Positions 1 to 64,000 of a stretch of DNA of 64,000 nucleotides are shown one piece after another. Position 1 is the first letter of the stretch. Each line of letters begins with the position of its first letter. Origin of the DNA: Rhodobacter sp. TJ_12 (lineage in GTDB: Bacteria > Pseudomonadota > Alphaproteobacteria > Rhodobacterales > Rhodobacteraceae). The position numbers and the translations under genes are program-made. Location: NCBI RefSeq assembly GCF_020023995.1, contig NZ_NRRD01000001.1, positions 186,001-250,000 on the forward strand, given 5' to 3'. The notes beneath the pieces are model-generated. The model was not told where the DNA came from. It saw only the letters and a program-made list of their open reading frames with translations, and did no database searches.

Positions 1-938
1 AACCGGGTGTGTCGCTCGAAAATGTCGAAAAGGTCCGCGCCACCGCGCGGCTGATGGGCTATGTGCCCAACCGGATCGCCGGGGCCTTGGCTGGCGCGCA
101 AGTGCCGCTGGTGGCGGTCATCGTGCCCGGGCTGGCCAATATGGTCTTTCCCGAAGTGCTGATGGGGCTGAGTGCTGCGCTTGATGGAAGCCATTTGCAG
201 CCGCTTTTGGGGCTGGGCCATTACGCCGCAGCCACCGAGGAGCATGTGCTCTCAGAGCTGTTGGCGTGGCGGCCCGCGGCGGTGGTGCTGACCGGGCTGA
301 CCCATTCCGATGGCAGCCGAGCGATGCTGGCGCGCGCCGGTCTGCCCGTGGTCGAGATCATGGAATGCGAAGGCAAGGGGATCGATTGCGTCGTGGGCGT
401 GGCGCAGCGTGCCGCCGGGGCCGAAATGGGCCGCGCCGTGGCCGCTGCTGGGCATCGCAAGGTGGTTCTGTTAGGCTCTGCGCAGCAAGAAGATCGACGT
501 CAAGAGCGTCGCTTTGCCGGTTTCACAGAGGCGCTGGAGGTCGCGGGCGGGCGCGTTTTGGGCAGTGTAAGCTATGACGGGGCGAGCGCCTTGCCCAAAG
601 GGCGAATCTTGGCCGCGCAGGCGCTGGACCGCTGGCCCGATCTCGATTTTCTGTATTGCACCAATGATATGATCGCGGCGGGCGCGCTGTTTGGTTTGCA
701 AGCGGCAGGCCGTGTGGTGCCGCGCGATGTCGGGCTGGCGGGGTTTTCAGGGCTGGAGATTTTGGCCGGGCTGTCGCCACGCATCGCCACCACCGATACC
801 CGGCGTTTCGAAATTGGCGAGCGGGCTGGGCAGATGATCCGCGCCCGGCTGGCCGGGGGGGCGCCGGGCCAACGCGCCGAAATCGCGGCCCGGCTGCTGC
901 CTGGGGAGACTTTGCGTGCCCGGCGCGTTGCGCCCTGA
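1..938 (+). CDS. LacI/GalR-family repressor, GntR-like, 5' truncated
   Basis: The frame is open from base 3, so the gene begins before the window. Only the end of the helix-turn-helix region remains: the VSLENVEKV and LMGYVPN segments fit the end of the recognition region and the hinge lead of LacI-type repressors. The following roughly 270 residues form the periplasmic-binding-protein-like effector domain and stop at 938. Segments such as IVPGLANMVFPEVLMGL resemble the gluconate repressor (GntR) branch, but the ligand cannot be fixed from sequence alone. The GTG at 9 is an internal codon. No sugar-use gene lies downstream; nhaD follows after 288 bases and looks independent. Confidence 0.85.
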   Translation, partial: PGVSLENVEKVRATARLMGYVPNRIAGALAGAQVPLVAVIVPGLANMVFPEVLMGLSAALDGSHLQPLLGLGHYAAATEEHVLSELLAWRPAAVVLTGLTHSDGSRAMLARAGLPVVEIMECEGKGIDCVVGVAQRAAGAEMGRAVAAAGHRKVVLLGSAQQEDRRQERRFAGFTEALEVAGGRVLGSVSYDGASALPKGRILAAQALDRWPDLDFLYCTNDMIAAGALFGLQAAGRVVPRDVGLAGFSGLEILAGLSPRIATTDTRRFEIGERAGQMIRARLAGGAPGQRAEIAARLLPGETLRARRVAP

Positions 939-1110
939 CCGCGGCGCCATGGGGCGCATGCCAAGAGCGGCCACCCATCAAGGCGCGCAGGGCTGTCGGG
1001 TGCGCACATGTCGCAGCTTCGCGCCGCTTGGAATGCCCTTTGCGCCCGAAACCGCCTTAAACCGGGCAGGTGGCGGGCAAACCGGCTGTGCCGGGCCGAT
1101 TATAGTTGAA

Positions 1111-1226
1111 CCGCGACACGCGGCTCGGATAAACGAAGCCCCGGTGGGGCGCGCGCTAGACCCGCTCGGACAGATGACCTGCGGGCGAAAGAACCTAAGC
1201 GGGCAAAAACGCGGGAGAGTGGACAG
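1111..1226 (+). promoter_or_regulatory. structured 5' leader of nhaD, candidate riboswitch
   Basis: This stretch is packed with complementary segments. CCGCG 1111-1115 pairs with CGCGG 1119-1123. GGCTCG 1122-1127 can pair with CGA/GCC around 1134-1140. GCCCC 1138-1142 pairs with GGGGC 1146-1150 across a GGT loop. A single CCCGC at 1161-1165 can pair with any one of three GCGGG copies at 1181-1185, 1199-1203 and 1211-1215, and the last copy runs into the ribosome binding site GGGAGAG. That is the layout of a translational switch. Because the gene is a Na+/H+ antiporter, a cation riboswitch (the nhaA-I/Li+ class, for example) is a sensible guess, but I could not match a consensus. Confidence 0.5.
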
Positions 1227-2552
1227 ATGCACGAACTCAATCTGACCGGGAGCGCCTTCGGCATCCTTTCGGTCATCATCTTCCTTGGTGCCTATGTGCT
1301 GGTGATCTTCGAGGAAGCCACGCATATGCGCAAATCGAAGCCGGTGATGCTTGCGGCGGGCCTGATCTGGACGATGATCGGGATCGCCTATGCCATGCAT
1401 GGGCTCTCCGAAGTCGCACACGAGCATGCGGTGCATATTGTCGAGGAATACGGCGAGCTGTTCTTGTTCCTTTTGGTGGCGATCACCTATGTGAACACAA
1501 TGGAGGAACGCCGCGTCTTTGACGCCTTGCGCGCCAAGCTGATCGGCATGGGGCTCGGGTACCGCAAGCTGTTCTGGCTTACCGGGGTTCTGGCCTTCTT
1601 CCTATCGGGTATCTTTGACAACCTGACCACTGCCCTTGTTATGGGCGCGGTTGTGGTCGCCGTGGGCCGGTCTTCGGCGAAATTCGTCACCGTGGGCTGT
1701 GTGAACATTGTGGTTGCGGCCAACGCCGGCGGGGCCTTCACCCCCTTTGGCGATATCACCACGCTGATGGTCTGGCAAAAAGGCGTGATCGATTTCTTCG
1801 AATTCTTCGTCATCTTCGTGCCCTCGCTGGTCAACTGGCTGGTGCCTGCGGTGATTATGTCGTTTGCCGTGCCGAACGAACTGCCGCCGCCAGCCACCGA
1901 CAATGCCCGCATGAAACCGGGTGGGCGCGTGGTGCTGGCATTGTTCCTGTGCACAATCGTCACCGCGATCAGCTTCAAGAACTTCCTGCATCTGCCACCT
2001 GCCATGGGGATGATGATGGGGCTGGGCTACATGCAGATGTATTCCTACTTCCTTACCCGCAAGGGCAAACGGCTCAAGGATTCCGAACTGGTGCTGGATG
2101 CGTTCAAGCTGTTTGAACGGGTCGAATGGGATACGCTTTTGTTCTTCTTCGGTATCATCTTCGCCGTTGGCGGGCTTGGGGTGCTGGGCTATCTCGATAT
2201 GCTCTCGACCGGCCTTTATGAGGGGCTGGGGGCCACGGCGGCCAATACGATCCTTGGCGCGCTGTCGGCGGTGGTCGATAACATCCCGCTGATGTTCGCC
2301 GTGCTGACGATGGAACCCGAAATGAGCCATGGCCATTGGCTTTTGATCACACTGACCTGCGGTGTGGGTGGCTCGCTTCTGTCGATTGGTTCGGCGGCCG
2401 GTGTGGCGCTGATGGGGCAGGCCCGGGGGCATTATACCTTTTCGGGGCACCTGAAATGGACCTGGGCAATTGCGCTGGGCTATTTCGCCTCGATCGGGGC
2501 GCACCTGCTGATCAACGCCCACTACTTTGACGTGGCGGTGGAAGCTTTCTAA
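1227..2552 (+). CDS. nhaD: NhaD-type Na+/H+ antiporter
   Basis: This inner-membrane antiporter should export Na+ (or Li+) in exchange for protons, in pH and salt homeostasis. The 441-residue protein has about a dozen hydrophobic segments. It carries the ion-transporter motifs FDNLTTALVMGAVVVAVG near residue 135, NAGGAFTPFGDITTLMVW near residue 170 and VVDNIPLMFAV near residue 350, as in NhaD rather than NhaA or NhaB. ATG 1227 is preceded by GGGAGAG at 1213-1219. The long folded leader suggests control after transcription starts. A strong terminator follows the stop, so the gene is probably monocistronic. Confidence 0.9.
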   Translation: MHELNLTGSAFGILSVIIFLGAYVLVIFEEATHMRKSKPVMLAAGLIWTMIGIAYAMHGLSEVAHEHAVHIVEEYGELFLFLLVAITYVNTMEERRVFDALRAKLIGMGLGYRKLFWLTGVLAFFLSGIFDNLTTALVMGAVVVAVGRSSAKFVTVGCVNIVVAANAGGAFTPFGDITTLMVWQKGVIDFFEFFVIFVPSLVNWLVPAVIMSFAVPNELPPPATDNARMKPGGRVVLALFLCTIVTAISFKNFLHLPPAMGMMMGLGYMQMYSYFLTRKGKRLKDSELVLDAFKLFERVEWDTLLFFFGIIFAVGGLGVLGYLDMLSTGLYEGLGATAANTILGALSAVVDNIPLMFAVLTMEPEMSHGHWLLITLTCGVGGSLLSIGSAAGVALMGQARGHYTFSGHLKWTWAIALGYFASIGAHLLINAHYFDVAVEAF

Positions 2553-2575
2553 GACGCCGTTTGCACAGAATGTCG

Positions 2576-2612
2576 GGCCCGGGCTGCAGATGCATCCCGG
2601 GCCTTTTCTTTT
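2576..2612 (+). terminator. Rho-independent terminator of nhaD
   Basis: GGCCCGGG 2576-2583 and CCCGGGCC 2596-2603 form a perfect 8-bp stem, with TGCA/TGCA pairing possible inside the loop. The stem is followed by TTTTCTTTT, 23 bases after the nhaD stop. Confidence 0.85.
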
Positions 2613-2745
2613 GCGCAGTGGCGGTGGTTTGGGCGGGTTTCCGCGCAGCGGCGGATGTGTGCGGCCAAGGGGGCTTTTCGTGCTGCGGTGCCTGCCTGTA
2701 TGTCTGCGCGCGATAACGAACCGGTAACCAAACCGCGATCAGGAC

Positions 2746-3336
2746 ATGATGACCAAAAACCTCTTTGCTGCGACATGGGCGCTGAAACTCCCCTTGGCCC
2801 TTGGGCTGGCTCTTGGCCTGTCGGCCTGCGGGGACGGTGGCACGCTTTCGACCAAGTCGTTTTTGAACTTTGCCTCGGCGCGGCCCGAATCCGAAGGGAT
2901 CGACCCGGAGCGCAAAGCCTTTGCCATCGCCATGGCGAAAGAGTTGCGCGCGCGTGGCCAGCGTGTCTGGTGTGTGCCCTTTGCCCGCAATGCTTCTGGC
3001 ATTGAAATTCGCGGCAATGCCCGCACCTGGTGGTCGCAGGCCGAAGGGGTCTATGACCGCGGTCACGCGCCCAAACCCGGTGCGGTGATGGCCTTTACCG
3101 GCACCCGCAAGCTGCCCTTGGGCCATGTGGCGGTGGTTTCAGAGGTGATCTCGGAGCGCGAAATCCGCATCGACCATGCCAATTGGAAACGCAATCAATT
3201 GTCATTCGGCATGACCGTGGTGGATGTGTCCGACAAGAACGACTGGAGCGCGGTGCGCGTGATGAGCAATCCGGGCCAGTTGGGCCGCGTCTATCCGGTG
3301 TCCGGCTTCATCTATGAAGGTGCGACACGCGGCTGA
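2746..3336 (+). CDS. CHAP-domain lipoprotein, putative cell-wall amidase/peptidase
   Basis: The 196-residue protein has a lipoprotein signal: a basic start, a hydrophobic stretch, then the lipobox LSAC near residue 27. The rest fits a CHAP (NlpC/P60-like) domain, with the catalytic Cys in RVWCVPFAR near residue 70, His in LGHVAVV near residue 124 and a polar residue in HANW. Such enzymes cut peptidoglycan peptides; here it would be anchored to a membrane and face the periplasm. ATG 2746 and ATG 2749 are both possible, and AGGA at 2741-2744 fits 2749 slightly better. It is a single gene between two terminators. The family is clear; the substrate is inferred. Confidence 0.8.
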   Translation: MMTKNLFAATWALKLPLALGLALGLSACGDGGTLSTKSFLNFASARPESEGIDPERKAFAIAMAKELRARGQRVWCVPFARNASGIEIRGNARTWWSQAEGVYDRGHAPKPGAVMAFTGTRKLPLGHVAVVSEVISEREIRIDHANWKRNQLSFGMTVVDVSDKNDWSAVRVMSNPGQLGRVYPVSGFIYEGATRG

Positions 3337-3356
3337 TCTGCGGCTGCTGACAGGCC

Positions 3357-3385
3357 AAGCCCCGTTCCGCCGGAGCGGGGCTTTC
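3357..3385. terminator. bidirectional terminator between the CHAP gene and pmtA
   Basis: AAGCCCCG 3357-3364 pairs with CGGGGCTT 3376-3383, with TCC/GGA extending the stem inside. It lies between convergent genes and ends at TTTCTT on the plus strand, so it can serve both. Confidence 0.75.
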
Positions 3386-4009
3386 TTATGCGTGGTCCAC
3401 GCGGCGAAACCGCAGATAGGTCATCAGCCCGAGCGGCGGCAGGCGGTGTTCCTCGACCAATTCCAGCCGGGGTTCGCGCATCACATGGTGACGTTCGAAA
3501 TCCGAATGCCACCCCAAGGCATCGGCCAGCGGCGCCGCAGCCTTGGCGGCATACCCCCAGACGCCGGTCTGGTGCGCGAAATGGTTGGTGATCAGCACCG
3601 TGCCACCGGGGCGGCAGACCCGCGCCATTTCCGCCATCACGCGGTCGGGCTCTGGCACCACAGACATGATATGCAGCGCCACCACGTGGTCAAAGCTTTC
3701 ATCGGCAAATCCCAGCGTGCGGGCATCCATCAGATGCAGCCCCTTCACATGGCGCAGCCCGTCGCGCAGCGTGCGCGCCTGCGCCTGTTCCAGCATGTCG
3801 GGCGACAGGTCGATCCCGGTTACCTCCACATGCGGCTGGTAAAGGCTCAGCGCCAGCCCGGTGCCCACGCCGACCTCTAGCACCGCGCCGCCGCTGCTGT
3901 TGATCTGATGCGCGGCCCTGTGGCGCCCGGCATGGGTAATCTTGCCAAAGGTTTGGTCATAGATCGGGGCCCAGCGGCGATAACTGCGGGCAATCGCGTC
4001 TTCGTTCAT
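3386..4009 (-). CDS. pmtA: phosphatidylethanolamine N-methyltransferase (PmtA-like)
   Basis: This 207-residue class I SAM-dependent methyltransferase has motif I LEVGVGTGLAL near residue 47, the acidic GIDLSPDML (motif II) and DESFDHVVALHIMSVVPEP. The opening AIARSYRRWAPIYDQTFGKI and overall length match the short soluble PmtA of Rhodobacter sphaeroides, which converts phosphatidylethanolamine to phosphatidylcholine in three SAM-dependent steps at the membrane surface. UbiE-like methyltransferases share the fold, so function is probable rather than proven. ATG 4009 is chosen because family similarity begins there; the frame stays open another 57 codons upstream without resemblance. It lies downstream of the GGDEF-EAL gene on the same strand. 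Confidence 0.75.
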   Translation of the reverse strand: MNEDAIARSYRRWAPIYDQTFGKITHAGRHRAAHQINSSGGAVLEVGVGTGLALSLYQPHVEVTGIDLSPDMLEQAQARTLRDGLRHVKGLHLMDARTLGFADESFDHVVALHIMSVVPEPDRVMAEMARVCRPGGTVLITNHFAHQTGVWGYAAKAAAPLADALGWHSDFERHHVMREPRLELVEEHRLPPLGLMTYLRFRRVDHA

Positions 4010-4197
4010 GAATGCGTCATCCTCTGGCAATCCCGGCGGCGCAGGGCAGCTTTTCCCCTGACCGATCGGGGCGGGTGATCGGGAATTGTCCGCAAGGTGA
4101 CGTAAGGTTAAACCGCTGGCAAGGCCGGTGTCGCTTTTGATTTTCAAAACGTCGTAATTGGCGTGAATTTTGCGCGCCACACGGTTGGGGGAGTGCC

Positions 4198-7100
4198 CTA
4201 GGCCTCAAGCAAAGGGATTTCACGGTTTTGGATGAAGCTGGCCAGCCCGGCGGCATCCAGCGGCGGGGCCACCCAAAACCCTTGCAAGATCTCGCAGCCC
4301 ATCGCGCGCAGCGTCTCGGCTTGGTGCTGTGTTTCCACCCCTTCGGCAAGGGTGGTGACGCCCAAGGTTTTTGCCATGCTGACGATGGCGCGCACCAAAT
4401 CCTCTGCGCCCGGCTCGCCCTTCAGCGTTTCGGTCACGCGCCGGTCGATCTTGATTGCGCTGGGACGCAATTCCATCAAGCTCATGATCGCCGCGCGGCC
4501 AGAGCCGAAATCGTCAATCTCCAACGCAATGCCCGCGTCGCGCAACGTGGCAAGATGCGATTGCAAATGGGTGGCCTCAAGGCAGCTTGCCTCGCGCAGT
4601 TCCAGTGCCACTTGGGTCGCCCCGAAATCAAGCCGGTCCAGCAGCGCGGGCAGATCCGGCTCGCGCAGGTGATCGGCGCAGATATTGAAACCGATCTTAG
4701 GCAGCACGATCCCCGCCGCATGCCAATGCGCCAGCGTCGCCTGGCCCTGTGTGATGACCGCGCGGTCAATTTCTGGCACGATCCGCAATTGCGCCGCCAG
4801 TGGCATGAACGCTTCGGGCGGCAAAAGACCCCGGCGCGGATGCCGCCAGCGTACCAGTGCCTCGACCCCGGCCAGCTTGCCGGTGCGGGCGCAAACTTGC
4901 GGCTGGAAAACCGGCTCAAATTCCGCCCGATCAATCGCGCGGTGCAATTCCTTCACCATGGTGCGGTTGTCGTGCATGCGCTTGGTCAGATTGCCGGTGA
5001 AAAGCTCCACCCGGTCGCGCCCGGCCGCTTTGGCCCGATAAAGCGCGGCATCGGCGTAAAGCTGAAGTTCTTCGGTCAGGCCGGTCACATCCGGGGCGCT
5101 GACAATCCCGAACGAGGCGCTGATCCGGCAGGTCGTGCCGCGGTATTCGAACGGCGCGCGCAGGGCTTGGCGCATATCGGCCACCAGCGCCTCTGCCTCG
5201 GCCTGTGTGCTGCCCGGGGCCAGCAAAACCGAGAATTCATCCCCCCCAGCCTTGCGGCGAAATCGCCGGGACGCAGGCAGCCGCGCAGGACATCGGCCAA
5301 ATGGCACAGCGCCTGATCGCCCGCCTCATGGCCCAGCGTGTCGTTGACGTGTTTGAAATGGTCGATATCCACTTGCACCAACGCGCAGTCAGGGGCGGTT
5401 GCCCCGGCGCGGGCGGATTGCAGCCGCTCTTCCAGGCGGCGGTCGAAGTAGCGCCGGTTCGGCAAGCCGGTCAGCCCGTCGTGCAGCGCCAGATGTTCGT
5501 TGCGCGCGCGCATCTTTTCCGCCACGCCCCAAGCATGTTCCAGTTCGGTTTCGCGCGCCACATCGGCGGTGACATCAAAAAGCCCGCCGGTCCAGACCAC
5601 GGAACCATCGATCTGCCGCACCGGAGTTGACGAGGCGCTGAGCCAGATCAGCCCGCGTTTGGGATGCAGATAGCGAAACCGCATCCGCCATGGCGACAAA
5701 GACCGCATGCTTTCCGCCGTGCGTTCGTGCATTTTTTCGCGGTCCTCGGGCACGACCCGGTCGAAAACGGCACCGCCAAGGGCCAGTAGATCGGCGCGAT
5801 CAACCCCCAAAAGCTCGTTGAAACGCGCGCTGGCATAGGGGAATTCGGTCTGGCCATCGGGCGCGCGGCGGTATTCAAACAGCCCCACCGGCGCGATATC
5901 GGTGATCGAATTGAGCCTGGCATGGGCGCGCCGAACTTCGGCAGCGGTGCTGGCGGCTTGGGCCTCGACCGCGAGCCGGTCGGAAATATCGACCACTTTG
6001 CCAAACCATGTCATGGTGCCATCGGGCCGGGCAAAGGGGGCCGCCCACAGATGCAGCCAGCGCGTCGCGCTGTGTTCATCGCGCACACGCATCCGCAATT
6101 CGAGCAATTGCAAGCTCGCACGCGAGGCATCAAGCCGGTGGGCCAGCTTCTCGCGATCTTCTTCGTGCACATTGGCTAAAAGTGTGGCCGGGTTCCCGTC
6201 CATATCTTCGGCCCTCACCCCCAGAAGATCGGGAAATTTTTGGGTGAAATACGGGAACCATCCGTGGCCATTGAGTTCGCGGCGCAATTCGAACAACGCG
6301 CCCGGTACGTTTTCCGCAAGCATGTTGAGCCGCTCATGGGCGATGCGCAGGGCGTCGACCATCTCGCTTTCCTCGGTCACATCGAAGACGCTTCCGTGCC
6401 AGATCACGGCGCCGTCGGGCTGGCGATAGGGCATCGAGGACAGGTGCAACCAGCGTAGCCCGCGCGTCGGATGATTGAGCCGGTAGCGCACATCCAGCGG
6501 GGTCATCCCCTCGCGCGAGGCGATGATCGCCTTGCTCAGCATGGCGGCGTCATCTGGGTGGATATTGGCCCCCGCCGCGGCCCCATCGGCCAGCATTTGC
6601 TCGCGCGTGACGCCCAGAATATCGGGCAGGCGCGCACTGAAATAGGGCAGGTCAATCAATCCAGAGGTGCTTTCGCGATGTTCAAACAGCGCGCCCGGGG
6701 CATTGTCGGCCAAGGTGTTCAGCCGGTCGCGCGCGCGGCGCGCCTCGGCGGCGGCTTCGGCCAGTTGTGCCTCGGTCTCCTTGCGCGCGGTGATGTTTTG
6801 AAACGCCCCGCTCAGCCGCACCGGCGCGCCATCTTCGAACACGACTTCGCCTACGGCCCGCACCCAGATTTGTTCGCCATCTTGGCGGATCAACGGCAAC
6901 TCAAAGTCCCAAGGCGTGCCCTGTTCGATGCCTTTTTGCACGGCTGCGCGCACCACGGGTTGCGCTTCGGGGGCATAAAAGTTGATGGATTCCTCAAGCG
7001 TTGGGCAATAGCCCGGCGCGACGCCATGGATGCGGCAGGTTTCCTCGGACCATGAAATCTCGCCCGATACCAGATCGACCTCCCAGCTGCCCAAGCCCGC

Positions 7101-7919
7101 CAGCATCCCGGCACGTTCCAAAAGATCCTGCGCCCGGCGCAGCCGGGTTTCACGGCTTTTCCACTCATCGATGTCGCGGTGTACGCCGCTCATCCATTCG
7201 GGCTTGCCATCGGCGGTCCAGCTGCGCACCCGGCCAAGATTCCGAATCCAGACCCAGCGGCCGGATTTGTGGCGGATGCGCGCCTCCATCTCATACCAGT
7301 CGGTCTCCCCCGCGAAGTGACGCTGCAACGTCGCTTCAGAGCGTTCGAGGTCTTCAGGGTGGCACAAATCTGTCCAGGTCGTGATGCTGATGGGCTGCAA
7401 TTCCTCAAGCCCGTAGCCCGCGATTTCGGCCCAGCGGGCGTCAAAAATCGTTTCGCCGGTCTGCACATTCCATTGCCATAGCCCCAGTTTGGCCGCTTCG
7501 ACGATCCCGGCCAGTTGCGCCTTTTCGCAGCGTAGCCGGACCATCTCTTCAAGCGAAGGGGGGCGTATATTCAGCACGGCGCGCCCGGGTTGGCCGGGGC
7601 CAAGCCGAAGCAAGGTTGCCAAAAGTGGGTTCGGGTCAGCACTGGGGACGGCAGGCCACAATTCCATACTACCGTCGCAGGCCGCAGAGGCGAACCAGGT
7701 CGCCAGCGTGTCTGTCTCCGCCGCGGCAAAAAGGCTGGTCAGCGGGCGCCCCAAAAGCGCCTCGCGCGGCTGATCCAGCCGGGTGCAGAGGCTATCGCTC
7801 ACCTCGGTCAGGCATCCTGCGCCGTCGAAAGCCAGCGCCACGGCATTCAATAGGCCCGCTGGGGTGGGCACCTCGATGCCTTGCGGCGGGCAGCAGGTCG
7901 AAACCATCTCAATCGTCAT
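4198..7919 (-). pseudogene. multi-PAS GGDEF-EAL c-di-GMP enzyme, split by a frameshift
   Basis: Joining two frames gives a protein of about 1240 residues. Six PAS units come first; the last three are similar tandem copies beginning RLNTLADNAPGALFE, RLNMLAENVPGALFE and RLNSITDIAPVGLFE. A GGDEF diguanylate cyclase domain with an RPGD product-inhibition site and an EAL phosphodiesterase domain follow (EALVRW, DDFGSG, IKIDRR, EGVET all present). The break falls exactly inside GGDEF, at a run of seven G's in the coding strand (C7 at 5241-5247); eight G's would restore the frame. As written, the upstream part stops at 5085 after missing the GGDEF signature. ATG 7919 has GGAGG six bases upstream. 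The cause may be a real mutation, phase variation or a sequencing error. Confidence 0.85.
5241..5247. repeat. C7/G7 homopolymer at the frameshift point
   Basis: Seven C's on the plus strand (G7 in the coding strand) encode the two glycines of GGDEF. One added G joins RPGDFAARL to GGDEFSVLL in a single frame. Confidence 0.9.
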
Positions 7920-7990
7920 ACAGGGCCTCCGAAGTCTTGACCACATGGCCAGAGGCTTTCATTCAGTTTCCTTAAGAGACCATTTCAAGG

Positions 7991-8006
7991 TTAATGCCGT
8001 CTTAAC
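7991..8006. promoter_or_regulatory. CtrA-type binding site
   Basis: The bases read TTAA, seven bases (TGCCGTC), then TTAAC, an exact match to the full CtrA box TTAA-N7-TTAAC known from Caulobacter and used in Rhodobacteraceae. It lies 72 bases upstream of the start codon of the PAS-GGDEF-EAL gene and 270 bases upstream of mipZ. Single TTAA half-sites also occur at 7972-7975 and 8029-8032. The divergent gap 7920-8275 holds no other feature I can name. Confidence 0.6.
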
Positions 8007-8275
8007 ATTCTCCGGCAACCCCAACAAATTAAGGCCGGGCGTCGGGTGAAGATCGCGCAACTAGACGATTGTCGGGCAATTCCAGCCACTTCGCAGGCAT
8101 ACCCCGACAGTGGCGAGGCAAAGATTTTTGTCTGCCGTTGTCGCGCGCACCATGGCGGGCTATCGCAAGGCTGTCTGGCGGCGCAATCCTCTTGCACCGG
8201 GGCGCTTCCTTCGGTAGCCGGAGCGTCCTATAAGCGTTCGGGCTCCGCAGAGAGCTAGAAAACGGGGTTGGAAAC

Positions 8276-9085
8276 GTGGCGCATATCATCGTTGTCGGCA
8301 ATGAGAAGGGCGGTTCGGGCAAATCGACCACCAGCATGCATCTGGCCACCGCCTTGGCGCGCATGGGGCATAAGGTCGGCGGGCTCGACCTTGATTTGCG
8401 CCAGCGCAGCTTTGGCCGCTATGTCGAAAACCGGCGTGCCTATATGGCGCGCGAGGGGCTTGATCTGCCGACACCGGATTACCGCGAACTGCCCGAGGCC
8501 GATGCCGCGCATCTTGCCCCCGGCGAAAACCCCTACGATCATCGCCTGTCCACCGCAGTGGCCGATCTGGATCAAGTGTGCGATTTCGTGATCATCGACT
8601 GCCCCGGCTCGCACACGCGGCTCAGCCAAGTGGCGCATTCGTTGGCCGATACGCTGATCACGCCGCTCAATGACAGTTTCATCGATTTCGACTTGTTGGC
8701 GCGGATCGATCCGGAAACCTCAAAGGTCACCGGCCCGTCGATTTATTCGGAAATGGTGTGGTCGGCGCGACAGTTGCGCGCGCGTGCGGGCCTTAAGCCG
8801 ATCGACTGGATCGTGCTGCGCAACCGGATGGGCGCGCAACAGGCGCATAACAAGCGCAAGGTGGGCGCAGCGCTGGATCAATTGTCCAAGCGGATCGGCT
8901 TCCGCGTGGCTCCGGGCTTTTCGGAGCGGGTGATTTTCCGCGAATTGTTCCCGCGCGGCATGACGCTTTTGGATCTGCGCGATCTGGGGGTCGAGAACCT
9001 CAATATCTCGAATGTGGCCGCGCGTCAGGAATTGCGCGACCTGGTCAAGACGCTGGAATTGCCCGGCGTTACCGTCGACTTCTAG
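8276..9085 (+). CDS. mipZ: MipZ-like division-plane positioning ATPase
   Basis: This 269-residue ParA/MinD-superfamily ATPase has the deviant Walker A motif NEKGGSGKSTTSMHLA near residue 10 and the Walker B segment DFVIIDCPGSHTRLS near residue 105. The long insert with NRRAYMAREGLDLPTP and the conserved end ENLNISNVAARQELRDLV fit MipZ, which binds ParB at the chromosome origins and inhibits FtsZ so that division occurs at mid-cell. The start is GTG 8276, right where family similarity begins; no strong ribosome binding site is visible. It is transcribed away from the c-di-GMP gene across a region containing a CtrA box. Confidence 0.85.
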   Translation: MAHIIVVGNEKGGSGKSTTSMHLATALARMGHKVGGLDLDLRQRSFGRYVENRRAYMAREGLDLPTPDYRELPEADAAHLAPGENPYDHRLSTAVADLDQVCDFVIIDCPGSHTRLSQVAHSLADTLITPLNDSFIDFDLLARIDPETSKVTGPSIYSEMVWSARQLRARAGLKPIDWIVLRNRMGAQQAHNKRKVGAALDQLSKRIGFRVAPGFSERVIFRELFPRGMTLLDLRDLGVENLNISNVAARQELRDLVKTLELPGVTVDF

Positions 9086-9089
9086 GCGC

Positions 9090-9248
9090 TTAGACCGCGC
9101 GCCCTGGCCCCCGGAACGGCGAAACCAAACCCTGCCTGTGCGGACCCCGGTTTTGTGCGCTGTCGCAAAGCGCGCGCATCCGTGCGGCGAAAACCGCATC
9201 TTCGCTGTGGCGCCACCGCGCCAGAAGAGTGATCAGTTTCTGCGCCAT
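9090..9248 (-). CDS. small uncharacterised protein, 52 residues
   Basis: ATG 9248 is preceded by an excellent ribosome binding site (GGGGAGGA ending five bases before it) and opens a 52-codon frame ending TAA at 9092-9090. The peptide starts MAQKLITLLARWRHSEDAV and continues with AARMRALCDSAQNRG; it is basic and has one cysteine. It converges on mipZ with four bases between the stops, and tex lies upstream on the same strand. I recognise no family. The ribosome binding site and the tight fit to the neighbouring stop are the arguments that it is real. Confidence 0.5.
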   Translation of the reverse strand: MAQKLITLLARWRHSEDAVFAARMRALCDSAQNRGPHRQGLVSPFRGPGRAV

Positions 9249-9357
9249 CTTATCCTCCCCATCGCATCAGCCGGTGTGGCTGCAAACAGTCTTTTCTTAA
9301 GTTTTACGACGGTTTGCGGCTAAAACGGGGCGGCCATGGGGTGAATGCGGGGCTGGC

Positions 9358-11691
9358 TTAGCGCCGTTTCATGGCATCCAAAAGCGCGGCCCCTAGGGCG
9401 CCGGGGGCATCTTTGCCGCGCGCGGGGCCGCTTGCACCGCCTTTGGGGCTGGCCTTCATCGGGCCTTTGCCTTGCGGCCCTTTGGGCCTGTCGGGCCCGC
9501 GCGCCGCGCGCTCCTCACGTGCCGAGGTGCCTCCATCCTTGCGCATCGTCAGGCCAATGCGTTTGCGCGCCACATCCACCTCCGTCACGCGGACCTTGAC
9601 CACATCGCCCGCTTTCACCACCTCATGCGGGTCTTTCACGAACCGGTCGGCCAGTTGCGAGATATGCACCAGCCCATCTTGGTGCACACCAATATCGACA
9701 AAGGCCCCAAAGGCGGCGACGTTCGTCACCGTGCCTTCCAATTGCATGCCGGGTTTGAGATCCTTGATATCTTCCACCCCATCGGCAAAGGCCGCGGTCA
9801 CAAAGCTGGGCCGCGGGTCACGGCCGGGTTTTTCAAGCTCGGCCAGAATATCGCGCACTGTGGGCAGACCGAAGCTGTCGGTCACAAAATCCTGTGCGCG
9901 CAACCGGCTCAGCGTGGCGCTATCGCCCATCAGGCTGCGAATATCGCGCCCGCAGGCTTTCACGATGGCGCGGGCGACATCATAGGCTTCGGGGTGCACG
10001 GAAGAAGCATCCAGCGGCTCAACGCCGTCGGTGATGCGCAAGAACCCGGCGCATTGCTCAAAGGCGCGCGGCCCAAGGCGGGCGACTTTCAGCAGGTCTT
10101 TGCGCGCCTTGAAGGCCCCGTTGCTATCACGATGCGCCACAATCGCTTCGGCCAGCCCCGGCCCAAGGCCAGACACATGCGCAAGCAATGGCGCAGAAGC
10201 GGTGTTAAGGTCCACGCCTACCGCGTTCACCGCATCTTCCACCACGCCGTCCAGTGCGCGGCCAAGTTTCGACTGATCCACATCGTGTTGATATTGGCCG
10301 ACGCCGATGGATTTCGGCTCGATCTTCACCAGTTCGGCAAGCGGGTCTTGTAGCCGCCGCGCAATCGACACCGCGCCGCGCAGGCTCACGTCAAGCTCTG
10401 GAAATTCCCGCGCGGCCAGTTCCGAAGCGGAATAGACCGAGGCCCCGGCTTCCGACACCACCACCTTGGTAGGCGCTTTCACGCCACTGGGTAGCAGTTT
10501 CAGCGTCTCGGCCACCATGCGTTCTGTTTCGCGGCTTGCGGTGCCGTTGCCGATGGCGATCAGTTCCACCCCATGCGCCGTAATGAGCCGTATCAAAGCG
10601 GCCTGTGCGCCGCGCATATCGCTTTTTGGCGGGAAGGGATAAAGTGTATCGGTGGCCAACAGTTTGCCCGTGGCATCGACCACGGCGGCCTTCACGCCCG
10701 TGCGGATACCGGGGTCGAGGCCGAGCGTCGCCTTGGCGCCCGCAGGCGCCGCCAGCAGCAGATCTTTAAGGTTGCGCGAAAAAACGCGGATCGCCTCTTC
10801 CTGTGCGCGGGCCCGCATGTCGGAGAGCAAATCCAGCATCATCGACAGGCTGAGTTTCACACGCCACGTCCAGCCCGCAACCTTGCGCAGCCATTCATCC
10901 GCCGGGGTTTTGCCACGCGCATCCAAAACGGCGGCGACCATCGCCTCGGCCCGCGCGACGCCCTCTTCATCAGGGCCGATGTCGAGCGTCAGAACCCCTT
11001 CATTTGAGCCGCGCAGCATCGCCAACGCGCGGTGGCTGGGCACATCTGCCCAACGCTCGCGGTGGTCGAAGTAATCCGAGAATTTCGCACCCTTTTCCTG
11101 TTGGCCGTCCACGACCTTGGCCGTCAGATAGGCTTCACGGGTCAGGTAATCGCGCAAAGACCCCAGAAGTTGCGCGTTTTCGACCAAGCTTTCCGCCACA
11201 ATTTCGCGCGCACCATTGAGCGCATCTTTCGCCGTGGGCACGGCTTCGGACAGATAGCCTTCGGCCAAAGACTCGGGCGTGGCATTGCGGTTGGCCAAGA
11301 TGGCCTCCACCAGCGCGGCGAGCCCATTTTCGCGGGCGATCATCGCTTTGGTGCGGCGCTTGGGCTTATAGGGCAGATACAGGTCTTCCAGTTCTGCCTT
11401 GGTCTCGGCCTGTGCGAGCGCCTTGGCCAGATCATCGGTCATTTTGCCCTGATCGGTGATCGAGGCAATGATCGTGGCGCGCCGCGCTTCGCGTTCGCGC
11501 AGATAATCCAGCCGCTCGGACAGTTTACGCAATTGCGTGTCATCCAGCCCGCCGGTCACCTCTTTCCGATAGCGCGCGACAAAGGGCACCGTCGCGCCGC
11601 CATCCAACAGCTCAACCGCCGCGCCCACTTGGGCGGGGGTGGCACCAATAACTGTGGCGATGGTGCGGGCGATGCGGGTGGCGGTATCCAT
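9358..11691 (-). CDS. tex: Tex-family S1 RNA-binding transcription accessory protein
   Basis: The 777-residue protein has the Tex layout: an N-terminal helical domain, a YqgF/RNase H-like domain ([18 protein letters not shown] near residue 325), helix-hairpin-helix repeats ([20 protein letters not shown] near residue 500) and a C-terminal S1 domain ([21 protein letters not shown] near residue 645). A basic tail rich in G, K and P follows. Tex/Spt6-like proteins bind nucleic acid and act with RNA polymerase; deletion affects toxin or stress gene expression in other bacteria. ATG 11691 has GGAGGA six bases upstream. The frame remains open far beyond this start, but that part is antisense to pepT. 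Confidence 0.92.
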
Positions 11692-11796
11692 GCGTTCCTC
11701 CGATGCTGGAGGGGTGGTGTAGCCGCCCAAATGCGCGCGGGCAAGGCTTGACACGGCGGGCCGAGCGGCGCCCATTGCCCGCAAAGGAGCCCCCCC

Positions 11797-13041
11797 ATGC
11801 AAGACATCCATTCCAAGCTTGAAACCCGCCTGATCCGCTATTGCGAAGTTGATACGCAAAGCGACGAGGAAAGCCCGACCGCCCCCAGCACGGCGATTCA
11901 GCTCAACCTTGCGAAGATTTTGGCGCAGGAATTGGAGGCAATAGGCGCGGCAGAGGTGAAAATCACCGACTATGGCGCGGTATTGGCGACCGTCCCCGCC
12001 ACCGCCGAAGGTCCGGTGATTGGGATGCTGGCGCATATGGACACCGCGCCCGCTTATAATGCGGTGGGGGTGAAGCCGCGCGTCATCCGCGGCTATGACG
12101 GGGGCGAGATCACCTACCCCGATGCGCCGGGTCTGGTGAACTGCCCCGCGCGCAACCCTTATTTGGGCGAGAAGGTCGGCCATGATCTGATCACCGCCTC
12201 CGGCGGGACGCTTTTGGGGGCGGATGACAAAGCGGGCGTGGCCATTTTGATGACGCTCGCCGAACATTTGCTGGCCAACCCCGATGTGCCGCATGGCAAG
12301 GTTCGGCTGGCTTTCACGCCGGATGAAGAAATTGGCCGCGGTGTCGATGCGCGCTTGCCCGCCGATCTGGGCGCGGATTTCGCCTATACGCTCGATGGCG
12401 GCGCGGTGGGCGAGATTGAATATGAGAGCTTCTCGGCCGATGGGGCGAAGGTGAAGGTGGTGGGTGTGTCCACCCACCCGGGCACGGCCAAGGGCAAAAT
12501 GGTCAATGCACTGCATCTGGCGGCGAAAATCATCGACATGCTGCCGCAAGCCACGCAAACCCCCGAAGTGGTCGAGGGGCGCGAAGGGTTTTGGCACATC
12601 ACCAATATCGCGGGCACGGCGGCGGAGGTCGAATTCTCGATCATCCTGCGCGACTTTGAGCTGGATGGCCTTGCCGCTCGGGGCGAGATGCTGCAACAGG
12701 TTTGTGCGGCGGTGGCGGCCACTGAGCCGCGCGCCACGATCACCTGCACGATCAAGCCGCAATATCGCAACATGCGCTATTGGCTGGAAAAGGATATGAC
12801 GCCCGTTGAGCTGGCGCGCGATGCCTGCCGCGATGCGGGGATTGCGCCTGTGTCTGTGCCGATCCGGGGCGGCACCGATGGGTCGCGGCTGACCGAAATG
12901 GGGGTGCCGTGCCCGAATATTTTTACCGGCATGCAGGATATTCACGGCCCGTTGGAGTGGGTGTCGGTGCAAGATATGGCGGTGGCGACCGATGTTTGCC
13001 TGCGACTTTTATCGCGTGCGGCGCAGCATCAGGGGCAATGA
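11797..13041 (+). CDS. pepT: peptidase T, tripeptide aminopeptidase
   Basis: This 414-residue M20B metallopeptidase releases the N-terminal residue of tripeptides in the cytoplasm. The zinc and catalytic residues are present: LAHMDTAP near residue 79, GADDKAG near residue 143, FTPDEEIG near residue 175, [10 protein letters not shown] near residue 200 and the late DIHGPLEW near residue 383. Length equals the usual PepT size. ATG 11797 has AAGGAG eight bases upstream. It diverges from tex across about 105 bases, which must contain both promoters. Confidence 0.93.
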
Positions 13042-13089
13042 GAAAGCTGTATCTGCGCCGTAACTAACCAAATCATAAAGAAATTTTTG

Positions 13090-13120
13090 AACGGCGCGAC
13101 GGAATGGGCGCGCCGTTTCG
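13090..13120 (+). terminator. terminator after pepT
   Basis: AACGGCGCG 13090-13098 and CGCGCCGTT 13109-13117 form a 9-bp stem with a 10-base loop. It is followed by a short TTCGTTT, 49 bases after the pepT stop. Confidence 0.65.
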
Positions 13121-13182
13121 TTTGGGTGTGTGAAACCTTCCCAAAGAGGGCCAACCCCTCACCCATCAGAAAGACACGTTAC

Positions 13183-13680
13183 ATGAATTCCGCTCTTAGC
13201 CGCTATGCGACCCCGTTCATTACCGGGTTGTTCCTTGTCTCGCTTATCTCTGGCGTGGCGCTTTTCTTCCATGTCGGCATGGGAACCTTCCATGAAATGC
13301 ACGAAATCCTGTCGATGGTGCTGATCGTGCCGTTCGTGCTGCATGTTTGGAAGAACTGGCGCTCGGTGGTGAATTACCTCAAACGCGCGCCGATGTGGAT
13401 CGGTCTGGCGGTGTCGCTTGTGGTGGCGGTGCCGTTTGCACTGCCCAGTTCCGAAGCCGAGGGCCGTTCGGGCCCGCCGCCCTTTGCCATCGCGATGAAG
13501 CTGATGGACGCCTCTGTCGAGGAGGTCGCGCCGCTTTTTGACACCGATGGCGCTGGGCTTGTCGCGAAACTGACTGCCGCAGGCTTTACCGTTGCCAGCC
13601 CGGGCGAAAGCTTGGCGGCGATTGCGCAAGCTTCGGGCAAGGAGCCGATGGCGCTGCAAGCTGCGCTGGTTGCGCAATAA
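13183..13680 (+). CDS. DUF4405-type small membrane protein
   Basis: This 165-residue protein has two or three N-terminal membrane segments: ITGLFLVSLISGVALFF, LSMVLIVPFVLHVW and IGLAVSLVVAVPFAL. Histidines lie between the first two (FHVGMGTFHEMHEI), and a soluble tail of about 65 residues follows. The histidine spacing in the membrane region fits the DUF4405 family, which resembles haem-binding cytochrome b-type helices. The C-terminal part (EEVAPLFDTDGAGLVAKL and GFTVASPGESLAAIAQASG) is unassigned. ATG 13183 is chosen because the hydrophobic helix starts shortly after it; the frame is open further upstream but has no membrane-like character. It is isolated between two terminators. Confidence 0.65.
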   Translation: MNSALSRYATPFITGLFLVSLISGVALFFHVGMGTFHEMHEILSMVLIVPFVLHVWKNWRSVVNYLKRAPMWIGLAVSLVVAVPFALPSSEAEGRSGPPPFAIAMKLMDASVEEVAPLFDTDGAGLVAKLTAAGFTVASPGESLAAIAQASGKEPMALQAALVAQ

Positions 13681-13703
13681 GACTTGCTTGTGTCGCGTCT
13701 CTG

Positions 13704-13730
13704 AAGGGCCCCATCTGGGGCCCTTTTGTT
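13704..13730. terminator. bidirectional terminator between DUF4405 and asparaginase genes
   Basis: AAGGGCCCC 13704-13712 pairs with GGGGCCCTT 13717-13725 across ATCT, followed by TTGTT. The genes on both sides converge on it. Confidence 0.85.
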
Positions 13731-14577
13731 AGGAAAGCCAAAGCCGCGCCAATGCGGCCTCTGGCGTTTCGGGGCCGCCGTTTTCGATGCCCATATCCCA
13801 CAGCGCGGCCCCCGCGGCATAGGCGCCGGGGCTCAGTCCGCCTGCTTCGCATTGGCTGACTGCGCGCAGCCGTTTGCCCTGCGCGATGGCCTGTGCAAGC
13901 ACCGCCAAGATCGCGCGATCATGCATCACCGTGCCCGCGCCAAAGACACGTAAAACCGCCCCATCCAGCGCCTGAAGTAGCGCCTGCAGCGCAGGCGCGG
14001 GCAGGCCGGGCGACAGGGTCACAATCGCCAAGCGCCGGGCCGGATCGAAGCGGCGCTGCGGCGGCGGCGAGCCGGGGTCTTGCGGTTGGCTGCGAAAGGC
14101 ATCGGCTCCGCGGCTGTCGTGTTTGACAAGCCCCGCTGCGGGCAAAAGCCGCCCGGCGAAGGCCAAATCGACCCCCACCCCGGGCGCTTGCGCGGCGGCA
14201 AGCGCCAGATCAAGGTTGCGCTCGGCATCTCCGCCTTGGCCCAAGGGGTGCATCGCGCCGCATAACACGACCCGCCGCGCTGCACCGGCCAAAGCCTGCG
14301 ACAGCGCCGCGCCGGTGAAAGCCATCGTATCGGTGCCATGGGTGATCAGCGCGGGCTGGCCCGGATGCGCCTCCAGCACATCAAGCATCACGTTCCAGTC
14401 GGTGGGGCCGATATCCGCGCTGTCGCGCAACGGCGCAAAGACATGCGCGGTCAGCGCAGCGCCCGCAGGCAGCCGAGCGGCAATGGCCGCTTCGACCAGA
14501 CCCGGTTCCGGGGTTAGGCCCTGTGGTCCCGGTGTCATGCCAATCGTGCCACCGGTGTGAATAAGCAAAAGAGTCAT
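13729..14577 (-). CDS. L-asparaginase
   Basis: This 282-residue enzyme of the asparaginase/glutaminase family hydrolyses asparagine to aspartate and ammonia. The first catalytic threonine lies in HTGGTIGM within the first 15 residues, and the second signature is THGTDTMAFTGAALS near residue 80. The protein is shorter than the E. coli enzymes (about 330-350), because the C-terminal domain is compact. No signal peptide is seen, so it should be cytoplasmic. ATG 14577 has GGAG about six bases upstream; the open frame before it (47 codons) has no family resemblance. It is monocistronic. Confidence 0.82.
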   Translation of the reverse strand: MTLLLIHTGGTIGMTPGPQGLTPEPGLVEAAIAARLPAGAALTAHVFAPLRDSADIGPTDWNVMLDVLEAHPGQPALITHGTDTMAFTGAALSQALAGAARRVVLCGAMHPLGQGGDAERNLDLALAAAQAPGVGVDLAFAGRLLPAAGLVKHDSRGADAFRSQPQDPGSPPPQRRFDPARRLAIVTLSPGLPAPALQALLQALDGAVLRVFGAGTVMHDRAILAVLAQAIAQGKRLRAVSQCEAGGLSPGAYAAGAALWDMGIENGGPETPEAALARLWLS

Positions 14578-15013
14578 GCCCGTCTCCGATCCTGTCTGCC
14601 ATGCCGTAGCTAAGGCGTGCAGGCAAGCCGAACCACGCGTCGTAACCGGCCCAAGACAGGCCAAAAGACACAGGGTAGCGGAGGCGAAAGCTGCCCCGGC
14701 ATGCGACTCACCCCGCAAGCGACGGGTTGGGCGCGATCCGGTACCTGCCCATGCGCGGAAATCCGCCTGTGCAAAGGGCGCGGAAACCGCTGTTTTTTAG
14801 GCGAAACGCGCCTTTGCAGGCGCAGAATGCGCAACTTCTTGACGGTTAGACCCTGCGTTGCGCAACTTTGCGCCGAAACCTGTCGGACGCCGGGCGTTTG
14901 ACAGGAGTGTGACGCAATCTCTCTTGCCAGATTTTAGGCGCTGTGACTATAGAAACGGCAATTAGCCCGCTTTCGGGCGGACTTTAGAACTATATGAGTT
15001 TCAACGAAAACAC
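14578..15013. promoter_or_regulatory. 436-base gap with candidate opg promoter
   Basis: No convincing gene is present. The best sigma-70-like match upstream of opgG is TTGCCA 14924-14929, an 18-base spacer, then TATAGA 14948-14953. Further upstream TGCGCAACTT occurs twice in direct orientation, at 14828-14837 and 14859-14868. The 31-base offset is about three helical turns and could mark a regulator site. A weak GCGG/CCGC hairpin with six T's at 14780-14797 is probably incidental. Confidence 0.35.
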
Positions 15014-16648
15014 ATGACCTCCCACCGTGCCGATGCCCCCCTCTCACTCAGCCGCCGCCAGCTTCTGGCGACGCTGTCTTCGGCTGCCGTTCTGGCTGGA
15101 GCCGGGATCGTGCCGGGCCGCTTGCGCGCACAAGAGGCCGGTGGGGAGACGGCGCTTGCGCCGCCTGCCGCGCTGCAGCACCCGTTCAGCTTTGAAACGC
15201 TGACCGATGAAATGCGCGCGCTGGCCGCCGCGCCGGCCACGCCCCCCGCGACCTTGCCCGACAGCTTCTTGTCGAAGCTGACCTACGACCATTACCGGCT
15301 GATCCGCTTCGATCCGGATCGTGCGCGGTTCGCCAATGTCGATAACAGCCATTTCCTGCTGCATGCCTTCCATCTCGGTTGGCTGTTCAAGGAGCCGGTG
15401 CGCCTTTACGAGGTCGAAAACGGTCAAGCCTTGCTGATGGGCTTTGACACTGACGATTTCATCTATGAGCGTGAAAGCCGCGACAAGGTGCCCGCGCATG
15501 AGCCGTTGCCGGGCGTGGCCGGGTTCCGGCTGCATACGCCGCTCAACCGGCCCGATCTGTTCGATGAACTGGTGGCCTTTCAGGGCGCGTCCTATTTCCG
15601 CGCCTTGGGCCGCAATTCCGCCTATGGGCTTTCGGCGCGGGGGCTTGCGGTCAACACCGGCCTGTCGGTCGCCGAGGAGTTCCCCCGTTTCACCCGGTTC
15701 TGGGTCGAGCGTCCGGTGCCGGGGGCGAATACGATCACCGTCTGGGCGGCACTGGAAAGTCAGTCGCTGACCGGGGCCTATCGGTTCGTCATCACGCCGG
15801 GCCATGAAACGGTGATGGACGTGACGGCGCGGCTCTTTTTCCGCGCGGATGTGGAACAGCTTGGCATTGCGCCGCTGACCTCGATGTTCCTGTTCGCGGA
15901 GCGCAACCGTGCCGATTTCGACGATTTCCGGCCCAATGTGCATGACAGCGATGGGCTGGGCATCACCCGCGCCGATGGTGATATGCTGTGGCGCCCGCTG
16001 GCCAACCCGCCCCGGCTGGCCTCGTCCTATTTCTCGGAAACCGCGCCGCGCGCCTTTGGGCTTTATCAGCGTGATCGCGAATTCGACCATTACCAAGATG
16101 ATGCCGCGCATTACGAGCGGCGTCCCTCCTGTGTGGTGGAGCCGATCGGGGATTGGGGCAAAGGCGTGATCCGCTTGGTCGAGATCCCCTCTGATCTTGA
16201 GGTGAACGACAATATCGTTGCCTTTTGGATCCCCGAGGCCGAGGCGAAAGCGGGCGAAAGCCGGGAGTTTTCCTATCGGCTGCGGTGGGGCGATATCGAC
16301 TTCGATCCCGCCGATGACCGCGCCCATGTCAAGGAAACGCGGGCCGGCGAAGGTGGGGTGTCGGGTGTCGCCAATACCGCGGGCACCCGCAAATTCGTGA
16401 TCGACTTTGTGGGGGGGCTGATGGATGCCCTGCCGCATGACGCCGCCAAGGACCTGACGATCAATGCCAGTGCCTGGAATGGTGAAATCGTCACCAAGGT
16501 TCTGTCTCGCAATACCACCGATGGCATCTGGCGGCTTGTGCTCGATGTTCGGCCCACCAAGGGCGACACGGTGGAACTCGCCGCCCATATCGCGGGTTAT
16601 GGTCGTAAGTTGACCGAAACCTGGCTTTACCAATGGATCCACGCATGA
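15014..16648 (+). CDS. opgG: glucan biosynthesis periplasmic protein OpgG/OpgD
   Basis: The 544-residue protein is the periplasmic factor needed to build or release osmoregulated periplasmic glucans. The N-terminus has a twin-arginine-type signal (SRRQLLATLSSAAVLAGAGI, residues 13-32) followed by an alanine-rich cleavage region. The mature part shows OpgG/MdoG segments: FDTDDFIYERES, FRALGRNSAYGLSARGLAVNT and TARLFFRADVEQLGIAPLTSM. OpgD paralogues also use Tat signals, but the following opgI, opgH and opgC match the R. sphaeroides opgGIHC order, so opgG is used. It overlaps opgI by four bases (ATGA). Confidence 0.9.
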   Translation: MTSHRADAPLSLSRRQLLATLSSAAVLAGAGIVPGRLRAQEAGGETALAPPAALQHPFSFETLTDEMRALAAAPATPPATLPDSFLSKLTYDHYRLIRFDPDRARFANVDNSHFLLHAFHLGWLFKEPVRLYEVENGQALLMGFDTDDFIYERESRDKVPAHEPLPGVAGFRLHTPLNRPDLFDELVAFQGASYFRALGRNSAYGLSARGLAVNTGLSVAEEFPRFTRFWVERPVPGANTITVWAALESQSLTGAYRFVITPGHETVMDVTARLFFRADVEQLGIAPLTSMFLFAERNRADFDDFRPNVHDSDGLGITRADGDMLWRPLANPPRLASSYFSETAPRAFGLYQRDREFDHYQDDAAHYERRPSCVVEPIGDWGKGVIRLVEIPSDLEVNDNIVAFWIPEAEAKAGESREFSYRLRWGDIDFDPADDRAHVKETRAGEGGVSGVANTAGTRKFVIDFVGGLMDALPHDAAKDLTINASAWNGEIVTKVLSRNTTDGIWRLVLDVRPTKGDTVELAAHIAGYGRKLTETWLYQWIHA

Positions 16649-16866
16649 CCGCGCATACCCCCCATATCCCTGCGCTCGCGTCCGACTATCCCCCGAGTGC
16701 ACCCGCTGCCCTTTCGGCAGAAGATCTCATCTCTGGCCCCTGTGCCCTGCCCATCGCGCCGATGGCGATGCCGGTGCAGGTGATCGAACACCGCCAAGGG
16801 GTGCTTCGCCGGCTGCTGGCCAGCCTATACCCACAAGCTGCGCCCGCCCCGGGCCCCGGCCACTAA
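16645..16866 (+). CDS. opgI: small operon protein OpgI
   Basis: This 73-codon gene starts at the ATG inside ATGA, where the opgG stop lies, and ends four bases before the opgH ATG. Translational coupling on both sides argues that it is real. The protein is proline- and alanine-rich (SDYPPSAPAALSAEDLI; YPQAAPAPGPGH) with a short central segment VQVIEHRQGVLRRLLASLY that could be an amphipathic helix. It occupies the position of opgI in the R. sphaeroides opgGIHC operon. Its biochemical role is unknown to me. It may be the cytoplasmic start that OpgH proteins of other bacteria carry as one chain; that is inference. Confidence 0.7.
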   Translation: MTAHTPHIPALASDYPPSAPAALSAEDLISGPCALPIAPMAMPVQVIEHRQGVLRRLLASLYPQAAPAPGPGH

Positions 16867-16870
16867 GCCG

Positions 16871-18676
16871 ATGGCATCGCGGCTAATATCCCGTGCGGGG
16901 CTTTATGCTCTGCGCGCGCTTGCGGTGGCCCTGAGCCTTTTGGCCGGGGGTGGTGCCTTTGTTCTGTTTTTGCAATTCGGCGCGGCTGACGGGATCGAAA
17001 CGCTTGATGTCGCGCGGGCGCTGCTGATCCTGATTTCCACGCTTTGGCTGGCTTGGGGCGCGGTGCAGGCGCTGATCGGTTTGACCTCGGTGGCCCGTCC
17101 GCCGGTCTATGATCCGCGCGCGCCCATTCGGGGCCGCACCGTGGTTCTGGTGCCGGTCTATAACGAAGACCCGCTGGTGACCTTTGCCCGGATCGCGGCG
17201 ATGGATGCCTCGCTTTCGGCCACGGGCGATCCGGCGCAGGTGCATTTCGCGGTGCTGTCGGACACCCGCAACGACCTGATCGCCGCGCGCGAAAAGCAGG
17301 TGTTCGCGCAATTGGTGGCGGAACGAAACGGGGTGGGGCGGTTCTTCTATCGCCGCCGCGAGGTGAACACCGGCAAGAAAGCGGGCAATATCGAGGATTT
17401 CATCACCCGCTCTGGTGCGGCCTATGATTACGCGGTGATTTTGGATGCCGACAGCCTGATGGAAGGCCACACGATCTTGCAGATGATCCGCCGGATCGAG
17501 GCAGAGCCGCGCCTTGGCCTTTTGCAAACCCTGCCCAAGGTGATCCGCGCGCGGTCGCGCTTTGGCCGGGCGATGCAGTTTTCTGCCTCGTTCTTCTCGC
17601 CGGTTTTTGCGCGCGGGCTGGCGATGATGCAGGGCGAGACAGGGCCGTTTTGGGGCCATAATGCGATTGTCCGTGTGCGGGCCTTTGCCGAAAGCTGTGG
17701 CCTGCCCGCCCTGAAGGGTAAGCCCCCCTTTGGCGGCCATGTGCTGAGCCATGACTACGTCGAAGCCGCGCTTTTGGCGCGTGCGGGATGGAGCGTGCGG
17801 CTGGATGATGATCTGGGGGGCAGCTACGAGGAAGGCCCCGAGAATATCGTCGATCATGCCAAACGCGACCGGCGCTGGTGTCAAGGCAATCTGCAACATG
17901 GCCGGATCATTGGCGGGCCGGGGCTCAAGCCGTGGTCGCGCTTTGTCTTTGCGCAAGGGATCATGGCCTATATCGCGCCGCTGTTCTGGCTTGGGTTCAT
18001 TCTGGCCTCGATTGCTGCGCCGCTTTTGGCCCCGCCGCCAGATTACTTTCCGATCCCCGATTGGCCGATCCCGTATTTCCCGCCCTCTGCCGCGTCGAAG
18101 GCGATTGGGCTGGCGATTGGCATTTTCGGGTTGCTGCTTTTGCCCAAGATATTAATCGCCGCGCGCGCCGCGATCACGGGTCATGCCCGCCAGTTCGGCG
18201 GCGCAGGGATCGCCTTCGCCTCGACCTTTGCCGAGCTGGCGCTTTCGTCCATCACCGCGCCGGTGCTGCTGATGTATTCCACCCGTTCGGTGTTGCAGGT
18301 GCTTTTCGGGCGCGATGGCGGCTGGCCCACCAACAACCGGGGCGACGGCACGCTTAGCCTGAAAGATAGCTTTCTGGCGGCGCATTGGATCGTGACGATC
18401 GGTCTGATTGGCCTGATGGCAACATGGAGCTTTGCGCCGGGGCTGTTTTTGTGGCTGTTGCCTGTGGGCGTACCGATGGTGCTGGCCCCGCTGATCCTTG
18501 CGTGGTCTTCGCGCCCATCGCGGTCGCGGCTGATGGGCGTGCCCGCCGAATATGCAAAGCCTGCCGTGGTCGCGCTGCATGATGATGTGCTGGACCGCTG
18601 GGTGCTTGACGCGGAACGCGCCGAGGCCGAAGCGGCACGCCAACCTTCCAAAGGATTTGCCGTAAACAATGGCTGA
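16871..18676 (+). CDS. opgH: glucan glucosyltransferase OpgH
   Basis: The 601-residue inner-membrane family-2 glycosyltransferase polymerises glucose from UDP-glucose to form the glucan backbone. Two N-terminal membrane helices precede the catalytic domain, which has VPVYNEDP near residue 97, the DADSLMEGH metal site near residue 193 and the late RWCQGN near residue 335. Further membrane segments follow in the last 250 residues (FAQGIMAYIAPLFWLGFILA and others). It is shorter at the N-terminus than enterobacterial OpgH (about 850), as in R. sphaeroides. It overlaps opgC by eight bases, so the operon is tightly coupled. Confidence 0.92.
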   Translation: MASRLISRAGLYALRALAVALSLLAGGGAFVLFLQFGAADGIETLDVARALLILISTLWLAWGAVQALIGLTSVARPPVYDPRAPIRGRTVVLVPVYNEDPLVTFARIAAMDASLSATGDPAQVHFAVLSDTRNDLIAAREKQVFAQLVAERNGVGRFFYRRREVNTGKKAGNIEDFITRSGAAYDYAVILDADSLMEGHTILQMIRRIEAEPRLGLLQTLPKVIRARSRFGRAMQFSASFFSPVFARGLAMMQGETGPFWGHNAIVRVRAFAESCGLPALKGKPPFGGHVLSHDYVEAALLARAGWSVRLDDDLGGSYEEGPENIVDHAKRDRRWCQGNLQHGRIIGGPGLKPWSRFVFAQGIMAYIAPLFWLGFILASIAAPLLAPPPDYFPIPDWPIPYFPPSAASKAIGLAIGIFGLLLLPKILIAARAAITGHARQFGGAGIAFASTFAELALSSITAPVLLMYSTRSVLQVLFGRDGGWPTNNRGDGTLSLKDSFLAAHWIVTIGLIGLMATWSFAPGLFLWLLPVGVPMVLAPLILAWSSRPSRSRLMGVPAEYAKPAVVALHDDVLDRWVLDAERAEAEAARQPSKGFAVNNG

Positions 18677-19856
18677 CAGATCTTCCGTTTCGCTGCCCGC
18701 CGGCCTGCCGACGGGGGCCCGCGATCCGCGGCTCGACTTCTTTCGGGGGTTGAGCCTGATCATGATTTACATCAACCACATCCCGGGCAATTTTTACGAG
18801 CATTTTACCTCGCGCAATCTGGGCCCCTCGGATGCGGCAGAGGCGTTTGTCTTCATGTCGGGCTGTGCGGCCGCGCTGGCGTATGGGCCAAAGCTCAAAG
18901 ACGGGCTGAACTGGCCGGGCATCCGCAAGGTCTGGGGCCGGGCCTGGTTGCTTTATATGGTGCATATCCTTGCCACGGTTTGGGCGATTGCAATTGCCGC
19001 CGGGGCCGCGTTGTGGTTCGGCGGCGCGGCGATGCTGGAGCGCAATGCGTTTGGCCCGTTGCTGGAAAAGCCGCTGGAATTTCTGGTCGGCATCGCAACG
19101 CTGAGCCATCAACTTGGCTATGTGAACATCTTGCCGATGTATGCGGTGATCTTGCTGGGGGCGCCCTTCTTGATCCGGCTGGGGCAGAAAACGCCGATGG
19201 GGCTCTTGGCCTTTACCGTGGGGTTTTGGGTGCTGACCGGGTTGACCCGGTTCAATCTGCCCAATTTCCCCTATAAGGGGGGATGGTTCTTCAACCCCTT
19301 CGCGTGGCAATTGCTGTTCAGCCTTGGCATTTTGACCGGGTTGGCGTTGCGCGGGGGCAAGAGGTTCGTGCCGGTGATGCCATGGCTGGTCGGGCTTGTG
19401 CTGGCGTGGGAGATTTTCGCCTTTTGCTGGATTCACATGGATGTGCTGCTCAAGAATGTGGGCCATGCGATGTGGCAGCTACGCCAATGGGGGGTGCCGT
19501 TCTTCCTTGTGAATTCCGACAAGACCTATGTTGGCGTGCCCCGGCTGTTTCACTTCCTTGGGCTGGCCTATCTGCTGTCTTTGCCGTGGATCGTGCCGCG
19601 TCTTGCGGCGTCGCGCTGGCTCAAGCCCGTGCGCACCTTGGGCAAGCAGGGGTTGCAGGTTTTCGCGCTGGGCACGGTGCTGGCGATCTTTAGCCAAGCG
19701 GTGAAAGTGTCCCATCCGGGCGGCATGGTGCAAGATAGCGTGCTGATCTTTGGCGGGTTGGCGTTGCAATGGGCGTTTGCGGCGATCCGCGAATATATCC
19801 GGCCGCATCCCAACCGCCCGGCGCCGCCCGCGCAAACCGGCTCTGCCCCCGTTTAA
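18669..19856 (+). CDS. opgC: OpgC, glucan succinyl/acyl transferase
   Basis: The 395-residue protein has about ten membrane helices and belongs to the OpgC acyltransferase family, which adds succinyl groups to periplasmic glucans and makes them anionic. Family signatures are the N-terminal DPRLDFFRGLSLIMIYINHI and the following PSDAAEAFVFMSGCAAALAY. The start ATG 18669 lies within the end of opgH. The stop overlaps the stop of the convergent lysR gene in the tetranucleotide TTAA at 19853-19856, leaving no room for a terminator. Confidence 0.9.
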   Translation: MADRSSVSLPAGLPTGARDPRLDFFRGLSLIMIYINHIPGNFYEHFTSRNLGPSDAAEAFVFMSGCAAALAYGPKLKDGLNWPGIRKVWGRAWLLYMVHILATVWAIAIAAGAALWFGGAAMLERNAFGPLLEKPLEFLVGIATLSHQLGYVNILPMYAVILLGAPFLIRLGQKTPMGLLAFTVGFWVLTGLTRFNLPNFPYKGGWFFNPFAWQLLFSLGILTGLALRGGKRFVPVMPWLVGLVLAWEIFAFCWIHMDVLLKNVGHAMWQLRQWGVPFFLVNSDKTYVGVPRLFHFLGLAYLLSLPWIVPRLAASRWLKPVRTLGKQGLQVFALGTVLAIFSQAVKVSHPGGMVQDSVLIFGGLALQWAFAAIREYIRPHPNRPAPPAQTGSAPV

Positions 19857-20743
19857 GACACCAGTTCGAGCCGCCCTGCCGCCGCGCGCAGCGCCTTGAG
19901 CGCGGCCTGCACCTTGGGGGTGCGATGCAGATCGACATGGGTCACCAGCCAAAACGGGCTGTCCCATTCGGCCTGCGGGGGCACTACTTCGATCAGGCGC
20001 GGGTCTTCGCGCGCTTGTAGCACCGGTAGGAACCCCATGCCGAGCCCGGCCCGGATCGCCGAATATTGCGAGGCGATTTCATTGGCGGTGAAGACCACAG
20101 CTTCCGCCGGCTGCGTCTGCGCCAGCCAGCGAAAGAACGGCGCGCGGCTGTCGCGGGTGTCGGGGCCGATGAAGCGGTGCCCGGCTAGGTCATCCAGCCC
20201 TTTGGGGTGGCCGTGGCGGTCCAGATATTCGGGCGCCGCATAAAGTGCGGTGCGGTTCACCCCAAGCTGGCTGACCACATTGTCCGGTTCGGTCGGGCGT
20301 GCCCCGGCGCGGATCGCCACATGGGCTTCGCCATATTCGAGCCGAAACACCCGCTGATCGGTGATGTAGCGCAAAACAAGGGCTGGATGCGCCTCCATCA
20401 GTTCCGCCATCGCGGGCATGACAAGCCCCGCCAGAACCGGCAAAGAGGTGATAATCAATTCGCCGCGCATCTCCTCGCCCGCGCCAGAAATCCGCGCGGC
20501 GAGCTGGGCGAATTGATCCTCGGTTGCTTGTCCAACGGCCAAAAGCTGGGCGCCTGCTTCGGTGGGGGTGTAGCCGCGCGGGTGGCGTTGGAACAGCTTG
20601 GTGCCCAGCCGCGTTTCCAGTGCATCGACATGGCGGATCACTGTGGCATGGTGCACGCCCAGCACTTCTGCCGCCCCTGAAACCGTGCCCACGCGTGCCA
20701 CCTGATAAGCGGTGCGGATTTCATCCCAGTTCTCGAAGCGCAT
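19853..20743 (-). CDS. LysR-family transcriptional regulator
   Basis: This 296-residue regulator has a winged helix-turn-helix in the first 60 residues (RVGTVSGAAEVLGVHHATVI, then HVDALETRLGTKLFQRHPRG) and a LysR substrate-binding domain over the rest (VRAG-like AIRAGARP and GLGMGFLP segments). ATG 20743 is preferred because AGGTG sits six bases upstream and the DNA-binding domain begins at once; two earlier in-frame ATGs (20782, 20761) exist. No target can be named, since neither neighbour is divergent with it: opgC converges and ffh runs the other way after about 300 bases. Confidence 0.85.
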   Translation of the reverse strand: MRFENWDEIRTAYQVARVGTVSGAAEVLGVHHATVIRHVDALETRLGTKLFQRHPRGYTPTEAGAQLLAVGQATEDQFAQLAARISGAGEEMRGELIITSLPVLAGLVMPAMAELMEAHPALVLRYITDQRVFRLEYGEAHVAIRAGARPTEPDNVVSQLGVNRTALYAAPEYLDRHGHPKGLDDLAGHRFIGPDTRDSRAPFFRWLAQTQPAEAVVFTANEIASQYSAIRAGLGMGFLPVLQAREDPRLIEVVPPQAEWDSPFWLVTHVDLHRTPKVQAALKALRAAAGRLELVS

Positions 20744-20922
20744 CTGTGCACCTGTCAACATTGCTGCGACAACCTCCCTCATTTTGTTCCTGAGCGCAAG
20801 GCGCTGCAGTGCCGCGTCGGGGCAAAGCGGCTACCCGCCGCCGACAAGGCTTGCGCGCCAGCGGCGGCAAAGCGCGCGTGATTGACTCGGACACCGTTTT
20901 CGCCTAAGCCACCCCAGATTCC

Positions 20923-20993
20923 CCGGAGGACTAACCCTCCGGTCCCCGCATGGGCGGGGATCGCCACCAGTCAGCGCGTTGCGCCCACTGGTG
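20923..20993 (+). ncRNA. three-hairpin leader upstream of ffh
   Basis: Three stems follow each other. CCGGAGG 20923-20929 pairs with CCTCCGG 20936-20942 (loop ACTAAC). TCCCCGC 20943-20949 pairs with GCGGGGA 20954-20960. CACCAGT 20965-20971 pairs with ACTGGTG 20987-20993 and encloses GCGC/GCGC. After the third stem comes TTTGACGTTTTT. This could be an ffh leader, an attenuator or a separate small RNA. It does not carry the conserved SRP RNA apical loop, so it is not the 4.5S RNA gene. Confidence 0.45.
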
Positions 20994-21037
20994 CGTTTGA
21001 CGTTTTTCAGGCCGCAGCGGCGGCGCAGGAGGGCACG

Positions 21038-22555
21038 ATGTTCGAGTCTCTTTCCGATCGCCTTGGCGGGGTGTTCGAGCGGCTGACCAAACAGGGCGCG
21101 CTGACCGCCGAAGACGTGAAAGTGGCAATGCGCGAAGTGCGCACCGCGCTGCTAGAGGCCGACGTGTCGTTGCCCGTGGTGCGTGATTTCATCAAGAAGG
21201 TTGAGGCCAAGGCAACCGGCGCACAGGTGACGAAATCGATCAGCCCCGGCCAGCAGGTCGTGAAGATCGTCCATGATGAAATCGTTGCGATGCTGGCGGG
21301 CGACGAGCCTGCCGATACGCTGAAAATCGACAACCCGCCTGCGCCGATCCTGATGGTGGGTCTGCAAGGCGGCGGGAAAACCACCACCACCGCAAAACTG
21401 GCGCGGCGTCTGAAAGAGCGTGAGAAGAAGCGTGTTCTGATGGCCTCGCTCGACATCTATCGCCCGGCGGCGATGGAGCAATTGGCGATTCTGGGCACCC
21501 AGATTGGCGTCGATACGCTGCCGATCGTGGCGGGCGAAAGCGCGGTGCAAATCGCCAAACGCGCCAAGCAACAAGCTTCGCTTGGCGGTTACGATGTCTA
21601 CCTGCTTGATACCGCGGGCCGTCTGCAAATCGACGATGTGTTGATGGGCGAGGTGCAAGATGTGCGCGACGCGGTGAACCCGCGTGAAACGCTGCTTGTC
21701 GTTGACGGGCTCACCGGCCAAGTCGCCGTGGAAGTGGCGCAAGAATTTGACGACAAGATTGGCGTGTCCGGCGTGGTGCTGACACGGATGGACGGCGACG
21801 GGCGTGGCGGTGCGGCGCTGTCGATGCGCGCCACCACCGGCAAGCCCATTCGCTTTGTCGGTCTTGGCGAAAAGATGGATGCGCTTGAGACCTTTGAGGC
21901 GGAGCGGATCGCGGGCCGTATTCTGGGCATGGGCGACATTGTCGCGCTGGTCGAGAAGGCACAGGAAGTCTTTGAAAAAGAACAGGCCGAGCGCATGGTC
22001 AAGCGCTTCCAAAAGGGCCTGTTCAACATGAACGACATGCGCTCTCAGCTCGATCAGATGCTGAAGATGGGCGGCATGCAGGGCGTGATGAGCATGATGC
22101 CCGGCATGGGCAAAATGGCCAAGCAAGCCGAAGATGCGGGCTTTGACGACCGCACCATTCGCCGCCAGATCGCGCTGATCAATGCGATGACCAAGCAAGA
22201 GCGCGCCCGCCCGGAAATTCTGCAAGCCAGCCGCAAGCGCCGGATTGCCGCCGGGTCGGGGCTGGATGTGTCCGAACTCAACAAGCTTCTGAAAATGCAC
22301 CGGCAGATGGCCGATACGATGAAGAAGCTTGGCAAGATGAAGGGCGGCATGCTGAAACAGGCGATGGCCGCGATGCAGGGCAAATTTGGCGGTCTGCCCG
22401 AGCAGGGCGAGATGGACCCGGCCAAAATGGAAGAAGCCACCAAGATGATGGGCCAGATGAAGGGCCTGCCCGGGGCAGTGCCTGGCATGGGCAATATGGG
22501 CGGTGTGAAACTGCCGCCGGGCCTGTCGGGGCTTGGGATGGGCAAGAAGAAGTAA
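21038..22555 (+). CDS. ffh: signal recognition particle protein Ffh
   Basis: The 505-residue SRP54 GTPase pairs with 4.5S RNA and FtsY to deliver nascent membrane proteins to the translocon. The N domain begins MFESLSDRLGGVFERL. The G domain shows GLQGGGKTTTTAKLA near residue 107, DTAGRLQID near residue 190 and TRMDGDGRGGAAL near residue 249. The M domain is methionine-rich (MLKMGGMQGVMSMMPGMGKM near residue 345). The C-terminal tail is longer than in E. coli (about 450) and also rich in Met, Gly and Lys. ATG 21038 has AGGAGG five bases upstream; the frame is open 52 codons earlier across the folded leader. Confidence 0.96.
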   Translation: MFESLSDRLGGVFERLTKQGALTAEDVKVAMREVRTALLEADVSLPVVRDFIKKVEAKATGAQVTKSISPGQQVVKIVHDEIVAMLAGDEPADTLKIDNPPAPILMVGLQGGGKTTTTAKLARRLKEREKKRVLMASLDIYRPAAMEQLAILGTQIGVDTLPIVAGESAVQIAKRAKQQASLGGYDVYLLDTAGRLQIDDVLMGEVQDVRDAVNPRETLLVVDGLTGQVAVEVAQEFDDKIGVSGVVLTRMDGDGRGGAALSMRATTGKPIRFVGLGEKMDALETFEAERIAGRILGMGDIVALVEKAQEVFEKEQAERMVKRFQKGLFNMNDMRSQLDQMLKMGGMQGVMSMMPGMGKMAKQAEDAGFDDRTIRRQIALINAMTKQERARPEILQASRKRRIAAGSGLDVSELNKLLKMHRQMADTMKKLGKMKGGMLKQAMAAMQGKFGGLPEQGEMDPAKMEEATKMMGQMKGLPGAVPGMGNMGGVKLPPGLSGLGMGKKK

Positions 22556-22556
22556 C

Positions 22557-23096
22557 ATGGTTGCCCTGTCGCCCACCCCGGTTTTGGAGACCGAGCGTCT
22601 CGTGTTGCGTGCCCCTGCGGCGCGCGACTTTCCGGCGTGGTGTGATTTCATGTTGTCGGACCGGGGGCGGTTCATTCGTTCCACCGACACTGTGGATGAG
22701 GCGATTGCATGGCGCGCTTGGGCGGCGGTGATCGGCCATTGGGTGATGCGCGGCTGGGGCAGCTTTGTCATCACCACCAAAGACAGCGATGCCGCCTTGG
22801 GCATGGCTGGCCCTTGGGCGCCGATCAACTGGCCCGAATATGAGATTGGCTGGACCTGTTGGAGTGCGATGCACGAGGGCAGGGGCTTGATGGCTGAGGC
22901 CGCGCGCGCGGCGGTCAACCATGCTTATCGCACCCTCAAATGGGAAACGGCGGTCAGCTATATCGCCCCTGAAAATACCCGCTCCATCGCTTTGGCGGAA
23001 CGGCTGGGGGCAGTCTATGACCCCGCCGCCAAACCGTTTCCGGGCGAAAGGGAAGCCCGCGTCTACCGCCATCCGAAACCGGAGGATCTCGCATGA
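22557..23096 (+). CDS. GNAT acetyltransferase, RimJ/RimL-like
   Basis: The 179-residue protein is a GNAT acetyltransferase of the Acetyltransf_3 (RimJ/RimL) type: the opening PVLETERLVLRAPAARDFPA and the later AARAAVNHAYRTLKWETAVSYIAPENTRSIALAERLG are typical, the latter covering the acetyl-CoA motif and the last helix. The acceptor could be a protein N-terminus or a small molecule. ATG 22557 lies one base after the ffh stop, and the end overlaps the chorismate mutase start (ATGA), so it is cotranscribed with ffh in the order usual for Rhodobacteraceae. Confidence 0.8.
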   Translation: MVALSPTPVLETERLVLRAPAARDFPAWCDFMLSDRGRFIRSTDTVDEAIAWRAWAAVIGHWVMRGWGSFVITTKDSDAALGMAGPWAPINWPEYEIGWTCWSAMHEGRGLMAEAARAAVNHAYRTLKWETAVSYIAPENTRSIALAERLGAVYDPAAKPFPGEREARVYRHPKPEDLA

Positions 23097-23389
23097 GCGA
23101 CGATGTCACCCGCGCTGCCGCATTGCTGGCGGAACACCGCAATTCGATTGACCGGCTCGATGCGATCCTTGTCTACACGCTGGCCGAGCGGTTCAAGCAG
23201 ACCCAAGCGGTGGGCAAGCTGAAAGCCGAACATGCGTTGCCGCCCTCGGATCCGGCGCGCGAATCCAAGCAGATCGAACGTCTGCAACAACTGGCCAAGG
23301 ACGCGGATCTTGATCCCGCTTTTGCCCGCAAATTCCTCACCTTCGTGATTTCGGAAGTGATCCGGCATCACGAGACATTCCAGAAATGA
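23093..23389 (+). CDS. chorismate mutase, AroQ type
   Basis: The 98-residue all-helical AroQ-class enzyme turns chorismate into prephenate for phenylalanine and tyrosine synthesis. Active-site-type positions are seen in LLAEHRNSIDRLDAILVYTL (first helix), ERFKQTQAVGKLKAEH (Arg and Lys of the binding pocket) and the last helix with FVISEVIRHHETFQ. It is a stand-alone domain, not fused to prephenate dehydratase or DAHP synthase. It overlaps the GNAT gene by four bases and precedes rpsP by 44 bases. Confidence 0.85.
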   Translation: MSDDVTRAAALLAEHRNSIDRLDAILVYTLAERFKQTQAVGKLKAEHALPPSDPARESKQIERLQQLAKDADLDPAFARKFLTFVISEVIRHHETFQK

Positions 23390-23433
23390 CGGCCCCCACA
23401 GGCCCTCACCCAGCCATCTGAAGGAGATACACC

Positions 23434-23787
23434 ATGGCTATGAAAATCCGTCTCGCCCGTGGCGGCTCGAAAAAGCGCCCCCATTACGCGATCGTTGCGT
23501 CCGACTCGCGCATGCCGCGCGACGGCCGCTTCATCGAAAAACTGGGCACCTACAACCCGCTGCTGCCCAAAGACAGCGAAGATCGCGTGAAAATGGACAT
23601 GGAGCGCGTGCAATACTGGCTCGGCCAAGGCGCCCAGCCGACCGACCGCGTCGCCCGTTTCTTGGAAGCCGCTGGCGCCAAAGAAAAAACCGAGCGCAAA
23701 AACATGAAAAAAGCCGAGCCGGGCAAAAAAGCGCAACAGCGCGCTGAAGAAAAAGCCGCGAAAGCTGCTGCGCCGGCCGAGGAATAA
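23434..23787 (+). CDS. rpsP: 30S ribosomal protein S16
   Basis: The 117-residue protein has the conserved S16 core [20 protein letters not shown], then [21 protein letters not shown], in the first 46 residues. The second half is an extended lysine- and alanine-rich tail ([20 protein letters not shown]), common in Rhodobacteraceae. S16 binds 16S rRNA and helps 30S assembly. AAGGAGAT lies just upstream of ATG 23434. It leads the ribosome-maturation group rpsP-rimM-trmD. Confidence 0.96.
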
Positions 23788-23821
23788 GGTTCGCAAGGAA
23801 CCTGATTTCGCTATGAAACGG

Positions 23822-23845
23822 AGGCCGGGCAGCGATGCCCGGCCT
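23822..23845 (+). other. perfect intercistronic hairpin between rpsP and rimM
   Basis: AGGCCGGGCA 23822-23831 and TGCCCGGCCT 23836-23845 pair perfectly across a GCGA (GNRA) tetraloop. No U-run follows, so it is not a classic terminator. The rimM ribosome binding site GGAGG starts about ten bases later. It may stabilise the rpsP message end or lower rimM expression relative to rpsP. Confidence 0.6.
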
Positions 23846-23862
23846 GTGCTTGCGGAGGGGCC

Positions 23863-24372
23863 ATGTCGAAACCTGATCGTGTCTGCGTGGGCGCCATTGC
23901 CGGGGCCTTTGGCGTGCGCGGTGAAGTGCGGCTGAAAAGCTTTTGCACCGAACCCGAAGATATTGCCGCTTATGGCCCGCTTTTCACCGAAGACGGGGCG
24001 CGCAGTTTCACCGTCAAGCTGACCCGCCCGGTCACCGGGGGGCTTGGGGCGCGCTTGTCGGGCGTGGTCACCAAGGAAGAGGGCGATGCGCTGAAAGGCG
24101 TGACGCTTTGGGTAGATCGGGACCGGTTGCCCTCGTTGCCCGATGACGAATTTTACCATACCGATCTGATCGGCCTTGCGGTGCATGACACCGGCGGGGC
24201 GGTGCTGGGCAAAGTGCGCGCGGTGCAGAATTTCGGCGCGGGCGATATTTTGGAAATTTATGCCCCGGGCCGGAAAACCACGCTGATGCTGCCCTTCACG
24301 CGGGCCGTTGTGCCCACGGTCGATCTGGCGGCGGGCAAGATCGTCGCCGACCCGCCCGAGGATGTCGAATAA
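23863..24372 (+). CDS. rimM: 16S rRNA processing protein RimM
   Basis: The 169-residue RimM acts in maturation of the 30S head domain, around S19. The N-terminal barrel begins [22 protein letters not shown], and the C-terminal PRC-barrel-like domain includes [18 protein letters not shown] and [18 protein letters not shown]. Length is typical. GGAGG sits five to six bases before ATG 23863. Its last base overlaps the ATG of the sulfotransferase-like gene. Confidence 0.94.
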
Positions 24373-25190
24373 TGCAGGTCTTTCTGCATCTCGGTTTTCA
24401 CAAAACCGGGACGACTTCGGCCCAAGCTTTCCTGCATGAAAATCGCGAACTTGTCTGGCCGCGCGCGGCGCTGGTGCTGCCCGGGCGGATCCGGGCTGTT
24501 TCGCATGCCTGTTTTCAATATGCGTCCAGTTTGGCGCCTGCGGACCGGGACGAGATCACGCGGCAGATGCGCGCCTTTCTGGCGGGGCTGCCGCTCACGC
24601 CAAAGCGGCGTGTGCTGATCAGCGCCGAAAACCTGTTGGGCCGGATGCCGCTTGGCCTAAGCGAAGCCCCCTATCCCGGCGCGGTTGATATCATCCGCGC
24701 GCTGCTGGAGGGCTTTTCCGGCTTGGGCTGGCCGGTGGAGGTGACGCTTTATCTGTCCACCCGCGATCAGGCCGGGTGGGTCGATAGCATTTGGGCGCAT
24801 CAGGCCCGCAAGACGACCGGTGCCCCATTTACACGTGATCTAGAGGACTTCCGCGCCGCTTTGGCCCCCGTGTCAATGCAGGCGCAGCTGGCCGAGATTC
24901 GCGCGGCCTTTCCCGATATGCCGCTGGTGACCCATGATGTCGCCTGTTTCGACGCGATGCGCTTTGGCGCGGGGCAGCCGTTCATGGACTTTTTGAGGCT
25001 TCCGAAAAGCATTGAGGCCCAGTTTAAAACGGTGGAGCGCAACAATGTCGCGCCGCCGCGTGCCGTGACGGAACAGTTCATCACGCTGAACCGCTCGGGA
25101 CTGAGCCGGGCCAATTTGACGGCGGCCAAACGCGCGGTTTTGATGCGTGCGGGGCTGGAGGAAGCCTATCCCGATGAGGAGCAGCCATGA
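24372..25190 (+). CDS. sulfotransferase-like P-loop protein
   Basis: This 272-residue protein opens with [20 protein letters not shown], which fits the 5'-phosphosulfate (PAPS) binding loop of sulfotransferases. [15 protein letters not shown] and the [11 protein letters not shown] segment near residue 136 fit the core of bacterial sulfotransferase-domain proteins that modify surface glycans. The acceptor is unknown. It overlaps rimM by one base and trmD by four, so it is locked into the ribosome-maturation operon, where no family link to ribosomes is known. The surface glycan genes start 2.8 kb downstream, which could be coincidence. Confidence 0.65.
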
Positions 25191-26095
25191 GCACGCCCGA
25201 CGATCCGCAAGACAAAGGCGATATCCCGGCGCCGCGCAAAGGGGCGGTGAAGCTGTCGACCTTTGATTTGCAGGCTGCAGAGGTGCCCGCGGCTGGGCCC
25301 GCCCGGTCACATGGGAAACGTTCGGTCGTTACTGCGCTGTCGGGCAAGGTCCGTCCGCGCGATCTGATGGAAGAAACCGCGAAGCCCCCCGCCGCGTGGC
25401 GCGCCAAGATCGTGACCTTGTTCCCCGAATCCTTCCCCGGTGTCTTGGGCCTCAGCCTGACGGGTAAGGCGCTGGAAAATGGGCTTTGGGCGCTCGACAC
25501 CATCGATCTGCGCCCCTTTGGGATTGGCAAGCACCGCAATGTCGATGACACGCCCGCCGGGGGTGGCGCGGGCATGGTACTGCGCGCCGATGTGGTGGCT
25601 GCGGCCCTAGATGAAGCCGCGCTTGGCACGCCTGCAAGCCGTGAAGACTGGCCCGTGGTCTATATGTCGCCGCGCGGCAAACCCTTCACCCAAGCGGATG
25701 CCCGCCGCTTTGCCGCCGCGCAGGGCATGACCATTCTATGTGGTCGGTTTGAGGGCGTGGATGAACGTGTGCTGGAGGCTTACGGCGTCGAAGAAGTCTC
25801 GATTGGCGATTTCGTTCTGACGGGCGGCGAATTGGCCGCGCAGGTGGTGATTGATGCCACGGTGCGGCTGCGCGAGGGCGTGCTGGGCAATGCCGAAAGC
25901 GCGACCGAGGAAAGCCACTCGAACGGCCTTTTGGAGCACCCGCAATACACCCGCCCGGCCGTGTGGCAGGGCCGCGCGATCCCCGAGGTGCTGACCTCGG
26001 GCAATCACAAAAAGATCGCGCAGTGGCGGCGGGAGATGAGCGAGGCACTGACCCGCGACCGGCGCCCGGATTTGTGGGAAAAGGTCGGCAAGTGA
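25187..26095 (+). CDS. trmD: tRNA (guanine-N1)-methyltransferase TrmD
   Basis: This 302-residue enzyme methylates G37 of tRNAs that read CUN, CCN and CGG codons, guarding against frameshifts. The SPOUT core starts near residue 71 ([16 protein letters not shown]). It includes the knot segments [29 protein letters not shown] and [19 protein letters not shown], and ends in the usual C-terminal helical domain. About 65 extra residues precede the core. Part of this leader (SHGKRSV, PRDLM) resembles extensions I recall from other Rhodobacteraceae TrmD proteins, so ATG 25187 (ATGA overlap) is kept; ATG 25364 is an alternative. Confidence 0.93.
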
Positions 26096-26218
26096 TTTCG
26101 CCAAGCGGGTGCGCGGCGACCCGCCGGGGGCGTTGCTCAAGGTAACTTTTCGCAATACCAAATGTTGAACCCAAACGTTCGCTAGTGCAAGGCATCCGAA
26201 GCTACCGGTCGAATATTG

Positions 26219-26752
26219 TCATTTCAATTTGGAGAGAGCGTGTCCTTCGAAGCGCTCTCCAAAAGTCCCGGAGACTTTTCGCCATCTCTGGACTTGATAA
26301 AGTGTGAGTGCGAAAGGCTTCCCATCTACAGTGATGTCTTCACCATGTGCTATTCTATTGCGGACCTGATTCATTTTGTTCAGAGTTTTCTTCAGCGTTG
26401 TTGTCGACTGACCTTGCCACGAAAGTCCGTCAAAAACATCATTGACACCTAAACGCAGAAAAAGTCCCCTGATATTCGCGTCGCTCGGATTCCCCCATCT
26501 AGACCAAGTTTTTATGTATTGCTCGCGCTCGTCGCCTTCAAGCGTACGACCGAAAGCTTTTTCTGAACACTTTAAGAATACTTCTCCCACGTAGGCCTGC
26601 ATCGCAGATGACAGCATAATAACACATGCACGGTTTAATGCGCGCCCTTCATGGTTTCCATCGACAAGTCGTCTTGGGGCGCCAACACTGCCGCCATGAA
26701 GATTGCGCCGTGCAGCAATCAGTTCGTCGACAAGGATTAATGATAATGGCAA
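26219..26752 (-). CDS. putative HEPN-domain RNase (RiboL-PSP-HEPN-like)
   Basis: The 177-residue protein is all-helical in appearance. LNRACVIMLSSAMQAYVGEV near residue 39 fits the first long helix of the HEPN superfamily, and MNQVRNRIAHGED near residue 130 carries the R-x4-H catalytic motif of HEPN ribonucleases. The closest family I can name is RiboL-PSP-HEPN, found in defence and RNA-repair contexts. The start is TTG 26752 with a strong AGGAGAGG five bases upstream. Base composition is clearly AT-richer than around it (28 of 60 bases G+C at 26281-26340). It stands alone, opposite in strand, between trmD and rplS, and no antitoxin partner is visible. Function is inferred. Confidence 0.65.
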   Translation of the reverse strand: MPLSLILVDELIAARRNLHGGSVGAPRRLVDGNHEGRALNRACVIMLSSAMQAYVGEVFLKCSEKAFGRTLEGDEREQYIKTWSRWGNPSDANIRGLFLRLGVNDVFDGLSWQGQSTTTLKKTLNKMNQVRNRIAHGEDITVDGKPFALTLYQVQRWRKVSGTFGERFEGHALSKLK

Positions 26753-27127
26753 GAAACCTCTCCTAACAATTGGTTCGCGGAATTCAAGTTGAGGCGCACT
26801 CTAGCCTCAACGATAAAGTGCAATTCAGCTAACTGAGTATTGGCACTACCTCTTTAGCGAAGCAAGCATTCCCCACTTCCCTCTTGATTCACAGCCCGTT
26901 CTCGCGTAACTCGCGCGGGTCTGGGCCGGAATCGGTCCCCGGACCCTTTGTCTGTGCCTGTGGCCCCCTGCTTCGAGGGTTGCTTGGGGCGCAAACCAAA
27001 GGCTGGCAAAAGGCGAACGATCCTCCGGCGGGCGCGCTGCACAGCAGTTGCGGACCCGGTTGAAGACCGGAGCTCTCGGGCGGCGACACCTTTGCGGAAC
27101 AAACCGCAAGCAACGAAAGGACCTGCG
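26753..27127. promoter_or_regulatory. HEPN/rplS divergent region with an inverted repeat and rplS leader
   Basis: GTTGAGGC 26788-26795 and GCCTCAAC 26804-26811 form a perfect 8-base inverted repeat 36-59 bases upstream of the HEPN start: an operator or a small hairpin. From about 26890 the composition returns to GC-rich and probably holds the rplS promoter and leader. Near the gene TTGCGG 27092-27097 and CCGCAA 27104-27109 make a hairpin just before the ribosome binding site AAAGGA. No gene is seen here. Confidence 0.45.
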
Positions 27128-27505
27128 ATGAACCTGATCGCGCAACTCGAGGCGGAACAAATCGCCGCCCTCGGCAAAGACATTCCCGATTTCAAAGCTG
27201 GCGACACCGTGCGCGTTGGCTACAAAGTGACCGAAGGCACCCGTTCGCGTGTGCAGATGTATGAAGGCGTCTGCATCGCCCGCAAAGGCGGCGACACCAT
27301 CGCGGCTTCGTTCACCGTGCGCAAAATCTCGTTCGGCGAAGGCGTGGAGCGTGTGTTCCCGCTTTACTCGACCAACATCGACAGCATCACCGTGGTGCGT
27401 CGTGGTCGTGTGCGTCGCGCGAAACTTTACTACCTGCGCTCGCGTCGCGGCAAATCGGCCCGTATCGCCGAAGTCACCAACTACAAACCCAAAAAAGCCG
27501 AGTAA
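27128..27505 (+). CDS. rplS: 50S ribosomal protein L19
   Basis: The 125-residue protein begins [20 protein letters not shown] and contains the L19 core [40 protein letters not shown] and the basic [21 protein letters not shown]19 sits at the 30S-50S interface. The frame is open 60 codons further upstream, but family similarity and AAAGGA place the start at 27128. The HEPN gene separates it from trmD, to which it is usually adjacent, so it needs its own promoter. rpmE follows by 11 bases. Confidence 0.96.
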
Positions 27506-27516
27506 GGAGTGGATCG

Positions 27517-27738
27517 ATGAAAGCCGATACCCATCCCGATTACCACTTCATCACCATCAAAATGACCGATGGCACCGAATACCAGACCAAGTCGACCTGG
27601 GGCAAAGAAGGCGACGTGATGGCGCTGGACATCGACCCGCTGGCGCATCCGGCCTGGACCGGTGGCTCGGCCAAACTGATGGACACCGGTGGCCGCGTGT
27701 CGAAGTTCAAAAACAAATACGCCGGTCTGGGCTTCTAA
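27517..27738 (+). CDS. rpmE: 50S ribosomal protein L31
   Basis: The 73-residue L31 starts [20 protein letters not shown] and includes [20 protein letters not shown]. It lacks the CxxC zinc cysteines, so it is the zinc-free type. It is cotranscribed with rplS; a strong terminator follows 26 bases after its stop. Confidence 0.95.
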
Positions 27739-27763
27739 GCCCTTCGACCCGTTGCGGTTTTGC

Positions 27764-27792
27764 AAAGGGCGCCTTCGGGCGCCCTTTCGTTT
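27764..27792 (+). terminator. terminator of rplS-rpmE
   Basis: AAAGGGCGCC 27764-27773 and GGCGCCCTTT 27778-27787 form a perfect 10-bp stem capped by a TTCG tetraloop, followed by CGTTTTC. Confidence 0.92.
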
Positions 27793-27820
27793 TCGCCCCG
27801 GCTTTGCCGCGGCGATCCGC

Positions 27821-27887
27821 AGGGGGCGCTGCCCCCTCTTTGCCCAAGGGCAAATTCACCCCCGGGATATTTTGACAAAGTCGAAGG
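27821..27887 (+). repeat. interspersed palindromic repeat, copy A
   Basis: A hairpin (AGGGGGC 27821-27827 with GCCCCCT 27831-27837) is followed by a tail ending CCCCGGGATATTTTGACAAA and GTCGAAGG (27859-27887). The reverse complement of 47854-47907 has the same layout and nearly the same tail. It is an intergenic repeat of unknown role. Confidence 0.65.
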
Positions 27888-27998
27888 AGGGCAGGCCTAA
27901 GCGGGTAATGCGGTCTCTTCCTTCCCTTTGGCCGCGCGCCTATAACGGGGCGAGTGCCGGGCCTTGCGGGGTCTGGCCAGAGCAGAGGAGATGCCAAG

Positions 27999-28709
27999 AT
28001 GATCCTTGGCCATATAGGCGCCCGCAAAGGCTCCAAGGGTGTGCCCGGCAAAAACTTCCGCATGATCGCAGGCAAGCCCTTGATCGACTGGTCACTGGAT
28101 TTGCTGTTTGAAAGCGATCAGATCGGCGCGGTGGTGGTGTCGACCGATGACGCGCGGATTTATGACCATGCGGTGGCCAAGGGTGCGCTGGACATTGGCT
28201 TGCGCCCCGCGCATCTGGCGACCGATACCGCACCCAAATGGGGCGTGTGGCAGCATGCGCTGGAAGCGGCGCAAGAAAAGCTGGGCCAGCCCGTCACCGC
28301 TTTTGTCGATCTTGACTGCACCGCGCCTTTGCGGCTGGCGGAAGATGTCACCAATGCCGTCGAGCTTTTTGAAACGCAAAAGCCCGATATGGTGATGAGC
28401 GTTTGTGAAGCGCGCAAGAATCCCTATTTCAACCTTGTCGAGGCCGATGAAACCGGGGCGCTGCATGTCTCTAAGCCGCTGCCCGGGGGGGTCTGGTCGC
28501 GCCAAGCCGCGCCTAAGGTTTGGGAGCATGCGGCCTCCACCTATGTGCTGGATGCGGATTATCTGCGCCGCGCGAAAACGATTTACGAGGGCCGGGTGAT
28601 CCCCTTTGAGATGCCCGCCGAGCGGTGCTTGGATATTGATAGTCCGCTTGATTTCAAACTTGTCGAGATGCTCATGGCCGAGCGTCACAGCCCGGAGGCC
28701 ACGCAATGA
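27999..28709 (+). CDS. neuA: CMP-nonulosonate (N-acylneuraminate) cytidylyltransferase
   Basis: This 236-residue nucleotidyltransferase activates a nonulosonic acid by transfer of CMP from CTP. The signature GARKGSKGVPGKNFRMIAGK (residues 7-26) binds CTP; STDDARIYDHA, FVDLDCTAPLR and the late ERCLDIDSPLDFKLVE are typical of the NeuA/PseF/LegF group. Kdo-specific KdsB differs in these motifs. Which sugar it activates cannot be told. ATG 27999 has GAGGAG eight bases upstream. It starts a three-gene operon with an SDR and a Gfo/Idh enzyme, an order resembling the ptmB-ptmA pair of the Campylobacter legionaminate region. Confidence 0.82.
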   Translation: MILGHIGARKGSKGVPGKNFRMIAGKPLIDWSLDLLFESDQIGAVVVSTDDARIYDHAVAKGALDIGLRPAHLATDTAPKWGVWQHALEAAQEKLGQPVTAFVDLDCTAPLRLAEDVTNAVELFETQKPDMVMSVCEARKNPYFNLVEADETGALHVSKPLPGGVWSRQAAPKVWEHAASTYVLDADYLRRAKTIYEGRVIPFEMPAERCLDIDSPLDFKLVEMLMAERHSPEATQ

Positions 28710-29491
28710 CCCTGCAAGACCGCACCATCTTTATCACCGGCTCGGGCGGGGTTCTGGGCTCCACCTATGTGCGCCGGATGTTGGCCGAAGGTGCCCGCGT
28801 TGTGGCGACCGACCTGCCGGGCCACCGGGCCGAGGCTTTGCAAGCCGCGCATGAGGGCAATGAGAGCTTTCGCTTTTATGAACTGGATGTGGGGGATGAA
28901 GCGCAGGTCACCGAGATTTTTCAGCGCGTGATGAAAGACGGGTGGGAGCCGAATGTGGTGCTCAACAATGCCGCGATCACCGGCGAGATGCTGATGGGCG
29001 CGGGCAAAAGCTTCCCCGATTTTGCCGATACGACGGTGGCCGATTTTGAGCGCACGTTGCACACCAACCTGACCGGGGCTTTCATGGTCGCGCGGCAGAT
29101 GGACCGCGATATTGTTGGCCGCTATCCGGCGACGCTGATCAACGTGGCCTCGATGTATGCGCTCAATGGTGCGCATCACCCGATTTATGACGGGATGCCG
29201 TTCAAGAACTTCTCGGCCTACGGCATCACCAAGGCGGGCATTCACGGGCTGACGGTGTGGCTGGCGGGCTATTGGGCGCCGCGTAAGGCAACCGTCAACA
29301 CGATCGCGCCGGGGGCCGTGTTCAACGGCCATTCCGAGGAATTTCAGCGCCGCGTGGGTGAGTTGATCATGGCGGGGCGGATGGCCCAGCCCGATGAAAT
29401 CGCCGATGCGATGTTGTTCCTGTGCTCGGCCCAATCGGGCTATGTCACGGGGCAATTGCTCAATGTCGATGGCGGGTTTTCTGCATGGTAA
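28706..29491 (+). CDS. short-chain dehydrogenase/reductase, PtmA-like
   Basis: The 261-residue SDR has the NAD(P) motif TGSGGVLGSTYVRRMLAEGA near residue 10, NNAAITGEM near residue 90, the catalytic serine in NVASMYALNG and YGITK as the YxxxK motif near residue 172. The C-terminus NVDGGFSAW is usual for the family. Placement directly after neuA (ATGA overlap) suggests it works on the sugar precursor, as PtmA does in legionaminate synthesis. The substrate is inferred from context only. Its end overlaps the next gene by seven bases. Confidence 0.82.
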   Translation: MTLQDRTIFITGSGGVLGSTYVRRMLAEGARVVATDLPGHRAEALQAAHEGNESFRFYELDVGDEAQVTEIFQRVMKDGWEPNVVLNNAAITGEMLMGAGKSFPDFADTTVADFERTLHTNLTGAFMVARQMDRDIVGRYPATLINVASMYALNGAHHPIYDGMPFKNFSAYGITKAGIHGLTVWLAGYWAPRKATVNTIAPGAVFNGHSEEFQRRVGELIMAGRMAQPDEIADAMLFLCSAQSGYVTGQLLNVDGGFSAW

Positions 29492-30432
29492 GCCCGCATA
29501 TAGCGGTGATTGGCGCGGGCTCGATCGGGCGGCGCCATGCAGGCAATTTAGAGGCGCTGGGGGCCAAAGTCGCGCATATCGGTTGGCGGGAGTTTGATGC
29601 CACCGCCTTTGCTGCGCGCACAGATTTGGATGCGGTGGTGATTGCCACCGCCACGCAAATCCGCCTGCCGCTGATTGCGCTTTGCGCGCAGATGGGGCTG
29701 CCCTTCTATGTGGAAAAGCCGCTGACATGGAGCCTTGAGGAACTCGCTGCCATTCACAAGGTCGCGGCCCCGGTGGCAGATCGGTCGATGGTTGGCTTCA
29801 TGATGCGCTATCACCCGGCGCTGGTGGCGTTGGGGAAAGAAGACCTAAGCGACATCTACGCCTTTGCCTTTGAGATTGGCCATGATGTGCGGCAATGGCG
29901 GCCCAATTGGCGGTTTGGCGATAGTTACGCTGCCCTGCCAGAGGGCGGCGGGGTCCTGCTGGACCTGTCGCATGAGGTCGATATCGCGCAGACCCTGTTC
30001 CCCGGCCTTGCCTTGCAAGCGGTGGACAGCCTTGGCCATGCAGAGTTTCCGGGTGTGGATTTTGCCACCACCTTGCAACTGGCCGCGCCCGGTGGCCCGG
30101 TTGGCAGCGTGAGCATGGATTACCTCTCGCCCGTTTTCATCCGCCGCGCGCGGCTGCGTGGGCTGACGCGGAATATCGAAATCGACTTTCTCAAACCCTC
30201 GGTGAGTTACGTCTCTCCCGAAGGCACCGAGACGCGCGATTATCCTTTCGAGCGCAATGATATGTTCTTGGGCGCGATGGGCGATTTTCTGAAGCTGGTC
30301 ACCGAAGGGCCGGAAGCCGAAATCAGCCCGCAAGCGCCGCTCTTGCGTCAGTGCCTGCCGATCGATCAGTTGGTGGCCGAGGCGTGGGGCAAGCGCACCT
30401 TTCAGGGCAATATCGACCAAGATATGGGTTGA
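29485..30432 (+). CDS. Gfo/Idh/MocA-family oxidoreductase
   Basis: This 315-residue NAD-dependent sugar dehydrogenase begins MVSPHIAVIGAGSIGRRHAG (Rossmann fold). It carries PFYVEKPLTW (the EKP catalytic lysine) near residue 80 and LLDLSHEVDIAQTLFPG near residue 165, where the active-site aspartate and histidine lie. Such enzymes oxidise or reduce sugar hydroxyls or sugar nucleotides. With neuA and the SDR it probably belongs to nonulosonate or surface-glycan synthesis. ATG 29485 lies within the end of the SDR gene. Its stop at 30432 directly abuts the stop of the convergent waaA-like gene, with no intervening base. Confidence 0.82.
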   Translation: MVSPHIAVIGAGSIGRRHAGNLEALGAKVAHIGWREFDATAFAARTDLDAVVIATATQIRLPLIALCAQMGLPFYVEKPLTWSLEELAAIHKVAAPVADRSMVGFMMRYHPALVALGKEDLSDIYAFAFEIGHDVRQWRPNWRFGDSYAALPEGGGVLLDLSHEVDIAQTLFPGLALQAVDSLGHAEFPGVDFATTLQLAAPGGPVGSVSMDYLSPVFIRRARLRGLTRNIEIDFLKPSVSYVSPEGTETRDYPFERNDMFLGAMGDFLKLVTEGPEAEISPQAPLLRQCLPIDQLVAEAWGKRTFQGNIDQDMG

Positions 30433-31746
30433 TTAGCGCCGGGCGTTTTTCAACGCGCCCGGCAGTGCCGCAAAGAACCGGCCCACCCCGCCTGCATGAT
30501 CTGCAAAGAAGCGCTCAATCCTCGCAGGCTTTGGTTGATCTGGCCCGGCAAGGGCTTCGGCAAGTTCTGCCGCGTCCTTCACCCGCCGCGCCACGCCGGC
30601 GGCCTCGGCTTCCGTGAACGGATACTCAATCGTCCAAATCTCTGGCCCGGTCAGCACCGGCTTTTTCAGCGCCAAGGGTTCGATGATGTTATGCGCGCCC
30701 TTGGGGGTGAAGCCGCCACCCACCACCACCGCATCAGCGAGTGCGAGGTAGAAATACATCTCCCCCAGACTGTCGCCCAAAAGCACATCGGGCAGGGGCG
30801 TGGGGACGGTGAATTGGGCTTGGCCGTCCAGCACCTTTGGCAAGGCAGTGGAGCGGCGCGCCACGCGAAACCCGGCCTCTTTCAACAGCGCGCCGCAATC
30901 GCCAAACCGTTCCGGTTTGCGCGGCACATAGATGAAAAAGGGTTTCTCAGGCCCGCGGCTTAGCGCGCGCATCGCGGCCAAATAGGTTGCGTCTTCGCCT
31001 TCGACGGTGGAGGCAAAGGCAATCAAGCGCCGATCTGCCAACCCCAGCGCAGGGCGCGCCACGGCGGCAGCCTCCAGCAGCGCAGGCGGGATCGGTTGTT
31101 CAAAGCGTAACTCGCCGGTGACCGCGATGTTTTGCACCCCGACGGCGGCGAAGCGATCCGCCTGCAATTGCGATTTCACAAAAGCCCCCGCAAAGCCGCG
31201 CATCACGGCTTGGCGCAGCCGCAACCCGCCGGTGTCACGCGCAATCGCTTTGGTGGGATATTGCGCATTGCACATGAACAAGGGCACGCCCGCCGAACGC
31301 GCGGCAAAGACCATGCGCGGCCAGATCTCGATCTCCATCACGAGCCCGAATTTCGGCACAAAGGCGCGGAAAAAACCGCGATAGGCCCAAGCGGTTTCCA
31401 GCGGCACCCAGACCACATGCACGCGGCCTTCGGCGCGCTCAGGTGCAAAGACCTTTTCGGCTTCGCGCCGCCCTGCGGGGGTGAAACAGGTGATGACGAC
31501 GGTTTCACCCCGATCCAGAAAGGCACGTATCAAGGGCACGGCAGAGCGGAATTCGCCGAGCGAAACCGCATGCACCCACACCGCACCCCGGGCGCGGGCC
31601 GCATAGCGGCCGAAACGCTCCGCCAGATGGTCGCGATACAGCGCATCCTTGCGCGCGCGTCGCATCAGATAGGTAAGGATCAGCGGCAGGCCCAGCGTCC
31701 AAAGGGCGGACCATAGGCCAAGGAACAGGCGCAGTTTTAGCGGCAT
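30433..31746 (-). CDS. WaaA-like (GT30) 3-deoxy-octulosonate transferase, paralogue 1
   Basis: The 437-residue membrane-anchored GT30 protein has an N-terminal helix (FLGLWSALWTLGLPLILTYL). VWVHAVSLGEFRSAVPLI holds the conserved Gly-Glu catalytic motif, and MEIEIWPRMVFAARSAGVP lies near residue 140. WaaA moves Kdo from CMP-Kdo to lipid IV-A. The C-terminal donor motif, usually GGHNPLEP, reads GAHNIIEPLALKKPVL here, so this copy is the more divergent. It may be a Kdo transferase for a later residue or use another CMP-ulosonate. It is the last gene of the neuC operon, overlapping paralogue 2 by ten bases. Confidence 0.78.
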   Translation of the reverse strand: MPLKLRLFLGLWSALWTLGLPLILTYLMRRARKDALYRDHLAERFGRYAARARGAVWVHAVSLGEFRSAVPLIRAFLDRGETVVITCFTPAGRREAEKVFAPERAEGRVHVVWVPLETAWAYRGFFRAFVPKFGLVMEIEIWPRMVFAARSAGVPLFMCNAQYPTKAIARDTGGLRLRQAVMRGFAGAFVKSQLQADRFAAVGVQNIAVTGELRFEQPIPPALLEAAAVARPALGLADRRLIAFASTVEGEDATYLAAMRALSRGPEKPFFIYVPRKPERFGDCGALLKEAGFRVARRSTALPKVLDGQAQFTVPTPLPDVLLGDSLGEMYFYLALADAVVVGGGFTPKGAHNIIEPLALKKPVLTGPEIWTIEYPFTEAEAAGVARRVKDAAELAEALAGPDQPKPARIERFFADHAGGVGRFFAALPGALKNARR

Positions 31747-33014
31747 GATTGGGCCTCCATCAGGGCCATCAGGCGGGCGGCCAGCGCGCTGACATTTTGC
31801 GTGGCCTCGGTCACAAGCGCCTGCGCCTGCGCGGCCATCTTTGCGGCCTCTTCTGGATTGGGCATCGCCTGCGCCAGCGCACCGCGCGCCACACAGCGCG
31901 CCGCGCCTGTGGCATCAAGCGCGGCATAATCTGCCATGAAATTCGCGGTATCGGGGCCATGCAGCACCGGGCAGCCAAGCTGCACCGCTTCCCACGGGTT
32001 GTGCCCGCCAATGGCATCGAACCCGCCGCCCACAAGGGCCAGATCGGCCAGGCGATACCAAAGCCCCATTTCGCCCAACGTATCGGCCAGATAGACCTGT
32101 ATTTCGGGGGAAGGCTCGTCGCCCTTTGACCGTTGCGCCAAGCGCAGCCCGCGTGCCTGCACGCTTTGGGCAATGGCGTCGGCGCGGTCGATGAAGCGCG
32201 GCGCCAAAATCAAAAGGTCATCGGGCCGCGTGGCTTGGGCCGCCAAGGCTTCGGCTTCGTCCCCCGGATGGCACGACGCGGCAAGCCAGACCCGGCGCCC
32301 GGCCAGCGCCGTTTGCAGCGCATCGAGTTGCGCCTGGCCGGCCCCAAGCGGCGGCGCGGCCGGTTTGAGCGAGCCCGAAACCGTCACCCCCGGGGCGCCC
32401 AAAGCCGACAGATGGCGCGCGGTTGCGGCGTCTTGCGCATCAATCACCGCAAGAGCCTCAAACGCAGCGCGATAAAGCGGGGCCAGACGACGACGGCTTT
32501 CATAGCTGCGTGCGGCCATGCGCGCATTCACCAAAGCCTGCGGGATACCGCGCGCCTGTGCGGCAAAGATCGCGCCGGGCCAGAGGTCTTGTTCGGACCA
32601 GATCGCCAGATCGGGCCGCCAATGCTCCAAAAAGCGGCTGAGAAACGGCGCGGCATCCAGCGGCAAAAACTGGTGGCGGCACTTCGGCGGCATATCGCGG
32701 GCAATCACTTCCGCCGATCCGCGCGTGCCCGAGGTGATGAGAAATTCCAGATCGGGGGCCTGAGCCGCCAAAGCTTGGATCAGCCCGCGCAGCGCCATCG
32801 TCTCGCCCAGCCCCACGGCATGCAGCCACACAAGCCGCCCCTTGGGCCGGGGCAGGGTCGCATAGCCCAGCTTTTCGCGCCAACGCGCAGGCAGCTCGCG
32901 CCCCTTCGCCAAACGGCGCTTGAGCAGCACCGGCGCCAGCGGCACCAACGCCCAGCTTGCAAGCCCATAGGCCGCGCGGATCGCCGCGCCGCGCCGGGTG
33001 CGGCCCTTAGCCAT
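31737..33014 (-). CDS. waaA: WaaA-like (GT30) 3-deoxy-octulosonate transferase, paralogue 2
   Basis: This 425-residue second GT30 protein has an N-terminal hydrophobic stretch (AAYGLASWALVPLAPVLLKR), the catalytic segment LVWLHAVGLGETMALRGLI, IWSEQDLWPGAIFAAQARGIP and a near-canonical donor motif GGGFDAIGGHNPWEAVQLG. It therefore looks more like the housekeeping Kdo transferase than paralogue 1, although low overall similarity leaves the assignment open. ATG 33014 lies inside the end of neuC (eight-base overlap), which is the family start; the frame stays open upstream. The pairing with neuC ties CMP-ulosonate transfer to nonulosonate synthesis. Confidence 0.75.
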   Translation of the reverse strand: MAKGRTRRGAAIRAAYGLASWALVPLAPVLLKRRLAKGRELPARWREKLGYATLPRPKGRLVWLHAVGLGETMALRGLIQALAAQAPDLEFLITSGTRGSAEVIARDMPPKCRHQFLPLDAAPFLSRFLEHWRPDLAIWSEQDLWPGAIFAAQARGIPQALVNARMAARSYESRRRLAPLYRAAFEALAVIDAQDAATARHLSALGAPGVTVSGSLKPAAPPLGAGQAQLDALQTALAGRRVWLAASCHPGDEAEALAAQATRPDDLLILAPRFIDRADAIAQSVQARGLRLAQRSKGDEPSPEIQVYLADTLGEMGLWYRLADLALVGGGFDAIGGHNPWEAVQLGCPVLHGPDTANFMADYAALDATGAARCVARGALAQAMPNPEEAAKMAAQAQALVTEATQNVSALAARLMALMEAQSCR

Positions 33015-34128
33015 GATCGTTAAAGGTCTTTTGCAGCCCCGCTGACCAGAAACCGGGATCGTTGAGCGTTTGCAAAAACAATTGTGCCGCGCGCCCGCTG
33101 CCAAAGGCGGTATGCTGCGGGTAACGCTTGCCCCATTCCTGCGCCAAAAAAACGGTAATCGCCGCGCGATCTTGCGCCGGGGCCTTGAAGATCGAGGGGG
33201 CCTCGGCCCGGTTGGTTTGCCGCGTGCCGATATCGAGCGAGGGCACACCAAGGAAGGGCGCCTCGCGCACGCCTGCCGAGGAATTGCCGACCATACAGGC
33301 GGCATGTTTCATCAGTTCAGAGAAATGCGAAAACCGCATCGAGGGGATCAGCCGAAACCGGTCGCGGGGCAGCTTTTCCAATTCGGCAAAGATCGCCTCG
33401 GACCCCGGGTCGTTGTTGGGGGCGATCACCACGAACGGACGCCCGCTTTCGGCCAGCGCGCCAAACAGCCCCTGCGCCTGCGCGCCCATCGTCGCCACCT
33501 CAGAGGTCACGGGGTGAAAGGTGACGATACCGAAATCTTCAAACGGGATCTGGTAGCGATCGCGCACCGCCTCCAGCGTGACGCCCGAGGGGCCGGCGTG
33601 GAAATCCAGTTCCGGCGAGCCGATCACATGTACATTCGCATCGGGTTCGCCCAGCACCATCACGCGCCGTTTCGCCTCTTCCGACGATACAAAATGATGC
33701 GTGGACAGCTTGGTGTTGCAGTGGCGGAACATCTCATCAATCGTGCCCGACACCTCGCCGCCCTCGATATGGGCCGAGCGGATATAGTTCATCGCGCAGA
33801 CCAAGGCGCAGGCCAAAGCCTCGACCCGGTCGCCATGGATCACCACCAGATCTGGGCGATGTTCGATCACGAAATCGGAAAAGCCTGCAACCGTCTTGGC
33901 CAGCACCGTATCTTGCGGATCGCCGATGCGCTGATTGAGGAATTCATGGACTGCCACGCCCTGCATGCGCCGCACCTCGATCTTTGTCAGACCGTAGAAT
34001 TCAAGCATATGCATGCCGGTGACAAAGAAGGACACGTCGAACCCCGCGTCGCGCGCGGCGATGGCAAGCGGTTCGAGTTTGCCGAAATCGGCGCGGGTGC
34101 CGGTGACGAACAGGATCGATCGGGTCAT
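33007..34128 (-). CDS. neuC: UDP-GlcNAc 2-epimerase (hydrolysing), NeuC/LegG-like
   Basis: The 373-residue enzyme releases UDP (or GDP) while inverting C2, giving the ManNAc-type precursor for nonulosonates. The start SILFVTGTRADFGKLEPLA, HGDRVEALACALVCAMN, HIEGGEVSGTIDEMFRHCNT and NSSAGVREAPFLGVPSLDIG are hallmarks of the WecB/NeuC fold. The N-terminal TRADFGK fits NeuC rather than WecB. Exact substrate (UDP-GlcNAc or a diacetamido sugar) is unknown. ATG 34128 begins the family domain; 27 open codons precede it. It heads the neuC-waaA-waaA operon. Confidence 0.85.
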   Translation of the reverse strand: MTRSILFVTGTRADFGKLEPLAIAARDAGFDVSFFVTGMHMLEFYGLTKIEVRRMQGVAVHEFLNQRIGDPQDTVLAKTVAGFSDFVIEHRPDLVVIHGDRVEALACALVCAMNYIRSAHIEGGEVSGTIDEMFRHCNTKLSTHHFVSSEEAKRRVMVLGEPDANVHVIGSPELDFHAGPSGVTLEAVRDRYQIPFEDFGIVTFHPVTSEVATMGAQAQGLFGALAESGRPFVVIAPNNDPGSEAIFAELEKLPRDRFRLIPSMRFSHFSELMKHAACMVGNSSAGVREAPFLGVPSLDIGTRQTNRAEAPSIFKAPAQDRAAITVFLAQEWGKRYPQHTAFGSGRAAQLFLQTLNDPGFWSAGLQKTFNDHG

Positions 34129-34458
34129 GGGATGCCTGTCTCCTTGCAGCGCTTGGGCAAGCCGTCGCTCGCCTGCTGGGGCGAATGGATATATGCCCCG
34201 GCGCGTCAAGGGAAGTGGAAGAACCCTGTGGATCGCGTTGTTCTGTGCATGAAATCGGGTGCGCGCCGTTTTGCCAATGCCCTGAACTTTGTGGGCGCCG
34301 GATGTTTGGATCGCCTTGGTGAGGGGGGCAAAGCATTTAGAGAAAAGGCCAAAGCTTGCAGTTGGCCTTTTGGGGGGGCAATCAACTGGTGCGCTTCAGT
34401 GTGTAATAGCGCAGGCAACAAGTCGCCGTGCTGCCCACACTACAATACGCTTGGTTTC
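34129..34458. other. 330-base gap between fkbM and neuC genes
   Basis: I find no gene here. It holds the fkbM terminator (34343-34371) and, between that and 34128, presumably the neuC promoter, for which I could not pick a convincing -35/-10 pair. Confidence 0.4.
34343..34371 (-). terminator. terminator after fkbM
   Basis: AAAAGGCCAA 34343-34352 pairs with TTGGCCTTTT 34362-34371. On the minus strand the stem ends in a T-run, 88 bases beyond the fkbM stop. It separates fkbM from neuC. Confidence 0.75.
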
Positions 34459-35235
34459 TCAGGACGCAGGCTGTCGGGTGAAGAGTTCGACAGTGCCTCC
34501 GAGCGGCACCTTGTCCTGTATCAGACCCTGCCGTTCCATAGAGATGCGCACAGCGTCCAATTGCTCGGCGGATACCCGTCTGGGATGCATCTCGATCACC
34601 ACCGCACGTAGGCTGGAAAGATCCAAAGCCGGGATCAAATCCACCTCGCCGCCTTCGATGTCGCAAATCAGCACATCTGGTCGAAAGCGGGCGATCGCAT
34701 CGTCGGGATTTTCTGCGGGCACAGAAACGGTCTTGTGGCGCGTGCTGCCCGCATGGGGCACAAGGGAGCTGACCGCGAAAACCCGTGAGACATGGAAATC
34801 ACGCGTCTCGCCTGGGGTGGCATTGGGCACCAGAACGGCGTGGCGGAGTTCAACATTGGTTGCGCCGTGGCGGTCGAGAAATGTCTTGGTATCCTGCAAC
34901 AGGTTGGCATTGGCCTCATAGGCCAGAATACGGCCATCTTGGCCCACAGCGCGTGATGCCAGCGCCGTCACCACACCAAGGCCGGCCCCCAGTTCGATGA
35001 TCCTGTCGCCCGGACGCAGCACGCGCCAAAGTCCGTCGATCTCGGGCTTTTCATAAACGTTCGTTGCAATGCCCATGACGATTTCGGCGCTTATGCCCTC
35101 GCGGTTTAAGGGAATATCAAGGTCGGCGTAGCGCATCGTTGTCTTCAGACCAAAAAGGCGGATCGCTTTGACTTTCAGGGAAAGCCAGATCCGCCACAGT
35201 TCACGCTTAATCTTCCAAAAGGGGGGAATGCTCAT
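34459..35235 (-). CDS. FkbM-family methyltransferase
   Basis: The 258-residue SAM-dependent methyltransferase has motif I IIELGAGLGVVTALASRAVG near residue 80, then ILAYEANANLL, and the FkbM-type CDIEGGEVDLIPALDLSSLR near residue 188. Members often O-methylate sugars or lipids; the acceptor here is unknown. The N-terminus, MSIPPFWKIKRELWRIW, closely resembles that of the unrelated RgpF-like protein upstream. ATG 35235 and TTG 35238 are both possible, with GAGGAG about eight bases before the ATG. The 136-base gap before it contains an AT-rich patch likely to hold a promoter. Confidence 0.78.
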   Translation of the reverse strand: MSIPPFWKIKRELWRIWLSLKVKAIRLFGLKTTMRYADLDIPLNREGISAEIVMGIATNVYEKPEIDGLWRVLRPGDRIIELGAGLGVVTALASRAVGQDGRILAYEANANLLQDTKTFLDRHGATNVELRHAVLVPNATPGETRDFHVSRVFAVSSLVPHAGSTRHKTVSVPAENPDDAIARFRPDVLICDIEGGEVDLIPALDLSSLRAVVIEMHPRRVSAEQLDAVRISMERQGLIQDKVPLGGTVELFTRQPAS

Positions 35236-35371
35236 CAAGTAATCTCCTCGTTCGCGTATCGGTCACTCGGTCGTCGTAAAAATAAACCGTTATTAAACTA
35301 AATTAACAAAATGTGGCGCGGCTGTCTGCGTTGCGCGCGCACTTGGGCGCTTTTGCCCGAGGGGCTGGTGT

Positions 35372-36511
35372 CTATGCCGCCGTTCCGCCTTCGATCGCGC
35401 GCATTTCTGCCAGAACCTCGGGCCAAGGGGGGGGGATGTCGCCCGCATCGATGGCTTTCAAAAGCTGGGTCCGCATCTTGATCTGAACTGTGCCGAAGGC
35501 CTCGCCCATAAACAGCAGCCGGCTTTTCTTCACGAAAGGGATGCCCAGAAGGTGAAACGAGGCATATGGAAAGCTTGCATAGCTGCTCCGTCGGCGGAGA
35601 ACCTTTTCGATATGCGCGAGGGCGGTGTCTCGCCATTCGGCTTTGCCGGGTGCCTCGGCCAACAGGGTGTTGCGCTCAGCCTCAAATTCGGGGTCGGTAT
35701 AAGCGCCATATACGAGGGTTTTGTAGATGAATGCGTCGTCTTGCGCGCGCACCGCAGCGCAGACGGTTTCGGTGTTGATCAGGCCCTGAACAGAATGACC
35801 GGCCCTTTCAAGATAGCCCGAAAAGCTGCGTTCCCCGCGATAGACGGCGTTGAATTTGATCGAAGACACACGATAGTCGGTCCAAAATCGGCCAAAGGCC
35901 TCACTGTCCAGCGCAGGGCGATTGATCAGGTAAAAATAGCTTTCCAGAAAAGCGGGGCGTGTCTTTGAAACCTTGCGGCGTTTTTGCGCGCCATGGATAA
36001 CGGCGCCGACCAAGTCGCAATCGCTGGCCTCCATCCGATCGAGAAATGTCTCGTCGGGCCAGACCGGGAACCACACGCTATCATTCAGCACGATCAGCCG
36101 GTCGATCCTGACGCCGCGCTCGCGCAGCCACAGGATCCCATCGCGGTAGCCGCCGAAATCATAGCCGTAGTTCGGACGCACGATCATCTTCCACGCGCGT
36201 GAGCCCAACTGGCTAAGAGCGTCCGCCGACAGCGGCGTGTTCGAGATAACCAGCGGCGCATAGCCTTTTGCGGCCAGATGCTCGCATGTGCGCAGCACGC
36301 TTTTGCTGATCCCGCGCGGCTGGTAGATCAGCAGCAAGGCGACTTTGGGGGCCAAAGGCAGCGTGCCGTCATGCACCTTTAAAAGACGGTGGCGGTTGCG
36401 GTCATGCCGGCGCTGGATAAACGGCTCATAAATCCGACCCGCCGCTGCGTGCAGCATTTGGCGTGTGCGATCCAGCTCGCGATAGATCTTCCAAAGGGGC
36501 GGCATGGCCAT
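35372..36511 (-). CDS. RgpF-like rhamnan-synthesis family protein
   Basis: This 379-residue protein has the RgpF (rhamnan synthesis F) motifs PNYGYDFGGYRDGILWLRE near residue 115 and IVLNDSVWFPV near residue 140, then FLESYFYLINRPAL near residue 182. Such proteins are glycosyltransferase-related and act in polysaccharide assembly. The start ATG overlaps the neuB stop (TAATG). The N-terminus MAMPPLWKIYRELDRTRQ repeats the pattern seen in the FkbM neighbour and may be a shared membrane- or partner-docking helix. The transferred sugar is unknown. Confidence 0.75.
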   Translation of the reverse strand: MAMPPLWKIYRELDRTRQMLHAAAGRIYEPFIQRRHDRNRHRLLKVHDGTLPLAPKVALLLIYQPRGISKSVLRTCEHLAAKGYAPLVISNTPLSADALSQLGSRAWKMIVRPNYGYDFGGYRDGILWLRERGVRIDRLIVLNDSVWFPVWPDETFLDRMEASDCDLVGAVIHGAQKRRKVSKTRPAFLESYFYLINRPALDSEAFGRFWTDYRVSSIKFNAVYRGERSFSGYLERAGHSVQGLINTETVCAAVRAQDDAFIYKTLVYGAYTDPEFEAERNTLLAEAPGKAEWRDTALAHIEKVLRRRSSYASFPYASFHLLGIPFVKKSRLLFMGEAFGTVQIKMRTQLLKAIDAGDIPPPWPEVLAEMRAIEGGTAA

Positions 36512-37542
36512 TACCGATCCAGATCCTCCCACTTCAACTGGGTGTTGCGGGTAACTGCGCGGGTCAGCCGCTTGCCCACCACCTTGTCAAAGTCATAGCC
36601 CGCGATCTCGCCCGAACCGGGGCGGCGCGCCCAGATATCCGCTTCGGTGATCACATGACCCGCGGGCAGATCGGCATCGGCCACGACCGAGGCGCGGGCA
36701 AAGCGATAGACGGGCTCTTCGGCTTCGGTGCGTTGTTTGGGGTTGTTGGCGGCAATCCAGATTTCACGCGACCGGTCGATCAGCAAGCGCAATTCCGCCG
36801 GATCCATCGAATTGATGATATCGGGTCCCGCGCGGTAGCGGCTGTCGGTATAATGACGCTCAAGAATGCACGCGCCCAGCGCCACGGAAGCCAGCGCCAT
36901 TTCCGGCCCGATCGAATGATCTGAAAAGCCCACTGGCACGCCGGGGAAGGCGGTTTGCAATTCAGTCACGCCCTTGAGCGAGACGATTTCGGGCGGGGAA
37001 GGGTAGAGGTTGGTGCATTCGAGCAAAGCGAAATCCACACCCGAGGCTTGCAGGATTTCGACGCTGGCGCGGATCGTTTCAATCGTCTGCATCCCGGTTG
37101 ACAAGATCACCGGCTTGCCCTTGCGCGCGATATGACGAATGAGTGGCAGGTTATCCGCCTCGCCCGAGCCGATCTTGTAGCCGACGACGCCGATCTCTTC
37201 CAAAAACTCTGCCGCGGCGCGCGAAAACGGGGTCGAAAGATAAATCATCCCAAGGCTTTCGGTATAGCGCTTGAGCTCGATTTCATCGTCACGCGACAGC
37301 GCGCAGCGTGCCATCACCTCCCAGATCGAGACATCGGCATTGGGCGGAAAAATCTGCTTCGCCTCGTCGGTCATTTCGTCTTCAAGGATATGCGTCTGAT
37401 GCTTGACGCATTCGCACCCCGAAGCCGCGGCGAGCCGCACCATGTCCTTGGCGACCTCAAGCGAGCCGCCATGGTTGATGCCAATCTCGGCAATCACCAG
37501 CGGCGGGTGTTCGGGGCCAATGTCGCGCGGGCCAAGTTTCAT
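36511..37542 (-). CDS. neuB: nonulosonic acid synthase (NeuB/LegI/PseI family)
   Basis: The 343-residue enzyme condenses an N-acyl hexosamine with phosphoenolpyruvate to give a nine-carbon sialic-type acid. The TIM-barrel part shows VIAEIGINHGGSLEVAKDM, VKHQTHILEDEM, STPFSRAAAEFLEEIGV, KIGSGEADNLPLI, ILSTGMQT and GFSDHSIGPEMALASVALGA with ILERHYTDS. The C-terminal 60 residues are the SAF (antifreeze-like) domain with ADLPAGHVITEADIWARRPG. Distinguishing sialic, legionaminic and pseudaminic acid would need phylogeny. It overlaps the LpxL-like gene by four bases upstream. Confidence 0.9.
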   Translation of the reverse strand: MKLGPRDIGPEHPPLVIAEIGINHGGSLEVAKDMVRLAAASGCECVKHQTHILEDEMTDEAKQIFPPNADVSIWEVMARCALSRDDEIELKRYTESLGMIYLSTPFSRAAAEFLEEIGVVGYKIGSGEADNLPLIRHIARKGKPVILSTGMQTIETIRASVEILQASGVDFALLECTNLYPSPPEIVSLKGVTELQTAFPGVPVGFSDHSIGPEMALASVALGACILERHYTDSRYRAGPDIINSMDPAELRLLIDRSREIWIAANNPKQRTEAEEPVYRFARASVVADADLPAGHVITEADIWARRPGSGEIAGYDFDKVVGKRLTRAVTRNTQLKWEDLDR

Positions 37543-38438
37543 TCGTTGTCACTCCCTTGGGCGCGGCGGGCGCGCACTTGTTCAGACCCCCAGCGGTCAT
37601 GCACCCAAAGCCATTGGTCGGGGGTGCTGCGCACGCGCGCCTCCAACCGGCGGGTCATTTCCTCGGTCATTTCGCGCGGCGTGGTCGCGGCGATGGGCGT
37701 TTCGAAATGCACCACATGGTGAATGCCGTCTTCGCAGCGCCGGGTAAACACCGGCAAAAGCAGCGCCCCGGTCTTGAGCGGCATTTCTGCGGCAAAGGTC
37801 GAGGTGGGCGCAGGATGGCCAAAGAAATCGACATCGGGGTATTGCGAGGCGCGCACGTCGAACAGCATCGCCCCGACCCCCCCGGCCTTCACATACCGGG
37901 TAAAGCCAATCACCCCCTGACGCCCCTGCGCGAAAGCGGGGCCGGTCAGGCTTTCCATCGTCGTCTTGTAATGTGCATTGAAATAGGGGTTCGTGGCCGG
38001 GCGATAAAGCGCCGCGACCGGGTGCCCCATATTGTGAATCGCAACGCGCAGCGTTTCGTAATTGCCGATATGGCCCGAGACGATCAACACCCCGCGCCCT
38101 TCGGCCAGTGCGGCGTTGAAATCGGCAAGGCCCGGCCCTTCGATCGTGCTTTCGCGCAGCACTTCGGCCAATTCGTCCTTGCAGTAATTCTCGATCGTGT
38201 TGCGGCCAAAGTTGATCGCAACGCGGCGCGCGATCTTGCGGGCCTCGGCGCGGGACATGTCGGGGTGGATGAAGCGCAGGTTGCGTTCAGCCTTGGTGAT
38301 GAACCCCCCCAAAGGGGCCACGATATAGCCAGACGCCCAGCCAAAAAGCCGTAAACGGGTGCGATAGGGAACGCGACGCGCCAGCCAGATCAAAGCCCTG
38401 AGGAAAGCATCGCTTACCCTGTCCGAGTTCCAAGCCAT
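37539..38438 (-). CDS. LpxL/HtrB-like lipid A acyltransferase
   Basis: This 299-residue membrane-associated acyltransferase has the HX4E catalytic motif in SGHIGNYETLR near residue 120. Other family segments are RRVAINFGRNTIENYC and VGAMLFDVRASQYPDVDFFG, where many members have DQR or DVR near the active site. It ends with the usual WVHDRWG. The enzyme would add a secondary acyl chain to lipid A, linking the cluster to the outer-membrane lipopolysaccharide. ATG 38438 begins the family domain. It is the first gene of the operon with neuB and the RgpF-like gene. Confidence 0.82.
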   Translation of the reverse strand: MAWNSDRVSDAFLRALIWLARRVPYRTRLRLFGWASGYIVAPLGGFITKAERNLRFIHPDMSRAEARKIARRVAINFGRNTIENYCKDELAEVLRESTIEGPGLADFNAALAEGRGVLIVSGHIGNYETLRVAIHNMGHPVAALYRPATNPYFNAHYKTTMESLTGPAFAQGRQGVIGFTRYVKAGGVGAMLFDVRASQYPDVDFFGHPAPTSTFAAEMPLKTGALLLPVFTRRCEDGIHHVVHFETPIAATTPREMTEEMTRRLEARVRSTPDQWLWVHDRWGSEQVRARRAQGSDNE

Positions 38439-38529
38439 TCTGTTTCGATCCTTCGCGCCAAGACCTTCGTATCCCGCAGCGCCGCAACCGATGTCAAGGC
38501 GCGGCCCGGCGCGGCGGGCCAAAGCCATG

Positions 38530-38556
38530 CAAAAGGCGGCGGAAAGCCCGCCGCCT
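38530..38556 (-). terminator. terminator after the NYN gene
   Basis: AGGCGGCGG 38534-38542 and CCGCCGCCT 38548-38556 form a 9-bp stem; on the minus strand it continues with TTTTG. It isolates the NYN gene from the surface-glycan operon. Confidence 0.75.
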
Positions 38557-38590
38557 GAAAATGGGTGTCCCGCAAAGCGCGGCGCAGAGG

Positions 38591-39157
38591 TCAGCTTTCG
38601 GGAACTTCTGCCGAGGCTTCGCGCGGTTCGCGCGGCGGGCGGCCGATCACGTCGCGCAGCGCATCAAGTTCGATGAAATTATCGGCTTGGCGGCGTAGTT
38701 CATCGGCGATCATCGGCGGTTGGCTGCGGATCGTGGAAACCACCGACACCCGAACGCCCATGCGTTGCAGCGCCTCGACCAGCGGGCGGAAATCGCCGTC
38801 ACCCGAGAACAGAACTGCGTGGTCGAGCCGGGGGGCGAGCTCCATCGCATTCACAGCCAGTTCGATGTCCATATTGCCCTTCACCTTCCGGCGGCCCATG
38901 GAATCGGTGTATTCCTTGGCGGGCTTGGTCACCATGGCGTAGCCATTATAGTGCAACCAGTCGACCAGCGGGCGGATCGGGGAATATTCCTCGTTCTCCA
39001 GCAGAGCGGTGTAGTAGAAGGCTCGCACCAACTTGCCACGGCGTTCGAATTCCTGACGCAGCAGCTTGTAGTCGATATCGAACCCAAGCGCTTTCGCGGC
39101 CGCATAAAGATTCGAGCCATCGATAAAGAGCGCCAGACGTTCGTCTTTGTAAAACAT
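38591..39157 (-). CDS. NYN-domain (LabA/DUF88) putative ribonuclease
   Basis: The 188-residue protein is a stand-alone NYN/PIN-like domain: ALFIDGSNLYAAAKALGFD at the start, KGNMDIELAVNAMELAP near residue 93 and HAVLFSGDGDFRPLVEALQR near residue 113 supply the acidic metal site expected of these nucleases. Members of the LabA-like group are linked to RNA processing; the target is unknown. ATG 39157 is preferred over the adjacent TTG 39160, and AAGGA lies about eight bases upstream. It diverges from folK over 138 bases. Confidence 0.83.
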   Translation of the reverse strand: MFYKDERLALFIDGSNLYAAAKALGFDIDYKLLRQEFERRGKLVRAFYYTALLENEEYSPIRPLVDWLHYNGYAMVTKPAKEYTDSMGRRKVKGNMDIELAVNAMELAPRLDHAVLFSGDGDFRPLVEALQRMGVRVSVVSTIRSQPPMIADELRRQADNFIELDALRDVIGRPPREPREASAEVPES

Positions 39158-39295
39158 CAATAAGTCCTTTCCATCGGTCCCGCGGTGGCATGTGCCGAGT
39201 GGTTGACGCGGAAAACGATATGCACAATACGCCGCAGAAACCGTCTGATAGAGCGCTTACCTAGCAAGCGCCCAACGGGGAAGGTATCTGTCTTT

Positions 39296-39913
39296 ATGTA
39301 TAGTAACACATCAGTTATAGCTTTTGGCGGCAATCTTCCTACTGTAGCAGGTCTTCCCGCGCAAAGTCTTGTGAAAGCCTTTGAATTTCTGGCGGAAGAG
39401 GGGCTTTTTCTGCGCGCCATCAGCCGGTTTTACCGCTCGCCCGCTTTCCCCGCGGGGTCCGGGCCCGATTATGTCAATGGCTGCGCGCTGATGCAGGGGC
39501 TGTTAGCGCCCGACTCACTTCTGGCCGCGCTGCATCGGGTCGAGGCCCGTCTGGGGCGGGAGCGGCAGACGCGATGGGGGGCGCGCGGGATCGACCTTGA
39601 CCTGATCGCGGTGGGGGATGCGATCTTGCCCAATGCCCAGACACAGGCAGAATGGCGTGCGCTGCCGCTTGACGTGCAGATGACGCGCGCGCCCGAAGAA
39701 CTTATCTTGCCGCATCCCCGGATAGCCGACCGGGCTTTTGTGCTGATTCCCTTGGCAGAGATCGCGCCCGCATGGCGCCATCCGGCCACGGGCGAGACCG
39801 TGATGCAGATGCTGGACCGGCGCGATCCGGTAGAAAAAGCTTCTATTGTGCCCTTTTATGCGCCGTTCGACGGGGTTCGCGGCTTGTCAATCTCGGAGCA
39901 AGGGACTAAGTAG
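39296..39913 (+). CDS. folK: HPPK, 6-hydroxymethyl-7,8-dihydropterin pyrophosphokinase
   Basis: The 205-residue enzyme transfers pyrophosphate from ATP to hydroxymethyl-dihydropterin in folate synthesis. Seen are [38 protein letters not shown] (the pterin loop), [16 protein letters not shown] with the metal aspartates, and [19 protein letters not shown] 39296 is chosen because the family domain begins there; 37 open codons precede it. TTGACG 39203-39208 with AATACG 39226-39231 (17-base spacer) is a possible promoter. It heads the block ending at recO. Confidence 0.9.
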
Positions 39914-39948
39914 GCGGTTCACACCTCCCCGTTAGACTGGAGATGCCG

Positions 39949-40302
39949 ATGGCCCGCGTGACGGTTGAAGACTGCGTTGATAAAGTTCCGAACCGCTTCG
40001 AGCTGGTGATGCTCGCGGCTCATCGTGCACGCGAAGTGGCGTCTGGCGCCCCGATCACCATTGATCGTGACAACGACAAGAATCCGGTGGTTGCGCTGCG
40101 CGAGATTGCAGAGGAAACGCAGCTTGCCGATGATCTGCGCGAGCGGCTGATCGAAAGCAATCAGACCCAGATCGAGGTGGACGAGCCCGAAGATGATTCG
40201 ATGTCGCTGCTGATGTCGGGCGAAGTGGATCGCCCGAAGTCGGACGACATGGACGAAGAGCGGATGCTCCGCGCCCTGATGGACGCGCAGGGCCGCGAAT
40301 AA
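39949..40302 (+). CDS. rpoZ: RNA polymerase omega subunit
   Basis: The 117-residue omega subunit starts [20 protein letters not shown] and has [20 protein letters not shown], the conserved core that wraps the beta-prime tail; the acidic extension ([20 protein letters not shown]) is usual in alphaproteobacteria. ATG 39949 gives the family start, ATG 39943 is two codons earlier. The rsh gene follows after 24 bases, the classic rpoZ-rsh pairing. Confidence 0.95.
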
Positions 40303-40326
40303 GGCCAAGGAGGCGAGCGCGCGCGT

Positions 40327-42444
40327 ATGATCGACGTCGAAGACCTGATCGCGCTCGTTCGCAATTACAACCCGCGCTGTAATGCCGATATGATCCGTAA
40401 GGCATACGCCTATGGGTTGCGTATGCATGAAGGGCAGTTTCGCCATTCCGGCGAGCCCTATTTCACGCATCCGGTCGCGGTGGCCGCGATTTTGACCGAG
40501 CAGCGGCTGGATGATGCCACCATTATCACCGCGCTTTTGCATGACACAATCGAAGACACACGCTCGACCTATACCGAGGTCGAGGAGATGTTCAGCACCG
40601 AGATTGCCGAACTGGTCGATGGCGTCACCAAGCTGACCAACTTGCAACTTGCGTCCAGCGCCACGAAACAGGCGGAAAATTTCCGCAAGCTGTTCATGGC
40701 GATGTCAAAGGATTTGCGGGTGATTTTGGTCAAGCTGGCCGATCGTCTGCACAATATGCGCACGATCCGCTCCATGAAGCCCGAAAAGCAGGCCCAGAAA
40801 GCGCGCGAAACGATGGAGATTTTCGCGCCGCTTGCTGGCCGCATGGGCATGCAATGGATGCGCGAAGAGTTGGAAGACCTTGCCTTCAAGGTGCTGAACC
40901 ACGAGGCGCGCACCTCTATCATTCGCCGCTTTGTCTCGTTGCAGAAGGAATCGGGCGATGTGATCTCGCAGATCACCGCCGACATCCGCCATGAATTGGA
41001 AAAGGCCGGGATCGACGCGGATGTGTTCGGCCGCGCCAAGCGCCCCTATTCGATCTGGCGTAAGATGGAGGAAAAAAGCCTCACCTTCTCGCGCCTGTCG
41101 GATATCTATGGTTTCCGTGTCATCACCCAAGACGTGGCCGATTGCTATACCGTGCTGGGGCTTATCCACCAGCGCTGGCGTTCGGTGCCGGGCCGGTTCA
41201 AGGATTACATCAGCCAACCCAAATCGAACGGCTATCGCTCGATCCACACCACTGTGTCGGGCCGCGATGGCAAGCGCGTCGAGGTGCAGATCCGCACCCG
41301 GCAAATGCACGAGGTGGCCGAGGCGGGCGTGGCCGCGCATTGGTCTTACCGTGATGGTGAACGCGCGCTGAACCCCTTTGCCGTAGACCCGGCCAAATGG
41401 CTGAAATCGCTTAATGAACGCTTTGGCGAAGGCGATCACGACGAATTCCTCGAGAATGTCAAACTCGAGATGTATTCGGACCAAGTGTTCTGCTTCACGC
41501 CCAAGGGCGACGTGATCAAATTGCCCAAGGGCGCCACGCCGATTGACTTTGCCTATGCGATCCATACCCGGATCGGCAATTCTTGCGTGGGCGCCAAGGT
41601 CGATGGCATTCGCGTACCGCTTTGGACCCGGTTGAAAAACGGCCAGTCGGTCGAGGTAATCACCGCCGCCGGTCAGCGCCCGCAGCCCACTTGGCTTGAT
41701 ATTGTGGCCACGGGCCGTGCCAAGGCCTCGATCCGCAAGAGCTTGCGCGAAGAAGACCGAACCCGGTTTGTGAAGCTGGGCGCCGAACTTGCGCGGGTGG
41801 CCTTTGAACATGTGGGGCGCAAAGTGTCGGACAAGGCGCTGCGCACCGCCGCCAAGGCGCTGAGCCTGCCCGATGAGACAGAGCTTCTGGCCCGGCTCGG
41901 CTCTGCCGAGATCACCGCGCGCGAAGTGCTGGAAACGCTTTACCCCGACCTTGCGCAGCGTGGCCCGGCCACGATTGAGCCGAGCCGCGCGGTGATTGGG
42001 CTTGGCGCGGATCAGCATTTCCGCCGCGCGGCCTGCTGTCAGCCGCTGCCGGGCGAGCGGATCGTCGGCATCACCTATCGGGGGCAGGGTGTGGTGATCC
42101 ACGCCATCGATTGCCCTGCATTGGAAGAAGTGGAAGATCAGCCCGCGCGCTGGGTCGATCTGCATTGGCAGGATGGCGAACACCCGCCTGCTTATTCCGT
42201 CTCGCTCAAGATCACGATCTCGAATGATGCCGGGGTTCTTGGCCATATATGCACGTTGATTGGGGCACAAAAGGCCAATATCTCGGATCTGAATTTCATC
42301 GATCGCAAACCGGACTTTTACTCCGTTGTGATAGAGGTCGAATTACGCGATGCCGAACACCTGCACCGGCTGCTGACTGCGCTAGAGGCGGAGTCGGACG
42401 TGGCGCAGGTGGAACGCTGGCGGGATCTTGCGCGCAAGCCCTAA
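40327..42444 (+). CDS. rsh: bifunctional (p)ppGpp synthetase/hydrolase, RelA/SpoT
   Basis: This 705-residue Rsh enzyme makes and degrades (p)ppGpp in the stringent response. The HD hydrolase domain includes FTHPVAVAAIL and ALLHDTIEDTRS near residue 75. The synthetase domain has YSIWRKMEEK and the substrate segment RFKDYISQPKSNGYRSIHTT near residue 295. TGS (VFCFTPKGDVIKLPKGATPI) and C-terminal ACT domains follow. Intact HD residues point to hydrolase activity, so the protein should be bifunctional, as usual for the single alphaproteobacterial Rsh. Confidence 0.95.
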   Translation: MIDVEDLIALVRNYNPRCNADMIRKAYAYGLRMHEGQFRHSGEPYFTHPVAVAAILTEQRLDDATIITALLHDTIEDTRSTYTEVEEMFSTEIAELVDGVTKLTNLQLASSATKQAENFRKLFMAMSKDLRVILVKLADRLHNMRTIRSMKPEKQAQKARETMEIFAPLAGRMGMQWMREELEDLAFKVLNHEARTSIIRRFVSLQKESGDVISQITADIRHELEKAGIDADVFGRAKRPYSIWRKMEEKSLTFSRLSDIYGFRVITQDVADCYTVLGLIHQRWRSVPGRFKDYISQPKSNGYRSIHTTVSGRDGKRVEVQIRTRQMHEVAEAGVAAHWSYRDGERALNPFAVDPAKWLKSLNERFGEGDHDEFLENVKLEMYSDQVFCFTPKGDVIKLPKGATPIDFAYAIHTRIGNSCVGAKVDGIRVPLWTRLKNGQSVEVITAAGQRPQPTWLDIVATGRAKASIRKSLREEDRTRFVKLGAELARVAFEHVGRKVSDKALRTAAKALSLPDETELLARLGSAEITAREVLETLYPDLAQRGPATIEPSRAVIGLGADQHFRRAACCQPLPGERIVGITYRGQGVVIHAIDCPALEEVEDQPARWVDLHWQDGEHPPAYSVSLKITISNDAGVLGHICTLIGAQKANISDLNFIDRKPDFYSVVIEVELRDAEHLHRLLTALEAESDVAQVERWRDLARKP

Positions 42445-42463
42445 GCGGGGCGGAAGGGAAGAC

Positions 42464-43219
42464 GTGGTTTTCAAACGGCGAAACAAGCGCAGCTGGCAGG
42501 CGGTGCTGCGGGATTCGCTTTGGCCGCGCGGCGGTTGGGCGCGGGCCTTTACCTATATCCGCCACCGGCTGAACCGTTTGCCCGATCCGCCGCATCGGAT
42601 CGCCCGTGGCATCTTCATCGGCATCTTCGTTTCTTTCACCCCGCTGTTCGGGATTCACCTGATTGTGGCGGCGGTGCTGGCCAAATTGGTCAGGGGCAAT
42701 GTTCTGGCCTCTTTGTTTGCGACGGTGATCGGCAACCCGCTGACTTTCCCGTTGATTGCGCTAAGCGCGATCAAGCTGGGGCATTGGATGATGTGGGAAA
42801 GCTATGACCCGGCCCATGCCGAGGGGTTGCTCGATATCTTCGCGCAGGCCTTTGTCGATACCCGCCATAATCTGATTGCCATTTTCACCGATGAGCCGAC
42901 CCATTGGCGCGGCATGTCGGAATTCTTCCATGACATCTTCTTGCCCTATCTGTTGGGCGGGTTGGTGATGGGCACGATTGCCGGCTTGATCGGCTATTAC
43001 ATCGCATTGCCGCTGGTCACCGCCTATCAGCATGCGCGCAAGTTGCGGCTGAAGGCACGGCTGGCCAAGCTCAAGGCCAAGCTGCCGCAACGCAAGCCCG
43101 TCGAAGAAGACCCGATCGAAGGGGCGCCTGAGGGCGCATTGGTGCCGCCAGAGCGGGCGGATGCCGAAAAACTGGCCGAAAACAGCCCTGAAACCGATCA
43201 CGAACCCGGGCGCGGATAA
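42464..43219 (+). CDS. DUF2062 membrane protein
   Basis: The 251-residue protein has the DUF2062 region with membrane segments [20 protein letters not shown] and [40 protein letters not shown] in between is the conserved family loop. A basic helix ([20 protein letters not shown]) and an acidic tail end it. Function of the family is unknown. GTG 42464, giving [11 protein letters not shown], is preferred because this start is shared by relatives and has a GGAAGGGAA site upstream. It lies between rsh and pdxJ, a fixed Rhodobacteraceae arrangement. Confidence 0.82.
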
Positions 43220-43284
43220 GCGGGTCTCTTCCCTCTGTCGATGGCATTGGGCATAGTGGCGCCAACTACCCCCCGGAGGTTCCC

Positions 43285-44028
43285 ATGACCCGCTCGATCC
43301 GCCTTGGCGTCAACATCGATCACGTGGCCACGCTGCGCAATGCGCGGGGGTCGGCCTATCCCAGCCCGCTGCGCGCCGCGCTTTTGGCGCAAGAAGCGGG
43401 TGCTGACGGGATCACCGCGCATCTGCGCGAAGATCGCCGCCATATTCGCGATGCCGATATGGCGGAGTTGAAGGCCAATCTGTCCATCCCGCTGAATTTC
43501 GAAATGGCCGCGACGGACGAGATGGGCAAGATCGCGGTCGCTACCAAACCCCATGCCGTCTGCCTTGTGCCCGAAAAGCGGCAAGAACGCACGACCGAGG
43601 GCGGGCTGGATGTGATCAAGGATCAGGCCCGGCTCACCGCCTTTATCGCGCCTTTGCGGCAAGCAGGGGCGCGGGTGTCGATGTTCATTGCCCCCGATCC
43701 GCGCCAGATCGAAGCTTCGGCCGCGATTGGGGCCGCGGTGGTGGAGTTGCACACCGGCCATTATTGCGATCTGCATTACGCGGGCAAATTTGCCGAACGC
43801 GATGCCGAGCTTGAGGCTTTGCGCAAGGGCGCGGCGCTTGCCGCCCGCCTTGGGCTAGAGGTGCATGCGGGCCATGGGCTGACCTATGAAACTGTCACCC
43901 CAATTGCCGAAATTCCCGAGATCGCCGAGCTTAACATCGGGCATTTCCTGATCGCGGAATCCGTCTTTATCGGGCTTGGTCCGGCGATAGCAGAAATGCG
44001 GCGACTGATGGACGCAGCCCGGGCGTGA
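43285..44028 (+). CDS. pdxJ: pyridoxine 5'-phosphate synthase
   Basis: The 247-residue TIM-barrel enzyme joins 1-deoxyxylulose 5-phosphate and aminoacetone 3-phosphate to pyridoxine phosphate. Signatures are [57 protein letters not shown] and VHAGHGLTY; the catalytic His, Glu and Arg positions fall in these. GGAGG precedes ATG 43285. acpS follows after seven bases, an order common in proteobacteria. Confidence 0.95.
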
Positions 44029-44035
44029 GCGGCGC

Positions 44036-44437
44036 ATGATCCTCGGCATTGGCACCGATTTGGCGAATATCGAACGGATCGCCGGAACACTTGCGCGGTT
44101 CGGGGACAGGTTTCGTAACCGTGTCTTCACGCCCACCGAGATCGCCAAGGCGGAACGTCGCGCGGACACGCCGGGCACCTATGCCAAGCGTTGGGCCGCG
44201 AAAGAGGCCTGTTCCAAGGCCTTGGGGACCGGCCTGCGCATGGGAATCGCGTGGAAGGATATGGCGGTCACGAACCTGCCCACTGGGCAGCCGGTGATGC
44301 AATTGACCGGCTGGGCGGCAGAACGGCTGGCGGCGATGACACCGCCGGGCCATGAGGCGATCGTGCATGTCACGCTGACCGATGATCACCCATGGGCACA
44401 GGCCTTTGTGGTGATTGAAGCCCGCCCCCTTCCTTGA
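44036..44437 (+). CDS. acpS: holo-ACP synthase
   Basis: The 133-residue phosphopantetheinyl transferase loads 4'-phosphopantetheine from CoA onto acyl carrier protein. [16 protein letters not shown] has the metal aspartate, and [18 protein letters not shown] near residue 50 has the conserved W-x3-KEA motif. Size is typical. It is coupled to pdxJ and lepB. Confidence 0.94.
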
Positions 44438-44492
44438 CTTGGCCCCCGCATCGGGCCAAGGAAGGCAAGGTTTTCACAAGAGGCAGAGCAGC

Positions 44493-45290
44493 ATGGCCAG
44501 CAAATCCGAAGGCGGCATCGGCGAAACCATCCGCACCCTGTTCTGGGCGCTCGTTATTGCCGGCATTTTCCGCACGCTTTTCTTTCAGCCGTTCTGGATT
44601 CCTTCGGGCTCGATGAAGGACACGTTGCTGATTGGCGATTTCTTGTTCGTCAACAAGATGGCCTATGGCTATTCGCGCTATTCCTGCCCCTTTGCCGGGC
44701 CCGATTTCTCGCCCTGCCCGATTGAGGGGCGGCTCTTTGCGGCGGAGCCCGAGCGCGGCGATGTTGTGGTGTTTCGTCATCCCACCAAGAATGTTGATTT
44801 CATCAAGCGTCTGATCGGTCTGCCGGGCGACAAGATCCAGATGATCAAGGGCGTGTTGCATATCAACGGTGCCCCAGTGAAGCTGCAAAACGCCGGGCAG
44901 TTCGTGGAAACCTATGAACCGCAAGGCCCGCAAAAAGGCCGCCCGCGCTGCGCCAATGACCCGGTGGGCGAAGGTGCCGATTGCATCAAGCCGCGTCAGA
45001 TCGAAACGCTGCCCAATGGCGTCAGCCATGACATCCTCAATATCGTGACCGACGGTCGCGCCGATGATACCCCGGTCTTTACGGTGCCCGAGGGCAAGTA
45101 TTTCTTTATGGGCGACAACCGCGACAATTCCGAAGACAGCCGCTTCCCGCAAAGCATCGGCGGCGTCGGTTTCGTGCCTGCCGACTACCTGATCGGACGT
45201 GCGGATCGGGTGATGTTCTCGTCGGCGGGCCGGTCGCTGTTCTATTTCTGGACCTGGCGTTCGGATCGCTTCTTCAAGGCGGTGGAATGA
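44493..45290 (+). CDS. lepB: signal peptidase I
   Basis: The 265-residue inner-membrane protease removes signal peptides from exported proteins. One N-terminal helix ([20 protein letters not shown]) anchors it. The catalytic serine lies in [10 protein letters not shown] near residue 41 and the general-base lysine in [15 protein letters not shown] near residue 108. The late [14 protein letters not shown] is the box-E signature. ATG 44493 is used; the frame is open 26 codons earlier. It overlaps rnc by four bases, as is common. Confidence 0.94.
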
Positions 45291-45970
45291 AAGTCTCGGC
45301 GGATCTCGCCGCGTTCATGACGCGGCTCGGTCATACATTTGAGAAGCCCGAAATTCTGGTGCGCGCGCTCACCCATTCTTCGCTGGGCTCAGCCACGCGG
45401 CCCGATAACCAGCGGCTGGAATTTCTGGGCGACCGGGTCTTGGGGCTTTCGATGGCGGAGGCGCTGTTTCGCGCCGATCGCGCCGCTTCGGAAGGCCAAC
45501 TGGCGCCGCGCTTCAACGCGCTGGTGCGCAAAGAAACCTGCGCCGCGGTGGCGCGCGAGATCGACCTTGGCGCGGTGCTGAAATTGGGCCGGTCCGAAAT
45601 GATGTCGGGCGGGCGGCGCAAAGAAGCGCTTTTGGGCGATGCGATGGAGGCGGTAATTGCCGCCGTCTATCTGGATGCGGGGTTCGAGGTCGCCAAAGCG
45701 CTGGTGCTGCGCTTGTGGGGCAAGCGTATCGACAGGGTCGAACAAGATGCCCGTGACCCGAAAACCGCGCTTCAGGAATGGGCGCAAGCGCGCGGCATGA
45801 GCCCGCCGCGCTATGAAACCATGGGCCGTGACGGCCCCGACCACGCGCCAAAGTTCCGCATCGCCGTGAAGCTCGACTCGGGCGATAGCGAAGAGGCAGT
45901 GGCCGGCTCCAAACGCCAAGCCGAACAAGCCGCCGCCAAGGCGCTTTTGGCGCGGTTGGAACAGGGCTGA
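45287..45970 (+). CDS. rnc: ribonuclease III
   Basis: The 227-residue double-strand RNA endonuclease matures r[22 protein letters not shown] near residue 44 is the family signature, [20 protein letters not shown] near residue 114 completes the metal site. A double-stranded RNA-binding domain ([19 protein letters not shown] to the end) follows. Its stop is only four bases from the stop of the convergent nuclease-like gene, which separates it from era. Confidence 0.95.
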
Positions 45971-45974
45971 CCGG

Positions 45975-46514
45975 TTAACTTGGCGGCATACGTCCACGCT
46001 GTCGTGCCGCCGCCCGCCACAGCTTCTTGCGTGCGTCTGGCACTTCCAAGCTGCGATATTTACCGCCTGAGAACTTTGACCAGTCGAGCGCATAGCCTGC
46101 CTTCACCATCTCGGCAGAGAGATCGCGCCCATCTTCAAGATAACAGGTCGCCACCACGCGCTCATGGCTGGTATCTCCCGTCAACTCCGCACGAATAACC
46201 TGATCCTTGCACAGGGCGTGAAGCACCCATTTGGATTTCTTTCCATAGGGATGATCCATCTCTGGGGCATCAATTCCCGCCAGACGGATGCGGGTCTTAT
46301 TGATGATGATCGTATCGCCATCGACAACCCAGCATTTCCCTAAAAGAATCCGAGGCGCAACCTCGACACAGATTTCCGTCGGTTGCAACGACACCGCCGC
46401 AACCGAGGAACTGGTCCGTCTCACGTCCACGACCGGCACCCGTTGCGAGGGTGTTTTGCGCTTGGGTTTCTGCGAACCAATCAATATTCGGATAAGCCGA
46501 CGCACCAATCTCAT
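45975..46514 (-). CDS. staphylococcal-nuclease-like (thermonuclease) protein
   Basis: This 179-residue protein has an SNase/OB-type domain: CWVVDGDTIIINKTRIRLAG followed by IDAPEMDHPYGKKS near residue 75, and HERVVATCYLEDGRDLSAEM with VKAGYALDW near residue 120. The first arginine and the aspartates of the calcium site are present. Where nuclease members have a Glu-Ala after the PYG turn, this protein has PYGKKSKWVL, so catalysis is uncertain. The N-terminus is basic and not a clear signal peptide. It is on the opposite strand inside the rnc-era pair and somewhat AT-richer (32 of 60 G+C at 46261-46320), which suggests a later insertion. Confidence 0.75.
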   Translation of the reverse strand: MRLVRRLIRILIGSQKPKRKTPSQRVPVVDVRRTSSSVAAVSLQPTEICVEVAPRILLGKCWVVDGDTIIINKTRIRLAGIDAPEMDHPYGKKSKWVLHALCKDQVIRAELTGDTSHERVVATCYLEDGRDLSAEMVKAGYALDWSKFSGGKYRSLEVPDARKKLWRAAARQRGRMPPS

Positions 46515-46597
46515 GAAAATCCCTTTTTACAAAATTCGGTTCCCGCTAGCCTTGCGGGAGGGAATGGACTATTCCGCAGCAAACTTCAGGAGTCCAG

Positions 46598-47509
46598 ATG
46601 ACCGAAACCACCCGCGCGGGCTTTGTGGCCCTGATCGGCGAACCCAATGCCGGTAAATCGACGCTGCTCAATCAGATGGTCGGCGCCAAGGTCTCGATCG
46701 TCACCCATAAGGTGCAAACCACGCGCGCCCGTATTCGCGGGGTTTGCATGGCGGGCCAAAGCCAGATCGTCTTTGTCGATACCCCCGGCATCTTCCGCCC
46801 GCGCCGCCGCCTTGACCGGGCGATGGTCACTGCCGCTTGGGGTGGCGCCGCCGATGCCGATATTGTGGTGCTGCTCATCGAGGCGCATCGCGGCCTGACC
46901 GATGGGGTGATGGCGATTTTGGAAGCGCTGAAATCGCGCGAGGGGACGCAGCCCGTCGCGCTTGCCATCAACAAGATCGACAAGGTGAAAGCCGAGCGGC
47001 TTTTGGAACTGGCCGAGAAAGCCAATGCCGAATTCCCCTTTGTGCGGACCTTCATGATCTCGGCCGAAAAGGGCTATGGCGTTGACGATCTGCGCGGCTG
47101 GCTGGCCGAAGAAGTCCCCGTTGGCCCGTGGTATTACCCCGAAGACCAGATCGCCGATCTGCCGATGCGGATGATCGCCGCCGAGGTCACGCGCGAAAAG
47201 CTGACCCTTCGTCTGCATGAAGAACTGCCCTATCAATTGACCGTCGAGACGGAAAACTGGGAAGAACGCCCCGATGGCTCCGCCCGGATCGACCAAGTGA
47301 TCTATGTCAGCCGCGATGGGCACAAGGGCATTGTGCTGGGCAAGGGTGGCGAGACGATCAAGGGCATCTCCACCGCCGCGCGCCACGATCTGGCCGATTT
47401 CATGGGCCGCCCGGTGCACTTGTTCTTGCAGGTGAAGGTGCGCGAGAACTGGCAAGATGAAGCTGAGCGCTATTCGGAAATGGGGCTCGACTTCAAGGAC
47501 GGCAACTGA
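46598..47509 (+). CDS. era: GTPase Era
   Basis: The 303-residue GTPase binds the 3' end of 16S rRNA and couples 30S assembly to growth. G1 is GEPNAGKSTLLNQMVG, G3 FVDTPGIF, G4 AINKIDKV. The KH domain near the end contains IVLGKGGETIKGISTAARHD. Length is standard. AGGAG lies about six bases before ATG 46598. DUF1491 follows two bases after the stop. Confidence 0.95.
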   Translation: MTETTRAGFVALIGEPNAGKSTLLNQMVGAKVSIVTHKVQTTRARIRGVCMAGQSQIVFVDTPGIFRPRRRLDRAMVTAAWGGAADADIVVLLIEAHRGLTDGVMAILEALKSREGTQPVALAINKIDKVKAERLLELAEKANAEFPFVRTFMISAEKGYGVDDLRGWLAEEVPVGPWYYPEDQIADLPMRMIAAEVTREKLTLRLHEELPYQLTVETENWEERPDGSARIDQVIYVSRDGHKGIVLGKGGETIKGISTAARHDLADFMGRPVHLFLQVKVRENWQDEAERYSEMGLDFKDGN

Positions 47510-47511
47510 CC

Positions 47512-47847
47512 ATGCCGCCCCGTTTGCGCGCCGAACTTTGGGTGCGGGCCTATCTCAAACGGTTGGAGCTGAACAATATCCCCGCCTATATCGCCGCCAA
47601 GGGGCAACCCGATAGCGGCGCGGTGATGGTGAAATGCGCCACGCTGGATGGTCAAGCCAAACTTTACACCCGCCGCTTTGACCTGATGACCGATAGCGAG
47701 GCTTGGACTGTGTTGACCGAAGGCCCCGAGCGTGATGTGGATGAAAGCATCCGCAAGCAGCGCAGCTTTGACCCCGATCTTTGGGTCGTGGAGCTAGAGG
47801 CCCGGCATGGCCGCACGCTTTTGGATGAAGACGGTCTGAAAGACTGA
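47512..47847 (+). CDS. DUF1491 family protein
   Basis: The 111-residue protein starts [20 protein letters not shown] and has [20 protein letters not shown] and [20 protein letters not shown]. These fit DUF1491, a small alphaproteobacterial family of unknown function that is typically found beside era or recO. It is coupled to era by a two-base gap. Confidence 0.82.
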
Positions 47848-47853
47848 CTTTCC

Positions 47854-47907
47854 CCTTCGACTTTGTCCAAATATCCTCGGGGGGTTCCGGGGGGCAGACA
47901 GCCCCCC
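47854..47907 (-). repeat. interspersed palindromic repeat, copy B
   Basis: On the minus strand this reads a GGGGGGC/GCCCCCC hairpin (stems at 47901-47907 and 47889-47895) followed by a tail ending GAGGATATTTGGACAAAGTC plus GAAGG. It has the same order and nearly the same tail as 27821-27887. It fills the DUF1491-recO gap. Confidence 0.65.
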
Positions 47908-47923
47908 GCCTTTGGCGAAACAG

Positions 47924-48646
47924 ATGGACTGGCAAGACCAAGGCACGATCCTTTCGACCCGCCTGCATGGCGAAAGCTCGGCGATTGTCGAGGTGTTTAC
48001 GGCCATGCATGGCCGCCACCTTGGGGTGGTGCGCGGCGGGGCGTCGCGTAAGATGGCGGCGACCTTGATGCCCGGCAGCCATGTCGCACTGACTTGGCGC
48101 GCGCGGCTCGAAGATCATTTGGGCAGCTTCACGGTTGAGCCTTTGGCCTCGCGCGCGGGAGCACTGTCAGACCGCTTGGCGCTGATGGGTCTCAATTCGG
48201 TTTGCGCGCTTTTGTCTTTTGTGCTGGCCGAACGCGACCCGCACCCCCGACTCTATGCAGCGACAGAGCCGCTTTTTACTGTGATCGGACAAGCGGCAGA
48301 AGGGTGGGTGGTGGATTACCTGCACTGGGAATTGGCGCTGCTCGATGACCTTGGCACCGGGCTTGACCTGAGCCGTTGCGCGGTCACCGGCACGCGCGAG
48401 GATCTGGCTTATGTCTCGCCGCGCTCGGGCCGGGCGGTCAGCCGTGCAGGCGCGGGCGATTGGGCCCCGCGCCTGTTGCCTTTGCCGCTGTGCCTTTTGG
48501 GCCAAGGCCCGGCCACTTGGGGGGAGATTGGCGAGGGCCTCACCCTCACCGGCCATTTTCTGACCCGCTTTGCCGAAGACCACGCCCGCAAGCAACTGCC
48601 CGAGGCGCGGCGGCGGTTGATCGAAGCCATCACCCGTCAGGGCTGA
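47924..48646 (+). CDS. recO: DNA repair protein RecO
   Basis: The 240-residue RecO anneals single strands and loads RecA with RecR. The N-terminal OB fold begins [20 protein letters not shown] and [40 protein letters not shown] and [16 protein letters not shown] are family segments in the C-terminal part. ATG 47924 lies just past the repeat and lacks a clear ribosome binding site. Its end overlaps the convergent acetyltransferase gene by ten bases. Confidence 0.92.
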
Positions 48647-49140
48647 AGGCGGTCATCCAGCACCAGTTGCATCAGCGCCAAATCAAGCCAACGCCCGAAC
48701 TTTTTGCCCACGTGGCGCATCACGCCCACTTCGGCAAAGCCCAACCGCGCATGTAGGCGGATTGAACCTGTGTTCGCCGCATCAATCGCCGCGACCATAA
48801 CGTGAAAGCCCTCCGCCCGCGCGCGGGCAATCAGCGCTTCCATCAACTGCGCGCCCTTGCCGCCAGAGCGATGATCGGGGTGGACATAGACCGAATGTTC
48901 GACCGTCAACCGATAGCCATCATGCGGGCGAAACGGGCCAAAGCTGGCATAACCCAAGGCTTGATCGCCTTCGTCCCACACCAGCACCGGAAAGCCTGCC
49001 GCTTGGCGCTCTGCGATCCAGGCGCGGCGGTTTTCGGCATCCACCACAATCTCGTTCCAGATCGCGGTCGAGTTTTGCACGGCGTCATTGTAGATCGTGC
49101 AGATCGCTTCGGCATCCTCAGGGCGGGCATCACGGATCAT
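48637..49140 (-). CDS. GNAT acetyltransferase, phosphinothricin/Pat-like
   Basis: The 167-residue protein resembles the phosphinothricin/methionine sulfoximine N-acetyltransferase group: [20 protein letters not shown] at the start, then [20 protein letters not shown] (the acetyl-CoA loop), [20 protein letters not shown] and [10 protein letters not shown]. Natural substrates are probably amino acid analogues. It lies downstream of mcd but a strong terminator separates them. Confidence 0.83.
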
Positions 49141-49187
49141 GGCGGTCTCCTTTCCCGCCAGATTGCGCGAAACCTTTGGATACGCAA

Positions 49188-49213
49188 TAAAAAACGGGGC
49201 CCGAAAGGCCCCG
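49188..49213 (-). terminator. terminator after mcd
   Basis: CGGGGCC 49195-49201 pairs with GGCCCCG 49207-49213 over five bases; on the minus strand the stem is followed by a T-run (TTTTTTATT), 21 bases beyond the stop of mcd. Confidence 0.88.
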
Positions 49214-49234
49214 CTTGATGCAATGTGGACCGGC

Positions 49235-50878
49235 TCAGCCGAGCAGGCGACGTGCGATCACTTGCGCCTGAATTTCAGCCGCACCCTCGAAGATGTTCAG
49301 GATGCGGGCGTCACACAGAATACGCGAAATGGCATATTCCAGCGCAAAGCCGTTGCCGCCGTGAATTTGCAATGCGTTGTCCGAAGCCGCCCAAGCCACG
49401 CGTGCGCCGAGCAGTTTCGCCATGCCGGCTTCCACGTCGCAGCGGTGGCCGTGGTCTTTTTCCCAAGCCGAGAAATAGGTCAACTGCCGGGCGATCATGA
49501 TTTCGACCGCCATCATCGCCAGCTTGCTGCCCACGCGCGGGAATTCGATCAGCGATTTGCCGAATTGCTTGCGGTCGATCGCATATTGCATGCCGATCTC
49601 ACAGGCCGCTTGCGCCACACCCACGGCGCGCGCCGCGGTTTGAATGCGCGCCGATTCAAAGGTCTCCATCAGCTGTTTGAAGCCTTTGCCGGTCTCGCCG
49701 CCCAGAAGGTTTTCGCCCTTCACGCGGAAGCCGTCAAAGCCCAGCTCGTATTCCTTCATGCCGCGATAGCCCAAAACCTCGATTTCGCCACCGGTCATGC
49801 CGGGCGTCGGGAAGGGGTTGTCGTCGGTGCCCGGGGTCTTCTCGGCCAAGAACATCGACAGGCCACGCCAATCGGTGGTGTCGGGTTCGGTGCGGGCCAA
49901 AAGCGTCATCACATGGGTGCGCTGGGCATGGGTGATCCAGGTTTTGTTGCCGGTCACCACCCAATCATCGCCGTCCTTCACCGCGCGGGTGCGCAGGCTG
50001 CCAAGGTCCGAGCCGGTGTTCGGCTCGGTGAAAACAGCGGTCGACAGAATTTCGCCCGAAGCGAGCCCCGGTAGCCATTTTTGCTTTTGCTCCTCGGTGC
50101 CGCCGCAGATGATAAGCTCGGCCGCGATTTCCGAACGCGTGCCAAGCGAGCCAACACCGATGTAACCGCGCGACAGTTCCTCGGTCACCACGACCATCGA
50201 AGCTTTGGATAGGCCTAGCCCGCCATATTCCTCGGGGATCGTCAGGCCAAAGACGCCCAGTTCCGCCAGTTCCTCGATGATTTCCATCGGGATCAGTTCG
50301 TCCTTGAGGTGCCATTCATGCGCGTTCGGGATCACCCGTTCCTCGGCATAGCGGTGGAATTGATCGCGGATCATTTCCAGTTCTTCATCCAAGCCAGAGG
50401 TACCAAAGAGCGCGCGGCCATGGTTGTCTTGCATCCGGGCCACCAGCGCCATGCGGGCGGCATTGGTGTTGCCCTCGGTCATCAGCTTGCGCGCCGCCTC
50501 GGACGGTTCCCATGACACGCCCAAGTCGGTCAAACGCGCGGCCTCGCCTTGGCTCATCGGGATGCCGCCGGCGATCTGGTTGAGGTATTCGCCAAAGCCG
50601 ATCTGCAAGATCAACTGTTCCATCTCGCCGAATTGCCCCGCTTCGGCCACGCGGCCCGCCCAGCCGCGCAGTTGGATCAGCGACTGGTTATAGGTGGCGA
50701 GCCACGCCAGCGCATGGGCGGCATATTGATCCGCTTCCAACGCGGCATTGGACACTTTGCCTTCGCGGCTGACCTTGGTTTTCAGGCCCTCGGTGGCCTG
50801 TGCGGTCAGCGTTGCGATCTCGGGCAGGGTCGCTTCGGTCAGCGCAAGCAGGTCGGCAAGAAGGATCGTCTCGGTCAT
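49235..50878 (-). CDS. mcd: (2S)-methylsuccinyl-CoA dehydrogenase (ethylmalonyl-CoA pathway)
   Basis: The 547-residue acyl-CoA dehydrogenase has an unusual N-terminal helical extension of about 155 residues (LEADQYAAHALAWLATYNQS; EQLILQIGFGEYLNQIAGGI) before a complete dehydrogenase core. The core shows FGLTIPEEYGGLGLSK, VFTEPNTGSDLGSLRTRAVK, VTGNKTWITHAQRTHVM and QIHGGNGFALEYAISRILCD. That extension and these motifs match methylsuccinyl-CoA dehydrogenase, which oxidises (2S)-methylsuccinyl-CoA to mesaconyl-CoA during acetate and C1 assimilation. Broader acyl-CoA dehydrogenase activity is the alternative. ATG 50878 starts it. Confidence 0.82.
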   Translation of the reverse strand: MTETILLADLLALTEATLPEIATLTAQATEGLKTKVSREGKVSNAALEADQYAAHALAWLATYNQSLIQLRGWAGRVAEAGQFGEMEQLILQIGFGEYLNQIAGGIPMSQGEAARLTDLGVSWEPSEAARKLMTEGNTNAARMALVARMQDNHGRALFGTSGLDEELEMIRDQFHRYAEERVIPNAHEWHLKDELIPMEIIEELAELGVFGLTIPEEYGGLGLSKASMVVVTEELSRGYIGVGSLGTRSEIAAELIICGGTEEQKQKWLPGLASGEILSTAVFTEPNTGSDLGSLRTRAVKDGDDWVVTGNKTWITHAQRTHVMTLLARTEPDTTDWRGLSMFLAEKTPGTDDNPFPTPGMTGGEIEVLGYRGMKEYELGFDGFRVKGENLLGGETGKGFKQLMETFESARIQTAARAVGVAQAACEIGMQYAIDRKQFGKSLIEFPRVGSKLAMMAVEIMIARQLTYFSAWEKDHGHRCDVEAGMAKLLGARVAWAASDNALQIHGGNGFALEYAISRILCDARILNIFEGAAEIQAQVIARRLLG

Positions 50879-51152
50879 GTCAGCCCCATCTGCGCCGGGA
50901 TTCGGCGCGGTTGTTTTGCGGTTCCAGAGTGCTTAGGCATTTTGCAGGTGCAGCGCAATAAAAATTCGCGCGAAGCCTAATCAAAGACCGAATGTGTCGT
51001 GCGCGATTTTTCCTGGGCGGGGATCGGGCCGCGACGGTGGCGGCGCTCTGCCGCTCGTGCTCCGCCTTACATGGGCATACCTCAACACCGCAGCCGCGCC
51101 GTTGCGCCCGCGCGCGGGCAGGGCTAAGGCTGGGACAAGACAGGAGCCTGCC

Positions 51153-52292
51153 ATGACCACCGATCCGATTGCCTTGACCGCGGATTTGATCCGTTGCCCC
51201 TCTGTTACCCCCGCCGAAGGGGGCGCGCTTGTGCTGCTGGAGCGGCTTTTGTCCAAGGCAGGCTTTACCTGCACGCGGGTGGATCGCAACGGCGTGCCCA
51301 ATCTGTTTGCCCGTTGGGGCGCGCAGGGCGGCAAAACCTTTGGTTTCAACGGACACACCGATGTGGTGCCGGTGGGGGATGCGGGCGCTTGGACGCATGA
51401 CCCCTTTAGCGGCAAGATTATCGATGGCGTGCTGTGGGGGCGCGGTGCAACCGATATGAAGTCGGGTGTGGCCGCGTTTGCGGCGGCGGCCGTTGATTTC
51501 GTGCGGGACACCCCTCCCGAAGGGGCGATCGTGCTGGCGATCACCGGCGATGAAGAGGGCCCGGGCCGCGACGGCACGCGCGCGCTGCTCGATTGGATGG
51601 CGGCGCAGGGCGAGGCGATGTCGGTCTGTCTTGTGGGCGAGCCCACCTGCCCCGATGTGCTGGGCCAGATGATGAAGATCGGGCGCCGGGGTTCGATGAC
51701 CTTCTATATTGAGGTGGAGGGCGTGCAGGGCCATTCGGCCTATCCGCATCGCGCCAAAAACCCGCTGCATGCGCTGGTCGACCTTCTGGGGCAGATGACG
51801 GCGCAACCCTTGGATGAGGGCACGGATCATTTCGATCCGTCGACCTTGCAGGTCACGACCATCGATTGCGGAAACCCGGCCAATAATGTGATCCCGGCCA
51901 AGGCGCGGGCCACCGTGAATATTCGCTTCAACGATGCGCATTCCTCGGCCACGCTGGAAGCTTGGGCCAAGGGGCTAATTGCCGGGGTCGAGGCCGCGAC
52001 GGGCGTGCGCGTGGCACTGCGCACCGAGGTGTCGGGCGAAAGTTTCCTGACGCCGCCGGGCGATTTCGTGGCGCTTGTGGCGCGCGCGGTCGCGGCGGAA
52101 ACCGGGGTCACTCCCGAGTTGTCCACCTCGGGGGGCACCTCGGATGCGCGTTTCGTCAAAGACCATTGCCCGGTGCTGGAATTCGGTCTGGTCGGCAAGA
52201 CGATGCACCAAGTGGATGAGCGGATCGAGGTGGCGCAGATCACCGCGCTTAAACGCATCTACACCCGCATCTTGCGGGACTATTTCGCATGA
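51153..52292 (+). CDS. dapE: succinyl-diaminopimelate desuccinylase
   Basis: The 379-residue M20 metallohydrolase gives LL-diaminopimelate for lysine and peptidoglycan. Zinc-site motifs are [12 protein letters not shown] near residue 67, [14 protein letters not shown] near residue 97, [12 protein letters not shown] near residue 132 and [11 protein letters not shown] near the end; [11 protein letters not shown] is the DapE-specific turn. ATG 51153 has AGGAG seven bases upstream; the frame is open further back. It is coupled to the next GNAT gene (ATGA). Confidence 0.94.
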
Positions 52293-52705
52293 AGATCTTC
52301 GAGGCCCCGGACCTGACGGCACCGCATGCGCTACGCCGCGCCGTCTTTATCGAAGAGCAGGGTATTGCCGAGGCGGAGGAATGGGATGATCTGGACGGGG
52401 CAGCGATCCACCTTCTGGCGCTGGACGGTGATACGCCCTTGGGCACAGCGCGTCTTTTCTTAACGGGCGATTTGGGCAAGATCGGCCGCGTTTGCGTGGC
52501 CGCCCCGGCGCGCGGCACGGGGCTTGGAAAGGCGCTGATCTTGGCGGGATGTGAGCGGCTGCGCGCCTTGGGCTGCACCCGCGTGCAATTGGGCGCACAG
52601 ATGCACGCGCTGTGCTTTTACGAAAGGCTGGGCTTCGTTGCCTTCGGTCCGGTCTATGACGATGCGGGGATCCCGCATCGCGATATGGAGCGGGTGCTGG
52701 TTTAG
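52289..52705 (+). CDS. GNAT acetyltransferase, ElaA/YjcF-like
   Basis: The 138-residue protein begins [20 protein letters not shown] and contains [40 protein letters not shown] (acetyl-CoA loop) and [17 protein letters not shown]. This is the ElaA/YjcF-like GNAT pattern. The substrate is unknown. It is cotranscribed with dapE, and its stop overlaps that of the convergent acyltransferase gene in TTAG at 52702-52705. Confidence 0.8.
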
Positions 52706-53562
52706 TTGCGCAAGGCCAGCGTTTCGGCGCGCAAATCGGCCAAGAATTGGCGCGGGTTCTTGAGCGCGGGGGCGATCTCTTGGGCGGATTTGGCCGGGCC
52801 GATCACCGGGCTTTGCTTTTTGTTCAGCGCGCGGCGGATTTCATAAAGCAGCAGCCCTTGGCGCAGGGTCGGGCTCAGCTTGTTGGCGATCTGGTAAATC
52901 CGCGAATTTTTGCCCGGGAAATAGATCGGCAAGACCGATGCGCCCGACCGCGCGAGCATCTTGGCGGTGAAGGGGTTCCATTCACCCTCGATTGCCGGGC
53001 CGAAGAAGGTTTTTGAATGCGCCACGGCCCCCGCCGGAAACAGCACGATCACTCCGCCCGCCTTCAGCGTTGCCATGCATTCGGCGCGCATTTTCAGGCT
53101 GTCTTCCTGCGCATTGGGTTCATGCGGGAAAGGCACCGGCAGCATGAATTCGGCAATCTCTGGAATGCCGGTCAAAAGCGAGCGCGTCAGGATTTTGTAA
53201 TCGGTGCGCACCTGTCCGATCAGATAGGCCAGCACCATGCCATCCACCAGACCATGCGGGTGGTTCGCCACCACCACCAACGGGCCGGTTTTCGGAATGC
53301 GCGCGACCTGTTCGGCAGGGGTGGTGACCTCAATCCCCATGATGTCGAGCGCCTGCGGCCAGAACGGCTGCCCAAAGGGCGCGCCCCGGCGTTCAAACTT
53401 GCGGATCAGGCTGAGCAATTTGAGCTTGGCCGTGGCCCATTCGATCGCGCGGATCGTGCCGGCTTTCCACGGGTTGGTGAAGGTGCCGGCATAGGACAGT
53501 CGCCCCTTGTCATAGGGCTTCTGTTCCACTTGCTCTACGCTTACGCGCCCATCTGCATTCAC
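52702..53562 (-). CDS. lysophospholipid acyltransferase-family (PlsC-like) protein
   Basis: The 286-residue LPLAT-type protein has LVVVANHPHGLVDGMVLAYL near residue 95 as the His-Asp catalytic block. GGVIVLFPAGAVAHSKTFFG near residue 168 and VLPIYFPGKNSRIYQIANKL correspond to the substrate-binding block. NHPxGxxDG fits the haemolysin/OlsA-like branch rather than classic PlsC. It would acylate a lyso-lipid (ornithine lipid or phospholipid) at the inner membrane. The HPr gene upstream on the same strand is 23 bases away, so cotranscription is possible. Confidence 0.78.
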   Translation of the reverse strand: MNADGRVSVEQVEQKPYDKGRLSYAGTFTNPWKAGTIRAIEWATAKLKLLSLIRKFERRGAPFGQPFWPQALDIMGIEVTTPAEQVARIPKTGPLVVVANHPHGLVDGMVLAYLIGQVRTDYKILTRSLLTGIPEIAEFMLPVPFPHEPNAQEDSLKMRAECMATLKAGGVIVLFPAGAVAHSKTFFGPAIEGEWNPFTAKMLARSGASVLPIYFPGKNSRIYQIANKLSPTLRQGLLLYEIRRALNKKQSPVIGPAKSAQEIAPALKNPRQFLADLRAETLALRN

Positions 53563-53585
53563 ACCGAACCCCTTTGCCTTGCGGC

Positions 53586-53858
53586 TTACATGTCTTCGCC
53601 GAAGCGGTCGGCCACCAAAGCATCCAGCGCTTCGGCCAGTTCTTCGGCTTGGGCGCCGAAGGTGGTGACCTCGATCGAGGTACCGCGCGCGGCGGCCAGC
53701 ATCAACAGCCCCATGATCGAATCGCCCGAGACTTTCATGCCGTCCTTCTCAACCTCGGCACGGGCGTCGTGATCCTCGACCACTTCGACGAATTTGGCCG
53801 AGGCCCGCGCGTGTAGGCCCTTTTCATTGACGATCTTCAAAACTCTTGAGACGCTCAC
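53586..53858 (-). CDS. ptsH: phosphocarrier protein HPr (NPr type)
   Basis: The 90-residue HPr carries the phosphorylatable histidine in EKGLHARASAKFVEVV near residue 16 and the regulatory serine in GDSIMGLLMLAAARG near residue 47. It takes phosphate from EI and passes it to the EIIA encoded upstream (overlap ATGA). The serine site together with the hprK gene in the same operon indicates control by HPr phosphorylation rather than sugar uptake. Confidence 0.92.
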   Translation of the reverse strand: MSVSRVLKIVNEKGLHARASAKFVEVVEDHDARAEVEKDGMKVSGDSIMGLLMLAAARGTSIEVTTFGAQAEELAEALDALVADRFGEDM

Positions 53859-54256
53859 TTGCCCGCGACTCCGCCCGTCGAATAGCAGTTGATATATTTC
53901 CGCCCGGCATCGAGCGAGGCTTCCACCGCCGCATGCACGCCAAGGCTGCGCGATTTGGCCAGTTTGATCAGAAGCGGCAGGTTTGCGCCGTAAATGATTT
54001 CGCGCCCGCCAGCTTCGCAGGCCATCAGGCTGAGGTTGGAGGGGGAGCCGCCAAACATATCGGTGACCACCACCACGCCTTGTCCGGCGTCGACCGCATC
54101 GGCGGCGGCGCGGATTTCGGCCTGTTTGGCGCCCCGGTCATGGTCGTCTTCAATGGTGATGGCGCGGATCCCCTCTTGCGGGCCGACAACATGTTCGACC
54201 GCCGCGAGGTATTCCCGCGCCAGCCCGCCATGTGCCACGATCACGATCCCGATCAC
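53855..54256 (-). CDS. PTS EIIA component, mannose family
   Basis: The 133-residue EIIA-Man domain has the phosphorylated histidine in [20 protein letters not shown] near residue 9 and [16 protein letters not shown] near residue 65. No EIIB or EIIC gene lies in the window, so this is a regulatory phosphotransfer protein as in other alphaproteobacteria. Four-base overlaps link it to rapZ upstream and HPr downstream. Confidence 0.9.
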
Positions 54257-55209
54257 GCGCCTTTTGCCCCTTTCCCTGCGGGCAGCGTCTGCGCCCGTCG
54301 CTCCAGTTCCCTGTGCCGTTTAGACACTTGCCAGCCAGCCTGTGCAAGGGCCTTGGAGACGGCTTCGGTCATCACAACGGATCGGTGTTGCCCGCCGGTG
54401 CACCCAAAGCCAACCGCAAGATGAGCCTTGCCTTCGTCGATATGCGCCGGAAGTTGAAACAGCAGCAACCCGCACACCCGCGACAGGAAGTCTGCAAACC
54501 GAGGATCACCCGCAACATGGGCGGCCACCGCCGGGTCCAGCCCGGTCAGCGGGCGCAGGTCGGGCACCCAATGCGGATTGGTCAAGAACCGGCAGTCGAA
54601 CATCATATCGAGCCCGCGCGGCGTGCCCCGTTTGTAGCTGAAACTATGAATCGAAATCGCAAGCCGCGCGATTTCGCCCATATCGAACCAGCGCGCCACC
54701 TCGGCGCGCAGGTCATGCGGGCTCATGGCCGAGGTGTCCAGCAAGACATCGGCGCGCATCCGGATCGGCGCCAAAAGGTCCAGTTCCTGTTCGATCCCGG
54801 CTACGGGCTGGGCCTCGGGCAAAAGCGGATGGCGGCGCCGGGTTTCGGAATAGCGCCGGATCAGGGCCTCGGCAGAGGCATCAAGATACAGCACCTCAAG
54901 CCGTAGTCCGGGCGCGCGGGTGATCCGGTCGATCAGTTCAATCAGGGCCGCGGCGGAAAAATCCCGGTTACCGACATCGATGCCCAATGCCATCGGGCGG
55001 GGCAGGGGGCCATCAAGCAGACGGGGCACAAGGCTTAGCGGCAGATTGTTGATCGCTTCATAGCCAAGGTCTTCCAGCGCAGCGATGGCGGTGGTGCGCC
55101 CGGCCCCCGACGGGCCGGTGACCAACACCAGCCGCGTGGTTCCATCTGCTTGCGCGTCGGCCGGTTTTGCGGCGGCCTTGTTCACATCGCTCTCCCGGCC
55201 CTTAGCCAT
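54253..55209 (-). CDS. rapZ: RNase adapter / nucleotide-binding protein RapZ (YvcJ family)
   Basis: The 318-residue protein has a Walker A motif [20 protein letters not shown] near residue 30 and the family segments [18 protein letters not shown]-like [21 protein letters not shown] and [15 protein letters not shown] near residue 280. In E. coli RapZ guides RNase E to the glmZ small RNA and senses glucosamine 6-phosphate. Here its place between hprK and EIIA suggests PTS-linked control of cell-wall precursor synthesis. Its start lies 28 bases inside hprK. Confidence 0.9.
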
Positions 55210-55610
55210 TGCCAGATCACCGCTTCAAGATGACCATGTTGCAAGCGCAGCACAAGAGGCAGGGTGACGCCGCACAGGGCAATCTCGCGTGAGGGCGGCA
55301 GGCGATCTGTCTCATCTTGGCCCATGTCGATGGCCAGCACGATCCGCGCGGCGGGCAGGGGATCGGCACGTAACAGCCCCGCGCCCCGCGCCTCGATCAA
55401 CCCGGCGATCCGGGACGGGCCGCGCGCGACAAGCTTTCCGGCCTCCGAAGACAGCGCCACGCGATCATCGGCCACCAGATGCGCGCCCAAGGCCATCAGC
55501 CGCAATGCAAGGCTTGATTTGCCGCTGCCGGAGGGGCCAAGGATCAAAACGCCGGTCTCGGCATCGCGCGCAACGGCGGTCGCATGGATCGTTGCGGCCC
55601 CCACGTCCAA
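55182..55610 (-). CDS. hprK: short HPr kinase/phosphorylase
   Basis: The 142-residue protein keeps only the C-terminal kinase domain of Hpr[21 protein letters not shown] (P-loop, residues 21-40), [10 protein letters not shown] and the [14 protein letters not shown] signature. It lacks the N-terminal regulatory domain of Firmicutes HprK (about 310 residues), as usual for alphaproteobacteria. It phosphorylates the regulatory serine of HPr. TTG 55610 is the likely start, five bases after the chvG stop; GTG 55604 is an alternative. It overlaps rapZ by 28 bases. Confidence 0.85.
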
Positions 55611-55615
55611 GGCGC

Positions 55616-57358
55616 TTACACCGGCAATCCGACCACGAAGCGCGCGCCCAGCGGTTCGGAGGTGATATCGGCATCGGTCGGGCGGATGTTTTCGGCCCAG
55701 ATCACGCCGCCATGCGCCTCGACAATCTGTTTGGAAATGGCCAGCCCAAGGCCCGAATGATCCCCAAACTGGCCTTCGGGACGCTGCGAGTAAAACCGCT
55801 TGAACACTTTGGTCAGCGCCTCTTCGGGAATGCCGGGGCCTGTATCCTCGACCACGACCAGCACGCGGTTTTCGCGTTTGCGCGCCCAGACCCGCACGGC
55901 ATCACCATCGTCGCAAAAGCTGATCGCATTGGTGATCAGGTTGACGAACACCTGCGCCAGCCGCGCTTCAAGCCCGGTGATGAAAATCGGCTCGTCGGGC
56001 AAGTCGGTTATGAATTCCACCCCCCTGTCGGCCGCCTGTGCGCCCAGATATTCACCGATGTTATTGACCATTTTGAGCAGGTCAAAGCGTTCTTCTTCTT
56101 CCTTCACCAGCTCGCTATCAAGCCGCGAGGCATTGGAAATATCGCTTACCAGCCGGTCGAGCCGTTTCACGTCGTGGTCAATCACATTCAAAAGCTGGAT
56201 GCGCTGCTCGTCGCGTTTGACGACATGGAGCGAGGCTACGGCAGAGCGCAGACTGGCCAGCGGGTTCTTGATTTCGTGCGCCACATCGGCGGCGAATTGT
56301 TCATTCGCATCGATCCGGTCGTAAAGCGCGGCAACCATGCCGCGCAGCGCGCCCGAAAGGCGGCCAATTTCATCGGGCCGCGCGGTCAGATCCGGGATCC
56401 GCACCCGGCCCGGCGACATTTTGCGCGAATTGCGGTCGCGCCCGATCTCGGCGGCGGCGGCAAGGTCGGAGAGCGGATTGGCGATGGTCGAGGCCAGAAC
56501 GAGGCTGAGCCCGATCGACACGATGATCGCGATCACGAACATCTGCAGCACCTGTTCGCGCTCCACCCGCACAAGCTGGTCAATCTCGCCCGCGGCAGAG
56601 GTCATGGCGATCGTGCCGACCATGTTGCCGTTTTGGTAAAGTCCTGTCGCGACCGAAAAGATCGTCGCGCCCGAGGCGTCGCGATCGGTTGTCATCACGG
56701 TTCTATCCGCGCTCACCTCCTGTGCCAGCGATTCGGCAATGGCGCGGGTATCAAGCCTCTGGGCTTCGTCATCATCGCGGCGCACGAATGCCGCGACCCA
56801 TTCCCAGCCCCGGTTCAGCAGATCGGTGATCACGGTGGAGCGGGTGTCGATGCCAAGCCCCTCCACGTCTTCGCGCGGAGCGGTGCCGATCGCGGCGGAA
56901 TCAGCAATCAGGTTGCCCGCCCCGTCAAAGACATAGATCGTTGCGCCCTCGGGCAGTTCGATCCCGCGCATTGCGGCGATCACATCGATCCCGTCACCGG
57001 CGGCTAGGTTCACCGGCGCGGCGGTGGGCATATGCGCCTCGAACACATCGGCGACCAGTTCCGCTTCGCTGACGATCGCGCTTTCGCGTTGAAACACCAG
57101 GCTGTCGCGAAAGGGGTTGAGATACAGCACCCCGGCCACCATCACCACCATCGCCAGAAGGTTGAAAGTGATGATCTTGCGTGCCAGCGGCGAATGGTTC
57201 AGCGCGATGAAGCCGCGCCGTTTGCGGCCTTTGGCAAGGTCAGCATCGATCGCGCTTGACGGCCCGACCCAATCCTCTCCGAGGACCACATCCGTTTCGG
57301 ATTTCGCAGGGCGTCGCATCTGAGACCGTCCAAACCCTATGCGCTGGGCCAGAGTCAT
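55616..57358 (-). CDS. chvG: sensor histidine kinase ChvG
   Basis: The 580-residue membrane kinase has a first helix ([20 protein letters not shown]) and a periplasmic sensor domain of about 200 residues. A second helix ([20 protein letters not shown]), HAMP region and the H-box [20 protein letters not shown] near residue 355 follow. N ([14 protein letters not shown]) and G ([30 protein letters not shown]) boxes complete the ATPase. ChvG/ExoS senses envelope or acid stress and phosphorylates ChvI. It overlaps chvI by four bases. Confidence 0.92.
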
Positions 57359-58056
57359 TCTTCGTTGTAACGATAGCCGATGCCATACAGCGTTTCGATA
57401 GCGGAAAAATCGTCATCGGCGGCGCGCATCTTTTTGCGCAACCGTTTGATGTGGCTATCGATGGTGCGATCGTCGACATAGACCTGATCGTCATAGGCGA
57501 CATCCATCAACTGATCGCGGCTTTTGACAAAGCCGGGGCGCTGGGCCAGCGCTTGTAAAAGCAGGAATTCGGTCACGGTCAGCGTGACTTCCTTGCCCTT
57601 CCAGGTCACCGAATGGCGCAACGGGTCCATCGTCAAAGACCCGCGGACAATCACCTTGGTTTCCTCGGTGGTGGGAACCTCGCCGGTAGAAATGGCTTCC
57701 TGGCGGCGCAAAAGCGCCCGGATGCGTTCGACCAAAAGACGCTGGCTGAAGGGTTTCTTGACGTAGTCATCGGCGCCCATGCGCAGGCCAAGAACCTCGT
57801 CGATTTCGTCATCCTTGGAGGTCAGGAAAATCACCGGGATGGAGGTTTTCTGGCGCAGCCGTTGCAGCAATTCCATCCCATCCATCCGTGGCATCTTGAT
57901 GTCGAGCACGGCCATGTCCGGCAGGCGCTTGTTGAACGCGTCAAGGGCAGCTTGCCCGTCGTTATAGGTCTCGACCTCGTAGCCCTCGGCCTCCAGCGTC
58001 ATCGAAACGGAGGTCAAAATATTCCGGTCATCATCGACCAGTGCGATCCGCGACAT
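57355..58056 (-). CDS. chvI: response regulator ChvI
   Basis: The 233-residue OmpR-type regulator has a receiver domain ([20 protein letters not shown]; phospho-aspartate in [12 protein letters not shown] near residue 52; the lysine in DDYVKKPFS) and a winged-helix DNA-binding domain ([37 protein letters not shown]). In alphaproteobacteria ChvI controls envelope and carbon genes and sits next to pckA, as here. ATG 58056 starts the receiver domain; ATG 58071 is five codons earlier. Confidence 0.93.
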
Positions 58057-58394
58057 GTCCTGCACCCTCATAGCGTCGTTGTTATTTTATAATTACCTAT
58101 CATTGTCTCTTTTCCACCGCACGGAATCAACTCCGATGTGCGAATCGGGGGCTTCGACGGAATCAGTTCAGGCGAAAAAAGCGAAGGTTTGACTAATTTG
58201 TCTCACCTTGGAGAGCTGGTGGCGCTAACTCTTTTATGTTTGCGCTACCTGCGACAAAGGCTTCTGTTCTTTTGCGAAGGCAGCGTGCTATAGCGCGACC
58301 ATCCGCAATATTCTTGCGCGGATCGGCATCCCTGCGAAACGGATGCCGGGAGGAATCACTGCGCCGCAGCACATTGCGGCAACGGGAGCGAAAC
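58057..58394. promoter_or_regulatory. divergent chvI/pckA regulatory region
   Basis: The 338-base gap contains no gene. It must hold the chvI and pckA promoters. An AT-rich patch at 58081-58100 is the likely chvI promoter zone, and TATAGC at 58289-58294 is a possible pckA -10. Short inverted segments occur at 58308-58360, around CTTGCG and the GGATCGGCATCC/GGATGCC pair, near the pckA start. Confidence 0.4.
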
Positions 58395-59993
58395 ATGACC
58401 ATCGGACGCGTGAACCCAGCCAAGCGCTTGGAAGATCAGGGCATTACTGGTCTCGGCAATGTCTATTACAACCTGCTGGAGCCCGCGCTGATCGAAGAAG
58501 CGCTCAAGCGGGGCGAAGGCACTTTGGGGAAGGGCGGTGCCTTTTATTGCTCGACCGGCAAACACACCGGCCGTTCGCCCAAAGATAAACACGTTGTGCG
58601 CACCCCCGATGTGGAAGACACGATCTGGTGGGAAAACAACAAGCCCATGGAGCCCGAGAAATTCGACGTGCTGCACGCCGATATGCTTGAGCACATGAAG
58701 GGCAAAGATTACTTCGTCGAAGATCTTTACGGCGGCGCCGATCCGGAACACCGCCTTTACGTGCGCATGGTCACCGAGCTTGCGTGGCACAGCCTGTTCA
58801 TGCGCACCATGCTGCGCCGCCCCGAGCGCGAAGAACTGGACACCTTCGCCCCCGATTGGACGATCGTGAACTGCCCCAGCTTCAAAGCTGATCCGGAGCG
58901 TCATGGCTGCCGCACCGAAACGGTGATCGCGCTGAACTTCGCGAAGAAAACCATTTTGATCGCGAACACCGCCTATGCCGGTGAAAACAAAAAAGGCGTG
59001 TTCACGCTGCTCAACTACATCCTGCCCGGCGAAGGCATCATGGCGATGCACTGCTCGGCCAACCACGCCATTGGCAACCCCGATGACTCGGCGGTGTTCT
59101 TTGGCCTGTCGGGCACCGGCAAAACCACGCTGTCGGCGGACCCGTCGCGCGTTTTGATCGGCGATGACGAACATGGCTGGTCGGACAACGGCATCTTCAA
59201 CTTTGAAGGCGGCTGCTACGCGAAAACGATCAACCTGTCGAAAGAAGCCGAGCCGGATATCTACAACACCTGCTCGATGTTCGGCACCGTGGTCGAAAAC
59301 ATGGTCTACGACCCGGAAACGCTGGAGCTTGACTTCACCGATAGCTCGTTGACCGAAAACATGCGCTGCGCCTATCCGCTGCATTACATCAACAATGCTT
59401 CGGACACCGCTTTGGGCGGCCAGCCGAAAAACGTGATCATGCTGACCTGTGACGCCTATGGCGTTCTGCCGCCGATCGCGCGTCTGACCCCGGCGCAGGC
59501 GATGTATCACTTCCTCTCGGGTTTCACCTCGAAAACCCCGGGCACCGAAGTGGGCGTGACTGAGCCGATCCCGACGTTTTCGACCTGCTTCGGCGCGCCC
59601 TTCATGCCGCGCCGCCCCGAAGTTTACGGCAAACTGCTGGCCGAGCGGATCGCGAAAACCGGCGCGTCGTGCTGGTTGGTGAACACCGGTTGGACCGGCG
59701 GTGCCTTCGGTGTGGGCAAACGCATGCCGATCAAAGCGACCCGTGCGCTTTTGACCGGCGCGCTGGATGGCTCGCTCAACAATGCCGAATTCCGCAAAGA
59801 CCCGAATTTCGGCTTTGACGTGCCGGTGGCCGTGCATGACGTGGATACCACGCTGCTTGACCCGCGCGCGACTTGGGCCGATGGCGCGGCCTATGATGCG
59901 CAGGCGAAAAAACTGGTCGAAATGTTCGCAGAGAATTTCGCCCAATATGTGCCCTACGTCGATGACGAAGTGAAAGCCGTCGCGATCGGCTAA
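58395..59993 (+). CDS. pckA: phosphoenolpyruvate carboxykinase (ATP)
   Basis: The 532-residue enzyme makes phosphoenolpyruvate from oxaloacetate and ATP in gluconeogenesis. [17 protein letters not shown] near residue 55, [20 protein letters not shown] near residue 236 (P-loop), the metal ligands around HCSANHAIG and the late [14 protein letters not shown] are all present. ATG 58395 starts family similarity ([11 protein letters not shown]). It diverges from chvI, the conserved arrangement by which ChvI may control it. Confidence 0.96.
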
Positions 59994-60012
59994 GGCCAAG
60001 ATCAGATAAGCG

Positions 60013-60040
60013 AAGGGCCGGGATTTCCCGGCCCTTTTGC
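60013..60040. terminator. bidirectional terminator between pckA and rnr
   Basis: AAGGGCCGGG 60013-60022 and CCCGGCCCTT 60027-60036 form a 10-bp stem with the ATTT loop; TT follows on the plus strand, and A's precede it for the minus strand. Both genes end here. Confidence 0.88.
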
Positions 60041-62298
60041 TATTTGCGTGTCCGTTTTACCTTGCGGGCAACGGCGCGTTTCTTGGCCTTGAGTGCGCCT
60101 TGTTTGCGCCCCTGTTTGAACGGCCTGCGTCCGCCTTTGCCTTTGCCGCCGGGCAAGGTCGCCCCGTCCAACTCCAGCAATTCCAGTTCCAGCCCGCCGG
60201 TGACCGGGATCGCCTCGGCCAGCCGCACCAGCACCCGCTGGCCGATGCCGATGACCGTGCCGGTATCGGCCCCGACAAGCTGCTGCGCCTCGCGGTCATA
60301 ATGGAAGAACTCGCGCCCGACCGAGCGGATCGGGATCAGCCCATCGGCCCCGGTGTCATCAAGCTTCACGAAAGCACCGAATTTCTGCACGCCGGAAATC
60401 CGGCCGGTCAACTCGCTGCCCACCCTGTCGCTGAGGTACGCGGCCAAATACCGGTCGGTCGTGTCGCGTTCGGCGGTCATCGAGCGGCGCTCGGTATCCG
60501 AAATATGCTGGCCGGTTTCGTCCAGCGTTTCGATATCCGCCGGGCTTAGCCCGTCCTTTCCCCAGCCATGCCCCAAGATCAGCGCGCGATGCACGATCAG
60601 GTCGGAATAGCGCCGGATGGGTGAGGTGAAATGCGCATAGGACCGCAAGGCCAAGCCAAAATGGCCAAGGTTTTGCGGCGCGTAATAGGCTTGGGTCATC
60701 GAGCGCAGGGTGGAGATGTTGATCAACTCGTCAAACTCGCTGCCCTCGGCGGCCTGCAAAAGCCGGTTGAGATGCGCGGTTTTCAGCACCTGCCCCTTGG
60801 CCAGCGTAAAGCCAGACGCCTGCGCGACTTCGCGCAGCGCATCCAGCTTGTCGGTCGGCGGCTCTTCGTGCACGCGATACAAAAGCGGCTTGCGCAGCCG
60901 TTCCAATTCTTCGGCGGCGGCGACATTGGCCAGCACCATGAATTCCTCGATCAGGCGGTGCGCATCGAGCCGATCCTTGAATTGCACCGAGGCGACCTTG
61001 CCCGCCGCATCGATCACGATCTGTCGCTCGGGCAGATCAAGGTCCAGCGGTTGGCGGATCGCCCGCGCACGTTTGAGCGCGCCGTAGCAGGCGTAAATCG
61101 GTTCGATGATGTCTTCGACCAAGGGCGCGGTCTTGTCATCCGGGCGGCCCTCATGCGCGTTTTGCACCTGCGCATATTCCAGCGATGCGACCGAACGGAT
61201 CATACCCCGCGTGAACCGATGCGAGATTTTGCGGCCATCCGATGCAATCTTCATCTGCACCGCCAAGACCGCGCGCGGCACGTTTTCATGGAGCGAGCAC
61301 AAATCGCCCGACAGCCGGTCGGGCAGCATCGGCACAACGCGGTCAGGGAAATAGGTGGAATTGCCACGGTTGCGCGCCTCGCGATCCAGCGCCGAACCGG
61401 GGCGGACGTAATGCGCCACATCGGCGATCGCCACCCAAAGGATATGCCCGCCCTCATTCGCCGGGTCGTCATCGGGCAGCACAAGGCAGGCGTCATCGCG
61501 GTCGCGCGCATCGGCGGGGTCGATGGTGATGAAGGGCAGATCGGTCAGGTCTTCGCGCTTGCCCATTTCGGCGGGCGTCGCCGCATCGGCCTCGGCCACC
61601 ACCTCATCGGGGAAGTCATCGGGGATGCCATGCTGATGAATGGCTATCAACGAGACGGCGCGCGGCGCGGTGGGATCGCCCAGCCGTTCAATGATCCGTG
61701 CCCGCGGCAGGCCCATCCGGCCCTTCGGCCCGGTCTGTTCCGCCTCGACCAATTCGCCGTCCTTGGCTTCGCCCGCGGCGCCAGCGGGGACGATCCATTC
61801 TTTCATGTCCCCCTTGTCGATGGGGGTGACACGTCCGCCCTCGGCGCCCTTGCGGAAGATGCCCACGATCCGGTGGCTTGCGACGCCGATCTTGCGGATC
61901 AGCCGGGCCTCATAGCCATCGGTGCCTTTTGCGATGCGGCACAGCACCCGGTCGCCCGCCCCCAAGGCGGGGTCGTCGCGCCGTGTCAAAACGGCGATGC
62001 GGGGCGGGTCTTCGGCATGGGCCCATTCCATCGGGCGCGCCCAAAGATCGCCCTGTGGATCGGGCGGCAGGATTTCCAGCACTGTCACTGGTGGCAGGCT
62101 GTCTTTGTCATGGTAATGGCGCTTGCGGCGCTGGATCTTCCCCTCAGCCGCCAATTCTTTCAAAAGCCGCTTCAGCTCGATCTTCGCGGTGCCCTTAAGC
62201 CCAAAGGCCTTGGCCAAATCGCGTTTCGCCCCATGCTCGGGGTTGTCGGCAAGCCAAGCGAGGATCTGTTCTTTGGTGGGGATCGGGTTGTGTGTCAT
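60040..62298 (-). CDS. rnr: ribonuclease R
   Basis: The 752-residue 3'-5' exoribonuclease degrades structured RNA. An N-terminal winged helix (PTKEQILAWLADNPEHGAKR) and cold-shock regions precede the RNB domain, with catalytic aspartates in TIDPADARDRDDACLV near residue 262 and YFPDRVVPMLPDRLSGDLCS. An S1 domain (GSELTGRISGVQKFGAFVKL near residue 635) and a strongly basic tail rich in K, R and G end it. ATG 62298 is used; seven open codons precede it. Confidence 0.95.
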   Translation of the reverse strand: MTHNPIPTKEQILAWLADNPEHGAKRDLAKAFGLKGTAKIELKRLLKELAAEGKIQRRKRHYHDKDSLPPVTVLEILPPDPQGDLWARPMEWAHAEDPPRIAVLTRRDDPALGAGDRVLCRIAKGTDGYEARLIRKIGVASHRIVGIFRKGAEGGRVTPIDKGDMKEWIVPAGAAGEAKDGELVEAEQTGPKGRMGLPRARIIERLGDPTAPRAVSLIAIHQHGIPDDFPDEVVAEADAATPAEMGKREDLTDLPFITIDPADARDRDDACLVLPDDDPANEGGHILWVAIADVAHYVRPGSALDREARNRGNSTYFPDRVVPMLPDRLSGDLCSLHENVPRAVLAVQMKIASDGRKISHRFTRGMIRSVASLEYAQVQNAHEGRPDDKTAPLVEDIIEPIYACYGALKRARAIRQPLDLDLPERQIVIDAAGKVASVQFKDRLDAHRLIEEFMVLANVAAAEELERLRKPLLYRVHEEPPTDKLDALREVAQASGFTLAKGQVLKTAHLNRLLQAAEGSEFDELINISTLRSMTQAYYAPQNLGHFGLALRSYAHFTSPIRRYSDLIVHRALILGHGWGKDGLSPADIETLDETGQHISDTERRSMTAERDTTDRYLAAYLSDRVGSELTGRISGVQKFGAFVKLDDTGADGLIPIRSVGREFFHYDREAQQLVGADTGTVIGIGQRVLVRLAEAIPVTGGLELELLELDGATLPGGKGKGGRRPFKQGRKQGALKAKKRAVARKVKRTRK

Positions 62299-62339
62299 GA
62301 CCCTGCCTAGCACGCGCAAGCAGGGCCGTTAAGCCACGA

Positions 62340-63215
62340 TCAGCGTGTCGGCACCGGGGTTTCGCCACGATAGTCGTAGAAGCCGCGCCCGGTCTTGCGG
62401 CCCAGCCAGCCAGCTTCGACATATTTCGTCAAAAGCGGGCAGGGGCGATATTTGGTATCCGCCAGCCCGTCATGCAGCACGTTCATGATTGCCAAGCAGG
62501 TATCAAGCCCGATGAAATCGGCCAGTTCCAGCGGCCCCATCGGATGATTGGCGCCCAGTTTCAACGCCATATCGATGGATTTAACGTTCCCGACACCTTC
62601 GTAAAGCGTATAGACCGCCTCGTTGATCATCGGCACCAGCACCCGGTTCACGATAAAGGCCGGGAAATCCTCGGCCGAGGCGGCGGTCTTTCCCAGGGTT
62701 TCAATCACCGCCAAAAGCGCCTTGTAGGTGGCTTCATCGGTGGCAATCCCGCGGATCAGTTCCACCAATTGCATCACTGGCACCGGGTTCATGAAATGCA
62801 CGCCAAGGAATTTTTCGGGCCGGTCGGTGCGCGAGGCCAGCCGCGTGATCGAGATCGAAGAGGTATTGGTGGCCAGAATGGTTTCGGGCTTCAGATGCGG
62901 CAGCAGGCTGTCGAAGATGCTCTGTTTGACCGATTCGCGTTCGGTTGCAGCCTCGATCACCAGATCGCATTGCCCCAGTTGTGCAATGTCGAGTGTGGTG
63001 CCGATCCGCGCAAGCGCCGCATCCTTGGCCTCGGCGCTGATCTTTTCGCGGCTTACCTGACGGTCGAGGTTCTTAGTGATCGTGGCCATCGCTCTTTCAA
63101 GGCTTTCGGGGGCCACATCCATCAAGGTCACGCCATAGCCCGACAAAGCGAACACATGGGCTATCCCGTTGCCCATTTGCCCCGCGCCCACGACACCCAC
63201 GGTTTCGATCGTCAT
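62340..63215 (-). CDS. 3-hydroxybutyryl-CoA dehydrogenase
   Basis: The 291-residue enzyme oxidises or reduces 3-hydroxyacyl-CoA with NAD(P). Rossmann motif VGVVGAGQMGNGIAHVFALS at the start, DLVIEAATERESVKQSIF near residue 88, NTSSISITRLA, the catalytic histidine in LGVHFMNPVPVMQLVE near residue 138 and GANHPMGPLELADFIGLDTC near residue 222. It is likely Hbd/PaaH, in butyrate or polyhydroxybutyrate-linked metabolism. It lies 42 bases before rnr on the same strand. Confidence 0.9.
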   Translation of the reverse strand: MTIETVGVVGAGQMGNGIAHVFALSGYGVTLMDVAPESLERAMATITKNLDRQVSREKISAEAKDAALARIGTTLDIAQLGQCDLVIEAATERESVKQSIFDSLLPHLKPETILATNTSSISITRLASRTDRPEKFLGVHFMNPVPVMQLVELIRGIATDEATYKALLAVIETLGKTAASAEDFPAFIVNRVLVPMINEAVYTLYEGVGNVKSIDMALKLGANHPMGPLELADFIGLDTCLAIMNVLHDGLADTKYRPCPLLTKYVEAGWLGRKTGRGFYDYRGETPVPTR

Positions 63216-63365
63216 TTTCGTTCCTTCTCTCGGATTGGAAAAATCCTAAGCGCGATGCTGCACTGCGGCAAGCCCTATTCGAATTGTGTCAATTTTCCCT
63301 TTAGCTCTTTCGCAAGGCTTTCGGGCCACCCTGCCGGTGGGTGAGTCGAAAACAAGGTGGGATGA

Positions 63366-64000
63366 ATGGCCTTCGAATATGCGGGCAGTGGTGCCCTTGA
63401 CTATTTTCCGTGCCGCTATGGCAAATCTAAACTTCTGTTTCGGGGGCCACGCCGTGATCTGACCAAACCCTTCGTGGGGGCGTTTGGGGGTACGGAAACC
63501 TATGGCAAGTTCATTGCCGATCCGTGGCCCGCACTTTTGGAAGATCGGTTGGAGTTCCCGGTGGTGAACTTTGGCTATCTCAATGCCGGGATCGATGTAT
63601 TTTACAGCGAACCGCAGGTGCCCGAGATCACCAAAGCGTCCAATCTGACGGTGATCCAGCTTTTGGGGGCGCCGAATATGTCGAACCGGTTTTATGCCGT
63701 GCATCCGCGCCGCAATGACCGGTTTTTGCGGGCGTCGAACCTGATGCGCGCGGTCTTTGACGATGTCGATTTCACCGAATTCAACTTTACCCGGCACATG
63801 CTGACCTCGTTGCAGGAATATGCGCCGGATCGGTTCGATACGCTGGTGACAGAGTTGCGCACGGCTTGGGTGGCGCGGATGCGGGGCCTTTTGGAAAAGG
63901 TGGCCGGGCCGAAGCTGCTTTTGTGGGTGGCCGATTACCATGCGCCGCTGGAATCCGACCCTTTGGGCCCCGAGCCGCTTTTGGTCAACAAGGATATGGT
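63366..64000 (+). CDS. DUF6473-like protein, 3' truncated
   Basis: ATG 63366 opens a frame that runs past the end of the window (211 complete codons). The start MAFEYAGSGALDYFPCRYGK and the next FGGTETYGKFIADPWPALL, then VNFGYLNAGIDVFYSEPQVP and QLLGAPNMSNRFYAVHPRRN, resemble the family I recall as DUF6473, seen in Rhodobacteraceae and possibly sulfotransferase- or polysaccharide-related. No function can be assigned. AGGTGGGA lies just upstream of the start. It diverges from the hydroxybutyryl-CoA dehydrogenase gene over 150 bases. Confidence 0.7.
   Translation, partial: MAFEYAGSGALDYFPCRYGKSKLLFRGPRRDLTKPFVGAFGGTETYGKFIADPWPALLEDRLEFPVVNFGYLNAGIDVFYSEPQVPEITKASNLTVIQLLGAPNMSNRFYAVHPRRNDRFLRASNLMRAVFDDVDFTEFNFTRHMLTSLQEYAPDRFDTLVTELRTAWVARMRGLLEKVAGPKLLLWVADYHAPLESDPLGPEPLLVNKDM

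Follow-up and report, generated by a model that had tools for sequence, protein, structure and literature searches.

A GT30 paralogue that co-occurs with nonulosonic acid genes in Rhodobacter sp. TJ_12 is a candidate CMP-Neu5Ac transferase

The available part of a published account presents GT30 as a family of enzymes that transfer Kdo from CMP-Kdo (PMC5811610). For the GT30 enzyme WaaA, the accessible portion of another study gives the roles of a proposed catalytic glutamate, of residues that contact CMP, and of a lysine proposed to position Kdo (PMC6286764). Sialic acid is listed in the lipopolysaccharide (LPS) of Rhodobacter capsulatus 37b4 in the retrievable text of a review, which cites Krauss et al. 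1992 (PMC9631793). Our literature search, confined to open-licence PMC articles and to those portions of them that could be retrieved, found no GT30 or WaaA sialyltransferase.

Here we describe a locus of Rhodobacter sp. TJ_12 in which neuA, neuB, and neuC are joined to two overlapping GT30 genes, called A and B below. It occupies 27999-38438 of the window, the 64,000-nucleotide stretch of contig NZ_NRRD01000001.1 that we analysed.

Layout of the locus and the sugar it would supply

The locus consists of two converging operons that meet at 30432/30433 with no gap between them (Table 1). As a sequence-only reading of this DNA had stated, neuA, neuB, and neuC are all present but split over the two operons, and the overlaps it described between neuC and A (8 bases) and between A and B (10 bases) are there.

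Table 1. Genes of the locus, with coordinates in the window and the basis of each assignment
Gene or product	Coordinates	Strand	Basis
neuA, CMP-nonulosonate synthetase (probably CMP-Neu5Ac)	27999..28709	+	passes Pfam PF02348; top solved relatives are CMP-Neu5Ac synthetases
SDR-family oxidoreductase, no role assigned	28706..29491	+	PF13561
Gfo/Idh/MocA-type oxidoreductase, no role assigned	29485..30432	+	PF01408
GT30 B, proposed CMP-Neu5Ac transferase	30433..31746	-	PF04413, clade, residues, co-occurrence with NeuC
GT30 A, probable WaaA (Kdo transferase)	31737..33014	-	PF04413, conserved residues, alphaproteobacterial WaaA side of tree
neuC, hydrolysing UDP-GlcNAc 2-epimerase	33007..34128	-	TIGR03568 above cut-off, solved relatives
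FkbM-family methyltransferase, variable accessory gene	34459..35238	-	TIGR01444 above cut-off
RgpF-like protein (rhamnan synthesis family), probable accessory glycosyltransferase	35372..36511	-	PF05045
neuB, N-acetylneuraminate synthase	36511..37542	-	top model TIGR03569, below cut-off; nearest solved relative meningococcal NeuB/SiaC, 356 bits
LpxL-like lipid A acyltransferase	37539..38438	-	passes PF03279

NeuC passed its NCBIfam cut-off (352.7 bits versus 235.9). NeuB missed its cut-off (345 versus 399.65), with N-acetylneuraminate synthase still the top model, and NeuA reached no NCBIfam cut-off. The locus met our criteria for a Neu5Ac cassette: it encodes a hydrolysing NeuC, a Neu5Ac-type NeuB, and NeuA, and contains neither LegB/LegC nor PseB/PseC. 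The absence of LegB/LegC was established by profile matches among the ten cassette proteins and applies to the cassette only. A pseudaminic or legionaminic acid cassette was rejected on this absence and because the match of NeuB to PseI is much poorer than that to Neu5Ac synthase. The product of NeuC, NeuB, and NeuA would be CMP-Neu5Ac or a closely related compound. The TJ_12 genome also encodes KdsA and a KdsB-like protein, on which grounds we rejected a loss of Kdo synthesis in this strain; to judge by gene content, CMP-Kdo is probably produced too. Of the nine genomes of the genus with neu genes, G015, a many-contig draft, was the only one in which KdsA was missed.

We examined 80 loci containing B for the remaining genes of the cassette. 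The SDR gene lies within 8 kb of B in 36 and the Gfo/Idh/MocA-type gene in 37; the RgpF-like gene was found in 15 and the FkbM methyltransferase gene in six. The sequence-only reading took the LpxL-like gene as a sign of an LPS target. The gene is present in the neuB operon, but this support is weak, as it occurs near B in only 19 of the 80 loci.

Family, descent, and conserved residues of the GT30 proteins

Both GT30 proteins passed the Pfam model PF04413 (for B, 144.6 bits against a cut-off of 23.9). Both missed the NCBIfam WaaA cut-offs, with best scores of 311.5 versus 617 for A and 320.7 versus 524 for B; since both fall short, this result does not separate them. The predicted structure of B (pLDDT 94.8) has a GT-B fold like that of WaaA and matches 2xci best in the PDB. 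A GT30 phylogeny of both copies, proposed as a check in the sequence-only reading, placed B in a separate clade on a long stem and A on the alphaproteobacterial WaaA side. A also retains residues that are conserved among GT30s and that B does not keep. A is probably an ordinary WaaA, with Kdo transferase activity; because A and B lie equally below the NCBIfam cut-offs, this assignment rests on residues and descent. The genome encodes a third GT30, T, whose gene adjoins lpxK (we tested and confirmed the identity of LpxK). T was considered as the Kdo transferase; the five T rows depart from the remaining GT30s at most of the invariant positions.

To relate B to characterized enzymes, we mapped positions of the B alignment to Aquifex WaaA, counting by hand on the sequences of solved WaaA chains. 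E65, R276, N353, and E356, the equivalents of Aquifex E31, R212, N273, and E276 (catalytic glutamate and CMP contacts), are present in all 88 B rows. At the equivalent of Aquifex K162, the proposed Kdo-positioning residue, all 88 B rows carry arginine, while 142 of 142 other GT30 rows carry lysine. B is also changed at the strongly conserved positions Q191, R162, H248, G351, and N372. From sequence data, a change of donor cannot be told apart from a change of acceptor. An altered donor motif in B, GAHNIIEP in place of GGHNP-E, had been singled out earlier. Its G-to-A change is indeed unusual, but the rest of the motif matches solved WaaA proteins (GGHNLLEP in 2xci, GGHNILEP in 4bfc). With just one conserved residue separating B from the solved WaaAs at this motif, we rejected GGHN-to-GAHN as the principal argument; stronger B-specific changes sit outside the motif.

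B could still be a Kdo transferase, adding a Kdo that only sialylated cores require, whether as a second Kdo or at a position adjacent to Neu5Ac; Neu5Ac itself would then be attached by one of the variable glycosyltransferases. B is, after all, a GT30 member whose fold matches WaaA best, and no other intact-looking GT30 was found in genomes G114 and G246. There is also room for other genes: where neuB is upstream of neuC, the two are at least 0.8 kb apart in 58 of 62 loci. Nonetheless, we regard this possibility as unlikely, given the arginine where every other GT30 row has the proposed Kdo-positioning lysine, and given that genomes without B have a GT30 of their own (20 of the 21 searched). 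Moreover, no accessory protein that we tested is as constant as B, the maximum being 39 of 101 sequences.

Co-occurrence of B with NeuC

Of 18 genomes from the genus, nine carried B, and exactly these nine carried NeuC, so that NeuC was present in 9/9 genomes with B and 0/9 without. Across 246 genomes of the family, NeuC was detected in 36 of 37 genomes with B versus 11 of 209 without B, and nine of these 11 have a distant NeuC only. When we defined window-type NeuC as having at least 57% identity to the window NeuC, it was present in 34 of the 36 family genomes with B and NeuC, compared to two of the 11 with NeuC alone. The exceptions were few: G033 and G205 carry window-type NeuC with no B found, and G065 contains B with only a distant NeuC found. 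The B signature is missing from G162, the sole B match of the family without NeuC, where lysine and glycine of the Kdo type are retained. In one genome from another class, neuA, neuB, neuC, A, and B occur in a different order, and only two GT30s were found there. Recurring in the genus, the family, and this genome, the association of B with neu genes goes beyond chance.

The genes are unlinked in five of the nine genus genomes that carry both B and NeuC, and B and NeuC are likewise both present though unlinked in the family genomes G020, G055, and G250, so linkage by itself does not explain the co-occurrence. The same genomes bear on the idea that B and the neu genes are merely co-inherited LPS genes, with B serving an unrelated role in core assembly. 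Although B and the neu genes often have an LpxL-like gene or another surface-sugar gene in their vicinity, their co-occurrence survives unlinking and extends to another class, and we give this idea very little weight.

Exchanged roles, with A as the nonulosonate transferase and B as the Kdo transferase, also have some support. The A clade is tied to genomes with B (12/13 family rows with B versus 0/13 without), and in G020 and G055 A-type genes adjoin neuC, with B elsewhere. However, it is A, not B, that has retained the conserved residues of other GT30s, and at five loci B lies beside neuA, neuB, and neuC with no A nearby, making the exchange improbable.

The sequence-only reading had proposed that one GT30 paralogue is a CMP-nonulosonate transferase acting on LPS. 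This proposal gained support from the co-occurrence with NeuC, its persistence where the genes are unlinked, the rearranged set in another class, and the B-specific change at the Kdo-positioning lysine with CMP contacts kept. The evidence points to B as the paralogue concerned.

Proposed role of B and comparison with known systems

We think it probable, though well short of certain, that B uses CMP-Neu5Ac as donor to place Neu5Ac in the inner core of LPS. A would place Kdo on lipid A from CMP-Kdo. B, with a changed sugar pocket but with CMP binding and the catalytic glutamate kept, would take Neu5Ac instead of Kdo and attach it in the inner core, with the Kdo set by A as the most likely acceptor. 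Chain extension would then probably fall to the variable glycosyltransferases whose genes lie between neuB and neuC. Gene content, co-occurrence, clade structure, and residue signature were observed directly; donor, acceptor, order of steps, and linkage are inferred, with no biochemical proof of activity and no LPS chemistry from TJ_12 behind them. A search of 62 genomes yielded no sialyltransferase of GT42 or of GT52, the family of the enzyme Lst, but no control genome gave a signal either, so their absence is not established.

G114 and G246, which carry B with neuA, neuB, and neuC and in which no A was found, are not explained by the simplest model, and B may do more than follow A. With no second intact-looking GT30 found in either of these two, a B-type enzyme in some relatives might act directly on lipid A, sialic acid replacing Kdo as the first core sugar. 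We have no data on Kdo synthesis in either genome, and consider this very doubtful.

If B does transfer Neu5Ac into the inner core, a GT30 subfamily that works with CMP-Neu5Ac would reveal how a new sugar donor was adopted by a core LPS enzyme. Sialic-acid LPS would also appear to be widespread in the family, as B matches 37 of the 246 sampled genomes (including G162, without the signature), and B would be a candidate transferase behind the sialic-acid LPS reported in R. capsulatus. The strain of that report, 37b4, shares its genus with TJ_12, and R. capsulatus SB 1003 carries A, B, and neuABC; the report is chemical and, in the text available, gives us no position for the sugar.

B shares PF04413, the GT-B fold, the proposed catalytic glutamate, and the CMP contacts with WaaA/KdtA of GT30 (Aquifex aeolicus, 2xci/2xcu; Acinetobacter baumannii, 4bfc). 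Unlike WaaA/KdtA, it has arginine for K162, differs at five further positions of strong conservation, and follows the distribution of nonulosonate genes. According to the accessible part of one report, the Lst sialyltransferase of Neisseria gonorrhoeae (PMC8092323) crosses between CMP-Neu5Ac and CMP-Kdo as donors, as proposed for B, but in the opposite direction. Lst belongs to GT52, not GT30. In the accessible part of another report, KdoT of A. baumannii (PMC12856342) follows WaaA as the second ulosonate transferase of the inner core, as B would, but it transfers Kdo and is assigned to no known glycosyltransferase family.

The neu/GT30 cassette and the gene content of B loci

The window carries neuA, neuB, neuC and two GT30 genes, as the sequence-only reading had claimed, arranged in two operons that converge with a gap of 0. 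The minus-strand operon runs from an LpxL-like gene through neuB, an RgpF-like gene, FkbM and neuC to the two GT30 genes A (the probable WaaA) and B (the proposed CMP-Neu5Ac transferase), with overlaps of 8 bases between neuC and A and 10 bases between A and B; on the plus strand, neuA is followed by SDR and Gfo/Idh genes. The genome belongs to the Rhodobacter group, and the nearest B among the named matches listed is from R. aestuarii (91%). Of the proteins with solved structures, the meningococcal N-acetylneuraminate synthase lies closest to NeuB (356 bits; a pseudaminic acid synthase, 134), and CMP-Neu5Ac synthetases match NeuA best. Judged from sequence, the cassette is likely to make CMP-Neu5Ac or something closely related to it. 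The genome also encodes KdsA, together with a second cytidylyltransferase that resembles KdsB.

For the best 80 of 233 named B matches, we surveyed the genes lying up to 8 kb from B. neuC was present in 75 of these loci, A in 73, neuA in 65, neuB in 64, Gfo in 37, SDR in 36, LpxL-like genes in 19, RgpF-like genes in 15 and FkbM in six; each accessory protein tested was less constant than B. Four of the five loci without neuC lie on contigs shorter than 7 kb, the fifth being L118. No A was found within 8 kb of B in seven of the 80 loci (L069, L072, L073, L078, L079, L094 and L134); L094 is cut by a contig end, and the genome containing L069 has an A-type copy elsewhere.

Coordinates of the cassette and of features noted in the same or other genomes
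Feature	Position	Observation
neuABC and two GT30 genes	27999-38438, window	
SDR and Gfo-type genes beside neuA	28706-30432, window	Distant versions adjoin neuA in B-less L221, L229 and L230; two of these loci also encode LegB and LegC
T, third GT30 of window genome, 404 aa	L004:5348-6562, G000 contig C1, outside window	Adjoins lpxK (lpxK identity confirmed)
Fourth, divergent GT30 of G025	L273:2028-3392	Close to folK and relA homologues
Locus of G114, genome with neuABC and B	L267:5896-9412	A-type GT30 not found in genome
Locus of G246, genome with neuABC and B	L218	A-type GT30 not found in genome
Protein without Pfam match	L046:15281-16315	Adjoins neuA; relatives in up to 39/101 sequences searched, present in G569, absent from window; possible glycosyltransferase
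PF05159 (capsule polysaccharide biosynthesis) protein	L045:4679-5881	Lies between neuB and neuC in one genome of the Rhodobacter group; relatives in 7/101 sequences searched

Residues and phylogeny of the GT30 proteins

Neither A nor B reached an NCBIfam WaaA cut-off. B was modelled with AlphaFold2 (pLDDT 94.8), and the model's top structural match is WaaA 2xci. We aligned 88 B sequences with 142 other GT30s (78 A, 27 further family members, eight of the S type described below and 29 from other families), removing ORFs beyond length or score limits and holding five T sequences apart. H59, G64, E65, E138, W142, R276, N353 and E356 are retained in all 88 B sequences. Counted on HMMER alignments with a chain offset of 21, E65, E138, R276, N353 and E356 correspond to Aquifex WaaA E31, E98, R212, N273 and E276. 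According to a review, E31 is the proposed base, E98 a possible Kdo contact, R212 and N273 proposed phosphate contacts and E276 a proposed ribose contact, while K162 may position Kdo (PMC6286764). The equivalent of K162, K214, is lysine in 142/142 other GT30s and arginine in 88/88 B sequences. R162 (142/142 others), Q191 (140/142 others), H248, G351 and N372 are also altered in B, and the residues altered in B are retained in A. Since the base and CMP contacts are kept and K214 and other positions are changed, B appears to be an active enzyme that uses CMP and whose sugar or acceptor site is altered, its activity being inferred.

The window genome has three GT30 genes. The five T sequences, all from this genus, differ at most positions that are invariant across the other GT30s, so A is the only intact-looking Kdo transferase among the three; T may be a WaaA that has degenerated or been put to another use. 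Instead of A and B, the B-less genus genomes (L014 to L021) have S, a distinct GT30 on a long branch.

A GT30 phylogeny of both copies, suggested as a check in the sequence-only reading, separates A from B. The tree (142 sequences hand-picked among the matches listed; quick method, SH-aLRT only, rooted for drawing only) places the 37 B sequences in a clade of their own, with SH-aLRT 100 and a stem of 1.61, on the same side as non-alphaproteobacterial WaaAs, and A among alphaproteobacterial GT30s. The A-type clade (48 sequences, SH-aLRT 99) contains 12 of 13 family sequences from B-carrying genomes, the exception being G190, and none of 13 from B-less genomes; G162 also falls outside it.

Co-occurrence of B with NeuC, and reported sialic acid in R. 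capsulatus LPS

Among 18 genus genomes, two of them only 81-84% complete, B (≥57% identity) occurs in nine and NeuC in precisely those nine. The neu genes are unlinked from B in five (G002, G003, G004, G010 and G016). In an evenly drawn family sample (246 genomes, 245 genera; E ≤1e-70 for B, ≤1e-60 for NeuC), B was present in 37, NeuC in 47 and both in 36 (Fisher p = 2.8e-32, uncorrected for descent). NeuC is of the window type (57-77% identity) in the window genome and in 33 of the 35 others with both; in G065 and G190 the NeuC is of a distant type only (30-31%), and in G190 a 75% identical neuB still adjoins B. The single B match without NeuC, in G162, is 37-38% identical; with the lysine and glycine still in place, it does not carry the B signature. 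Of 11 NeuC-positive, B-less genomes, nine have distant-type NeuC (29-33%) and two (G033 and G205) the window type. LegB and LegC scored above cut-off in two B-less loci.

In the class sample (290 genomes), B occurs in at least three genomes, all Rhodobacteraceae among the matches listed; those matches include five Rhodobacteraceae, and 267 lie beyond them. The phylum sample (40 genomes) includes G569, a genome from another class with two GT30s. Its locus, in altered gene order, encodes neuB (73%), neuC (67%), neuA (33%), B (41%) and A (50%); the B of G569 groups inside the B clade at SH-aLRT 100, and the A adjoins the Rhodobacteraceae A clade (SH-aLRT 91).

R. capsulatus is among bacteria with Neu5Ac in LPS according to a review, which cites a sialic-acid trisaccharide from strain 37b4 (Krauss et al., 1992, as cited in PMC9631793). 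R. capsulatus SB 1003, our G003 (the tested 12 kb of its second contig is 100% identical to NC_014035.1), carries A, B and neuABC. Sialic acid reportedly forms the reducing end of the 37b4 trisaccharide, and such an arrangement would be consistent with a place in the inner core.

Proposed order of action and precedent

Most likely, A would put Kdo on lipid A, B would then attach Neu5Ac, and variable glycosyltransferases would extend the chain. In two genomes with neuA, neuB, neuC and B no intact-looking A was found, which counts against the simplest form of this mechanism: in G114 (100% complete) the sole other GT30 found is without most key residues, and in G246 (96% complete) no other GT30 was found. 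There, B may act directly on lipid A or do both jobs. Both genomes are candidates for an LPS made without the usual addition of Kdo.

As for transfer of Neu5Ac by B, we found no GT30/WaaA sialyltransferase or nonulosonate transferase in the open-licence PMC literature. The donor crossing proposed for B has a precedent in gonococcal Lst, which is able to add Kdo (PMC8092323).
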